Source: Hydnum rufescens UP504
Taxonomy: Eukaryota > Basidiomycota > Agaricomycetes > Cantharellales > Hydnaceae
NCBI GenBank assembly: GCA_014904985.1
Contig: MU128948.1
Span: 258,770 to 322,769 of the forward strand
DNA: 64,000 nt
Direction: 5' to 3'
Of the stretch, positions 1 to 64,000 are shown one piece after another. How positions within the stretch are numbered: the first letter of the stretch is position 1; the number at the start of each line of letters is the position of its first letter. The position numbers and the translations under genes are program-made. The notes under the pieces were generated by a model, which was not told the DNA's origin, did no database searches, and saw nothing but the letters and a program-made list of their open reading frames with translations.

Positions 1-557
1 AGAATCCAGGCAAGAAGAGATAAGAAGGTCAAGAGATGTTGGAGGAGCAATCCAGCAGCCCAGAAGGGACTAGGTGGAAATGAGCACAGCAGTCCTTAAG
101 CTTGTGGAGTCAAACTGGAAAATACTCAGAGCTGTAGTCTGGAGTAACAGCAGAAATCCTGAGATTATGTAATATGAACAAGGAATACAAGAAGGCTGAC
201 CTGTAGTCTGGAGTAACAGTGGAAATCCTGAGAGACCAAAGCTGAGGTCTCTGGACTTCACTGCTGATACTATTATACATGATTGCTATACTACAGGGGA
301 GTGATCACTAAACAGGAGATGGTTAAGGGGGGCAGGAACAGGGACGCAGGCAGGGGGAAAGTGGACAGGAACAGGAACACATGGGGAGCATACTGGAAGC
401 AACAGGGAATGAAAAGGAAATTAAATTAAATCAGAAGCAAACTAGAAGCAAACCAAACTCGGGGAAGCAGGGGTGGAGTGGAGCAGACAGAGGGAGGAGT
501 GGTCTGGAGTAGACCAGGAGTGGATCAGAGTTGACCAGAGTAGATTGGAAAAAGGGA
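1..557 (-). repeat. Inverted, truncated Ty3/gypsy LTR
   Basis: Reverse-orientation copy of the same LTR subfamily as the solo LTR that starts at 5709. Shared blocks include the complement of the CCCCTGTAGTATAG promoter-proximal block and the repeated CTGTAGTCTGGAGTAACAG motif (seen twice here). The left end runs off the window. The right end stops at the AAAAAGGG block, about a dozen bases short of the expected TGACA terminus, and joins gypsy pol sequence directly. This is an LTR in the wrong orientation for the element to its right, so the join is a rearrangement or a truncated insertion, not a normal 5' LTR. Confidence 0.8.
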
Positions 558-3500
558 GCTCGTACCCGAGGAATTCCGTGACTTCCAGGACGTGTTCTCC
601 AAAGACTCCTTTGACCAACTCCCCACCCAGAAGCCATGGGACCACCACATTGAGTTCCAAGAAGGAACTCAGCTACCTCCTCCTGCCAAACTGTTCCTGC
701 TGTCCCCGGGTGAACAGAAAGAACTCGACGACTTCCTGAAGGAGAATCTCACTTCCGGTCGAATCCATCCGTCAAAGTCTCCAATGGCCGCTCCAGTGTT
801 CTTCGTGAAGAAAAAGGATGCAGGGTTCCGCCTAGTCCAGGACTACCGGAAACTCAACGACATCACGGTTAAGAACGCGTACCCCTTACCCCTAATCTCT
901 GACGTGATTGATCAACTCCGTGGAGCTAAAGTGTTCAGGAAACTTGACCTCTGGTGGGGATTCCAGAACATCCGGATGGCAGAAGGAGACGAATGGAAAG
1001 CAGCATTCCGGACGAACCGAGGACTGTTCGAACCGTTGGTAATGTTCTTCGGACTTTGCAACTCCCCGGGGACGTTCCAGAACATGATCAATGACGTCCT
1101 CAGGGAGTGGATCGACAACGGAGTATGCATTGTGTACCTGGATGACATCTTATGCTTTGCCAAGACTCGAGAAGAGTACGTCCGAGGCGTCCGAGGCATC
1201 CTACAGACCCTCCGGGAAAACAAACTCTTCCTGAAACCGGAGAAGTGTGAGTTCTTCCGAGATCGGATCGAATACCTGGGGATGATATTCATGCCGGACC
1301 ATGTGGAGATGGACCCTGTCAAAGTCGGAGGCGTAACGGACTGGCCGGAGCCCAAAAACCTGAAAGAAACACAGTCATTCTTAGGGTTCATTAACTTCTA
1401 CCGACGATTCATTCAAGATTTCGCCAAGGTTGCCAGACCTCTAAACGATCTCACCCAGAAAGACACACCCTTCCGGTGGACCAATGCAGAACGTAATGCC
1501 TTCCTCAAACTGAAAGCCCTCATCACTTCCGCACTGATCCTAGTGTTTCCCTCCGAGTCCGGACGCTTCTGAGTGGAGGCGGATGCCTCTGGGTATGCAA
1601 CGGGAGCTGTACTCTCCCAACTCCAAGATGACGGGAAGTGGCACCCAGTGGGCTTCTTGTCAAAAAGCTTATCTGAGGCCGAAAGAAACTATGACATCTA
1701 CAACAAGGAACTCTTAGCCATCATCCGGGCCTTGGAAGCTTGGAGACACTACCTCGAAGGTTCCCCTCACTCAGTCGAGATCTTGATGGACCACCAGAAC
1801 CTCCAGTACTTCCAGTCTGCCCAGAAGTTGAACCAGAGGCAAGCCCGGTGGAGCATATTCCTCTCTCAGTTCAACTTCACCCTCCAACACTGTTCCGGAA
1901 CACAGTCCAGGAAGCCTGATGCCCTCTCATGCCGGTCGGACCATCCATGTGGGGACTCTGACAATTCTGATGTGGTGCTCCTGAAACCGGCCGCCTTCCA
2001 GACATGGGCCACCAACTCCCCGGAGGTCATCACAGTCGAAGGGCCCAGCCGGAGCCTGATGGCACGGATCAAAAGGGCAACGGAGATCGACGATAAAGTG
2101 GTCCAGATCGTTAAGGAGCTGAATGGGGATGGACCGAAGACACACCTCAAGGATTGGGAACTCCATGGCTCCACAGTTCTCTACCGAGGCCACGTATATG
2201 TCCTGTTGGACCCCAAACTCCGTCATGACCTCGTGCATGAGCACCATGATACTCCGACCACGGGTCATCCCGGACGGTGGAAGACGTACGAGCTGGTATC
2301 CCGCCACTACTGGTGGCTGGGGATGTCTTGATACATTGTGACCTATGTCTCTACCTGTGACACTTGCAACCGGATGAAAACCTTTCCTTCCAAGCCATCC
2401 GGAACACTCCACCCCAACCCTGTGCCGGACCGTCGATGGCAGGTCATATCCGTGGACATGATCACAGAACTCCTGGAATCACATGGATTTGACAGCATGA
2501 TGATCGTTGTCGACCGATTATCCAAACGAATCCATGCAATGCCCACGACCACCACAGTTGATTCTGCCGGGGTCGCCCGTCTGTTCCGAGACAACGTGTG
2601 GAGACATCATGGCCTTCCGGAAACCATTATCAGCGACCGAGGCTCCACCTTCACTTCCAAGTTCATGAAGGAGCTGAACTCACTCCTTGGCGTTAAAACG
2701 AACTTCTCGACAGCATTCCACCCCCAGATGGATGGACAGACGGAGCGTGTCAATCAGGAAATTGAGCAATACCTCCGGATCTTTGTTAACCACCGGCAGA
2801 ACGACTGGGCAGAATGGCTCCCTATTGCGGAATTCGCATATAACAACCGTGTGCACTCCTCTACACGCCAGACCCTGTTCGGCTGGACTCCGGACAGGAC
2901 CCCCGCCTTGGCACTGAACCAGTCCATGCCGGGACAGTTGAAGCCGCCTCGGACTTCATCACTCGGATGCGGAAGGCTACGGACAAAGCCAGGCCGCCTT
3001 ATGGAGGGCTGCAGAAGACATGGCATGCTTCTATGATGCCCACCGCACGGACGCTCCGGAATACACAATTGGCGACCAAGTTTGGCTAGATGCACGTGAC
3101 ATCTCCACCAACCGCCCCACTAAAAACTCTCTGACAAATGGCTTGACCCTATAAGGTTGATAAAGTCATCTCCCGCTCTGCCATCTGTCTCAAACTCCCT
3201 GCCTCCATGCGTATCCACCCAGTGTTCCATGTATCCAAACTCCGCCCCTTCCGACCGGACTCGATTGCAGAGCGCACAGCTCACCCCCCACCACCCCAAT
3301 CTTACGAGGAGGTGAAGAGGAGTACGAAGTCGAGCGAATCGAGAATTCCAGGTATTTCCGCCGGAAACTCCAGTACCTAGTGAAGTGGAAGGGGTACCCA
3401 GCTTCCGACAATGAGTGGGTCCCTGAAGCCAACCTGGACAACGCCCCGGAGGCCATTCAGGAATTCCACCGGACTCATCCGGAGGCCCCGAGACGCATTA

Positions 3501-3660
3501 ATGCTGTGGAGTTCGCATCCATACCGTTCCGGACCACCCAGTTCCTTACGGAGTCTCCGACGGACCTCCCGGACTGGGTCGACGCACTGACAGATTCAAG
3601 GAACAACGTATTTACAAGGAGGAAAGAAAAGGAAAAAAGGAGGAGTGGAAGACAGAACAA
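558..3660 (+). pseudogene. Ty3/gypsy chromodomain retrotransposon pol, 5'-truncated
   Basis: Remnant of a polyprotein for reverse transcription and integration. Visible in order: reverse transcriptase (from about 562; YLDD active site near 1135), RNase H (EADASGYATGAVLSQ, from 1576), integrase zinc region (H..H with CDTC near 2357), integrase core with all three acidic residues (SVDMIT, ISDRGS, QTERVNQEIEQYL), and a C-terminal chromodomain (YLVKWKGYPASDNEWVPE, about 3372-3428). Gag and protease are absent because the 5' part is replaced by an inverted LTR. Two in-frame TGA codons (1570-1572, 2329-2331) sit at family Arg positions. Further indels lie near 2935 and 3120-3300 (integrase tail to chromodomain), so one reading frame no longer spans pol. 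In the RT block, LDLRWG of the family reads LDLWWG, a CGG to TGG change. The chromodomain and domain order place it among chromoviruses. Confidence 0.93.
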
Positions 3661-3669
3661 CAACTCGGA

Positions 3670-4569
3670 CTACTCATCGCCCTTGTCATCATCATCCTCA
3701 TTGTCCATGTCATCGTCCTCGCCATCAACATTGTCGTTACCACCCTCGCTATCCGTTATGTTAATGGGCTCCTCGGTATGCTGACGCTTGATCCCGCGTC
3801 TGGACGACGGACCCCCACCGGAGGCCGGCTCGACCATTCCAGGCCTGATCCCCATCCACTCCGGACTCGGGACCGGAGGGTGAGAAACCACCTGGCGAGG
3901 GACCAGGTGCCGGGTGATGGCCTGAAGAGAATCTTGCATCTCCCCCACCGAGAACGCCATCTCCTCCACGGCCTGGGCCTGTTTCTCCAACGCCTCGGCC
4001 GACCGTTTGTGCACAAGCGTGCTTTGCTCCGCGGCAACCGCTAGTCGGAGCTGGACGTCCGCTGCAGGAGCATGAGCATGGCCCCAACCCATCGATGGCT
4101 CGGCTCCAGATGCCCCTTCGTCGCCCAGCGTGCATCGAACCTTCGCCATGAAGCACGGCCGGCATGCCCGCATTCCTGGCTTGTCCTGGGGGACACAAGG
4201 GATCCGGTGCTGAATACAGTGGATGCACACGGTAGACCTGGAAGACATTATTACCAAGTAAGTGGAACTTCACCAAGACACGGACTCACGGCTGGTTCGC
4301 AGAGTCCTCCCGGACCCTCCTGGCAGTAGCCTCCACGGTAGCCTTAGCCTCCGCGGTGGCCTTGGCCTCTGCAGTGGCCTTGGCCTCCGCAGCTGCCTTA
4401 TGACGCGCTGCCTCAGCGCCTTCCGCTTCGCCTCCTCCTTCTTCTGCTCCTCCTCTGCGAGCCTGGCCTCCTCCTCCTGTGCCTCCCTCAATGCCTGCGC
4501 AGCCTCTTCACGGCGGAGACGAGCTTCTTCAAACGGAGAACGATTATTGCCTGACATGTTACGTGGCAC
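3670..4569 (-). CDS. Antisense, spliced Zn2Cys6-type ORF carried by the gypsy element
   Basis: Lies on the strand opposite pol, between the chromodomain and the 3' LTR. Exon 1 (4569-4290) encodes an Arg/Glu/Ala-rich, coiled-coil-like segment that includes EEARLAEEEQKKEEAKRK and then an AEAK/ATAEAK repeat. Exon 2 (4237-3670) starts ST-VCIHC and contains six cysteines spaced C-X2-C-X6-C-X10-C-X2-C-X6-C, the exact fungal Zn(II)2Cys6 binuclear cluster spacing. A Glu/Gln-rich helix and a very acidic Asp/Glu tail ending at 3670 follow. The intron (4238-4289, 52 nt) has a GTGAGT donor and a CCAG acceptor, and its phase joins the exons in frame. One single-base frameshift near 4412-4425 is needed to keep the AEAK repeat in frame. 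The spliced length (848 nt) is one base short of a whole number of codons, which fits a 1 nt deletion. I expect a nuclear DNA-binding or chromatin role from the cluster, but function is inference. This copy is probably non-functional. Confidence 0.62.
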
Positions 4570-4628
4570 AAGAACTCCGGATGTTTCTGCGGATCGATCC
4601 TTCCCACCCGCTTGGGATGATCGGGCTT

Positions 4629-4641
4629 AAGAGGGGGGTAA
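4629..4641 (+). promoter_or_regulatory. Polypurine tract of the gypsy element
   Basis: AAGAGGGGGGTAA directly upstream of the TGTCAGAG start of the 3' LTR. Position and composition are those of a plus-strand priming site for reverse transcription. Confidence 0.8.
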
Positions 4642-5252
4642 TGTCAGAGTTCATCCGTTTCCCAGTTAATTCCGGATTTGTTTCCGGATTTGTTCCGGTT
4701 TGTTTCCGGTTTGTCCCTGCCTCCGTTTCATTTCCCTTCATTTCCTCGTTTCCTTTACTTCCGGTTCTCACACACTTACCCCTGGCCCTGTCCCTGTCCC
4801 CTCCACTTTCCTGTCCCCTGCCCGCTCCCCCCTTGTGCCTGCCCCCTGTAACCACTTCTCATTAAGCGATCAATCCCCCGTAGTATAGGAACTATGTATA
4901 AGTAGTCTGGGGTGAAATCCAGAGATTCAGCTTTGGTCTCTCAGGATTTCCGCTTCCACTCCGGACTACAGGTTAGCCTCACTGTACCTATTCCCTTAAT
5001 GTTAATCTCAGGATTTCCGCTTCCACTCCGGACTACAGTCCGAGTACTTCCCAGTTGACTCCGTGAGCTTAAGGACTGCTGTACTCGTTTCCGCCTAGTC
5101 CCTTCCGGGCTGCTGGATTGCCTCTCCGTCTCAATCTCATTATCTTGTTCTTGCCCGGATTCTCCCGGACTTAGCCGGACTCACGCCAGACTTAGTCGGA
5201 GTTATCTGTGTTTATATTTGTTTGGTGCTCTCGTCGCAGCATGGCCCTGACA
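4642..5252 (+). repeat. 3' LTR of the gypsy element (611 bp)
   Basis: Begins TGTCAGAG and ends CCCTGACA. CpG-rich compared with the other LTRs of this group, for example the solo LTR copies at 5709, 14728 and 16475, so it is probably the youngest. It contains a TATA-like TATGTATAAGTAG about 250 bp in, followed by two copies of the CTCAGGATTTCCGC block. The following five bases are TCTTC. The matching left duplication cannot be tested because the 5' end is lost. Confidence 0.88.
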
Positions 5253-5625
5253 TCTTCCAGTCTTCAGTACTTCAGTATATTGCTGTAGTATGTGTTTTTC
5301 AGCTTCCTATCAAAGTGTGGCTAAGTATTTTCCCCCCAGACTGCCACTGGTGCTAGTACCACAACTATGCAGTCCATAAGACATACTATCCTGGGGTTCC
5401 TGAAATTGTTCAACTAGCAATCCATTACTTTGCAGAAAGTGCATTGCTGGAATTTTTTGCCACACAAATGGCTTTTGCATGGTAGTTACCCAATGTCCCC
5501 TTCAATTTTGGGATGAAACCTCATTATTTTGTCAGGGTTTCAGCTGAGAATTGCTCTTGGATTTGCAATCACACTCTCAGTAACAAATCTGCCCATATAT
5601 TGAACAATCTGCAGGCATACTCCAT
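5253..5625. other. Short unassigned spacer
   Basis: About 370 bp between the gypsy 3' LTR and copia-A. No ORF of note, no clear repeat and no RNA gene seen. Few CpGs. Confidence 0.6.
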
Positions 5626-5630
5626 TGGAT

Positions 5631-5708
5631 TTGTGAAGGTTACAGATGAAAAATAGTATTTCCCCTGATGACTAAGTGGACATGAGTGAATTTGATAGAC
5701 TGGATAGC
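5631..5708 (-). repeat. copia-A 3' LTR, outer fragment
   Basis: Matches 25166-25243 of the other LTR (TTGTGAAGG start, then the AAAAATAGTATTTCCCCTGATGAC block). Interrupted at 5708 by a solo gypsy LTR; the LTR resumes at 16626. Confidence 0.85.
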
Positions 5709-5940
5709 TGTCAGGGTTCCACCCTTTTTCTGATCTACTCCGGTCAACTCCAATCCACTCCAGTCTACTCCAGACCACTCCTCCCTCTGTCTGCTCCACT
5801 CCACCCTGCTTCCCCCAAGTTTGGTTTGCTTCTGGTTTGCTTCTGATTTAATTTAATTTCCTTTTCATTTCCTGTTGCTTCTGGTATGCTCCCATGTGTT
5901 CCTGTTCCTGTCCACTTTCCCCCTGCCTGTGTCCCTGTTC

Positions 5941-6144
5941 TATTGGAATGAATACATCCCAATATGGGAATAAACCTGGAACCTTCCAGAAAGATCTAAG
6001 ACCGTCCAGGACCATATAGGCCCATCTACATCCGTTATTCCCGTATATACTCGAACCCCATAGAAACATGTATTCATATATAAATACCGAGATTTTACTT
6101 GGTAAATCATAGTGTTGTTTCTCTAAAAGACTTATATCTTAACA
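5941..6144 (+). repeat. copia-1 5' LTR
   Basis: Starts TATTGGAATG (both LTRs have TA where copia LTRs usually have TG) and ends CTTAACA. It has a TATA-like TATATAAATACC about 60 bp before the end. It differs from the 3' LTR at ten bases, all in seven CpG-derived positions. Confidence 0.93.
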
Positions 6145-6158
6145 CGTTATCAGCACCA
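6145..6158 (+). promoter_or_regulatory. Probable primer binding site of copia-1
   Basis: CGTTATCAGCACCA follows the 5' LTR at once, the expected place for tRNA priming. The sequence differs from the initiator-Met-half type site of the other copia elements in this window. The tRNA used is not established. Confidence 0.5.
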
Positions 6159-7293
6159 GTCACTTAAAAACAAAGACACTTGTTATGCCCAACATCGCCC
6201 CGATAGACAAGAACACCCTCAACGGTTTTTACCAGATCAATCAATTGAAAGGGGACAACTGGCTTCCATGGAAAACCAGGGTCACGGCATTACTCGCGAT
6301 AGCCGATCTAACGAAATATATTGACAGCACCTACCCATGTCCCAGTGATGAGTCCCTGATCAAAGAATGGGAGACTCAAGATCTCCAAACTCGATCCTTA
6401 CTCCAATTGACCATGGGAGATGAAGAACTCATCCATTTAAGCGGTGCTCAGACCGCGGCCCAAATGTGGACGCAATTACGTGACACCAAGGAGCCCAAGG
6501 GCATTTTTGGAGTAGTCGCAGAAAGGCAAAAATTATTACAAATAATTCCATCTGAATCTACGCCAATAATAGAACATATTGCCATATTCTGAAAAGCCAA
6601 GGAAAACCTCGCGATATTGGGCTATCCGCACCTCGGTCAGCCACTTGGGCTGACCTTAATAGGTGGGACAAATCCCTCATCTAGTCAGCCTAAGAGGCCT
6701 ATTTTTTCTTTGATGTCAATTGACAATCCTTGGATGTCAAATTGACATCTGGCCATCTTTCTGGAGCAGAATCAAACACTGTGAGCAGAAGCATATGGAT
6801 ATATTTAGTTGGGGGGTATCGGAATAGGTCCTGGAATGCCCGGGGACACCCCTGAATGGGTCAGTGGGCTGGTTGATTCCCAATATGGAAATGTAATTAC
6901 ATAATAGCCTAAATAGGAAATTATGTAATTCACCCAAAAAGCGGTGACATAATCATACACAATAGTAGTATTATGTAATGTATTACATAATTAATTGATG
7001 AGATAATTATATTATATTATATAATATATATTACCTAATATACATATTATCTAATTAATCATTACCTAATTAATCATTACCTAATTACTACCTAATTAAT
7101 TATATAATATAGGTCACATGACCAGCACTCCTGTGCCAGCCATGCCAAAAAGAGGGGGCACCCCTGCCCCAGACCAACTGGAGGGGTGGGGCAGGGGTCA
7201 GAGGGGCCCACCAGAGGGGATGGGGGCCCCTGGGTGAGGAACTAAAGGATCCTATAATGGGGGGTCGACAGGTTAGTTAAAAAAATCAATAGT

Positions 7294-7332
7294 AGTGCAA
7301 AAAGGGCAGCCAGAGGCTGCCCTTTTTGCACT
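7294..7332. other. Perfect 18 bp hairpin
   Basis: AGTGCAAAAAGGGCAGCC, loop AGA, then its exact complement. Part of the SINE-like body. Confidence 0.8.
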
Positions 7333-7364
7333 AGAGTAGCTAAAACTGTAATAACATACCTTAA

Positions 7365-7397
7365 CACCACACCCCAGTCATATACTGGGGTGTGGTG
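7365..7397. other. 13 bp stem hairpin
   Basis: CACCACACCCCAG pairs with CTGGGGTGTGGTG across a 7 base loop (TCATATA). It lies 32 bp from the preceding hairpin. Confidence 0.8.
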
Positions 7398-7539
7398 GCT
7401 TGTCCTGGGCTCTTGGTAGATTGAGGTGGTGGTGTCGCGCAACAGAAAAAATTTTCGGCAATTGCCGGAAATTGAACCCGGGACTCAACACCGCAGTTGC
7501 CCAGTTTCAAAGCAAGCCACCTGCTGCTATGAAAAAGCC

Positions 7540-10500
7540 TAAATGCGGTAACTAGATAGACCAATATAAAAGGGGTGATTAGATGATACTCTATAATAAC
7601 TTTGGATCATAGCCAATTACATAATAAATGATTCCTATTAAAAAAAGCCTAAATGCGGGAATTGGATGAGGTACATCAATAACCACTGAGCAGATCATTC
7701 TGAAATTTTGTACATAATTAGATGCTACTTCTATGCAAATTATATCAAAATTTCAGCCAAATTGGTGGAGGGGTTATGAAGATATGAGGCAAACAAGTCT
7801 GGACATTGAAATTCATTTCCTCCCCTTGCAGAATAGTTAGAGACTTGAAAATTTTTACAAATCCATACAATATAATTTACTAATCATGTACCAAAAATCA
7901 GCCCAATCCACACACTTGAAGGGAATGAACTGGACAATAGGTACCAGAAGCACTGGAAATTGCCCAAATGTAAGGAGTGCAAGGATCATTCTGAAATTTG
8001 GCATGTGATTAGATACTGTTTAGGCAAAGACCATATCAAAATTTCAGCCAGATCCACTCAGTAAGTACAGAGATATGAGGGAAACAGGTTTAAACATTGA
8101 AAATCAATTTACTCCCCCACAGACAAGATATGGACTTGAAATTAGACATGGGTCATGACCATATAATTAAATAGCCATGTGAAAAAATCAGCATATTCTG
8201 TTTACTTCTAGACATTCAACTCCCTTTTCAGGCAAAAAGAGAACAACAAGCTACCATGAATGTTAAGCACTTTAAATTACACCCAAAATAGGTGGAATGG
8301 GCTTATAATATTATACCCTGACTGTATCCAAAAATGGAATTAATTGGATGTGTGGAAGTAGCTTAAATTGAGGGGAGGGGGAGGAAGATCAAAAGTGAAT
8401 TACATAAGATTTAAAGAAGGGGTGGCTCTTATATTACACCACTGAGTTAATACATATATGAGGAGTGTACATGCCAGATATCAGCCCAACTGGACTCCAT
8501 TTAGGCAGTGTTCCACAGGCCTCCCCCTAAACAACAATTTCCTCCCCAGAGCCTTCCATCCATGTAATTCCCCTGAAAATGCACACTTGGGTCATCCAAA
8601 CACATCTATAGCATTCCTCAAAATTTCAGATTTATGACTCCAGTGTTAGAGTCTCCATAATATTTTCAAGTTTCACTGAGATACACCATCCAGTTGGGAC
8701 ACTTCCAGGGCTCCAATGACTCTGAATTTTTGTAGGTCACACCTGCTCATTATTTGAGGCTCAGCCCCACATTTTCAGCCCATTCTGAGCACTTTTGACA
8801 TTTGTCACATGACCAAGATCTTCCCCTCCCCCTGCTTCACTCAGTCATCCAATTTGTGTAGATATTGTTTCCATCTGCAGTGGTAGTATGTAACAGTGCA
8901 TGATTCAAATTTAAGGAGATTCCATGGAATATTGATTGAGTTATTCAAGAAACATTCTAGATCAATTCAATTTGGGGGTACAGCAGTATTTCCACTAAAT
9001 ACCGCTGTTCTGACCCCAAATTGAATTGATCTGGAATGTTTCTTGAATAGCTCAATCAATATTCCATGGAATCTCCTGAAATTTGAATCATGCACTGTCA
9101 CACACTACTACTACAGATGGCAACAAAGTCCACACAAATTGGATGACTGAGTGAAGCAGGGGGAGGGGAAGATCTTGGTCATGTGACAAATGTCAAAAGT
9201 GCTCAGAATGGGCTGAAAATGTGGGGCTGAGCCTCAAATGATGAGCAGGTGTGACCTACAAAAGTTCAGAGTCATTGGAGCCCTGGAAGTGTCCCAACTG
9301 GAGGGTGTATCTCAGTGAAACTTGAAAATATTATGGAGACTCTAACACTGGAGTCATAAATCTGAAATTTTGAGGAATGCTATAGATGTGTTTGGATGAC
9401 CCAAGTGTGCATTTTCAGGGGAATTACATGGATAGAAGGCTCTGGGGAAGAAATTGTTGTTTAGGGGGGAGGCCTGTGGAACACTGCCTAAATGGAGTCC
9501 AGTTGGGCTGATATCTGGCATGTACACTCCCCATATATGTATTAACTCAGTGGTGTAATATCAGAGCCACCCCTTCTCTACATCTTATGTAATTCACTTT
9601 TGATCTTCCTCCCCCTCCCCCTCAATTTAAGCTACTTCCACACATCCAATTAATTCCATTTTTGGATACAGTCAGGGGTATAATATTATAAGCCCATTCC
9701 ACCTATTTTGGGTGTAATTTAAAGTGCTTAACATTCATGGTAGCTTGTTGTTCTCTTTTTGCCTGAAAAGGGAGTTGAATGTCTAGAAGTAAACAGAATA
9801 TGCTGATTTTTTGCACATGGCTATTTAATTATATGGTCATGACCCATGTCTAATTTCAAGTCCATACCTTGTCTGTGGGGGGAGTAAATTGATTTTCAAT
9901 GTTTAAACCTGTTTCCCTCATATCTCTGTACTTACTGAGTGGATCTGGCTGAAATTTTGATATGGTCTTCATCTAAACAGTATCTAATCACATGCCAAAT
10001 TTCAGAATGATCCTTGCACTCCTTACATTTGGGCAATTTCCAGTGCTTCTGGTACCTATTGTCCAGTTCACTCCCTTAAAGTAGGTAGATTGGGCTGATG
10101 TTTTGCACATAATTAGTACATTGTGTAGTTATGCTCTGTGCAAATTTTCAAGTCCCCAGCTATTTTTCTGGGGGAGGAAATGAATTTTTAATGTCCAGAC
10201 TTGTTTCCTTTATATCTCCATAACCTATGCATGAATTTGGCTGAAATTTTATATGATTTGCGTTGAGGTGATCCCTAATCACATACCAAATTTCAGAGCA
10301 ATCTGCCCAGCGCTTATTTCTCGGCAAGTTCCGGTGGTTCCGGTGATGTTTTTACTGCTCTCATTGTTTCAGGCACTAATAATTGGCCCTGGGCCTGATT
10401 TTTCACTCTATTGGGGTCCCTAGAGGCCCATCCATCTATCCCAGGCACCTCCCCCTGGTCCTGGGCCCCTATTGGGCTGGATGCTTAAATGTTTTTTGGA

Positions 10501-10625
10501 TGCACTTCATCCAATTTCTGCATTTAGGCATTTTTTTAAATAGGAAACACTGTATAATGTAATGGGATATTATCTAATGCACCCATCCCCATTGGGCTAT
10601 CTGATTACCGCATTTAGGCTTTTTT
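7540..10625. repeat. Inverted repeat arms of the foldback, ~1.45 kb each
   Basis: The arms mirror each other around about 8990. For example, TTTAAATTACACCCAAAATA near 8270 pairs with its complement near 9710, and GCCTAAATGCGG near 7537 pairs with CCGCATTTAGGC near 10607. Transcripts through this region would form a very long hairpin. Confidence 0.88.
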
Positions 10626-11226
10626 ATTATACAGTATATCTTGTGTATATATTAATTATTAAGTTTGTTGACTGACATTTTGCAAAGTGCTCACAAATGA
10701 GGCACTTGACATTGCTTGATGTCAAAATATTGTCAAATTGTAATTGCTGGTTGTCAAATTCAGCTTTTTGATCATCACTTGACATCAAACTTGATTTCAG
10801 CCATTTAGGCCTACCTAAGTCATCAACGTGTCCCTCCTTTTAAGGCCCCTCTATATGGCTGACCAGGCTGCTATCTGCTTCTGGATATAGAATTCGCAAT
10901 ATTATTAATCTCCACATTACCGAGCTCATGGAGTTCATTCGAGTCATCTTATTTCGGATCCAAAACAAGTGAATCAGAGATCAAATTGGAAGAATTGATT
11001 ACAATGATTCTAGATGAAGATCGCCATCGCTGTGACAAATCACAGTCTACCGAGATTGTGAAATTAGCCCTGAACAAGGGCAAACGACTGCAGACTCCTG
11101 GGGCCACATGCTCAAATTGCTCGAAGCCGGGCCACACAAGGGATCAATGTTGGGCAAAAAGGGGGAGGAAAAGAGGGACAGGGCCCTCAACAAAAGAAGA
11201 AGGAGAAAAAGGAGAAGGACAAGGGG

Positions 11227-14200
11227 GTGAAGGAGGCAAAGTCCATGACACCTGAGTCGACAAACCAGGCAATCCATCAAGACCCTGAGTATGCACTCAG
11301 TGCCAGATCCAGCTCTGTGATCTCCAAATCTACGTGGCTAATCGACTCAGGCATGACATCCCATATTGCAACTAAACAGGAAATGTTCACTGAATTCATT
11401 CCTGGGACCGAACTTATCCAAGGAATTGGCGAAAACATGCAACTGGAGGGAAAAGGCCAAGGCACTGTCACTATTGAAGCTCGATACAATGGGAAATTAA
11501 TCCCTGTCAAACTACGTGACATCATATATTCCCTGAACGCGGAAACTGTCTACTGTTGTCGGCACAGATCGACAAGCTAGGATGGGAAATATGACATAAA
11601 AATGGAAAAATCACCATTTTTCCCCCTAATGGACAGCCCATAATGGAAGGAACATTACGCAATAGATCATACATATTGGAGGGACGAGCACGAATGACTG
11701 AGACAGCAAATTATGCATCATCGAGTCCTGCACCGATCTCATGGGGAGAGGCCCACCAGAGATTTGGCCACCTGTCAATCTCAGGGCTCAAAACCCTATT
11801 CAATTCCGATATGGTAATGGGAATCAAAGTTGATCCCAATTCAAATCAAGATCTTGTGTGTGAGGCTTGTATTCAAGCCAAATTACATCATCAATCACTT
11901 CCCAAATCGAGTGATAACCGAGCCGGGAAACCTGGCGATCTCACACATTCTGACTTGTGGGGACCAGCAAGAACTGCTTCCATTGGAGGATCGTGGTATT
12001 ACATATCATTCATCGATGACCATTTGAGACGAATCACCATCAAATTCCTTAAGGAAAAGTCAGAGGCATGGCAACAAATCCAAAACTGTGTTGCGTGGAT
12101 TGAAACCCAATTAAATTGACTGCCAAAAGCATTTAAATTTGATAATGGCAGTGAATTTATTGATCAGGATCTCCAAAAATGGTTAGCTGAAAAAGGAATA
12201 GAATCTAAATTTACTGCACCCCATTCACCCCAACAACATGGAATGGCCAAGCGGCCAAACTGGACTTTACTCGAGATCGCGCGAGCTATGCTAATCACCA
12301 AAGGTTTACCTAAGAACCTATGGGTGGAGGCAGTTTCATATGCCACGTACATCTGAGCACGAAGCCCTACAAGGGCATTACATAATAAAACCCCGATGGA
12401 GGTATGGACGGGTATAAAGCCAGACGTATCTAATCTCTGCGAATTTGGATCCGACATATGGGTCCTAGATGAGGGCGACCAATCAAAATTAGACCCGAAG
12501 GCAAATAAATTCTTTTTTGTCAGCATTGAAGAGGGACCGAGGGCCATTAGGTACTACAACCTGAAAACCCACAAACTTTTAATTTCCCAGAACTTCAAAT
12601 TCAATAATAGCCCCGACACCCCAAGCCAGGTCAATCTCGATCTCCCCATCCCTTCTGGTAATTCTAATTCCGACTCAGAACATGCTCGAATTGAGGGGGA
12701 GCCCCAGGAACCTGAGACTCGCGATACCAATTCTCTGCATATTAAAAACAATTCAATATCACCCCTGGAACTGACGCTGCCCACTCGCCATGGCTTGCAC
12801 AAGCAGTAAGACAATTAACTACACAAAACTACATAATCCAGGAACACGGAAGGAAATAGTACCTGCTCAACAAAATAAACCCGATGAACTAAGCCCCGAG
12901 GGTGACATGACTGACCATGTCAGGTCATTAATTTCAGGCGAAAAGTCAATATTTGATGAGCCTAATACACTAAAGGACACAATGAAATCCCCAGACTGGC
13001 CGCAATGGGAAAAGGCAATTCAAAGTGAATGGCAAATGCTGCAGGAAAAAGGGACCTGGAGACTTGAATCCTTACCTGCGGACTGACAGGCAATTGGCAA
13101 TCGTTGGACATTCAAAAAGAAATTTGATGTCAACAGGAATCTATCATGATTCAAAGCCCAATTAGTCGCTCAGGGATTCACTCAGATTCCTGGTCAAGAT
13201 TTTGACCAGACATTTTCTCTGGTAATGTGCATGGACTCATTACGTAATCTAATTGCTACCACCGCCATCCTAGACCTTGAAATGGGTCAAATGGACATAA
13301 GGGGTGCATATTTAAATGGCGATCTACACGAATCTATATACATGCGACAGCCCGAGGGATATGAAGATGGGACGAACAGAGTCGCCCAATTGGTCCACAC
13401 ACTCTATGGACTTAAACAATCAGGCCAAGAATGGAACACAAAATTCAATGCCTACATAACCGGCACCTTAAAATACACCCGGTTGCCGAATGATCACTGC
13501 ATTTACATAAGGCACAAAGGCAAAGAATTCAATATAATTGCCATTTGGGTAGATGATGTCATCTTCATCTCATCATCAAAGGTGTGATTAGACACAGCCA
13601 AGGATGAAATCAGACGCGAATTCAAGACCACGGACCAGGGGACACCACGTCTATTACTTGGAATTGAAATCAATAGAAACCGAGAAAGGAAATTGATCAC
13701 GATCTCTCAGGGTCAATATATTAGGAAAATCCTAGATCGATACAACATGTCCCAAAGCGGAACATCTGTCACTCCCCTACCGGCTTCCATCCAGTTCCAC
13801 CCGACAAATGATGATAATAAATTCAAGCACCCAGAATTATATCGGGCAGCCATAGGCTCCTTAATGTATGCCACTATTGGAACACGACCCAACATTGCTT
13901 ATGCAATACAATCCCTGTCTCAATTTTCCCACAATCTGTCCAATGAACATTGGCACACAGTCAAACACCTATTTAGGTATCTACAAGGAACTAAAGACAT
14001 GGGGATTACATACGATCAATGCGGGGGAAGTGCCACCATAGCCATATCTGGATTTTTGGATGCTGATTGGGCGTCAAATGAAATTGATCGGAAATCAATT
14101 TCTGGATATACCTTTTTACTCGGCGGAGGAGCAATATCATGGACTTCCAAGAAGCAGTCCATTGTGGCCCTATCATCGATGGAGGTGGAATATATTGCCG

Positions 14201-14511
14201 CTACCTTAGCTACAAAGCAAATAATATGGCTACGAAACTTCTTCAATACCCTAGGTTTTACCCAATCCAGACCTTCAGAACTACACATTGATAATCAATC
14301 GGCGATTGCCCTGACGGAAAATCCCCAATTTCATGTGCAATCAAAACACATTGATGTACAATTTCATTTCATTCGGGAAACAATACAACAAGGCATAGCA
14401 ACAGTCCATTGGTGCTCTACAAATGAAATGACCGCGGACATATTTACAAAGTCACTCCTGCACCTGAAACTCAAACAATTCCGGACGGACTTAGGAATGG
14501 CATTGGTCTGA
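11227..14511 (+). pseudogene. copia-1 pol: protease, integrase, reverse transcriptase, RNase H
   Basis: Protease WLIDSG at about 11337. GAG-pre-integrase with HQRFGHLS...CEACIQAK (HHCC). Integrase core HSDLWGP and FDNGSEF; the catalytic Glu of the family's GMAER motif is Lys here (GMAKR, about 12240). RT with QMDIRGAYLNGDL and an intact VDD (IAIWVDDVIFIS, about 13537). RNase H with DADWASNEIDRKSISGY and a normal end at 14511, just before the purine tract. In-frame TGA codons at 12117, 12354, 13084, 13147 and 13585 all stand where the family has Arg. Frameshifts lie near 11545 and 12790. Otherwise full length. Confidence 0.92.
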
Positions 14512-14518
14512 GGGGGAC
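14505..14518 (+). promoter_or_regulatory. Polypurine tract of copia-1
   Basis: GGTCTGAGGGGGAC immediately before the 3' LTR; it overlaps the stop codon of pol. Confidence 0.75.
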
Positions 14519-14722
14519 TATTGGAATGAATACATCCTGATATGGGAATAAACCCGGAACCTTCTGGAAAGATCTAAGACTGTCCAGGACCATATAGGCC
14601 CATCTACATCCGTTATTCCCATATATACTTGAACCCCATAGAAACATGTATTTGTATATAAATACCGAGATTTTACTTGGTAAATCATAGTGTTGTTTCT
14701 CTAAAAGACTTATATCTTAACA
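14519..14722 (+). repeat. copia-1 3' LTR
   Basis: 204 bp, 194 of 204 bases identical to the 5' LTR by direct reading, same TATTGG...TTAACA ends. Followed by the TSD copy TGTTC, after which the gypsy LTR resumes. Confidence 0.93.
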
Positions 14723-14924
14723 TGTTCCTGCCCCCCTGTAACCATCTCCTGTTTAGTGATCACTCCCCTGTAGTATAGCAATCATGTATAAGTAGTCTGG
14801 CAGTGAAGTCCAGAGACCTCAGCTTTGGTCTCTCAGGATTTCCGCTGTTACTCTGGACTACAGCTCCAAGTATTTTCCATGAGCTTAAGGACCGCTGTGC
14901 TCATTTCTGCCTAGTCCCTTCCAG

Positions 14925-16474
14925 TGTTGGAGGGAAAAATCCCTACCACATAGAGTTCCCTTTCAGCATCAAATTTTCCAATGAATGAATTAAAAATGTA
15001 CCAATATGTCATTCCAATAACAAGCCTTTTGTCTGTTCATGGATGAGCATGAATTCCACATGCCTGAAAAGATGTAAATGGAATGCTCATTCCTCTTGTA
15101 CATGAGTCAATCTCCCAGGGTCTTCAACAGGCCATGGGGACTGTATTCATCTATGCCCTACCATAAACCATGATATGGTGGACCTGGCAATTCAACTTGC
15201 CCTTCTGTATATTGTCTTGAATTCTCCTTCAATCTGCTCATACAGATCTTGTTGCCTTAAGGGTGACTCTAACGAATGGTGATTATGTAATACAATGGAT
15301 TACACACCTGGGCCTTCACTCCTACCCATGGATGCATTACATAATCAAATAGGGGCAAATGCGGCACTCTAAAGGAGTATTCTTCGAATTTCTCCATCAG
15401 TTTTGATCGTATCGGCTCGGGAAAGTAGCTCCCAGAAAGATACAATTTATACCTATCTGACGATACCAAGTAAGAGTCAATCTGATTAAAACTGCACGTT
15501 ATAGAGTGATTTTACTATGGAATCTATGCTCTTAAGGAGTATTTTTCGCTTTTCGAAGTCAATTTGTATCCGATAGACTCGAAAATATAGCACCCTAAAA
15601 GCTATGATCAATACCTATCGAATGATACTGATTACGTGTTTATCGGATTAAAACTGGAGCTTCTGGAATGATTTCACCTGCTCATTCATAATTAGAAGGT
15701 GTATCTTTTGAATTTCTCCGTCAGTTTTGATCGGATTTGCATAAAACAACCACTCCTAGAAAGGTATTGAGAATTCACATCCAACGGTATGAAGGGTGTC
15801 TCGAACGAAGAAGAACTCAGTGTTCTACATATGAATTTCCCCCTTGTCTCAGGAGAACATCTTTCCCCCTTCCAATTTTCAAATATTGAATATTGTCCAG
15901 CAGCCTTATATCTGAAGGATAGGACGTTCAGGATGACTTATTCCACCATTCCTCAAGGGAATCTGTCCAAAAGGGAAGGAGAAATAGTCATTTTATGCTC
16001 TATCCTATCCCCAGACTTGTAAATTGAATATCTCTGTCAGTTTTGAAGCTTTTGACTTGATTCCTTTTTCTACATATTTCCCCTATCCCCCTGCTTCCGT
16101 TGGATATTTGATCTTATAGCTGGGTTGTATATTAAGCGAATTGTGTTGAAAATTCCATTGTCTTCCCCCTCCCCAGTCTGAAGCACTGAAGTATTGCTGC
16201 TGGATTTCCAGGCAAATTCCATCTGAGGACACTGCTACTGCTGCACTCTGTCTAAGGCCACAAGACTAGGACCTTGGAGTGTGGTATTTGTGGCATAATT
16301 TCCCCTTTATTCATCTGCTTGGGCAACTACTGCTTACAGCAGATTATCTTCTATCCTAAAGACCCTCCTACACTTGGACCTGAATATTCGGATTATTTTG
16401 GTGGGCCCCATTCTTTGTTCTTGATTCCATATCACAGACTGTAGTGGAGATTCCCCCATTTTCTCTTGCTTACA
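14925..16474 (+). repeat. Family B solo LTR (1.55 kb)
   Basis: TGTTGGAGGG...GCTTACA, inserted in the solo gypsy LTR. Flanks are CCAG (14921-14924) and CTGG (16475-16478), consistent with a 4 bp CCGG duplication in which each copy lost its CpG on a different strand. The middle (about 15270-15830) keeps many CpGs, unlike other B copies. A possible TATA-like GTATATTAAG occurs near 16127. No coding sequence. Other B copies: 21955, 28690, 29880, 41053. Confidence 0.8.
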
Positions 16475-16625
16475 CTGGGCTGCTGGATTGCTCCTCCAAC
16501 ATCTCTGACCTTCTTATCTCCTTCTTGCCCAGATTCTTGCAGACTTAGCTGGACTTACACTGGACTTAGCTGGAATTATTTGTGTTTATATTTGTTTGGT
16601 GCCCTTGTGCAGCATGGCCCTGACA

Positions 16626-16924
16626 AGAGCCCTAGTTGCTTGAGTGAAATAGCAGGAAGGATATTATTAGACAGTCCTTAGATTTGTGGCAAGCTCAAGC
16701 TTGCCCTTTTATACTATGTATGAGATATTAAAGGAAATACAAGGAGTAGTAGAATGTTTGGGTGCCATTGGCACCAACCAGAAAAGTATAGAAGATTCTC
16801 TTTAGGTATATTATTACCATAAGAGGGTGGTAGGGGAGTCATGCTTGGTGCACTGTTAAGCCCAAATAGGGGGTATTGATTTTTGGGCTGATTACATAAT
16901 CAACACTTATTTTTTATTCCAACA
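16626..16924 (-). repeat. copia-A 3' LTR, inner fragment
   Basis: Continues the LTR broken at 5708 and matches 25239-25400 plus 26293-26439. It ends TTATTCCAACA on the plus strand, i.e. TGTTGGAATA as the LTR start on the minus strand. Confidence 0.88.
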
Positions 16925-16939
16925 CTCCCCCTCAAGCAC
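16925..16939 (-). promoter_or_regulatory. Polypurine tract of copia-A
   Basis: Minus strand GTGCTTGAGGGGGAG abuts the LTR start TGTTGG. Confidence 0.75.
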
Positions 16940-18958
16940 AACATAATCCAAGTCCAGTGACATGGCAGTCTGATCTTGCACCTGTGAGTGCTTTCATAAG
17001 TATATTGGCTGCCATGTGCTCCATAGGGCAGTAAACAAAATTAAGGGATCCATCTTTAATTGTCTGGCAGATAAAGTGAAATCAGATGTCAATGTGTTTT
17101 GTCCAGGTGTGATAATTATCACCCATAGCAAGTTTTATTCTTGATTGTCACAATAGAGAGTTGTAGGTTTTGGTGAAAAATGAAATAATTCAGCAATTAG
17201 GCTTTGTAGCCATATTCCTTCTTTTGCTGCATGAGTTGTGGCAATGTATTCTGCCTCAACAGGTAATAGGGTGATGAGTTCCTGTTTCCTTGAACTCCAT
17301 GAGACAGTACTGCCATTAATTAGATATGCATATCCAGAGATTGTGCATCTATGGTCTTGTGTGGGCCCATCCACATCTGTAAAACCAAGTAAATTGTGTG
17401 GCTCAGTGCCATATATAAGATTAAAATATTTTGTCTTGGCTAAGTATCATATTACCCATTTAACAGCCTCCCAATGTATGGGTCCCTGTTACAAGTCATA
17501 CTCATAACCTCTTACATAACCCCATCACATGACCTCACCTCTGTGCCAATTACCTTTGTGCTTATTCATCCTCCTTGCCTTATTGTACCCCCTCCCTTAT
17601 TGTCCTTGATCTCTATATAAGTAGCTATCTCCAGTACTCTAGCTCCTTAGAAGATCAAGAATATATGTCTGTGAATTGACTCTCTTCTCACCAATCCTTC
17701 TCTGGTCTCAAGTTCCTGAGAATTCAGTTCCTCTGTTTCATTCCTCCACATTCTCATCTTCCACAACATCATGTAATCCTCACTCTGTGAGGTACTCAGC
17801 CTGATTACATAATAACTTCCCTGTACTATGAACAACCCCTAACAGTCCCATATTGTCAAGAAATTGAGATAGCATGGATACAGCAAAAGAAATGTCTGGC
17901 CTTGTGGCCATGGACATGTACATAAGGCTGCCTGTAGCCTCACAATAAGGGGTACACCTCATCCATTCAATATCTGCAGGGTTACTTTCACTATCCATTC
18001 AGGTGTATGTGGCCCCTGGTTCCATTGGAGTGGTAGCAGATTTTGCATCACTGAGGGAGAATTGGGTAATTATTGAATTAATATATGATGCTGGGGATAA
18101 TTGGATCATCTGTAATTTGCAGTCTCATTCAACTTTAATTCCTAATAGCCATTGTAGTGGCCCTAGGTCTGTCATGGCATATTTCTCATTGATTTTTCTT
18201 TTATATTCATCAAGTAATTCTCTTGATGGACCAGTGAATGTACAGTCATTGATGTGAATTGCCAATATTAATTTTTCTCTATGTTTTTGTATATGGAAAA
18301 CACTGGGGTTGGCATGGCTCATGCTAAATCCAAGATCATTAAGCACCAATGAAAGTGAGTCATACCATTGTCTTCCAGCCTGTCTAAGACCATAGAGTGT
18401 CTTTTGTAATTGAAAAATGGTCTCCTGAGGTTTATATTCAGGGGGGAATTGCATGTATATCTCTTCATTTGCATCTAATTCACTGTTTAGGTAAGCACCA
18501 TTGAAGTTGAATGAATTGATCTCCCAATCTTTCTCTGTGGCCATTGCAATAATTGTGCAGAAACTGGCAAGTCATGCCATGGGGGAATAGGTTTTGTAGT
18601 AATTGATGCCATATATTTAGGTAAATCTGCAGGCAACAAGCTGTGCCTTGTATTTTTGGATAGTACCATCAGCTTTTCATTTTATTTTGAATACAAGTTT
18701 GCAGTTGATGATATTTTTGCCCTGTGGCCTTGGCACTTCCTCCCAAGTTCTGGGGTCCTTAACAGTTTTGAGCTCTATATCAATGGCCTCTTTCCATTTT
18801 GGCCAATCTGTTCTTAATTTTGCCTCTTCCAAGGACTTGGGATCACTTTCAATGTCTTGTATTGCCCCATAAACAGCATCATTGAGTTCCATGTGTGTTA
18901 GTTTGGTTGTAGGCAAATTAAGGAATGGGGAGGAACCAGGAGGTGGAGGAAGTTCTGG
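16940..18958 (-). pseudogene. copia-A reverse transcriptase and RNase H
   Basis: Minus strand. RT blocks NSFNFNGAYLN and KTLYGLRQAGRQWYDSL, the position of the catalytic VDD read as IND (LAIHINDCTFTG), DLGPLQWLLGIKVE, and RPDISFAVSMLSQFLDN. Then a solo LTR interrupts at 17487-17844. RNase H follows with FTDVDGPTQDHRCTISGYAYL and VSWSSRKQELI, ending near the purine tract. Several stops. The Asp to Asn change at the active site equals GTCGAT to GTCAAT, a CpG transition. Confidence 0.88.
17487..17844 (+). repeat. Family T solo LTR (358 bp)
   Basis: TGTTACAAGTC...CCCCTAACA with a perfect TSD GTCCC (17482-17486 and 17845-17849). It contains CTCTATATAAGTAGC, a TATA-like box. A reverse-orientation relative lies at 38808-39264. 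It cuts the copia-A RNase H between DNMG and the following PIHWEAVKW. Confidence 0.9.
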
Positions 18959-20377
18959 TATAGAAGAAGGATTGGGAGCTCTGATGACTGTCAAATCAAA
19001 ATCTGGTTCAGCCAGTGTGTAGATGGGGGACTGTATTTCTGTTGGTATTCATTGGGTTGGTTCGCTTCAATGGTTGATCACTCTCTGGCAAGATGTGTGT
19101 GGTGTTCAGTTGGGAATAGGAATGTGATATGGACCAGCTGTAGTCAATGATATATTGTCAGGATGCTTATAGAAAGGCTTACATGTGTTGTGTTGACTCA
19201 TTTACTGATATTTGTGTGTCCTTGTTTACATCCTTCTGGTCAAAATGTGGATATCTATGGATTCTCAACTGGTTAGTGCTTGGTTAGTCTTGTCAGTATG
19301 TTTCTTTCTTCTTTCTTCAAAACTTGAGTTGTATTTTCATTATGCTTACTTTTCCTTGGGTGTCCAGCAACTCTAACCTTAGGTCTTGCAACTATCCTTG
19401 GCTTTAGTGATTCATGTAGAGGGTTTCCAGTGGCTTTGTCTCAACAACATTGAAGATGACTTGGCTCCAGATGGCTTTAGATAGACTGTTCTTTAGAGGC
19501 AAGCAGAAAAGTTGACAGTGGTTGATTTCCAGAGTGAGGAGATGGGGGGATACAAGAGAATCTGCTAGCTTATATACCTTTCTGAAAGTGGCTGTGCATG
19601 GAGCAAGAACAAAAGAGTAATAAAGCTATGAGATCATAGTGATTCATCAGTTCATAGTGAGTAGAACAAAAGAGTAATAAAGAATGAATCATAATGCAGT
19701 CATAGTGAGTCATCATAAAGTCTGAGTCATAGTGATGTCATAGTTGAGGCATTCATAAAGAGAACAAAAGAAATCATAGGGGGGGTGATGTCACCAATTT
19801 GCTGAGCTTGTGGAGTGATAGGAGCATGATGTCACTGGTCTTGTGATGCATCTTGGAGCTTGTGGGAAGTGAAATTAAAGGGTATCTCTGGTTTTGGAAA
19901 TTAATTTGAGCATAGTCCAATGGTTACAGGTGTTTTGTCACTGGTTGATGATGGGACAAGTGCATGGGATGAGATTTGATGCAGAGACAACAGTTTGCAT
20001 CTGTGATAGGCATGATCAGTATTATTTGATGTGGATTTTCAACAGCTTTCTGGGCATGGTAATTCCAAGTGGATTGGATGTGAACTGATGGAGAAATCCA
20101 TGAAATACTGGAAGATTTGGATTTTGACAGTAAAATCAGTCTGAAGAGTGCAGTTTTGATCCATTTGACTTGCTTCCAGTATCATTTGAAAGGTATAAAT
20201 TATAGCTTTCTAAGTGTTATATGGGTAAGCATTTCTGATCAAAACTGATGGAGTAATTGAACAAATTCAGTTTCCATGTTTAGCCATAATTAATTTTGTA
20301 ATTGGTCATGTGATTGTCCATAGGCTGGAAGTGGTGTGATTTTGAATTTCTGATACTGGATGTTTTTATCTTCCACA
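18959..20377 (-). repeat. B-related LTR-like repeat (B2), copy 1
   Basis: Shares 1.35-1.4 kb with 43062-44418, from the GGAGCTCTGATGACTGTC block to ATCTTCCACA. Its interior resembles the reversed interior of family B (CATTTGA...GGTATAAATTATAGC...GATCAAAACTGATGGAG). It separates copia-A RT from integrase. No coding potential. Confidence 0.7.
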
Positions 20378-20739
20378 CCAGATCTAGTGAATTAGCCCAG
20401 TCTGTTGGACTAAGGCCATTCTGCCTAGCCTGACAAGCTAGGAGCTCTTGGAGGGGTAGGGTCTATGCCCATGAGGGCAAAGTAAGTGGGCTTAGTCATA
20501 GATCTGGGGGTCACATGGTGTGTAGTGCATAATCTGTGAGTCCATGACTCTGTGAGATGGACAGATAATGGTGGTAGAAAAGATAGATTGTCCCAGGCAT
20601 TTCCATGGCTTTACCCTTACAGCTTATGTAACTAATGAAAGCTATCTAAGGAAGGTGGCAATTCCTGGGGCAGCACCAAACTCCTCTGTGAGGGGAAGCT
20701 TTCCACCAGTTTGTACTTAGAAAACTACAGTAAACCAAA
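20378..20739. other. Unassigned 360 bp inside copia-A
   Basis: No ORF or repeat recognised. It probably belongs to the insertion at 18959 or to decayed linker sequence of copia-A between integrase and RT. Confidence 0.45.
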
Positions 20740-21951
20740 TTAAGAGAATGAAGTCACTGCATGACTTAAGGGACTCATGACACCACTAACAATGTGATCC
20801 ATGGAATCATTTGAAAAATTAACTTCAGGGGTGGCAGTGCTCCCCCTGATGTCAGGTATTTTATCATCTGACTTGGAATTCATGTACCATACAGTACCTT
20901 CACCCTGTTTGAGGTGTTGTACATATTGCAAGGGTTTGGGGACACATGCTGGATGTTGCTCAGGTTCAGCAGGCTGGGTCTTTTTCAGCATAGGAGGTGT
21001 TTCTAGTGGCAAATAGGGGAAAATAGGGGTAGATGGTCCAGCTTTAACACTTTTGTTGTCATCTGAACCATTAGGATCAGTATGGGCAGTTTCCTGATTT
21101 GGAGTTATATAGGGGGTGGGGGATGTGGAATGTTGCCTTGAGCTCAAGCCAGGCATATCAAATGGAATTTCAATTGTTGGCATCACAAATTTGACATTTC
21201 ATTCAACAGAAATCTTATTCCATCCCTTCCAATAAATTCTATGGGCATGGGGGCTGTCATTATTGTAGTCCACCCAGAATGCCTCATTCACATGTTCATC
21301 CAGTTTTGATCCTGGGTCATTATGGATCCAGACTCATTGGCCCCATTCAGGAACATGTCCCAAATTTGGCTTTTCTTTCATGAGCTGTTCAAGTGCAGTC
21401 ATGTGCCCTAAAACCCATGTGGAAATACAGTTTTGAGTCATGACCCAATTCACAGCCTCCCACAGATTTTTGGGTAATCCAGATTGATGCAACATGGCAT
21501 GGGTTCATTCAAGAATTCATCTAGTCAAGGACTTGGCAACTCTATTATGTTGTGGGGTATTGTGTGTAGTTAATTGTTGTTCTGTCCCCTGATTACATAA
21601 GAATCTGCTGAACATGGTACTTGTATACTCACCCCCACAGTCAGACCAAAGTCTTTTAATTTGAACCCCATGTTGGGTTTTTGCCCATGCTACAAAGTCT
21701 TTGTAAGCATCAAAGGCCTCATTCTTTGTCCATATGACCTGAATTTTTGTATATTGCATCATGTCATCCATAAATGTTACATAATATGATTGCCTGCCTA
21801 GTGAATTAAGGGGGATGGTCCCCAGACATCTGTGCATATTTCTTCCCCAAAGGAAGATGTGAGAGCTGCTGTTCTTTCCTTTTTTATTATTTTCCTTGTG
21901 GTGGGATAAATCCCTGCCATGTACAACCCCTATCTGAAGTTGATTTTCCAA
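20740..21951 (-). pseudogene. copia-A integrase core and linker
   Basis: Minus strand, from about 21951: NSLGRQSYYVTFMDD, KTQHGVQIKRLWSDCGGEYTS (second catalytic Asp region), NTPQHNRVAKSLTR at the third acidic position (Glu replaced by Lys in the expected AER motif), then AHRIYWKGWNKIS and a Pro/Ser-rich linker. Frameshifts near 21830 and many stops. Confidence 0.85.
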
Positions 21952-21954
21952 ACA

Positions 21955-23070
21955 AACAGATGAATTAAATGTCCATCCAGTCCTTAATTTTCAAAGTGTT
22001 CATTCATTGGAGAAACAGTCCAAATTCAACATGTCTGAAATCCATCATTCCACATTGTTCCTTTGCCTTAATGGTGATGAATTGTGATTATGGAATGACA
22101 TGGACTATGCCTGGCCTTAGTTCTGGACCTGCAGATCTGTCACATGATTTAAAAAGGGGTTATGCCACTCTCAAGGAGTATTCATTAAATTTATTGGTCA
22201 GTTTTGATTAGATAGACTTGAAAAGGTAGCTCCCAGAGAGATACAAATTATACCTATCAAAAAATACCAAATACAAGCTGAACAGATGAAAAATGCAGTC
22301 TCTGTAACATTATCTCTTCATGGTTCATACTCTGAAGGAGTAGTTTTTGATCTTTGAAGTTAATTCTTATCTGATTTGCTCTCAACAATAACTCCCCAGA
22401 AGCTGTTGAAAATGCACATCAAATAGTACCAAGTGAAATACAATTTGCCATTTTTCACAAGACAATCCCCTTCTCAAGACTCCCCTTCTCCCCCACCAAC
22501 ACAAATGACAAATTGGCTCTGGCCACCTTATATCTGATGTAAAGGACACTGAGGGCAGCATATTCCACCATTCCTGAAGGGAATACGTTTAGTTGGAAGG
22601 AAGGAAATGCCTTGTAATGACTTATTTCCTTGATTTCACATGATTTTTGAATATCTCTACCAGTTTTGAGGCTTTCAGCTTTATTTCTTTTTCATTATGT
22701 TTCCCTAATATCTGCTTTTCTTCAGGAATTTTGAATTGTGGTCTGGAATGTATATAAAGGGGAGGGAGCATGTAAATAGTTGGGTTTTCCCCTAGGTCAG
22801 TTTGAGGCACTGAAGTATTGCCACTGTCTGGAGGAGATTTCCACCTGTCAAGACTGTGTACAGCCACATTTAGACTGAATAATCAAGAGAACAACCTCAG
22901 GGTGTGGCCTTGACATCTTTATCCATGACACTGATTCATTCCCTTGAGCAACCACTGTTCATTGGAATTTCCTACTATCCAAAAAAGACCTTCCTTCTCT
23001 CAGACCTTAATATTCAAATTGTCCCTGTAGCTCCCTTCGTTTTTCTTCAACTCAATGACATGGACAGTGG
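21955..23070 (+). repeat. Decayed, end-trimmed family B LTR
   Basis: Collinear with 15230-16400: GGTCAGTTTTGATTAGATAG here corresponds to the CpG-bearing CATCAGTTTTGATCGTATCG there. Both termini are unclear. It lies between copia-A GAG-pre-integrase and the integrase core. It is an old copy with almost all CpGs turned to TG or CA. Confidence 0.7.
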
Positions 23071-23709
23071 TAGGATTGGTTGATTTCCATCCTGCTTACA
23101 GCAGTACTAGCAGCCACATTGGCATGCTCAACTTTGTATAGGCCATTACTGCCTACTGGAATTTCCCCAATAATCACACCCTTGAGATTTTTTATTTTAC
23201 ATGAGGTTCTGTCAAATAGGACCCTGTGACCTGCTTTCATAATCCAATTAATTGAGATGACAGTGAGTCCCATTTCTGGGGTATGTAGGGCATCATGTAA
23301 TATGACCAGGGTGAATTTTCCACCATTTGGCACTTGTATTTTTGAATCACCAGTGCCAATAGCATAGAATATCTGTTTGTCAGCTGTGGTAATTGGGTGA
23401 GGGTCAATAGAGCAATAATTAATAAATTGCTCTTTGTATGGGAACATATGCCTTGCTGCCCCTGAGTCATATAATTCAGTGTAGATGGGGGAATTTATCT
23501 GGGTATTTATCATGGCCATGGTACTCATCTCTGGCCTTGTGGCCTCAATTACAGCCCATGCTTCAATGTTGGTATGCTCTGTGGCTGTGGCTGTGATTTC
23601 CTTCACACCTGCCCTGGGGCTTGTGGACCACTGTGGCCCCTGCCCCTCCTTTTCTCCCCCTTTCACCCAACAGTCTGCTGTATAATGCCCTTTCCTGTGG
23701 CAATTATCA
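23071..23709 (-). pseudogene. copia-A zinc knuckle, protease and GAG-pre-integrase start
   Basis: Minus strand. Second half of the zinc knuckle NCHRKGHYTADCW (about 23700-23662), an acidic/Ser-rich spacer, then the aspartic protease motif LYDSGAARHMFPYKEQF, the ADKQIFYAIGTGD segment and HDALHTPEMGLTVIS, a pattern typical of copia polyproteins. The first zinc knuckle Cys is separated from the rest by the foldback insertion at 23710-24398. Confidence 0.88.
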
Positions 23710-24398
23710 CTATTTTGGAAATAGTTGGCCAAAATTGTTTCCAAAAAAAATTTGCCAAAAATGGCATGAAAACTGTAACACTCTTTATGCTGCCAATATA
23801 GACCCATTTGCTTCAAAAACAGATGCATTGGACTCATGTGATTGTGTTCTACCTTATGAGCCTAAGTACAAGTCATTCTGGCCTGTTTTGCTGTTTTTGC
23901 TTGCTCAGGCCTGTAACCTCTCCACCATTCCCAATATGGCTCAGAATCCTTTCATTTTTGAATATGTTGTTCCTGTGGTCATAGTCTAGCAGAATCTACA
24001 ATCTCAGAATTTTAGGAATTTATTTCATATTTCAGTGAACTGAAATAGACTTATGGTGGGTGCTTCTACTTCACTGGAATATGAAATAAATTCCTAAAAT
24101 TCTGAGATTGTAGATTCTGCTAGACTATGACCACAGGAACAACATATTCAAAAATGAAAGGATTCTGAGCCATATTGGGAACAGTGGAGAGGTTACAGGC
24201 CTGAGCAAGCAAAAACAGCAAAACAAGCCAGAATTACTTGTACTTAGGCTCATAAGGTAGAACACAATCACATGAGCCCAATGCATCTGTTTTTGAAGCA
24301 AATGGGTCTATATTGGCAGCATAAAGAGTGTTACAGTTTTCATGCCATTTTTGGCAAAATTTTTTGGAAACAATTTTGGCCAACTATTTCCGAAATAG
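23710..24398. mobile_element. Foldback MITE (689 bp) in copia-A gag
   Basis: Ends CTATTTTGGAAATAGTTGGC and its near-complement, with near-perfect arms of about 340 bp meeting near 24055. The insertion falls between Cys codons of the zinc knuckle (ECF on one side, NCHRKGH on the other). Flanks GGCAATTA and AGCAATAA are only partly alike, so the superfamily is unsure. The arms are still nearly identical, so it is younger than its host. Confidence 0.85.
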
Positions 24399-25085
24399 CA
24401 ATAAAGCACTCAATATTCTTTCCACCCTCTGGCCATTAGAGTAGAGGCCTCTTTGTTATTATTACATTTCCCTTTTCCTTTCTTTAGGGATCATCAGTTG
24501 TACTTGTCCATCACAAGTCAAATTACTTGGGTGGGGGTAATGGACTTGCTGCTGAGATCTGCTGTGGCCATAATTGAATTTATTGAATTGTTGTATGAAT
24601 CAGGGAGTGATCCCAACAACATATTCTTCATCTGTAATTGTGGCCCCCATGGCTGCCAATTGTTCTTATAGATCTGCAAGTTTATTGAAATGCACACCGA
24701 CATCATTGTCTGCACCACAGCATGTATTTTGTAATCATTTATGTAAGTCAACCAAAATTGATTTAGATATCCCTTCATATATGGCCCAAAGCTGATCCCA
24801 AACTTCCTTTGCCTTCAATCCAGCCTTAATCTGGCCAAATACCACATCTGGGACCAAGCCTGCCACTAATTGTTTTACCATGGCCTTGTCCCTTTTCCAT
24901 CTTGCTTCTGTCATAAGCCTGTCAACTGTACTGGCCCTGGAACAATCTGATCTAATCATGTCATTTGTAAGGTGCTTGAGTAGCCCCTTAGCATCCAGAG
25001 CCCACATAATTTGGTCACTGTATGTGACCCAGTTGGCCCCATCTGCCACTAATTTCATTATCCTGATCTTGAATTCATTGCTCAT
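24399..25085 (-). pseudogene. copia-A gag
   Basis: Minus strand start MSNEFKIRIMKLVADGANWVTYSDQIMWALDAKGLLKHL (25085 down), then WDQLWAIYEG, a stop after LVDLHK, QLAAMGATITDEEYV and further degenerate UBN2-like gag sequence. It begins 67 bp after the PBS. The same gag family is present in copia-2 at 42981. Confidence 0.87.
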
Positions 25086-25151
25086 GGCTGTAAGGTGTTA
25101 CAGGTAGTGTCAAGGATGTAGGGGTAACTGTATTTTATTATGAGAGGAGTG

Positions 25152-25165
25152 ATGGTCCCATAACC
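25152..25165 (-). promoter_or_regulatory. Primer binding site of copia-A
   Basis: Minus strand GGTTATGGGACCAT directly inside the 5' LTR. It resembles the Drosophila copia site (GGTTATGGGCCCAG), which pairs with a half-molecule of initiator Met tRNA. Confidence 0.8.
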
Positions 25166-25476
25166 TTGTGAAAGGTTATGGATGAAAAATAGTATTTCCC
25201 CTGATGACTAAGCAGATGTGAGCAAATTCAATAGACTGGAGAGCCCTAGTTGCTTGAGTGAAATAGCAGGAAGGATGTTATTAGAAAGTCCTTAGATTTG
25301 TTGGAAAGCTCAAGCTCACCCTTTTATACTATGTATGAGATATTAAAGAAAATACAAGAGAGCAGTAGAATGTTCAGGTGCCATTGGGACCAACCAGAAA
25401 TGTCAGGATCAAATTGACATTTGCTTCTGCCTGTGGACTTACCCATCAGAGTATCATTCTTTGTCAACTCTATCAT

Positions 25477-25620
25477 ATGGTGCCTACTTCTTCAAATGCT
25501 CTTGTCTCCTCTCTCCCTCAATTCAGTAAGGGGGTTATTGTCATCCTTGCCATTATTGGCATTTCTCTTATTATTGCCCTCATTCTATTGGGCCTTGATC
25601 AGTGGCTATGGGCTGGGTAG
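25477..25620 (+). CDS. Possible small membrane ORF inside solo LTR D
   Basis: 47 codons from ATG 25477 (MVPTSSNALVSSLPQFSKG), then one strong hydrophobic helix of about 22 residues (VIVILAIIGISLIIALILLG) and DQWLWAG. Overlapping frames continue into Pro-rich sequence (PPVPEPTPPVPIPTP, about 25710-25770). Not a recognised family; no known need for a protein in an LTR. It may be chance or a captured fragment. Confidence 0.2.
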   Translation: MVPTSSNALVSSLPQFSKGVIVILAIIGISLIIALILLGLDQWLWAG

Positions 25621-26084
25621 TCAACTGGTGGCAGCATTGGTGCCCTTTTCAGCACCTGTCATTCCCTCATTCCCCATGTGAGTCCATGCAGTTGCCAATC
25701 CAGACTCCTCCTCCTCCTCCTACTCTTCCCCCAGTCCCTGAACCCACACCACCTGTCCCAATCCCTACTCCCTTGGCATCACTACAGTCCTTCAACTCCT
25801 TTGACACCTTTGGAGTACCCAGGCATACACTTCCTTGGAAGTATATACACTAAAGGGGATGCATAAGGAAGTTAGGGCATAGCCATGTGGAGGTGTGCAC
25901 AGGATTCATAACATGGCTGTGTCAGCTTAGTGAGACTTAGTGATGGTGGCTGTGGAGGCTGTGGTGGCTGTGTGCAGGAAGTAGTACTTATAGCCCTTTG
26001 CAGTTGGGGGATCACCAGTTTTGATCTCTCAGGATTCCCACTGCAATAGGTATGAGACTTGTGTGTCCCTTGTTGTGTGGTGTA

Positions 26085-26202
26085 CATCAGGAAACTTGAC
26101 CAGAGGTTTGGCAGGTTTTTGGTGGTTTTTTGAGGTCCAGAGCATCCAGACCTCAAAAAACCAGCTAAAACCAACCAAACCTCTTGGTTGAGTTTGCTGA
26201 TG
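26085..26202. mobile_element. 118 bp TA-flanked foldback MITE
   Basis: CATCAGGAAACTTGACCAG... pairs with ...TTGGTTGAGTTTGCTGATG and is bounded by TA on both sides (26083-26084, 26203-26204), like Tc1/mariner-type MITEs. The centre is GAGGTC-CAGAGCATCCA-GACCTC. Confidence 0.7.
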
Positions 26203-26489
26203 TATACTCAGGATTCCCACTGTGATAGAGTGTGGTTAATTAATCTCTTTCCTCTTTCTGTTTGTGGCTTCAATGGAAGTGTTGCCCTGACAAGAAAAGT
26301 ATAGAAGATTCTCTTAGGTATATTATTGCCATAAGAGGGGGGTTTAGGGGAGTCATGCTAGGTCCACCATTAAGCCCAAATAGGGGGTGTTGACTTTTTG
26401 GGATGATTACATAATCAATACTTATTTTTTATTCCAACATGGATAGCCCAACCCCCTATGCTTCCACCCCAGCATCTATGACAGCTGAG

Positions 26490-27199
26490 TATGGTTGCCA
26501 AAGTCAGGTTCAGGTCAGGTTTTGCCCCATTTGGGCAAAGCCTGAACTTAACCAAAACCTGAATCTCCTCAATTGGCAAAACCTGAACCTAACCTGAAGA
26601 AAACCTATCTTAGGTTAGGTTCAGGTCAGGTTCAGGTTTAACCCAGGTTCAAACCCGAAATCATGAGCCCCTTCAGACATGAGAAATATCTGAGCTGAAC
26701 ACTGATTTTAATCATAATCCAGAATGAGTCATCAATTCTGGCAAGTTCCAGAGTTATGTAAGCAGGGTCCTTGGTGGAGAAATAGGTTACTTTGAACTGA
26801 AGTTAAACATAAAACCTCATGCAAAGTTTATATTGACTATACATAATCTATACATAGACTATGTATAGTCAATATAAACTTTGCATGAGGTTTTATGTTT
26901 AACTTCAGTTCAAAGTAGCCTATTTCTCCACCAAGGGACCTGCTTACTCTGGAACTTGCCAGAATTGATGACTCATTCTGGATTATGGTTAAAATCAGTG
27001 TTCAGCTCAGATATTTCTCATGTCTGAAGGGGCTCGTGATTTCAAGTTTGAGTTTAAACCTGAACTGGACCTGAACCTGAAAACATGGGGGCCCAAAACC
27101 TGAAATCACCCATGAGGGCAAAACCTGAACCTGACCACAGGTCAGGTTCAGGTTTGAACTCAGGTTTCCAGAGTTTGTAACCTGACTTCAGCAACCATA
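26490..27199. mobile_element. hAT-like foldback element (710 bp)
   Basis: TATGGTTGCC...GCAACCATA with an 8 bp TSD CAGCTGAG (26482-26489) and CACCTGAG (27200-27207), one mismatch. The outer part is built of short CAGGTTCAGGT-type repeats; the inner 340 bp arms are near-perfect and meet near 26855. A 153 bp relative lies at 46697-46849. Confidence 0.85.
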
Positions 27200-27229
27200 C
27201 ACCTGAGCAGGTTTCTTGTGGTTTTATAC

Positions 27230-28440
27230 TCTTCTCTCCTCCTTGACTCCACTGGGCAGAAGGAGATCCTGGTTCTCCCTCATGATGTTGGAACTCAGTG
27301 ACTATGGCTCCAGCCTGCCATGGAGGCTCAAAACAAGGCAATGGAGGGAACAAGACAGGAATACTGGGATCATGCCTGTGATAAATGCTGTATTTTGCTA
27401 GAGAATAATGGGGAAATGTGTAAATTTACTTTGCCATCATAGTCTGCTTCAACTTCACACTGAAATATCTATTACTATAGGGAAAATTCAAGTGGTGTCT
27501 CTGTAGGACATTGTCACTGTGCTGCAGAGCTGCACTGCCAAAAACCTCTTCATGTATTCTGCATCAACCATGCACACTACAACAAGATTTGCCAAGTATG
27601 TGGATGCTCTGCCACCTGTGAACCTGGATCTCAGACTTGTGCAGATTCTGGCCATCAGGTGATGGAATCCAATTTTGTGGCCTGAGGGAAGGCTGTGTCC
27701 CAATTGCACCATTGACTCAAGCAAGCTGGTGTCCATATTCCCAGTGACAGTATGGCAGATGCCTCAGGTGACCCAGACTTCATTCTGGTTGAGTCCAATG
27801 AACTGGATGAAGAGAGGCCACTCCATGATGGGGAGTCTGAATTTGGTAACCAGACCCTGTGAGCCACATTTGGGCATCACTGCACCTATAATGAAAAAAT
27901 TCTAGTTTGGCCTCATGGTGTTATATTATTATCCCATGTGACATTCTATGGTGCAGAGGAAATTCACCAGTGAAGGTATTTCTCAGGGGTGGATGTCCTC
28001 TTTGGGCTTGTGTGCTAGTGGGATTCTCTGTAACTGTTCTGTGAGTGGACATTCCCAACAGCACTATCTATGCCAGAGTACCTCTTCTTTGATGATGCAT
28101 ACCACCTACATTGCCTCATCCAGGATGATTCTCACTCAGCCTATACACCAACCCCAACAGATGTCTTCAACCATGATCAGAAACATTGCCCAGGGATACT
28201 TACTGTTGACAAACTGTTAACCCTGCAGGCTTCCCTGAGCTGATATTTCCTAATGGCAAATGACACTTCAATACATCTGATGGGGAACAGACACATGCAT
28301 GGATTGGAGGATTCCATGCAATTGTGTGTCAGATGGAAGTTGCATATCATAACTTTTCCAGGATGAAATGATCATGAGTGGAATCAGTTCATGTTTGAGG
28401 AGTGGGAGAGGAAGGGCCACAATCCTTGGAAAATGAACTG
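27230..28440 (+). pseudogene. KDZ (Kyakuja-Dileera-Zisupton) transposase-type pseudogene
   Basis: Reading across frames gives the cysteine cluster typical of KDZ-associated proteins: ACDKCCILLEN, GHCHCAAELHCQKPLHVFC, NHAHYNKICQVCGC, CEPGSQTC. Then come WPHGVILLSHVTFYGAEEIH, YLFFDDAYHLHC, PAGFPELIFPNGK and GEQTHAWIGGFHAIVCQMEV, and a C-terminal FEEWERKGHNPW. These correspond to the conserved D-A-C-H, CNP and EQ-N-W-G-FH blocks of the family. At least six stops or shifts and no CpG. The 5' part is cut by the hAT-like foldback. Dead copy. Confidence 0.75.
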
Positions 28441-28689
28441 TAGTGCCCTCCTGTAATACTTATGTTAATGAACACTCCTTCATATGGTCTGGGGCTGTCA
28501 AGGCTACACTGAGCCAAGAGTGCTGGACAAATATAAACATGGATAAATATGCTGAGTCCATCTGAGTATAGTATACAGTAGTGTGCATTATCCCTTATGT
28601 CTTTCTGTAATATAGCACCTAGATTATCTGTGTACCCCACTATTTCACTCTATTCCCTATTTTGTAGACTTATGTAATTACAATAGCCC
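28441..28689. other. Unassigned spacer
   Basis: About 250 bp of CpG-free sequence after the KDZ pseudogene. Nothing recognised. Confidence 0.4.
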
Positions 28690-31310
28690 AGATAAAGGAA
28701 GGTCTTTTAGGATGAGGATAGACTGCTGTAAGTAACAGATCCCTAAGCAATAAAATTAAAAAACAAAACTTGTCACAAAACTGCACCCCAAGACTCCCCT
28801 TGAGACCTTATTCAAAGTGCAGCAACAGTAGTGTTGTCAAGTGGGGTTCACCTAGAACCAGCAACAGTACTTCAGTGCTTGAAAGAGGGAGGGGAAAGAC
28901 AATCAAATTTTGTGCTCCCTGGACTTAATACACATTTCTGATAAAACAAAAAAAGCATGGACAAAAAGGAATGAAGTCAAAAGCTTCAAAATACAGGAAT
29001 ATTCATTTTTAAGTGGAAATTTGTTGTTTAATGAAGGCACAAGTTATACCAGGCTTGTGTGAGATCACATGGACCACATCCATTTCTTCTGTTGCCCCAT
29101 GAGATGTGCTGTGCAGATAGCCTCACATGAAGGGGATCTGCCTCCTGACTCAGTTGTACCTGGGGTGGCAGAGCCAGGTCACCACTACAAAATGTCAACC
29201 CCACAGGGATATAAAGTGTGAGTTGTCCTTTCTTTTTCCCTTTTTTTTTCTGCATCTTTCCCTGTGTAGCCACCCACCACTAACCCCTACTCACCTCCAT
29301 GCTGGTCTCCCTCTGTTCACCAACTTATTTCTTCACACACTTATTTTTTTTAGTACTCTGTGCAAAGTGTAATCATGGTTGGGATTTATAATGGTTTTCC
29401 CAGGGGTTGCCAGGTTTTATTTATAAATCCAGATCAAGTGCAACTGAACCCTTGTTGGAGGGCAATATTTCCTAAAATATCCATGTGCTGCATCTGATCC
29501 TTCAAACACACAAGATGGAACTAATGCATACTGAGGCCACTTCTCCTTTCCTACTGAAAATATTTCCTTGAGGAATAGTTGGACTACTATTCCAGAATGT
29601 ACCCTTTGTCAGATATGGGATGGCTACAGCATAAATGTTATTAATAATTGGTGATGGAGGATTACTGAGGATCTGAAACAAGGGGAAACTTGAATGTAGA
29701 AAGTGGAGTTCTTTCCATTCATTCCCTACCTTATATAATTTGAGTGTATTTTTAACAGCTTTCTGCATGTGGTTATCACAAACAAAATGCATATGAAACA
29801 TCTGAGAAAACTGAAAAATACTCCTTGAGACTGTGAAATTTGTGGTGAAACTGCTCTGGGGGATGCAGTTCTCCTCCATTGTTGGAGGGATAAATCCCTA
29901 TTGCATTAAATCCTCATCTGAAGGCATTTTCCCTCAGTCTGCACTTTAATCACCAGTCATTCACTTGTTTGAGAGGCAGCCTGAATTCCCTACATCCAAA
30001 AAACATGAATCTGTTGTATTCCTACACCCTGTCCATGACACAATTGATTGTCCATGTATGGCACTCTTCAACAGGCCACACCATAATGTAACATCATAAA
30101 GTCCAATTATCCTGGACATGGCAATTCAACTTGCCACTTTGATTCAAGGGCAGCTCTATGAATTTTAATTATGTAATCCAGCCTGGGCCTTGATTCAACT
30201 CATGGACTGGTCACACGGTTGAATAGGGATCAAATGTAGCACTCTGAGTGAGTAAACATTGAGTTTCTCTGTCAGTTTTTATTTGATTGACTTGAAAAGA
30301 TAGTGCTCTAAAATATATGATCAATACCCATGTAACAGTACCAAATAAGGGTTGAACAGATAGAAACTGTGACCTCTACATCAATTTCACTGATAGCCCC
30401 ACATTCTGATGGAGTATTTTATGGTTTTCTCTGTCATTTTCATGTCCAAGTTGCTCATGTAAACTATGCCCAGAAAGATGTTGAAAATGTGCATTGAATG
30501 ATACCTGAAGCAAAATGAATGGTCATGAACTCCATTTTCTACATTCCAACATCCCCCATGACTCAGCCCAGCTCCACCCCCCTTTTCTAGTTGAGAAAGG
30601 TGATTTAATTTTGTCTGCCTTATGTGTGGTGATGGGAATGTCTAGGAAGCCTTGGTCCATTATTCCTTAAGGGAATCTGTCCATTGGAAAGGGGGGAATA
30701 GCTTTAAAATGTCATTTCCCCTGTTTCCACTTGATGGTTGAATATCTCTTTCAGTTTTGCATATTTTAACTTTATTTCTGTTTCTATGGACACCCCTTAT
30801 CCCTGCTTTCCAGCTGGCTCTTTTATTTGTCACCAAGAATGCATATTAAGTGCACCAAGTACAAATTTGGATTGTCTTTTCCTTCATCCCAGTTTGAAGC
30901 ACTGAAGCATTTCTGTTGGACCCAGGGTGATTTCCCACTTAAAAAACACTACTAAAACTATGCTTTATCTAAGGCCTCAAGGAGAGAATCTTAGCATGTT
31001 GTACTCTGACAAGAAATTCCCCTTTATCTATTGCTTGAGCAACACCTGGTTACAGCAATTCACCCCCTACTGAAAAGACCTTGCTCCATATGAACCTGGA
31101 TATTTGGATTGAATCCATGATCCCCATCCCTCATCCTCATCTCTATATTGTGGACTGTAACAGAATTATCTCACTAAATCCTGCTTACACTGTTTAATTC
31201 ATACTTTGTATCATTTGATAGGTATGAATCATAGGATTCTGTGTGTTATTGTTCTGAGTTGGTTGAATCACAACTGACAGAAATTTAATGAATACACCCT
31301 TGGAGTACTG
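28690..31310 (-). repeat. Outer family B LTR (minus), carrying two insertions
   Basis: Pieces at about 28690-29000, 29490-29879 and 31190-31310 match the reverse complement of family B (for example CTTGAGACC...CAAAGTG...CAGCAAC, as at 41256). Roughly 29010-29480 is unrelated (it includes a pyrimidine run near 29230), and 29880-31189 is a second B LTR in the other orientation. Confidence 0.6.
29880..31189 (+). repeat. Inner family B solo LTR (1.31 kb)
   Basis: TGTTGGAGGG...GCTTACA inserted in the reversed B copy. Flanks CCAT (29876-29879) and CTGT (31190-31193) fit a 4 bp CCGT duplication that lost its CpG differently on each side. Confidence 0.72.
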
Positions 31311-31937
31311 AAGTCAGAAACACAGTTCCCCCTGAGGGGGAACATATCTACTGGGCTCTCCCTCATAACCCATGTGAGTCTCCATCCCCATTATAAGCAA
31401 TTCACTCACTGGACACTAAGGAGAATAGTATCTGTTATAAATCATATGGTATTGCTAAGGCCATTACATAACTTGTAAATTTTATTTGTCTGAATACATA
31501 TTGGAGTAGTCCCTTCAATCCCCTGTTACTGGGTATGACACAATGGGGAGCTGAGGTCCTTGAAAAATCCCATTACACATATGGTTTTTGACAAAGTACT
31601 CATGTGCCCTTGGTCCTTGGTCCCATAATGATTCCCAGCAATACTGGTTATTTGGACTGGGGTAACTGTAACCATGGCTTGAGCCAGTCCCTCAAAACTT
31701 GGATGTATCCAAATACCACAATGAGGCAAGAAAAACCCTTGGATCAATGTGCAACTAAACCTCTGTGTGCTGTGTACACAACTTGTTGCAAAGCTTTGTG
31801 CACAAAAGTTTAAACTTAGTTCTCTGGATCATGCCCATGCAAATCAAAAATTAGTTATTTACTCTTGTTCAGGATGTGTTCCTTTGCTCCTGACCACCCC
31901 ATATGCTTAAGATCACAACACATGTGCTTACATAGAT
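31311..31937. other. Unassigned decayed repeat DNA
   Basis: About 630 bp without CpG, with scattered short ORFs and no recognisable product. Confidence 0.4.
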
Positions 31938-32685
31938 GTGGCTGTCAAAAATCATACACCTATGATCCAGTCAACTCTGAAACACTATAATGAGAAGATT
32001 CAGCAGCTTCTTGCCATGAGAGGGAAGAATGGCATTCCAAATGATGCTTACATCCCCCCTAAGATTGAGCCTGATGGTCTCCCAAAGATGGATGTTAATT
32101 GGCCAGTCTGGCAAGATGCCAATATTGCTGATTTCCCCCGTGGGAATGTGCCTTGTTGGCTGGCAGATGAGTCAGTGTGCACTAATATCTGTGTGGTGCA
32201 AGAAATAATCAACTGCAAGACCTCCTCTGATGTTGGGCAGAATATTTGAATTTGTGTGCTTGGTTCAATGCTGAATTTAAGGTGACAACAAAGGCCTTTG
32301 ATGTCTTGTCATGTGTGTATCAGTCTTTGTTTCGGGCTACGATGTGGTACTCAAAATTGACTCAGATCTAGATGTCAAGTACTTCCTATTGATCAAACTC
32401 CATTACCTTGATGATATAGGTCTGCAGTGGAAGGCTGATGCTGTTGCATTGCCAGCTGATGGTGGCCCAGAATGGGATGTGATGCTACAGCTGCCATTGT
32501 TATGAAAGGCTAGATCTTGCACCAAGACTGAAGATCTTGTGGAGTCAGTGATAATAGATGGTATGTCAGATAATGCAAGTTCTGATGATGATGACAGAGG
32601 GGAATTGGAGGAGGCACTGTCAGAGGTTGATGCCATGGTTTTGAATGCCCTTGATCATGCAGACACCTGGTTTCATGATGTATAA
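31938..32685 (+). pseudogene. Fragment of a KDZ/CxC-associated protein
   Basis: A 103-residue open stretch (31938-32249) with HYNEKIQQLLAMRGKNGIP, PPKIEPDGLPKMDVNWPVW and VPCWLADESV, then broken frames with KYFLLIKLHYLDDIGLQW and a Ser/Asp-rich end. The layout resembles the C-terminal half of large basidiomycete KDZ-associated proteins, with the PxK(x)DGLxKLDVD-W motif. The family call is from memory of such proteins and is tentative. Stops and shifts after 32249. Confidence 0.45.
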
Positions 32686-32689
32686 TTTT

Positions 32690-32988
32690 GTGGTTCTACT
32701 TTCTGTACTTTGGGTAGATATAAGAAGAATCTTTACTTCAGATTGAAGTCAGTTAGTGAATGAGAATTTGACCAAGCTCCTGACCAAGTGGTGCCCCAGA
32801 GACCCAAGGGAACCTAACTTTGATGGGGCCCCAATGGGCCAATAGGCCTAAGGATATTGGGGCCCAAATCAATCTACTGCATGTTTTTTAATATTGTTTT
32901 GGGGCCCCTAGGCCCATCCTGTGACACTTTTTTGGGCCCATCTTAGGTACTAAAGATGGCTGTCCAGGCTGAAAATATGTAGAACCAC
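32690..32988. mobile_element. Possible 299 bp TIR element
   Basis: Ends GTGGTTCTAC and GTAGAACCAC (10 bp inverted). Inside are several GGGGCCC and TGGGCC blocks. No clear target duplication. It lies between the KDZ fragment and the 3' end of the NLR-like gene. Confidence 0.35.
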
Positions 32989-32997
32989 TGGCATTAT

Positions 32998-35900
32998 CTA
33001 CTTTCCACCCAGTTCATGATGACATTGTCCCCACTCCATGCCACACTTCAGGTGCTGAAAATCAATCTCAGTAGTGTTGGGATTCCCAATGATGTGGCAG
33101 TGAGGATGGCACAGGTATGCATGGTAGGCTGCAGGGACCCAGAGAATAAGCTCATGACTGGGTCCCAAAATCCATCCATCATCAAGTTGAAAGTGGGATG
33201 GTGGGAGTGGGAATAGATGGACTGGGTATTGGAGGATGTGTTTGGACACTGCCATGGGCAATTTCAAACTGTTGAGAGTGTTTTCCTTAGGGCCAGAAGG
33301 GAGCTGGTTGCCATCAAGTGAGAAAGCAATGGACAAGATGTAATTATCATGCCCTTCCATTGTCTGGCCAATGCTCACCCCTGTCTCCACATTCCAGAGT
33401 CGGATGGTCTTGTCTGAGGAGCCAGAAGCAATCTGCTTCCCATCAGGGGAGAAAGCAACTGATGATACACCAGACTGGTGTCCTTGTAATATCAGTATGA
33501 TATTTGGCCAGTGCTGAAGGTGTCCCTGAACAAGTTTTCCAACTCCTGGAAATTCACCTTGCCATCTCTGATATAGGAGGGATGAAATGGGAGCAAATGT
33601 CAAACCAGAGAGGTAGATGTGAGGCATGCTTGTTGCAATGGCACTTGCAAACATCAAGATGAATTGCATGGCATCCTGTTGCAGTTCAACAAGGTCCACA
33701 GGAATCTGGGGAATGCATGTTAAGAATCAGTCCACTGCTTCAGCATGGACTCAAATTGGAGCCATGCTTACATGGGAGGCACTAAGAGAGGCTAATGCAA
33801 TTTGAGGGGAGCTATCCGTAACACTCATCACTTCCAACCAGTGTAGGAAATCCTTCTGAAAGAATGACTCCATGCATTTGTGAGCAAACTTGCCACTCAG
33901 TGTCGCAGACACATGGACACCCCAGAATCGACAAGCGTAATACAGCTGAGAAGGGATGTGCTTTTCCCGGAGATCCTTAATGTTGGCAATGTTGGCATTG
34001 CGGAGGAATGACGTCGGAATTTGACAGATATTGAATTTTAAGCTCTGGTCCATGATGCAGAAGCATGCCAGGGCCATGTCCTGATTCACTTCATCTTTGT
34101 TGATGCAGAAATCTTCGTTATGCTCTGGGTCACACAAGAAATCGCGATAAGACGAGTGGAGAGGCGCGATGGGGTCATGGTCACTGTGAGTACCACTAAG
34201 GAGCGAGCCCAGATGTTTCAAAATCCCTCGTTGTAGTTCCTTGTCCTCAGGGTCATCTGGAGTGAGGATAGAGTCAGGTGGAACCAGGTGCACTAGGGCC
34301 TGGAATGACAATGGCTCCTGAGCACATATGATTCGGCCTAGGATCGACTTGACTCGTTTTACTTCTATCTCCATCGATGGATCGCAGTGCGCTTTCATAA
34401 CTGTGCTATACAGCCCATACAGCCTGTTATCACTCCTCAGCACCTTCGCAATCCGCTCCTCCAGACGGGCACCAGCTTTACTATCGCGAATGAAGCGGCA
34501 GGCGGTAGCGGCCCACTGAAAGGATGTTCCAGCCTTCCGAACGAGATCCCTCAGCTGTGTCTTGTGCTTCTCTCGGAATTCAGTCGTAAATTCACCGCAC
34601 ACATACTTCGCAATATCGCGTGAGGTCTGATGCTTGGGGACGTCGTCTACAAGTATGATTTCAACACCAGGTGGCAGTGGAGACTGCAGCGCATCTTGAA
34701 TATCGGGCTCATATCTCGAGGTGACTACGATTCGAAGACCCGGAGGGAATTCGGAGGCTCGATTTGTTAGAATGGCGAGTGCGTCGGCGCGAGCCAGGAC
34801 ATCCCCGGACTCGTCAAATGCATCGATGAAAACAACGGTCTTCCCCGCGGCCTTCTCATCCTCGAATGATGCAACGATGAAGTGCTTGAATTGTACTTTG
34901 CAGTGACCGGTTGTTCGTATCTCGATGTCGTTCTTGATCGCATTGATCAGTCGTTGCTTCCGGGAATCATCACGTTCGGCGAGGTCTCGAGCGATCGTAC
35001 TGAACAGGTTGGTCAGGTTTGCGAGAGGCTGATTTTTGTCAAAGCCGTAGTACGAGCCCTTGCGTTCATGCTCAGAGACGCGTTTCGCACATGAGCGAAG
35101 GATGGATGATTTCCCCGCACCCGCCATGCCGCAGAACCAAAGGACACGAGATGATTCATTGGAGCTCAACTTTATTGGGTTGCTCGGATCGGACGACGAC
35201 GGATTCCCCCCAAGAGCCCAGCACACAATGGTGTCAATAATCTCGGTACGCGTGCCCGGTAAGCACGCTTTATCTAGAGCATGATGGGCCTCTGGGGCAT
35301 ATTTTATTTCGCTGAGTACCTGCCAGTCCCCTGTGGACCATCTCAGAACGCGGGTTTTTGACCGATGACCTTCAAGCACTTACGGACTTCAATCCCGACA
35401 TCTAAGACGTGATGTGTAATGACGGAGCATTGTATGTTGGCATGATCGACTAGATTCTGTCGGAGAGTCTCCAGGGTCCCCTTGTAGTCATCGATCCTTG
35501 CGTCCATAGGAGAACCTGTGTTCTCCACGATGCGTTTCACTGTGGCCCATGTCGATCAGTCTTGGATTAAGTAGAACATGTGAGATTCCACATACCGAAG
35601 GACCTGTTGCAATAGTCTCGAATGAAATACGCACACTCCATTACTTGGCGCAGGATTTGGTTGATGATGTCTCGATCTCTTTCCGAGCGCCTCTTCAACT
35701 CCTCGGCTTCATCGGCAAAGGAGCAGCTATCCGTCATAGTCTGAACTAAACCCATCACTTTGGCGTCTCGGGCACTTTGGTCGGAAGCGATCTAATGGAA
35801 CATCAGTCATAGACCGTAAAGATACACAATCTGAGTCTAATCGTACGTTATACGCTGCTGAGACAACACCCCATGCTACCTTAATCCAGGGGTGAATCTG

Positions 35901-36726
35901 TTTGTAAATACTTCTTAGCGGTCGTGGGGCACAAGTAATTCGGGATGAAACGTACCTCGGCGACCGTATCGGCAATCTTCACAAGGGCTTCAAGGCGAGC
36001 CAACAAGGACTGCCAAGCGGGTGTGATTTGTGCTGCAACCGTGGTGATGCCTTGACTGGCGTCGTTGACCCTGGGTAGCCCGGTTGGCGCTCTCGACAGC
36101 ATCACTCGGGGCCATGAAAGAGGAAGCCACACATATTGTCAAGTCTCCGACTTTGTCGTTCGCGTCATCCTTCAAATCGAGGCGTATCTCTGCAGGGATA
36201 AAGTTTATGATAAAGACCATGGATGAGCGTGGCCCTCTGTTAAGATAAACTTGAGCATGTTCACCTTTGTCTGTTGCAGAGGAGAGATCTAAAGTATGCG
36301 ATCCAAGGATTCGCCCGGAGCGCCCCAAACGACCCTCGCACAAATTTATAACCGCTCTGCAATCGATAGGTGGTGTCACAGTACTGCCGAAAGAATGTGA
36401 ATGGAAGGCGACGGAGTATGCGGGCGTGAAGGAGAGACCTACAACTCATCCCCGAAGGGTTCCTTCCACATCGCGGTCTTGTGTGCTGCTTCGACGTACA
36501 GTGACTTGGGAGAACGAAGTCCAATGACGGTGGCAGGGGGCTGTATAGTGAAGTGAAGGCGATATTGTTTCGATGTACGTAGAAGATGGCTGCTACATCT
36601 GGCCTCTGTTGCGAGGGCCAAATAGGTTGGCTCGATGTGAATTGCTGGTCTGTAAGTACAAGATGGCATACCTGAAATGTACACTTTGCGCATGTCCGCT
36701 GGGTTCAGTGGGCCTTTGGATGCCAT
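32998..36726 (-). CDS. C2-like/NACHT/WD40 STAND protein (fungal NLR-like)
   Basis: Predicted cytosolic signal-transduction NTPase of the kind linked to fungal non-self recognition (role inferred from family). N-terminal part (about 36600-36130): a C2-like beta-rich segment, SLYVEAAHKTAMWKEPF. Then ITPAWQSLLARLEALVKIADTVAE and IHPWIKVAWGVVSAAY helices typical of fungal NACHT-WD40 proteins, NACHT with Walker A GMAGAGKSS (about 35105-35130) and Walker B VVFIDAFDE, and FLHWLEVMS before the repeats. The C-terminus holds one full WD40 repeat (GHQSGVSSVAFSPDGKQIASGS) and part of a second, then the family's usual cap (WILGPSHELILWVP). Introns: 36384-36442, 35898-35955, 35792-35846, 35540-35595, 35331-35383, 33706-33771. 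All are GT...AG, 53-66 nt, with consistent phases. A 1 nt excess in CCC at 36069-36071 breaks the frame. First-exon structure above 36443 is uncertain. Confidence 0.82.
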
Positions 36727-38253
36727 GATGTGCGAGAGGGCGCTCTGACGGATGGATTGCCGAGACGTTTACAGATGATAGACAGTGGTGTGTGTGGGAC
36801 CAGCACGAGCAGAAGAAACGGGGATTAATTTCCGACTACGAGGGGGCAGCGACCTGATTGAAAGGCACCGGTGCTTCAGGGTTCATGATCAGGATATCCC
36901 ATCAAAAACAGTACTTTGCAATTCATCCTTCAGAAATGGCCGTCGGTCTTGGACCTGGGGCCTAAAGCGTCATTCATAACTACCACACCGTAGTTTCTCT
37001 TGGGTCATCAGCGATTCCCGTGCATCCCTGAGGATCCTGTCTTTTCCCTTCGAACTGGCAGGCCGATACGTGCTGTAACTTCGCCCCAAGCCCAGCAGAC
37101 ACCCTCCCAGCCTCTGGACGGTGCACTGGGGTCTCTTTGTGTAAGCGCCTGGCAGTTGGAGACATTGTGGACACACTCCCTGTGTTCCAACGCAATTCGT
37201 GTACGAAGCTCATCACTCCTGCTTTGTCGCACTTGCCTCGGTTTAGAGTTCCTACTTTGGCTTCATGGTCCATTCCTCCCATCAAGTGTGTGTCGTACAC
37301 ACGGAATCTTTGGAACCTATCTTGGCTCCATTCTCGCGAGGGCACGATGAACTCCCGGCAACGAACCACCTCTACCCAACTCGCCTATGTATGCTCCAGC
37401 TCTCACTCATTGTTTATTGTATGAATCCAACGCTTGTTTCTTTTTTTTGGGCCTCAGCATGAAGTCGCCCGTGTGGAACCACCTGCCACAGTATTCTCAC
37501 AACTTCGTTCGGCAATATCTCATCCTTTCAACAAAATTGTGTGGCCAGCACACCCCATAGAACGCGAGCAACCATGGATTGAGAGTACTGGTCCAGTCTT
37601 ACTTCGAGAACTCGGGCTTTGAGCGGATCGTGGTCCACAACACTTCACGTGATCAACGTCTGAGCACTCTCCTTCGGATTTGCAGCCTTCGAAGCCTTCA
37701 AGGTCATCTCTGCTTACTGCTCGAAGCCCCAAGCACCCCGATCTAGCGAGTTGAGTTCTGCGGACGGCGAGCCCGAATACGACACCACCTCTGGCGGCAT
37801 CATTGATCATGCTCATGGAACAGGTGAGTAATAGCAGCACGTTCGGGAATCGATTTCCCATCATCCTTGTCATAGGTGATGGTGGGGTGATGCGCGTCCC
37901 TTACTTCTATAGTGCACTGGTGGATGACCTTTTCCAAGTTCTCTTGAGATTGCTTGTGCGTGAATGGATTGTGGATGATACTATATAGTCAGCCCTTCAT
38001 GGGAAAATACCTGGCGTGAAATATAGGGTGCATGCCGCGTGGAAAACGAAATGAATGAAGAGATCCAGGAGTTCTCGATTATAGGAACGCAGATGGAGTG
38101 CCACGATGGGAATTCTGTGTTGGAGGTATGTTAATCGGCGATCGTGAGGGCAGCACGTGAGCTTTATACGTATATGATCCAGCTTTGCCACTCGGTCGAC
38201 GAACTCCCAGCCCCCTGATAAGCTGCTAGATGTCATAAAACTGAAATAGCAGC
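36727..38253. other. CpG-containing intergenic region
   Basis: 1.5 kb upstream of the NLR-like gene start. It should hold its promoter. No repeat is seen. Minus-strand open frames at 36980-37369 and 37520-37873 have no recognisable domain, and I do not call them genes. A pyrimidine run lies at 37438-37448. Confidence 0.55.
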
Positions 38254-38807
38254 TTAAGGCCCTGTTTGGATATAAGAATCTGGATTCTTTTTCCAGATTC
38301 TAGTAGTAAAAAAATGTAGATTCTTTCAGATTATTTTTCAGATTCTTCTGTCAGATTCTTGCTGAACTTCAAGAATCTGAAAGAATCTACTTTCTGTTTG
38401 GATGTCTAGATTCTATTAGATTCTTTCAGATTCTATATTTGGGGACAGAGACTGGACCTGGCTGAACATTGTTGATTTGTCACCCTGTTGCTCATCCTAC
38501 CTTGGTTCTACCTTCAACTAACAATGCCAAAATCCAGCACAAAGCAACCCAAAGCCACCATGGATGTTCCTCCAGTATCTGGTGTCAAGAGACACACTGA
38601 GAAACTCACTGAGTCTGAGATTGCTGACACATCTGTAATGAAGAGGAAGGGAAAGAAAGGCAAAGCAGAAAATGGCTCTGGCAAAAGTGACAGCTGCATG
38701 ACCTGGAACAGCACTGACAAAGGTGAACTAATTCTGTTCCTCCTTGAGATCAAACACAGTGGTCATGACTCAGAAGGGGCTTCTTTCAAAGCATCAGTCT
38801 GGGCTGA

Positions 38808-39264
38808 TGTTAAGGGTTGTACTCGAGGCAAGAGATATGATTATGTAATCGAGTTGAATACAAGGAAATGCCCTTAAGGCGATTGACAAGGGAGTTGTGA
38901 AGCAAGGATTACATAAGTCACGAGAGACAAGTACATATGAGGAAGACTGGCTTCTTGAGAGTTAATATGTGAAGGTTTAAGATGAGAGTTGTGAGCAATA
39001 ACTGAGATCACGAAAGGGGAATTCAATTGGTTGACAATATATTCTCGATCTTCTAAAGAGCAAGTGTACATCAAGTAACTACTTATACTATTAGAGATCA
39101 AAAGGGTTTATGGATAAAGGGGTGTTGAATAAAGGAGGGATGTATATAATAGGAAATGCTGAAAGAGGAAGGCACAATGGTGGTCAGGGGGAAGGTCACG
39201 TGATGGCGCAATTGGCTTGGTTATTCTGTGTACATAAGTGAGGTTACAAGTATGACTCGTAACA
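38808..39264 (-). repeat. Family T solo LTR (457 bp)
   Basis: On the plus strand TGTTAAGGG...CTCGTAACA, perfect TSD GCTGA (38803-38807 and 39265-39269). Reverse complement of the family seen at 17487. It interrupts the Myb/SANT gene within VWAD. Confidence 0.9.
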
Positions 39265-39574
39265 GCTGACATGGCTGCCCAGTTTAAGGCAGCTGGTGGC
39301 CCTGGGGCCAATAAAACAGCTCAATCTTGCAAAAATAAGTACCAAAAGGTCTGTGCTGATCTTTTGTCCATTCTATTTTGCTCATGGAAGGCCTCCCTGT
39401 CCTAGCTCAAGGAGACCTATTGGCTAGTTGAGAAGTTAATGTGTCAATCAGGATTCTCATGGAGCTTCAAACATGGGGCAGATATTAATGAAGATTCTGA
39501 AGGTGTGTGGGAGAAATATGTAGAGGTAATGATTCTCTATAATTATACAAAACAGAGGGCTAATGTATGGCACT

Positions 39575-40327
39575 TAGTGTTGCCGTGACTCAGGCTTCAA
39601 GTCAACTTGAGTCACAAGTCAAGCCATTTCAAGCCAAGTCAAGCCAAGTTGATTGATTACAAATCATTGACTTGACTTCAACTTTGGCCAACTTGGCTTC
39701 ACTCCAAGCCAGCTCAAGTCAAATTCATGGGAAAATAAGAGCAAACACTACCAATACTTGTTCATATATGGCAGTACTATGTGGCAAAATTTAATACAGT
39801 CCTGCCTTGTGGGTGCTATGATGCCTGCCAAATTGCAAGCAGAGTCCGCAGTGGGATGCTATGCCCAACCTTCATCAAATAGGAATCACACACATGAAGC
39901 TTAATCTTGCCAATGACAATGCAGAATGAGTGGAAACAAGCTTGCCTTTTACCTCAAGCCTCCAAGGCAAATTTCTGCCACTTCTTTATGCTTCATCAAT
40001 CCGCATGCATGAGCTTAATGCTTAGTCAGCACTTGTTTCTTGGGATGTACTGACCCTTCTCTCCACTGCCACCCTCTGATCTGCTGTTATTGCATGAGTC
40101 TCTTGGCAAAGTACAGTTGACACTTGATCCAGAAGGCACAGAGTGATTTTCCTGTGATGTATATATGTATTATTGTTACATACAGGTATTTGACTTGAGT
40201 CAACTTCGAGTCAAGTTGAGTTGGTAAATTTGGCTTGACTTTGGAGATAAGTCAAAGTCAACGGAAGTCATGCGGAGTTGCCCAAAGTCGAGCTGAAGTC
40301 GAACCAAGCGGAGTTGCAGCAACACTA
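39575..40327. mobile_element. hAT-type MITE (753 bp)
   Basis: TAGTGTTGCC...GCAACACTA with a perfect 8 bp TSD ATGGCACT (39567-39574 and 40328-40335). The ends are composed of AAGTCAAG/AGTCAACTTG repeats. No coding capacity. The gene reads through when the element and one TSD copy are ignored (VWHWKAN). Confidence 0.92.
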
Positions 40328-41052
40328 ATGGCACTGGAAGGCCAATCCCCTTGCCAAAAAATTTTACTCCCATGGATGGCCACACTTGACTGAGATGGAA
40401 GAAATTCATGCCGGACTGGTTGCCAAAGGTGGATGAGCTTTCTGCATGGCATCTGCTGCTGGATATATCCCCAAGGATGATGAGGACAATGAAAAGAATG
40501 AGGAGGACCAACAGAACCTCAAGATTAATGAAATCAAAGAGGTTTGGTTTTCATTTTTAGTGAAAATATCAATGGTTGACAGAATTATTGGAATAGGACA
40601 CATCAATCACCCCCTCTTCAACACTTAAGATTGACCTCACACTTACTGGGACCCCCACTAAGTCTGCACTGTCTCCTGCCTCTGATTCCCCTTATTCCTG
40701 GGCTACCATGCCCAGCCCCTCCCTTGTACCTCCCCCAACAGCTGGAAGTCTGCCAACAAAGAAGCAAGCATCATCTGCCATCCCTGTGACATCAATTAAG
40801 AAGCCTCAGACATCCAGTCATGCACTCAATGCTATCACTGAGAGCCTGGTGGACTTCAATCATATCTTCCAGACTACCTTGGGTGGCACAAGCAGTAATA
40901 GCAATATTCTCATGACTCCTCAACAAAAAATCTGGGAAGTGGGTCATGCACAGGAGGTAGAAGATACTCTCAGTGATGCCAAATTAACTGAGCCACTGAA
41001 TGTACTACAGCATGAGTCCAGGGCTGCTGATATCTACCTGAGCATCAAGTAG

Positions 41053-42423
41053 TGTAAGCAGGAAGGAAAGGGATCAATCCAGCTACAGTCTGTGTTGTTA
41101 AGTCACAGACAAAGGAGGGAACCACAGAATTAATCTGAGTGTTCAGGCTCAAATGAAAAGGGTCTTTTGGAACAGGGGAAATTGCTGTGAGCCAACAAAG
41201 CCCAAGCAATTAAGTGAGAATGTGTGTTTGTGTCAAATTACCACACCCTAAGGATCTCTTCTTGAGACCTTAGTCAAAGTGTAGTTAGAATTCACTTTTT
41301 GTAGTGAGAAGTCACCCAGGGACCAGCAGCTATTCAAGGAGCTTCAAACTGGAGGGAGGGGGAGAACTAGTGAATTTGTGTGCTAGCTTCACCTAATATA
41401 CAATCCAGACTTTGACTCAATAGAAAGTGAAAAATTCAGACATAAGGGACATATAGAGAAAAATAAATGATGTTAAAATCTTCAAAACTGATGGAGATAT
41501 TCCAACTTCAACATAAAAGGGGAGATTAACACATTACATGCTATTCCTCCTTCAATTCTGGACAAGTTCCCTTAAGAAAAAGTGGAATAGATCGCCCTGA
41601 GGGTCTTCTCCATTGGACATAAGAGGGCTGGAAGTAATTCACTATTTTGGATGGTGGAGCCAAGGGGGAGTCATGGGGAGGGTGTTGTCTTGTGAAAAAT
41701 GGAGTTTGTGTCTGAGTGTTTTTCCCTTGGTACCATTCAATGTGCTATTTTAACAGTGTTCAGGCAGTGGTATTTGTGAATGAATCCAATAATAATTGAC
41801 TTTGAAAATTGAGAAATACTCCTTCAGAGGATGAATCATGGAAAGATAATGGTACAGGGACTGTATTTTTTATCCGTTAGTTACGTGTTTGGTACCATTC
41901 GATAGGTACGATTCGTATCTTTCTGGGCGCTGTCGTTTCGAGTTGATCCGATCAAAATTGACAGAGAAATTCGAAAGATACTCCTTTATAGTAGTGCAGC
42001 CCCTTTCTGGATCATGTGACAGATCTGTGATTCCAGAATCAGAACTAGGCCTGGTCTGCATCATTACATAATCACAATCTGTTGCCCTCAAGGCAGTAGG
42101 ATGACTTGAAGGAAGATACAAGTCATACAATCTTGAAGAAAGATGGCAAGTTGAATTGCCTTGTCCAAAGAAAATGGACTTGATGTAGGGCATAAACTGA
42201 TGAGGACTGTTGAAGTCCAGCAGACAGTCAATAAATTGACTGATATTCATGGTAAAGGAATGAGGTGATATTGTGAGTTGATAAGGGGTAGGAATCCAAT
42301 AGATTCTTGAATAAATGAATGATAATGGAATTAAATGGGCAGGGTGACAAGTAATTGATTTGTTTGTAAGGAAGTTAGACCTCAGATGAGGATTTTATGG
42401 TGTAGGGATTCATCCCTCCAGCA
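41053..42423 (-). repeat. Family B LTR (minus), 1.37 kb
   Basis: Plus strand TGTAAGCAGG...CCTCCAGCA. Flanks GTAG (41049-41052) and GCAG (42424-42427), a 4 bp TSD with one transition. CpGs are kept in the middle (41877-42000: TTACGTG, ATTCGATAGG, GGCGCTGTCG), as in the copy at 14925. Confidence 0.82.
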
Positions 42424-42445
42424 GCAGGAAGGTGATTATTGATAA

Positions 42446-42544
42446 GGAAGGAGGATTGGGAGTTGTAAGTGATGGGTGGAAATGTCATGTGATTGTGGGA
42501 TAGCTGTGGTTAATCTCATGAGGTTGCAAGTACAGCTCATAACA
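42446..42544 (-). repeat. Family T LTR fragment
   Basis: GAGGTTGCAAGTACAGCTCATAACA matches the end of the T LTR at 39241-39264 (shown in short: CTCATAACA against CTCGTAACA). It lies at the 5' boundary of copia-2, whose LTR start is missing here. Confidence 0.55.
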
Positions 42545-42919
42545 GGAGCAAGATTTAGGATCCAGTGAGCAGAATTAGGGATTACCCCTATTTTGAGTGT
42601 GAAGATGGAAACAAGCATGCCTATGGTATTTGGGAGGCACTTGTGAGCATCTCCTAAGACCATGATGAGTCTCCCATGCTTAACTGCCTGGAAATCACTA
42701 TAACTCCTTTTTTCTTTCCTTTTTTGTACTCCTTTGCACACCTGCTGCACATGTATTTCTTTCTCCTATCCTGTAGGCCATAAAATGGCCAATGTACACA
42801 AATATTATAAGTATCAGATCACTAAAGCCTGCCCTCACTCTGCTTAAGCATTTAGGCTCCCCTTATATTCATCAGTTCTCTCATTGCATAATGCTTACAT
42901 AATCATTACTCATTCACTA
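42545..42919 (+). repeat. copia-2 5' LTR (start truncated)
   Basis: Matches 48727-48837 plus 49031-49284: GCAGAATTAGGGATTACCCC, GGCCATAAAATGGCC, ATTTAGGCTCCC. Ends ATTCACTA next to the PBS. Confidence 0.85.
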
Positions 42920-42933
42920 GGTTATGGGCCCAT
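42920..42933 (+). promoter_or_regulatory. Primer binding site of copia-2
   Basis: GGTTATGGGCCCAT, nearly identical to the Drosophila copia site for the initiator Met tRNA half-molecule. Confidence 0.82.
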
Positions 42934-42980
42934 TGCCACTCTCCTAGGAAGAGAATTGATTTTGAATTTTCCCCACAATA

Positions 42981-44935
42981 ATGACAAGAACCATGACCAA
43001 TGAGTTTATAATTAGGGTAACAAAATTGACAGCAGACAGGGCCAATTGGGTCACATACTGCTACAGAAGAAGGGTTAGGAGCTCTGATGACTGTCAAATA
43101 AAATCTGGTTCAGCCAGGTTGTGGATGGGAGACTGTATCTCTGTTGTTATTCAATGGGCTGGTTTGCTCTGATGGTTGATCACTCTCTAACAAGATGGGT
43201 ATGGTATTCAATGGAGAATAGGGTTGTGGTATGGACTAGCTGTAGTCAATGATATATCATGGGATGCTTATTGGAAGGCTTATATGTATTGTGTTGGATC
43301 ACTCACTGATATTTGTGTGTGCTTATCCACATCCTCCTGATCAAAATGTGGATATCTAGAGGGTTCTAGACTAGTATATGCTTGGTTAGTGTGTTAATAT
43401 GTTTCTTTCTTCTTTCTTAAAGACTTGAGTTGAACTTTGTTATTGCTTACTTTTCCTTGGATGTCCAGCAACTCTAACCTTAGGTCCTGCAACTATCCTT
43501 GGCTTTAGTATTTCACATAGAGGGCTTTCAGTGACTTAGTCTCAACAACCTTGTAGATGACTTAGCTCCAGATGGCTTTAGATTAGTACTTTCTTCAGAT
43601 GCAAAGCATATTTGTAGACAGTAGTTGATTTCTAGTAGTGAGGAGATGGGGGGATACAAGGAAATCTACCAGCTTTATACCTTTCCAAGGTGGCTGTGTT
43701 TGAAGAGAAATGACTCACTCATAAAGTCAAATGTGAGAACAAAAGAGAAAATGAAGGTGTGAGTCATATGTGAGTTATTCATAAAGGTGGCTAAGGAGTG
43801 AGATTGCAAAGGAGTCATTCATATACAGGACAATAGGGTTGTGAAGGGAAGTGTTCTCTTGGTTCCTGTGAGGCCTTGGGAGTCATGTTACAGCAATGGG
43901 AGATGAAATTGAAGGATATTTCTGAATCCTTTGGAGATTAATTGCTCATAGTCCAGTGGTTAAAGTGTTGATCACTAGTTGATAATGGGAACAAGTGCAT
44001 GGGGTTGGATTCAATGTGGAGACTGCAGTTTTTATCCATAGTATAGTAGTCATTCTCAGTATCATTCAATGTGGATTTTTAACAGCTTTCTGGGTGTGGT
44101 AATTTCAAATGGATTGAATGTGAACTGATGGAGAAATTCATTAAATACCATAGGATGTGGATCTTGGTAGTAAAATTGAGCTGGGGTGTGCAATTTCAAT
44201 CCATTTGACTTGCTTTTGGTACTATTCAAAAGGTGTGATTTGTAGCTTTCTAAGTGTTATATGAGTGAGTGTTTCTGATCAAAACTGATGGAGCAATTGA
44301 ACAAATTCTGTTTTCATGCATAGCCATACTTAATTTCATAATTGGTCATGTGATCGTTCCATAGGCTGGGATCAATAGGATTTTGCATTTTTTGATACTG
44401 GATGCTTTTATCTTCCACACTGCAACTATATGATGTGGGTGCTAGATGTGAATGGGCTACTCAAGCACCTTACAAATGATTTGATTATGTCAGACTATAG
44501 CACTGCTGGGACAATTGATGGGCTGAATCCAGAAGCTCATTGGAAAAAGGACAAAGCTATGGTCAAACATATTGTGGCCAGGTTGGTTTCTGACATGGTA
44601 TTCAGTCAAATTAAAGCTGGACTGAAAGCTAAAGAAGTGTGGGATCAGCTTAGGGCTTTATATGAGGGTCATTCAAAATTAATTCTTGTTGATCTACAGA
44701 AATGATTACAGAATACCTGCTGTGGTGTGGATGATGATGTCTGGGTGCATTTTGATAAGTTGCCCAGCCTTAAAGCACAATTGGCAGCCATGGGGGCCAC
44801 AATTACAGACAAAGAATACATGAATGTACTATTGGGATCTCTCCCCAAGGTGTACAATAATACAATGAACTCAATCACAGCTGCTGCTGACCTCAGCAGC
44901 AAAACTATCATGTCCTCCCTCATAATTTGACTCAT
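42981..44935 (+). pseudogene. copia-2 gag, split by a B2 repeat
   Basis: ATG 42981, MTRTMTNEFIIRVTKLTAD, NWVTYC. After the insertion it resumes at 44424 with MMWVLDVNGLLKHLTND, VWDQLRALYEG, and QLAAMGATITDKEYMNVLLG, ending near 44930. Same gag family as copia-A. One stop after LVDLQK (44703). Confidence 0.87.
43062..44418 (-). repeat. B-related LTR-like repeat (B2), copy 2
   Basis: Near-collinear with 18959-20377. Flanked by ACTGC (43057-43061 and 44419-44423), a perfect 5 bp duplication in the gag codons for TYC. Confidence 0.78.
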
Positions 44936-44989
44936 TACAGATGAATACAACCAATGATCCCTGAAAAAGGGGAAAGCAAAACTGAATAC

Positions 44990-46156
44990 AGATGAGGAGG
45001 GATGTCAAATGTTTTAATTGCCATCAGAAGGGTCATGTTAAGGTGGACAGGGCCCTCAGGGCTCCTCTGGATCTAGGATGGGTGCCCAGGAAAGCACATC
45101 AGCAGCCATGGAACATGCAGATGTTGAGGTGTGGGCTGTAATCAAGGCCATGTGGCCAAACTCAGATATCACAGCCATGATGGACAATCAATTGAATCCC
45201 CCATTGATGCCAAACCATATGATTCAGGGGTGACAAGGCATATGTTGCCATACAAAGAAAAATTCCTTAATTATCACTCTATTGACTCCCAACCAATGAC
45301 TGCAGCAGATAAGCATATATTCTACACTATTGGTATGAGTGATCTAACAATTAAAGTCCTGAATGCTGGGAAATATAAAGAACTCCAACGGTGTGACCAC
45401 TGGCAAAATTCCAGTTGGTGATAATGGTCTTTACAAAGTCAAGCATGCCAACATGGCAGCCAGGACTATGATTGAAACTATCAAACTTTCTGAGCTCCAT
45501 AAGTGATTGGGCCACATCTCTATTGACACCATTTGTTCCCTCATTAAAAACAACATCATCCAAGGAATTAAACTTGTGGACAATCTTGACAAATTCTCCA
45601 GTGATTCATGTGAATACATGAAAGCCATGAGGAAAGTGATTTGAAAGGAATGGATGGCTCCACTCACATCCTTTTTTGGTGAGGAAATTCATATGGACAT
45701 TTTGGGACCCTCACCAATCAATTCATTGGGTGGACACTCATATTACATTACTTTCACTGATGATGCAACATGATATATGAAAATTCAAGTCCTATGCATG
45801 AAGGATGAGGCCCTATTTGGGGACAACAAGTTTGGGTCCACAATGACACCATGTTGAAATTGGATGAATGCACAAATGAAGGATTTTGGGTGGGTTACAA
45901 TAACAATAGTCCTCATGCTCACAGAATATATTGGAAAGGTTGTAACATGATCTCCATTGAGCAAAACATCAAATTTACTGTGCTGATGATTGAAATTCCA
46001 TTCAATACAACAAGTACAAGCTCATGGCCACACACAATGGATGAAATCCCCCTGCCAATTCTATCCCCTGACCCACCAGCTCATGTTGAGCCAATTGAGT
46101 TAGCTAATGATATTCATGCAAAATGTAGGCCTGTTATGCCTGTCCAAATGTTGTAG
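44990..46156 (+). pseudogene. copia-2 zinc knuckle, protease and deleted integrase
   Basis: CFNCHQKGHVKVD zinc knuckle near 45010. Protease PYDSGVTRHMLPYKEKFLNY at about 45217. GAG-pre-integrase LGHISIDTICSLIKNN. Integrase start GEEIHMDILGPSPINSLGG (first catalytic Asp). It then jumps from ALFGDN to the late integrase segment, CTNEGFWVGYNNNSPHAHRI (from 45870), so the second Asp and the Glu are deleted. The linker ends near 46156. Confidence 0.85.
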
Positions 46157-46696
46157 CCCCTTGAAACTCCTCCAGCTCCTAAAGTAATCTGGACCATCCA
46201 ACCTGAATGGTGGTCCACTCATACCCATAAACCAGGACAGTACATACAACACCTTGAGCAAGGAAAAGGTACAGTACATGGCTACATGCACTCAAGACCA
46301 GATGACAAAATACCCAGCATCAGGGGGAGTGCTGCCACACCTGGAGATAATGACAATGATGCAAATTCCCCCATCAATGATGCCATGTATTACATCAAAT
46401 TTAATAATGCTGCATTACAAGACCTCAACAGTGAACCCAGATCTCTGGAAGAGGCTAAATCAAGAACAGACTGGCCAGAATAGAAAACACTATTGACATT
46501 GAACTTAAAACTGTTGAGGATGCTGAAATGTATGAAGAAGTCCCAAGGTCACAAGGCAAGAACATTGTTGACTGCAAGCTGGTTTTCAAAATCAAGTGCA
46601 AGGCTGATGGTAGTATTCTAAAGTACAAGGCATGTCTAGTTGCTCATGATTTCACACAAATTTATGGTGTTGACTACTATGAAACCTACTCCCCTG

Positions 46697-46849
46697 TATG
46701 GTTACTTAAGTTAGGTTACAAACCATGGAAACCTGAACCTAACCTGTGGTCAGGTTCAGGTTTTGCCCTCATGGGTGAACTCAGGTTCAGGTTAGGTTCA
46801 GGTTTTCCCCAAATGAGGCAAAACCTGACCTGAACCGAACTTAGACCAT
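46697..46849. mobile_element. hAT-like MITE (153 bp) of the 26490 family
   Basis: Starts TATGGTTAC, ends GACCAT, TSD CTCCCCTG (46689-46696 and 46850-46857). The interior has the same CAGGTTCAGGT/AACCTGAACC repeats as 26490-27199. It interrupts the RT coding sequence within YSPV. Confidence 0.82.
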
Positions 46850-47575
46850 CTCCCCTGTGGCACAACTTGCAAGTTTTCATACAATCATCATGATTGCTGT
46901 GGAAAATAATTGGGATATCAATTCCTTCAACTTCAATGGTGCTTATCTTAATGGCAAGTTGGATACTGATGAGATCTACATGCAGTTTCCCCTGGATATA
47001 AACCCTGAGGGATGTATACAATCCTCTGATTATGAACAATGCTTTACAGTCTCAAACAAGCTGGTAGACATTGTTACAATTCCCTTTCATGAGCTCTTAA
47101 TGATCTCAGATTTAGTGTGAGCCACACTGACCCTAGTGTTTTCCACACTCTTAAAGACAGAAAGCCTCTTATACTGGCAATTCATGTCAATGATTGCACT
47201 TTGATGGGCCCTTCAAGGGCACTGCTCAATGAATTCAAGACAAAGATTAATGCTAAGTATTCCATTACAGATCTTGGGCCACTATACTGGCTACTTGGTA
47301 TTAAGGTTGAGTGAGATCACAAATCTTGAATTATTCAACTCTCACAGACTTTGTACATCAACTCAATCATCACACAGTTTTCTCTGAATGATGCAAAGTC
47401 CATTGCCACACCAATGGAACTTGGGGCCATGTACTCACACACAGAGAGTCCAACCAATCCCATGGAAATTTAACAAATGAAATGTATCCCTTATTGCAAG
47501 GCAATTGGTAGCCTTGTGTATGCATCTATGGCCACACATCCCAATATCACCTTTGCCATATCAACCCTCTCTCAG

Positions 47576-48156
47576 CATCAGGGAAATCATTTACTCTCTG
47601 AAGATGGGATGTATCTCTGAAGACTCTGAAGCTGTAGAAGAGGGTGTAGTTAGAATAGGCTGAAGAGAACAATGTCTCAAACATCCCACAACTGAGATTC
47701 AAACTTTGCACACAGACCTCCAGAGGGACAGGTTGTTTCAACCCCATACATATTGCCTGGTGCTTATCTATATAGGAATTTATGTAACATCTCTCCATAT
47801 GGTAGCTTAGGTAACATGTTCTATAGGCAGCTTATGTAACATAATGATTATATAGTATGCAGTGATCATGTAGTATGATGATTATGTAACATGTAATATA
47901 GTGATTGTGTAATATTCAAAACAAAATGATTATGTAATATGTAAAATGAATGATTATGTAACATTACCATATATGGTAGCTCATGCCACATCTCCACATA
48001 TAATATTACTATATGGCAGCTTATGTAATTCATCTTCCAGTACTTCCAGTACTTCAGAAGGCTGGAAGAAGGCCTCTTCACAGTCTGAAGAAGGGACTTA
48101 CTGTTTGGCCCTTCCTGCCTTCAGAGTCTTTGAAGTGGCTTTTGATTTTCCTGATG
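47576..48156. mobile_element. MITE (581 bp) with CATCAGG ends
   Basis: CATCAGGGAAATCA...TGATTTTCCTGATG, 3 bp duplication CAG on both sides (47573-47575, 48157-48159). A 3 bp TSD suggests CACTA or PIF-type mobilisation; assignment open. The interior (47820-47990) holds degenerate GATTATGTAA repeats. RT reads LSQ-FLDN when it is ignored. Confidence 0.75.
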
Positions 48157-48701
48157 CAGTTCCTTGACAATCTGGGACTGGTACATTGGGAAGCCACCAA
48201 ATAAATTATATGATATTTGGCAGATGAAATATGTCAATCTAATGTATTTACTTGGCTTTACAGATGCTAATGGGGCTGCACAGAGCCATAGGTGCACAAT
48301 CTCTGGATATGCTTATCTAATAAAGGGCAGCACTGTCTTGTGGAGTTCAAGGAAGCAGGAACCCATTATGCTATCTACAGCAGAAGCAGAGAACATTGCT
48401 GCAACTCATGCAGCTAAGGTATTTGGTTACATTGGGTAATCAATGATTTGTTCCAAATCCCACTGAAGCCAACCATTCTTTATTGTGACAACCAATCTGC
48501 CCTATGACTCACTATGGGCAATAATTATCATGCCTGAATGAAACATATTGATATATCATTTCATTTCATCCACAAGACCATCAAGGATGGTACATTCAAT
48601 TTAGTTTACTGCCCTACAGATGACATGATGGCTGATATTCTTATGAAGGCACTCAGACCTATGAAGGTGGATTTTCACATGGTTGGACTCAGGCTATGTT
48701 G

Positions 48702-48715
48702 CACTTGAGGGGGAG
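48702..48715 (+). promoter_or_regulatory. Polypurine tract of copia-2
   Basis: CACTTGAGGGGGAG directly before TGTTGGAG, the same sequence type as in copia-A. Confidence 0.78.
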
Positions 48716-49284
48716 TGTTGGAGTGAGGTTTAGATCTGGTGAGCAGAATTAGGGATTACCCCTATTTTGGGTGTGAAGATGGACACAAGCATGCCTATGG
48801 TTGGGGAGGCACTTGTGAGTGTCTCCTAAGACCATGATTGTGAAATAAAGAACAGAGTGCAGAGGTCCAAACCAGTGGGGGATCTACATGTAGTACCTAC
48901 ACTATATATAATAAAAGGGAGTGGCCCTAGAGTGGGCCAGAAGAGCAGTGAGGGGTAGAGGCTGCAGTCTTGGTAATCAAGTGGGCACATGACACTAATA
49001 CACCACCAATAACCACCTACTCCATCACATGATGAGTTTCCCATGCTTGATTGCCTGGGTATCACTATAACTCCTTTTGTCTTTTCTTTTTTGTATGCCT
49101 TTGTGCATATGCTGCATATGTATTGTTTCTCCTATCCTGTAGGCCATAAAATGGCCAATGTACATGAATATTATAAGCATCAGGTCATTAAAGCCTGCCC
49201 TCACTCTGCTTGAGTATTTAGGCTCCCTTATATTCATCAGTTCTCTCATCACATAATGCTTACATAACTGGTACTTGTTCACTA
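48716..49284 (+). repeat. copia-2 3' LTR
   Basis: Starts TGTTGGAGTGAGG, ends TTCACTA. Interrupted at 48838-49030 by a small solo LTR. The other LTR shows the empty site (GACCATGATGAGTC). Confidence 0.86.
48838..49030 (-). repeat. Small solo LTR E (about 193 bp)
   Basis: TGTGAAATAAAG...TCCATCAC inserted between copies of ATGAT. Its reverse complement resembles 59394-59570 (shared CTATATATAGTGTAGGTACT). Confidence 0.7.
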
Positions 49285-49554
49285 CTTTGCCCATGGAATA
49301 CTCTTCAGAGCAAGACTAGTGGCAGTTGCCTTGGCTGATGGGATGACAGAGCACTTGGACTTAGACTTAGTAGTACACAGAATGGCAGGGCCAGTAGGGA
49401 CTGCAATGGGGTCAGGTTTTTTTCATCCCATTGCAGTGGCAAAGTGAGAGTGGTAGTTGCTGGCTTATGAACATAGTGGGCTTGCAGAGAAGTGCACAAG
49501 GATTCAAGCAGGAGGATTTGGAAACTTTTGAAAAGGGATTCGGGGCTTGGGTAG
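49285..49554. other. Unassigned spacer
   Basis: 270 bp between copia-2 and a solo LTR. It contains one GGGATTCGGGG. No feature recognised. Confidence 0.45.
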
Positions 49555-50029
49555 TGTCAGAGTCCATCCATCTTCAGGTAGTTTTCATTTAGTTCTGGTT
49601 TGATTCCACTTCATTTCCTTTGCTTCCAATTCCCCCTGCCTGCCTTCCCATTCCTATCCCCTTGTACCTTCTGTTCCTGTTCCTTTGTGCCTGCCATTCC
49701 TGGAACCACTCCCCCATAGTATAGTGATCAAGTATAAGTAGTCTGGTGGTGAAGTCCAGAGACCTCAGCTTTGGTCTCTCAGGATTTCCACCTCTATTCC
49801 AGACTACAGAGTATAGTCCAGCTGAAGTGTGACCTGCAAGTTGAAGACTAGCTCACCACTCATTCCACATAGACCCTTCTGTGCTGCAGGACATCCCTTC
49901 TTGTCTCCTGTCCTCTGTTATCTCATTCTCACCCAAGTTCATTTGGACTTAGTTGGACTTATCTGTACTTAGCCAGATTTATTGGTGTTTACACTTGTTT
50001 GGTGCTCTTGTTGAAGCATGGCCCTGACA
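49555..50029 (+). repeat. Solo Ty3/gypsy LTR (475 bp)
   Basis: TGTCAGAG...CCCTGACA, same family as 4642-5252, with TATAAGTAGTCTGG and CTCAGGATTTCC blocks. All CpGs are lost. The flanking 5 bp do not match, so the edges may be altered. Confidence 0.83.
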
Positions 50030-50033
50030 AGTA

Positions 50034-50582
50034 CAGTCTTTCACCACTGTTTGAATCTCACCACTATTTGAACAATTTGGTTATTTCTCTTCCACCCCAT
50101 CCCTTTGGCAGAGAGATGTACCTAACTATTTTACACATTCCTGGAGAATTCCATGACAATCTGCCCAGGGAATGACATGTAGTGAGGTGAACAAGGGACA
50201 ACTTGAACAAAAATGGCATTTGCTTCCAGTGTCAGTTCTGAATCATGGCATCAATGCCTTGCTCATACTGTATGGTTTCCAGGAGCCTTGGAAATTGTAC
50301 TGAGTAGTGCTTCAGCTTTCCAGGGGGAAATTGAAAAAACAAAAACACCATCCTGAGTGAATGCAAAGGAAGTATTCAAATAGTGGTGATTATGCAATCT
50401 GGGCACTCTGGTCTGCATCCACACTGAGAACTCACACTGTCCTGAGGAGCATGGGTAGCAGCATCATTAGTTAGCTAAATGGATTTACAACAATGCCTGC
50501 TATATTTTATGAGATATAAGAGGGATTTGAAGTGTGTAGAGACAAATGAACAAAGTGTTGTTCAAACAGTGGTGAATGACTG
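50034..50582. mobile_element. Pogo-type MITE (549 bp)
   Basis: CAGTCTTTCACCACTGTTTG... and the complement ...CAGTGGTGAATGACTG, with TA on both sides (50032-50033, 50583-50584). The ends resemble CAGTCATTCCCCACTATTTG at 60426, next to a pogo-like transposase. A second inverted pair, CACCACTATTTGAA/TTCAAATAGTGGTG, lies just inside the left end and near 50373. Confidence 0.8.
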
Positions 50583-50584
50583 TA

Positions 50585-51225
50585 GCTCCAAACCCATTTT
50601 CAAATCACTCTCCCTAATCAAACCAGTTTATCAATACACCCCCACTGGACATTTAGCAAGACTGAAAAGGGAAAGAGAGACTATGAAGGCCCCTTCAGGG
50701 CCATATACAGTGGTCACCTACAGAATATTTCAACCATAGGTCTGTCACATGTCACAAAGCCTAACCTACTGAGGGTTTATCACAGGTCACCCCCTGGGCT
50801 AAGAATTCCTAGTCAAGAAAATGTCCCTTAAAACCTTTTCATATGCTGTCCACCAGTACTCTTGTTTATGCCATGGAGGCTGAAGTGCAGCATTCATATG
50901 GAGGTTTATTCTTTGCTGATTTACCATCCCTGCTCCCCCTGACCTCTGATCCCCATGGTACTGTGCTGTACAGACAGTGTATCATTTTCTGTGATAATGC
51001 CTGAAGCTTACAATGTGCTGATGTCAACTACTGTAGCATCAACAAGTGATTCTGCTGTGCCCTACTCTACTGCATTGGGATGCTTCTGGACTATGCAATT
51101 GAGTCTGAATCCAATTCTTCTAGAGCAAGAGTCTGCCCTCATCTCACTAAACTCAACCATGCTCCTCTTGTGCTGATTGAAAAAGAGATTACAGATCTAA
51201 TCAATAAGAACCCCTGAAGGCCAGC
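50585..51225. other. Unassigned decayed sequence
   Basis: 640 bp with no CpG and only short frames; probably old repeat DNA. It ends at a sharp change to CpG-containing sequence near 51226. Confidence 0.45.
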
Positions 51226-54200
51226 AGTCGAGTCGAGCGATCCATGAGTCTCCCTGCTTCTTAAAAAACCCACCAGATGGCAGTTGCCCTTCACTACATA
51301 GGCATGGGTAGGTTCTCAATCCAGTGAATCGTGAGATGCTTTCCACTCTTGCTCCCGCCCTCTTTTGCATTCACCTGCATTTTCCCCCTTCTCCCCTGAT
51401 TCGCCTCATTGTTCCTCCTTATGTTTGCTTGCATGAGTACAATTAACTTCGAATTCAATTGTTCCGGTAAGCTTGTGACAGTCACTCCCGTGATGTGACA
51501 TCACGTTCTTCGGTTTATGGTCCCAGCCCAAGGTTCCGCCGCCTCCGCTCTCCCAAACTACATTCGAAATGCTTCTCTTGGAGGACATCACACACAACCT
51601 TACAAGTATGTACTTGCAAAATTCTGTGGACAGCCGATATCGGGCCTGTGGAGTCGTGCCGAACCCTTACAGTGCACGTTGTTCTTTGTTGAAGATCCTA
51701 AAAGGGGCTTAGCTTTCTCAAGTTGTAACTTTTCACGGGAAACGGATGTCTTCAAGAGAACTACTACTCTCGCCAGACGGCCTGCTAGCACTTCGTAGCA
51801 TAGTCCGCCGCCGCCATCCAATAATGTAATCCGACGAATATCCTATTTTTGCTCCCCGCCCATCTGACTGACTCCTCTGCATCCGGGAAATCCTGCTGTG
51901 GCTATAGACTGAGAACAACAAATATGTTTATGCCTTTCAGAGGTTGCTTACTGGTGCCATGCATGATCTATTCTGAAAGACAGGAGCCACAGCTTCTGTC
52001 AATGTCATGCCTGTCGAAACCAATGGACCCTATCACGGAGTCAACTGAATGGTCTTTGTGTCATTTTTGGCCTCATTTCCACATGCTTTTGTCATCGTGA
52101 CGGGCGCTAATGAGATGGAGGCATCTCGTTGAGACTGAATGGATAGGGGTGGTTGAATACCTCCTTCTATTCTCTGACATTCTGACATGCATACAATGCG
52201 TTAATCGATCCGCTCAAACCCCACTAGTTCTGCGTTTCTCACACTCACAACGTCCATGTCTCGTCCTCATCCTTTGTGCAGCATATTCTTGTCCATCCAC
52301 GCAACCGTTCAGTATCTGGTTCACGGGAAGACCTTCATGTCCCGCTGTGTAGACGGCGTTCTAGTCCCCATCCTAACAATCTCTGGATTGCTGGCGACCA
52401 TGACCGGGATCTGGAATACTTGCCTCTTCTCTGTCTAATGCCGAGTTTCTCTATCCTAACCTTGTCTGCTTCCAGCATTCGGCTGCCGTTTTCTTGGACT
52501 TGAATGGGTGAACTTGAGCGCAATGGAGAGTGGAAGACTTCCGGTCATGGCTCGTAGGCATCAAGTCATCTTCGTTTCGGGTATCTTCTCCAACGGGATC
52601 AATGTTACCGATCGATAAGGATATCCTGTCTTGCACGGATCCCTCGCACGTCTCCTAGACAACGAAACGCCCCGATTGCACTCCCCCAAACCGTGTGGCA
52701 TGCTTTCCGTCACGCTCACGTGGTACACCACGCTCCGCAAAGCCGTTGTTGCCTGGCGAGATTCTGCTTATAAACCGAATCGCCAGGGGGACAAGGGACA
52801 CTTGGTGGACTTCGGTTGCGTTGAGCTCTAAGCGGTCCTGCGCCTATGTGTACTAATCCCGCGGCAGTCGCAGGGTTCAGGGGTAACTCGAGGAGTGTTG
52901 TCGGTGACGTTGGATTCTCTTCAGGGGACGTGTTTGGTGCCTCCCTGGGAATTTTGTACTATATCTCTAAGGAACGAGGGTCGTTGCAACGGTTGATCAA
53001 TCATAGGCAGATGACCCCCGCGCACCCCACTCATAGATCTTCCCAGCGTGCCAAGTTCGGATTGGCATGAGGCCGACGGCAGGTCCATCCGCTCCCTTCG
53101 GGACTAGGAGGATCATTATTATTGAGGGATAGTGTGGCATGGAACAATGACCCACGACATTTGGTGTAAATCAATTATCGATCTCGAACATCAACATATG
53201 AGGCAATCCAAACCCGGCTGTGGGTATTGGTGAGTAAAAAGGCGCCGCACCAGGGTAGCGAAAATTCCCTGGAAAACACAGCCAATCTCTACTAATGATT
53301 TACATGAGAAATCATACCAGGATAATCGGATTGCTGCCGAATTTGTGCCGGGGTCACTCTCGAGGTACAGTCCTAGGATGCCCTTGGGCCTGTGCCATGC
53401 CTGCCCAGTTTTTTCTGAGCTTCCAAATCCGGTCGTGGGAATGGCTCTTGGAGAGAGACGTAAAACTGTAGAACGTGGCTTTTCTTCCTTAAACAGCGAC
53501 CCGTGTCGCTAGCGGTATTCAAATAGCGGGTTTTTGTTTTTAATTTTACATATGACCTCGTTACTTGTCCGTCCGGATTTCAAGCCTAGTAATTCGTGAC
53601 TGGCATCATTGCACTTTATCGTCGTTATTGATGTTGTAGTCATTTTGAGCGGAGATTACCTTGCCAAGTACTGTACGGGGACTTCTCCCCTTAGGGGTTA
53701 GTATGTGTGCGGCGCATTTCGTGAGTGTGGAATCCCACTCTCGCCAATGCACTATTACCATTTGAGATTGGGTGCCGTCTCCTGGCACGAATTGGTCCCT
53801 ACCATCGGCGGATTCTCTCGATCCACATCCACAGCGTGGTCATCATTATCATTTTACCAAGACTCGGAAAGAAATAGGTTGCGAAACCCGCGGAATCGGG
53901 CAATTCAGCGCTGGATCTTCTTTTGATTATTTTGACCGTGCTGCTTTCCACGTAATGGATGGACTGCATCGACTCCTCTCCTCCCTTCTCTGTATAAAAG
54001 ATGCAGGCGGTGGGTTACAGTAAGCTGGGAGAAGCGAATGGGACAGCAACTCGTTGGTAATATTAATTATCGACATCGGAGGAAAGTCATAAAGGGCCAA
54101 TCCTGCCGCGGCCATCTCAATCTGTGTCTGCAGCGCGGAGATAGCGAAGATATTCAGTCCATGAAGTACGAAAGGCACCAAGCAAGAGTATTAGTTTTAC

Positions 54201-56273
54201 ACCGAGTCATCGATCTTCCAAAGTCCGCCATGGGTTGTCGTCTCCGCTCGCTCCTAGCGCTGGAGAAGGAAAACCCAGGTGGCTCTGGTTGTGCGGCTTG
54301 ACTGTGTGAGCCATTCGCGAGGGGTAACCCTGAATGCGGGTACAGAAGGATATACACCTTAGCCTCCAAGGAAGCTTCAATGCCACTGCCGCACCGGGTT
54401 CATGCAGCTGGGAAACTATTATGCTAAATTTTAAATTGTGATAAAACAAAAATAGAAGATCACCGCGAGCCAGCCATGCGGAGGAAGAACCGACGCCAGG
54501 TGATGCGTTGACACGTACCGATAGGTTGTTGAATGTTTGAAAGATTATGAGGACTATGGATGCTTCCTCGGTGAAGGTGAGGGATCCCTAGATTTCACTC
54601 TTGTTTCTGGGACCAAGAAGGGCATGGATATAGGCTGGTTGGCAGAATTCGTCGAGGCCACCACAAGCCAAAGACGTAAAATTACACAACACAACAGTCT
54701 ATTTTTGTTTGTGTGTGCTCATATGCCGTAAGGGCACCGCCTCTGAAATCGACAACGGGGCGACCAGAGGTCGTAGTAGGAATGGAAACAATACAGGTAC
54801 ATTGGATACCAAATGAAAAGGCGGAGCATACGGCAGAAATATCGAAGCTTGTCGTTTGCTTTGCGTACAAGGCTTGGATCGCTTCAGCTACCCGTAGGAG
54901 GCAGGTTCGAAGTGATAGAGCCACCACCACTGCCACGCCTCCTTAGCCCCATTGGGTTCCACCCAGCTGAACATGGCAGTGTTTCCCTCATTTCCCGCTT
55001 TGCACTTCATGTTATTTTTTACGTCGTCGCTTATAATTCTTCGCACCATTCACTTCTTCTCCCTAATTTGTTTACCCTCAGAATTTGTGGTACCACATGC
55101 ATAATTGTTGATAACTCTATAGCCATCAAGAACAATTACCTCCCATTACCTGATTATGACCTCAGGCGCCAATGCTGTGGCGTGATAGGGGCACGGCGCA
55201 AGCACGAAGTGGGTCTGAGCGAGGTGATGAGCGGAGGTTAATCTCGAAACAGCACCGCAGGGCCCCCTCCTTCATTCTCGCCTGCACTTATCTACGCGGG
55301 AGAGGGGAATAAATTGAATTATAAAAAGAAGGCATTCTGTGTTAGTGAGCGTGGGATGTTCCTTTTCCCTTTGGCGCTATTACCGGCCGAGAACCGGAGT
55401 ACCTGTATGGGTGGATGTGTACCTTTCTCATTCTCATCCATACGCCTTCGGGAGTTAATGGCGGTTTCGGCATTCTCCATTTCGTCACTGTCGTACGACG
55501 AATTGAAGAGAAGATTGGACGCTGAGGGCTGTCTCCAGTCTCAGATGCGTCAGATGCTCTCAGATGCTTCAGATATAATCATTGCCATTCTTGAAAACAG
55601 CGATCCGGGCAAGCAAGCCAGCGCGATCGGGGGCCACTGTGCCAGGAGTGGGGCGGCGTTCCTGAGTTTTCCGGGGCCCGTGATGGCGACCAGGGCAGCA
55701 GTCACTCCTAATCCCATTGATAGAGGCGTATGCTCAAGACAAATTAGTGTAAATAGCAAAGCGGTGAGTCTCCTAAGGGTGCTGCCACATGAAGTGCACT
55801 TGTTCCATAGGAGAATCGAGGAGTGAGAAGTCGAGGGACCTCGAGACGATGGATGGTGGGAGGGAGGCAAGGACGAGGCGAGCTGCAAATCTAAAGGGGA
55901 CGGCATCCGAGTGATAGGAACGGGCGTGGGAGTCCGGCCAGTGGACGTTCATCTCCAGGTAGGGCACCGAGTTTGGGACTTGGAGCGTGAATTGACGAGT
56001 GAACATAGTCGATGGACGCGCCGACACGCGCGGTCCCTGCGCTTACCCGCCCTGATCCTGTTCGCCTTACGATGGGGATCATGCGAAGCGGAGAAGGAAG
56101 CGAATAGAAAAAGCTGTCAATTGGATCTCCGATCATGATAGTGCAGGGTCCCCCCCAAGTAATTCAGATGAATTTGTGTTCTGGGCGCTGAACCCGGTCC
56201 TGTTATTCAGCCTGCCTTTTCGCTCTGCCCTCTTCCCTTGTGCCTCCATCCAGCACTGCGTTCCAGTGTCATT
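51226..56273. other. 5 kb low-repeat, CpG-rich DNA without a recognisable gene
   Basis: Composition changes at about 51226 (CAGTCGAGTCGAGCG). Open frames up to 170 codons (e.g. 55314-55826 plus; 54813-55241 plus) show no domain, signal peptide or splice pattern that I recognise. The last few hundred bases should hold the promoter of the gene at 56274. Transcription evidence would be needed to call genes here. Confidence 0.5.
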
Positions 56274-57192
56274 ATGCGTCTCGCCACCAAGCTCATCACC
56301 GCACTCGCTGCCACAGCTGGATTCGTTTCTGCGTCCACCTTGCAATCCAAGCGCGGCTTCGTTGACATCTGCGCACCCCTTGACGGTGACCTCAAGATTC
56401 TGGGCGTCAATTACGGCAAGATCGACGTCTGTCTCTGCGTGTCTGCCATTCCCGGTATGTCTTCCTACTCCCCCACGCGCCCTACTTTTCGTTTGAGACT
56501 GATTTTGTATCACCAGCATTCATCAAGACCGACCCAACGGGCAAGAAGGCCTCCAAGCACCTGGGCGAACCATACCTCACCGACTACCTCACCAACCTTA
56601 CCGAGACAACTCCGGGCGCTCAGGACTGCCAATATCCTGACCATGCGATCCCTGCCTGCACCCCCAACTGCGGCTTCACTTGCCAGGTACGTAGAGCCGT
56701 TCTTTCTTTTCAGACCAGACAATAAAATACAGTCACCATACGCGTTTCAGCCACCGTACGTCATGTGGGGCGGGACTTGCGTCCTCCCTCCCAGTTCTGG
56801 TCTCAAGAAGCGTGGGCTGGACATTGATCTTGATGAGGATCTCAGATGTGCGTGGGGTCTGACCAAGTGCGGCGCGTGGAACCAGCCTGTAGCCCAGGTT
56901 GGCTTCGAATGTCTCGACACACGCTCTCATCTGGAAAGTTGTACGTCTGCTTTCTTCCCTTGGTACCTCCGGTTAATTCACCCCTGATGATCCCGGCAAT
57001 ATTGAAATAGGTGGCGGCTGCACTCTCGCTTTTGGCACTAATGAAGCAACTGGACAAGATTGCACAGCTATCCCAGGTGTCTTGGGAGTGTTGTGCGAGG
57101 AAAGCAAATGCGTTGTGCACTCTTGCAGGCGCGGGTGGGTCGAGCAAGTCGACGACGAGGGCGTAATGAGCTGCGTCAAGAAAGAGGATTAA
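56274..57192 (+). CDS. CPL1-like secreted cysteine-rich protein
   Basis: 240 residues in four exons: 56274-56454, 56517-56686, 56751-56940, 57011-57192. All introns are GT...AG (62, 64 and 70 nt) and all phases agree. The signal peptide MRLATKLITALAATAGFVSA is followed by a dibasic SKR. There are 18 cysteines. The C-terminal signature ECLDTRSHLESCGGC, QDCTAIPGV and CEESKCVVHSC is that of the fungal CPL1-like domain (named for Cryptococcus Cpl1, a secreted protein). One N-glycosylation site is present, NLT in exon 2. Expected to be extracellular; molecular role unknown. The gene looks intact: good donor sites, no stops and a normal start context (ATTATGCG). It is the only gene in the window without visible damage. 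Confidence 0.85.
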
Positions 57193-58990
57193 AAGAAATG
57201 CACAAGCGTCAACTGGCGCTCCCACTGTCATCGCACTCATCGGTTTCCCCTTCGCTCTCGTTTTTCGCACATCTCTGTCGGTCAGTCCGTGGTGTTCATC
57301 TCGGTTTGGGGGGCGTCTCTCGTTCATCTTGCCTCGTGGTGGGCTCTCGTTCGTCCCTCGCTCTTCCGTCCTCTCTTCTTGAACATGGGATTCGAGTACC
57401 CAGTTGTATCTGGCTGCACCATCACTCGAACTTCTCCGTCTCAGACGTTCAGTTCACCTCTATCCTCCCCTCTTCACCCCACTCGGGTACCGCTTTTAAC
57501 CGTATTTTTCATCAACTTACGCCATCATGTTTTCCCGTTTACGATCTTCCCCCTCACCCCCTGGCTTTCTCCCATTCTTTGGATTGCTCGCTCAAAGATG
57601 CGGGAAAGCGGGAACGACGGATGCGTTGCATTGCCGATTCATCCTGGACATTATTTTCCTTCTCTTTTTACCCCCCTTGTGCAATCACGCTTCTCCTAGA
57701 CTCCCTTGTTCATTCACCCCGCTGTCCTACACTTCACGCTTTCGCCAATTTCATACGTTTATGTATTGTTAACACAGCAGCAGCCCCTATCCGATACAAA
57801 CTCAGTCGTTGTTGTCGTGTTGTAGGTGCTGTCTCATCCATCGCATTTTCTCTCTCGGCGCCCCCCCTCCATTTCCTTTCTCCCCCTTCGAAGTAATAAA
57901 TAATAACACGGTATTTAATATGTTCTCTGAGCCCATTCGTGACAGCTCCTCTCTCACTCAGGTGGGAAAGCCCTAGGTGGAGTGAAAGCTGAAGGCGACT
58001 GCGCGCTTTGTTTGTTGTTGAATAGTGTCCCCACAACCTCGCTTATGCATCACTTTGGGTGGGCTCCATGTGAGTTCCAAAGGACTTGGCTTACAGATGT
58101 TTGCAAGGGGGACCAGAAAAAAAAATGCTGTACATTGGGTCAAGTACTCGTCAAAGCAAATGAATAAGGTCTAGAGAGGGGTATATAGAGGCTGGTAGGA
58201 ACCTGCCTAGGAGAGGGGGAGCATCAGGAAAACTGGACATGCTCCAGAGCTCTTACCTTGGTTTGGAGGCTCTGGAGCAAAACGGAGCACTGCTCCAGAA
58301 GCTCTGGAATGCTCCAAAGCCCCAGGGCATCACCGTGAACTCTAAAAGTGTGAATTTTTTCTGGGTTCCACACATGAAATTTTGCAATTCATAGGGTCAC
58401 CCGCGAATCTGGCACCCGTGATTAATTACTGATGTCAGAGAGACCCCTGAATTATTCATGGGGTCTAAACAGGGTCAAGTTTGGGAAAGTGCAAGAGCTC
58501 CACTAATCCTGAAGGACAGTTGAATTTGGCAAATGCCGAAGATCATGATGTCATCGGCACTTGCTCCACTCTCACTACAACCAACTGCCAAACTCCTAGC
58601 CCAAACTTCCCCCATGGTCCCCCAACATCACACCAGCTACATTGCATTGATAGACATGGCCAATTGTGCAAAACCAAAGAGGCCTCAACCTGTCAGCACT
58701 AAGGATAAGATTAGGGTGCAATCTGCTCAGATCAAGTGACTCTGAGGTTTATTATATCACACACCAATTTTTTGCATCAACTGGAGACAAATGATTAGGT
58801 CAGACTCAGTTGCCAGCAATGTGTGTTGGAGGTACGAGCTCGGATACATGTATTACATCAGATATATTGTACCGGCCGCCGAATATACACTAGTTCTTGC
58901 TCCCACCCCATCCACCTGAACTCACCCGTTCAACATGGTGGACAAACTTACAACACAAGGGATTGCAGTACTGTTCACAATCATTTTGAG
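57193..58990. other. 3' flank of the CPL1-like gene and spacer
   Basis: 57193-57900 is pyrimidine-rich and CpG-containing, with no gene recognised although long frames exist (57060-57896 plus). From about 58000 CpG falls; 58225-58320 has repeated GGAGCA/TGCTCC blocks that can pair. No product recognised. Confidence 0.5.
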
Positions 58991-59308
58991 TTCTTTCTAA
59001 CTTCTAAAATCCTCCTTCATAGTTAAAAGATAAGCGTCCTTTCCTTAGGAAATTTCAAGGTGATTGGCCTGTGTGGGAATTCCTGAAACAGTATCATTTA
59101 TATATTAACAACAGTGTGACAGGAATCCCAATTACAATCCCAGTTGATGCAGGAGGTATAGTGCTGTGCACATTGATGCCCATGATGGCAGGGACAATAG
59201 TGATACTGGTAGTGGTGAGGAATAGACCATCTGACAATCACTATCAACAAAACCTAGCCATATTTTTTGCAGTTGGCAGTGCAGTTATGACTTTGCCACC
59301 ACTACTGT
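58991..59308 (+). other. Decayed repeat with a short open frame
   Basis: A frame at 59071-59310 (MWEFLKQYHLYIN...) has two hydrophobic stretches. I do not recognise it. It leads into the tandem repeat unit that follows. Confidence 0.35.
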
Positions 59309-60423
59309 GATTTATTATATTCCTCTTAGTCCAAAGGCATGACAATGCAGAGGAGGGGCTAGTAAATGGAGGAGTGCTAAGTTGGCAAAAGCCTGTTGAA
59401 ATGGCAGTTATTGGCTACAGTGTATTCATATCATGTGCAATTGTGCCTCCCTTTCTTGCTGTTCTGGCCATTCTAGGCCACCCTTTTACTATATATAGTG
59501 TAGGTACTGCGTGTAAACCCCACTGGTTTGTACCTCTGCAATCTTACTGCACCAAGGTTCTTTTATCACACAAAGCTGGTTTGTTTCCAGGCATTGTTCA
59601 CATTGTCTCATTGGCTGGGACATTGCCCTGTCTGGGAGGGGAGACTAGGCACCTTTCTTTCAGCCTTATGGGATGTAACCTGAGTACTCTGAAATGATCA
59701 CCTCTACTTGGCTTGGGTTCAGGCACTACATGGATATTGCTACATCAAGATGTGAGGGTTACTCAGACAGGTTTCTATGGTCACATCCTCTGAATCCCAG
59801 CCAGCTCACCACTGTTGAGAGTACCTATCAGATTGTGAGTTTAACATGGTATTGCCATTTTCTTCAATATATTATTATGAGAATGTGGTGTTGGTGCCAT
59901 CAGTGCAGCATCACCCCATGGGGGTAGTTCTACATATATACTCAAAATATCACACTTGCAGGAGAGGACTATGTTTTCCCATCACTCAGGGTGATGGGGA
60001 CATAGTGAGTGAATGAGATCTTTGGCTACCAGCCAGATTGCTCCCAAAGGGGCCTTGTTTGGGTGGGGTTCAGTGCCAACTGCATGAACCATTCCTTGTT
60101 TAGGGAGCCATCCTGCATACTGTCCAACAGCTCTATGAGTGGGGATACTTGTACAGCTGCCTTAGGGGCATGGTTGTAGCTCAAGAGAGTGCAGACCAAG
60201 TTAGGGAGGCAGTGCTGTGGCTTGAAGAGTGCAGACTGTGAAAGCCCATTTTGTTGTGCTGTCAGACAGCTCCATGAGTGTGGATGTGCCTTGAGTGCAG
60301 ACCAAGTTAGGACACAGTGCTGTAGCTCAAAAAGTGCAGACTGAAAAAGCCCATTTTGTCATGCTGTCAGACAGCTCCATGAGCATGGACATGCCTTCAG
60401 TGATGGCAAGTTCAGGATTGTAG
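59309..60423 (+). repeat. Tandem repeat unit, blocks A-B-C (copy 1)
   Basis: Block A (59309-59393, CCTCTTAGTCCAAAGGC), block B (59571-59660, GGGACATTGCCCTGTCTGGG) and block C (59670-60423, GAGTACTCTGAAATGATCAC). Inside C a ~110 bp subunit (GCAGACCAAGTTAGG... to CAGACAGCTCCATGAG) is repeated twice at 60190-60405. A small solo LTR sits between A and B. Confidence 0.8.
59394..59570 (+). repeat. Small solo LTR E, second copy
   Basis: TGTTGAAATGG...TTTTATCACA flanked by AAAGC on each side, with one extra C each. The parallel unit at 63420-63440 reads AAAGGCCAGTTTG without it, a natural empty site. Confidence 0.72.
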
Positions 60424-60425
60424 TA

Positions 60426-62732
60426 CAGTCATTCCCCACTATTTGCATGCACTTTCACTCAAAGTCATCTCAAGCTTGCAATTTTGATCAAAATTAGCCA
60501 AAAATTGGGAGAGATATGTACAAGTATTATAGCTACCTAGGATAAAAATTTTATATCCTGGAACTCCCTCTGTGGAACAGGGTGTGCAAGTCTTGCAGGG
60601 GGTACCAGAATCAGCAAATCCCCAGTGATTGCACACTTGTGACTGAGTGTGACCATTCTGCTAGATTTGTTCGTCGCTCCCGGCACCTCCATCCTCACTT
60701 CCTTTGCCATCTGATCCATTGCCTGATGTCTGCGTAATGCCTCCAGAGTCATTCTGTGCCATCCAAGCCTTCTTTAGGAGGGTGTGGGGCTTTGGCAGAG
60801 CCTTCAGGCCTGCTGCCTTGCATCGGTCTTTCTCGGCCTTCCATGATGCAATTTCTGCATCCTGTGTCATTTTAAATGACTTCCAAGCATCAGTGAGCTT
60901 TTTTCTGGTTGACATAGCTTGTTCCTGGTTTGTATGGTGCTTGTGGACATCTGCTGCAATTGCCTGAAATTTGGAATGTGTGACCAGTTGCCCAAACGTG
61001 TTCTTGATATGGTAAGATTTCTCTTTGGTCTTCTTTGTTTCCTTGGCAGCAAGCTGATTGCATGAATGAGTAACCACCATTCCACTAAGGGCCAATTGTG
61101 CATTGGTTGCATCAATTGCTCACACCACAGCCTCCTTATGTTCCTTTTCCCCTCTCAGTGCCCTCCACAGCTCACCAATCTCTGCCTCCAGCTCTTCACG
61201 AGACTGGTGCACTGCACCATGACCCTGCCAGGGGGGTGAATTGGCAAGCTGCCAGTCAACATTGGGAAGGTCATTGCTGTGACTGTATACATGCTTGGGG
61301 AGTTTGAATGTTGAGCAAAGTGGAGACGAAGACACTATAAAGGAGGATGATGATGAGAATGCTAATGTTGTTTCTAGTGATTCTGTCACCTTTGTTCAAG
61401 CTTGCTCAAAGGTAGGTGGCAGGGTAGGGGCCTTTGTCGGGGTAACTGGGCTGCTGGGAGTGCCTGGGATGGTGGTAGAACTCACAGATGGGTTTGGGGG
61501 AAGGAGGGTGGGATCTATGGTGAGCTCTATGTTGCCTGCTTCATACATATGAATGTTCTGGGACTCATCCATTACTGGCAAGTCATCTCAGTTGTATCGC
61601 TCAGCCATCAGCTGATTGTGGAAGTACATGATGCATTTAATGGGGGATGTGACTTCAATTGGGAGTGAGCCAGCAGTTGAGTGTGCCATACTAGGGGCCA
61701 TTTGCTCGGGGGCAACCACTGATGCATTGAATGGCCAAACTCCTGTCTTTGTGAATGAAGCAAGGATGTTCTAGGTGGTGAATGAATTCTGGTGAGCGGC
61801 AGCATATACATGTAAAAATGTGGTTTTGCTGATCTTTTCTGGATGATGGGATACGTTCCATTTGTTGCACTCAACTGTCCAGTTTTGTTTCAACACCAAA
61901 AAGGCAACAATGTTGAGTCCTTGGAGCACATGAGTGGTATGTGCTGGGTAGCACATCATGACAATATTGTTTGCAATTGCATAATTGATAAATTCATAAC
62001 TGTAGTGAGAGTTATGGCCATCAAATAGGAGCAGTTGCATGTGTCCTCCTGCCTTTTCCTTGGTTTGCTTATCAAAATCCTTGAGCCAGGCAACTGCCAG
62101 CTCATTGTCCATCCACCCCTTGTCAGAAATGCATATCCTTGGAAGTAATCAGTTATAGGTTCAGGTGTGAAAGGATTGACCCTACTCACGATACTTCCAG
62201 TGGGTTGTTGGCAGCCCATTCAGTCTTCATATTCTTGCCTTTGAAGATTACTGTAGGAGGTATGGAAGAGCCATTGGCACAGATGGTACACATTACACTG
62301 ACATTTTCACGATTGCCATCACATTGAATGTGCTGTGTTTTTCACCCCTTTCTTGACATCATGTGCACCTTCTGGCCCATTCCAAAAGGGAATCCACTCT
62401 TGTCAAACCCATATATAGCATTGGGGGGGAACTTGTATTTGTTGTATTGTGCCTTTAAGAGCTTGAACCAGTGTTCAATGGCAGCAGGATTGACTGCAGC
62501 AGCACAGCTTGATTTGAGGTTTGCACTCCACTTCATATTGATGTGATCCATATTACATGTGATGAAATGGTCCAACCAGTTCCCTCCAAGCTCCTGTACA
62601 TGAGGGTGGTGCACTTGGACAAGGTCGAGTGCATATTCCTGTATATTTTCACAAGTGGCAGGAAAGCCACGGTTGGACATCTGGAGCAGAAAGTCAACCT
62701 GTCAGGGTTCGCCCCCAACTCCAGGCCATTTT
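60426..62732 (-). pseudogene. Pogo-like (DDE_1) transposase element, truncated
   Basis: Minus strand. NKYKFPPNAIYGFDKSGFPFG (region of the first catalytic Asp), ANGSSIPPTVIFKGKN, LLLFDGHNSHYSYEFINYA and CYPAHTTHVLQGLNIVAF, the hallmark DGH-S and PPHTTH-LQP blocks of fungal pogo/Fot-type transposases. A charged C-terminal part (60661-61095) follows. The downstream TIR CAGTCATTCCCCACTATTTG begins at 60426 after TA (60424-60425). The N-terminal DNA-binding part and the other TIR are missing: homology stops near 62733 at repeat block C. Stops and frameshifts between 61600 and 62330. Confidence 0.83.
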
Positions 62733-63517
62733 TTCAGCCTTAATGGGATGTACACCTGAGTACTCTGAAATGATCACCTCTACTTGGCTTGGCTCAGGCA
62801 CTACATGGATATTGCTACATCAAGATGTGAGGGTTACTCAGACAGGTTTCTATGGTCACATCCTCTGAATCCCAGCCAGCTCACCACTGTTGAGAGTACC
62901 TATCAGATTGTGAGTTTAAACAGTATTGCCATTTTCTTCAATATATTATTATGAGAATGGTGGTGTTGGTGCCATCAGTGCAGCATCACCCCATGGGGGT
63001 AGTTCTACATATAATACTCAAAATATCACACTTGCAGGAGAGGACTATGTTTTCCCATCACTCAGGGTGATGGGGCATAGTGAGTGAATGAGATCTTTGC
63101 TACCAGCCAGATTGCCCCAAGGGGCTTGTTTGGGTGGGGTTCAGTGCCAACTGCATGAACCATTCCTTGTTTAGGGAGCCATCCTGCATACTGCCAACAG
63201 CTCTATGAGTGGGGATACTTGTACAGCTGCCTTAGGGCATGGCTGTAGCTCAAGAGAGTGCAGACCAAGTTAGGGGAGCGCAGTGCTGTGCTTGAGAGTG
63301 CAGACTGTAAAGCCATTTTTTGTCGCTGTCAGACAGCTCCATGATTGGATGTGCCTGAGTCATAATTCCTCTTAGTCCAAAGGCACAATGATGCAGAGGA
63401 GGGGCTAGCAAATGGAGGAGTGCCAAGTCAGTAAAGGCCAGTTTGCTTCTGGCCATTGTTCACATCATCTTGTTGGCTGGGACATTGCCCTGTCTGGGAG
63501 GGAGACTAGGCACCTTT
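62733..63517 (+). repeat. Tandem repeat unit, blocks C-A-B (copy 2)
   Basis: Starts at TTCAGCCTTAATGGGATG with block C (to about 63358), then A (63363-63430) and B (63436-63517). Only one ~110 bp subunit is present in C. The order C-A-B after A-B-C indicates a tandem array with a missing A-B next to the pogo element. Confidence 0.8.
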
Positions 63518-63738
63518 TGTTGGAGATCAAGAGTCATGGGTCACAGATGGAGCTTAATCATCACCCCCTTTTTTATGTAGTTTTCCTTTTCTGGCAATTG
63601 CTATATAGTTCATGGTACTCACCAACAGCTTTCCTCAGTCCTCTTATACAAGACTGAGGTAAGCCAGTACCCTAAACAGTATTCCCTTTCAGGGATTATC
63701 TCTCACACTGTATATAGTCTTTCCCTAGTCTCTTCACA
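63518..63738 (+). repeat. 5' LTR of a third copia element (221 bp)
   Basis: TGTTGGAGATC...CTCTTCACA followed by a copia-type PBS. It is inserted at the B/C junction of the repeat unit (GCACCTTT/TCTTTCAGCC in copy 1). The element continues past the window. Confidence 0.8.
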
Positions 63739-63751
63739 GGTTATGGGCCCA
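63739..63751 (+). promoter_or_regulatory. Primer binding site of the third copia
   Basis: GGTTATGGGCCCA, overlapping the gag ATG at 63751. Same type as 42920. Confidence 0.82.
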
Positions 63752-63867
63752 TGGCTCTAACTACTTCCAGTGGAAATTCTGCAGACCCAACTGGCCACCT
63801 ATTTGCCTCCATCCCCAAACTCACCAGTGATGTCAGAAATTTTATGCTGTGGAAATACTGGATGAGA
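63751..63867 (+). pseudogene. Start of gag, third copia
   Basis: MALTTSSGNSADPTGHLFAS, then PKLTSDVRNFMLWKYWMRQ. Copia gag N-terminal pattern (short leader, L-NF-W). Cut by a transposon-like end at 63868 and by the window edge. Confidence 0.65.
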
Positions 63868-64000
63868 CAGCCTGGTCAGTCACTTGGGGGACCTAATTTA
63901 GGTACCATTTTGGGGGCAGAAAATGGTACCCAATAGGTCCCCCAAACAGTATGGCTGAAATACAGCCAAAATCCAGCATTTCAATTCAGTTTTTGGTGAT
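63868..64000 (+). mobile_element. hAT-like terminus of the 6629 family (partial)
   Basis: CAGCCTGGTCAGTCACTTGG matches the left end of the 4.24 kb foldback. An inner palindrome, GGGGGACCTA...TAGGTCCCCC, spans 63886-63944. The rest lies outside the window. Confidence 0.6.

Follow-up and report, generated by a model that had tools for sequence, protein, structure and literature searches.

A predicted spliced antisense gene for a Zn2Cys6-like protein in a chromovirus lineage of Hydnum rufescens

Comparison of copies across the Hydnum rufescens UP504 genome shows that one lineage of Ty3/gypsy chromoviruses carries an antisense accessory gene in nearly all of its copies, and that the gene is missing from the sister elements examined. 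As read from the sequence, a real, probably spliced antisense gene for a Zn2Cys6-like protein, carried by the element, is well supported, and we have very little doubt about the antisense gene itself.

RESULTS

The window element and its antisense gene

The window is a stretch of 64,000 nt, and it begins with a single dead copy of a Ty3/gypsy chromovirus. Plus-strand Pfam domains follow the order RVT_1, RT_RNaseH, Integrase_H2C2, rve and Chromo, and this order together with the chromodomain identifies the element as a Ty3/gypsy chromovirus. Frame changes and two in-frame TGA stops disrupt its pol. Truncation near 545 has removed the 5' end of the element, and only the 3' LTR remains of its LTRs. 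A diverged LTR of the same type lies inverted at 1-379, beside the truncated 5' end of pol (76% over 392 columns). The two-exon minus-strand gene (3670-4557) occupies the space between pol and the 3' LTR, with 84 nt separating its ATG from the LTR. The features are as follows.

544..3784, plus strand: broken pol with RT, RNase H, integrase and chromodomain (Pfam)
about 3323-3472, plus strand: chromodomain of this pol (Pfam)
3670..4237, minus strand: exon 2, with six-Cys motif, linker, long helix, basic motif and acidic tail
4238..4289, minus strand: intron, 52 nt, GTGAGT...TTCCAG, phase 2
4290..4557, minus strand: exon 1, with ATG (MSGNN...) at 4557, charged helix and AEAK repeats; frameshifted here
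4627..4640, plus strand: polypurine tract preceding the 3' LTR (read by eye)
4642..5252, plus strand: 3' LTR (TGTCAGAG...CCCTGACA; ends read by eye)
4671..4710, no strand assigned: four CCGG sites in U3, 11-12 bp apart, candidate binding sites

A preliminary description of this DNA had extended the gene over 3670..4569. The start at 3670 stands (the exon 2 stop codon is at 3670-3672 on the minus strand), while the other end moves to the ATG at 4557. The proposed two-exon structure holds: the AEAK frame joins exon 2 in phase across the 52-nt intron, and exon 2 contains both the C-X2-C-X6-C-X10-C-X2-C-X6-C spacing and the acidic tail described earlier. In the window copy the AEAK repeats are one base out of frame with the ATG, so exon 1 carries a frameshift. 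The phase-2 intron follows CC, and the unspliced message would read CCG TGA, a stop within the donor. Because the unspliced exon-1 frame stops there, the full-length protein would need a spliced antisense transcript. The overlap of pol with the antisense gene (to 3784) occurs in the window copy only and results from a shifted pol frame. Where the pol frame is kept, pol ends with DW[ST].H ahead of the antisense stop, and the two genes are convergent with no overlap.

Elsewhere in the window, Pfam identifies, at 32998-35379 (minus strand), an ATPase frame of NACHT/STAND type (NPHP3_N) with WD40 repeats after it, split into two frames. Copia-type retrotransposon pieces comprising gag, the RT end and the Pol beta-barrel are found at 6143-6592 (plus), 13588-14511 (plus) and 23052-23861 (minus).

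Copies in the genome and conservation of the intron

The 63-Mb genome holds about 60 loci of the family in three sequence clades, A (the window type), B and C (L030 and L031). The exon-2 protein gives 99 genome matches and the spliced 309-aa product 131; matches are counted by exon and fragment, hence the smaller number of loci. Twenty loci, whose gene region is 82-100% identical to the window at the DNA level, were examined at 10 kb, and 12 further, more diverged loci at 2-2.5 kb. Homologous antisense frames are present in these related elements, and 31 of the 32 loci, all but L037, have a chromodomain on the opposite strand. Thirty copies are counted, 19 from clade A and 11 from clades B and C, leaving out L017, which an insertion divides, the decayed L040, and a second copy in L018 that is scrambled. 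This second copy, at 1766-2850 in element orientation, shows many one-base insertions and deletions at 74% identity, unlike the CpG-type decay elsewhere, and perhaps reflects an assembly problem.

The 52-nt intron is found in all 30 copies with an AG end, and its donor is GT in 26 and AT in four. Its length comes from alignment in 19 copies and from donor plus acceptor matches in nine; for L030 and L031, where the intron ends in CAG, it was set to 52. Intron position and phase are identical across clades A, B and C, and the splice sites are conserved. The intron diverges faster than the flanking exons. In the one A-B pair compared, intron identity is 46%, against 69% and 78% for the exons, and in the one B-C pair it is 69%, against 89% and 94%. 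A genome search for clades A and B, allowing up to 3 mismatches, found no intronless exon-exon junction of either clade, against donor junctions at 55 places for clade A (14 of them AT) and nine for clade B, 64 intron-bearing in all. The gene thus appears to spread with the element and not via its own message. The intron would survive because the element copies itself via sense RNA, in which an antisense intron stays unspliced. The earlier argument that such an intron outlasts retrotransposition fits this picture. A start codon within the intron (MSSR...) was considered and rejected: this ATG is absent from clade B introns and lost in L025, and clade C introns have ATGs elsewhere, with none at that place.

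Many copies are decayed. In clade A the spliced frame is open in 11 of 19 copies, while five contain stops and three contain frameshifts; one of the 11 open copies lacks the ATG and three have the AT donor. Both LTRs are present in six copies and are 3.0-4.0% apart. Among their 124 differences 122 are transitions and 93 are at CpG, a bias that fits methylation decay.

The predicted protein

The protein has 309 aa in one open copy. It consists of the charged AEAK helix, the six-Cys motif, a long coiled coil, a basic motif and the acidic tail. Zn2Cys6 binuclear clusters have the spacing C-X2-C-X6-C-X5-12-C-X2-C-X6-8-C. All six cysteines are conserved with this spacing in 26 of the 30 copies, as expected from the preliminary description, although a stop codon interrupts the motif in three of the 26. 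The match to Pfam Zn_clus stays below the cutoff of 21, with partial alignments at 12.1 bits for the window protein and 17.7 bits for P0010. Nine short pieces covering the Cys motif gave no Pfam match in eight cases and one weak match under the cutoff. In the predicted model, the Cys region forms two short helices and a long helix follows. Foldseek gives 23 matches to the model, every one of them to a Zn2Cys6 domain and at weak E-values. VIA gives no alternative fold, a result that excludes nothing. A Pfam search of the spliced 309-aa protein returned no bZIP domain at E 5 or less.

The first Cys triplet (residues 21-34 of P0010, residues 8-22 of the window protein) is aligned by Pfam to the second part of Zn_clus, and the second one, with its K-x-[KR]-C, resembles the usual first half. 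Possibly the motif is a half-swapped zinc cluster, judging by these alignments.

The protein database contains 15 relatives, all unnamed or 'hypothetical', which are 31-59% identical to the window protein. Eight of them have all six cysteines, and the remaining seven are truncated. These relatives may also be products of antisense gypsy genes. In the metagenomic P0003 and P0004, the reading passes from exon 1 to the Cys motif out of frame, over as many residues as in clade C, which fits an equal intron length. A further protein search yielded nothing new but two short fragments (P0016 and P0017), and none of 77 pattern matches in IMG/VR is a relative.

Selection on the antisense frame

Comparison between clades shows purifying selection on the predicted antisense gene. 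Eight pairs give an own-frame dN/dS (Nei-Gojobori) of 0.11-0.22 in exon 2, and six pairs one of 0.14-0.30 in exon 1, clade B proteins being cut at 115 residues, ahead of their frameshifts; the A-B and A-C ratios of exon 2 are rough because dS is 1.2-1.5. The Pol chromodomain gives 0.06-0.15 (5 pairs). Among the other frames, the codon-register complement is also low (0.18-0.35), yet holds stops, and the other four reach 0.87 or higher. The comparison of related elements that had been proposed thus gives 0.11-0.30 for the antisense frame. Closer pairs range from 0.27 to 1.73, as expected from decay after insertion.

Within clade A, length differences common to more than one copy are all multiples of three, and each odd-length difference occurs in one copy only. 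Shared non-CpG variants of clade A exon 2 fall at the third codon position in 19 of 30 cases (p 3e-4), and private ones in 13 of 30 (p 0.16). The between-clade dN/dS is preferred to this within-clade test because most variable sites are CpG-capable.

These values bear on two alternative explanations. That the open frame and its splice signals arose by chance might be suggested by the frameshift of the window copy and by the absence of a Pfam match above cutoff. This reading is contradicted by all comparative results, including own-frame dN/dS and intron conservation, and is close to untenable; the earlier claim of a real gene beyond chance is borne out by the 99 genome matches, the intron in 30 of 30 copies and the exon 2 ratios. 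Alternatively, the antisense RNA may be the functional product, pairing with sense RNA and feeding silencing or copy-number control, with the protein secondary. The gene does lie antisense over the 3' end of the element, and double-stranded RNA is raised as an option for plant antisense frames in the accessible text of PMC7264820. This alternative is improbable given dN/dS well below 1 in both exons, a frame kept across the intron, and shared clade A length differences that are all multiples of three.

Association with one chromovirus lineage

At 61 of 62 chromodomain places with at least 78% identity the opposite strand carries the gene no more than 2 kb away; the same holds at 2 of 51 places with less than 78%, in a count that took in 113 of the 150 listed chromodomain places. 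The sister elements examined are L041, L042, L043, L046 and L047 (60-72% identity), together with the more distant L044, L045 and L048. These eight elements show no six-Cys frame over the 2-2.5 kb that follow the chromodomain. In L041, L042 and L043 the LTR starts 49 nt past the pol stop, whereas the pol stop to LTR gap is 1053-1148 nt in five gene-bearing copies of clades A and C. An open frame of 2019 aa is found at the pol of L041.

Introns are a typical feature of host genes in fungi, and Zn2Cys6 proteins are typical products of them. These host-like traits would suit a captured host gene that the element carries passively. Three clades keep it under selection, however, and the gap of 49 nt in three sisters against 1053-1148 nt points to a cassette of one lineage, so that passive carriage is very improbable.

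CCGG arrays in U3

Helically spaced CCGG/TCCG arrays are found at the U3 start in clades A, B and C and also in the gene-less L042 and L043; the gene-less L041 and L047 have no such CCGG array. Array pairs are more numerous than in dinucleotide shuffles in five of six gene-bearing elements (P 0.001 or less), L014 being the exception at 0.07. Tempting as the CCGG array is as the protein's own target, it was rejected as such: gene-less L042 and L043 also have one, so it does not mark out elements with the gene.

DISCUSSION

Possible function

The preliminary description had suggested that the antisense protein controls the element or host chromatin, which is plausible and unproven. In the mechanism we propose, an antisense transcript would start in or near the 3' LTR, acting as promoter, and would be spliced to encode a protein of about 290-310 residues. 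The protein would pair through its coiled coil, the basic motif would carry it into the nucleus and the Zn2Cys6-like domain would bind DNA. Its most likely role would be to adjust transcription from the element's own LTRs, as feedback or latency control. The chances of the whole explanation, an accessory chromovirus gene plus an LTR-regulating spliced antisense product, seem evenly balanced, and those of the regulatory mechanism slightly poorer than even. More tentatively, a spliced zinc-cluster factor made from the 3' LTR may serve as a feedback or latency regulator in an HBZ-like strategy reached independently outside retroviruses, with the TGA-in-donor phase-2 intron as a strand and processing check; we regard this specific version as possible, with the balance leaning against it.

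The strongest rival is that the same gene encodes a protein that steers integration, or tethers the element to the chromatin of its host, acting alongside the Pol chromodomain and with no transcription control. The DNA-binding-like fold and coiled coil of the predicted model would suit such a role, the Pol of the host element has a chromodomain, and nothing found singles out the LTR as target. Sisters with a related chromodomain do without the gene, however, and antisense expression would be an odd route for a protein needed with Gag-Pol particles. Integration targeting is unlikely, though less so than the other alternatives.

Under the preferred regulatory reading, the gene could extend the logic of HBZ beyond retroviruses. 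It combines a recognisable DNA-binding-like domain with an intron from which strand and splicing can be read. Evolutionary tests can draw on dozens of copies, and gene-less sisters in the same genome provide a natural control. What antisense accessory genes do in LTR retrotransposons is called unknown in the accessible part of a review (PMC7264820), and the question becomes directly testable here.

Comparison with known systems

Several known systems share features with the Hydnum gene. One is the antisense gene brtn of Boty, reportedly described by Zhao et al. (2011) from Botrytis cinerea and Sclerotinia. Both are antisense genes of fungal gypsy elements with a chromodomain in gag-pol (for Boty, see PMC4227169, as far as its available text goes); the likeness is one of position, strand and element type. 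The antisense frames of plant Grande (gene23), RIRE2, Retand (TRP28) and PvRetro13 share position, orientation and many-copy presence with the Hydnum gene in the available portions of PMC7264820 and PMC11963269. TRP28 frames occur in 97% of Retand clusters (PMC11963269, same portion). The plant products also resemble the Hydnum protein in that gene23 is described there as nuclear and TRP28 as predicted DNA-binding, but they belong to protein families other than the Zn2Cys6-like one. The word 'intron' occurs 0 times in the available text of these two papers.

HBZ of HTLV-1 and APH of HTLV-2/3/4 are antisense, spliced and driven by the 3' LTR, and several lower LTR activity, according to the accessible sections of PMC10186651. 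The Hydnum gene resembles them in being antisense, beside the 3' LTR, probably spliced and regulator-like. HBZ is a retroviral bZIP factor, whereas the Hydnum protein is Zn2Cys6-like and comes from a fungal retrotransposon; no homology is claimed.

With Gal4, Put3, Ppr1, Leu3 and Hap1, the Hydnum protein shares the six-Cys spacing and, in the predicted model, the two helices and a linker followed by a coiled coil. It differs from fungal Zn2Cys6 factors in scoring below the Pfam cutoff and in the alignment of its first Cys triplet to the second part of the profile.

Our search, thin in the subscription literature, turned up no report of an antisense gene, either spliced or of Zn2Cys6 type, in any fungal gypsy element, and 'antisense' is absent from the text of PMC3411680 on Laccaria elements. 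Neither the intron nor the Zn2Cys6-like domain was found among such genes in the literature searched. By position, the gene belongs with the known antisense accessory genes between pol and the 3' LTR (aORF-3R).
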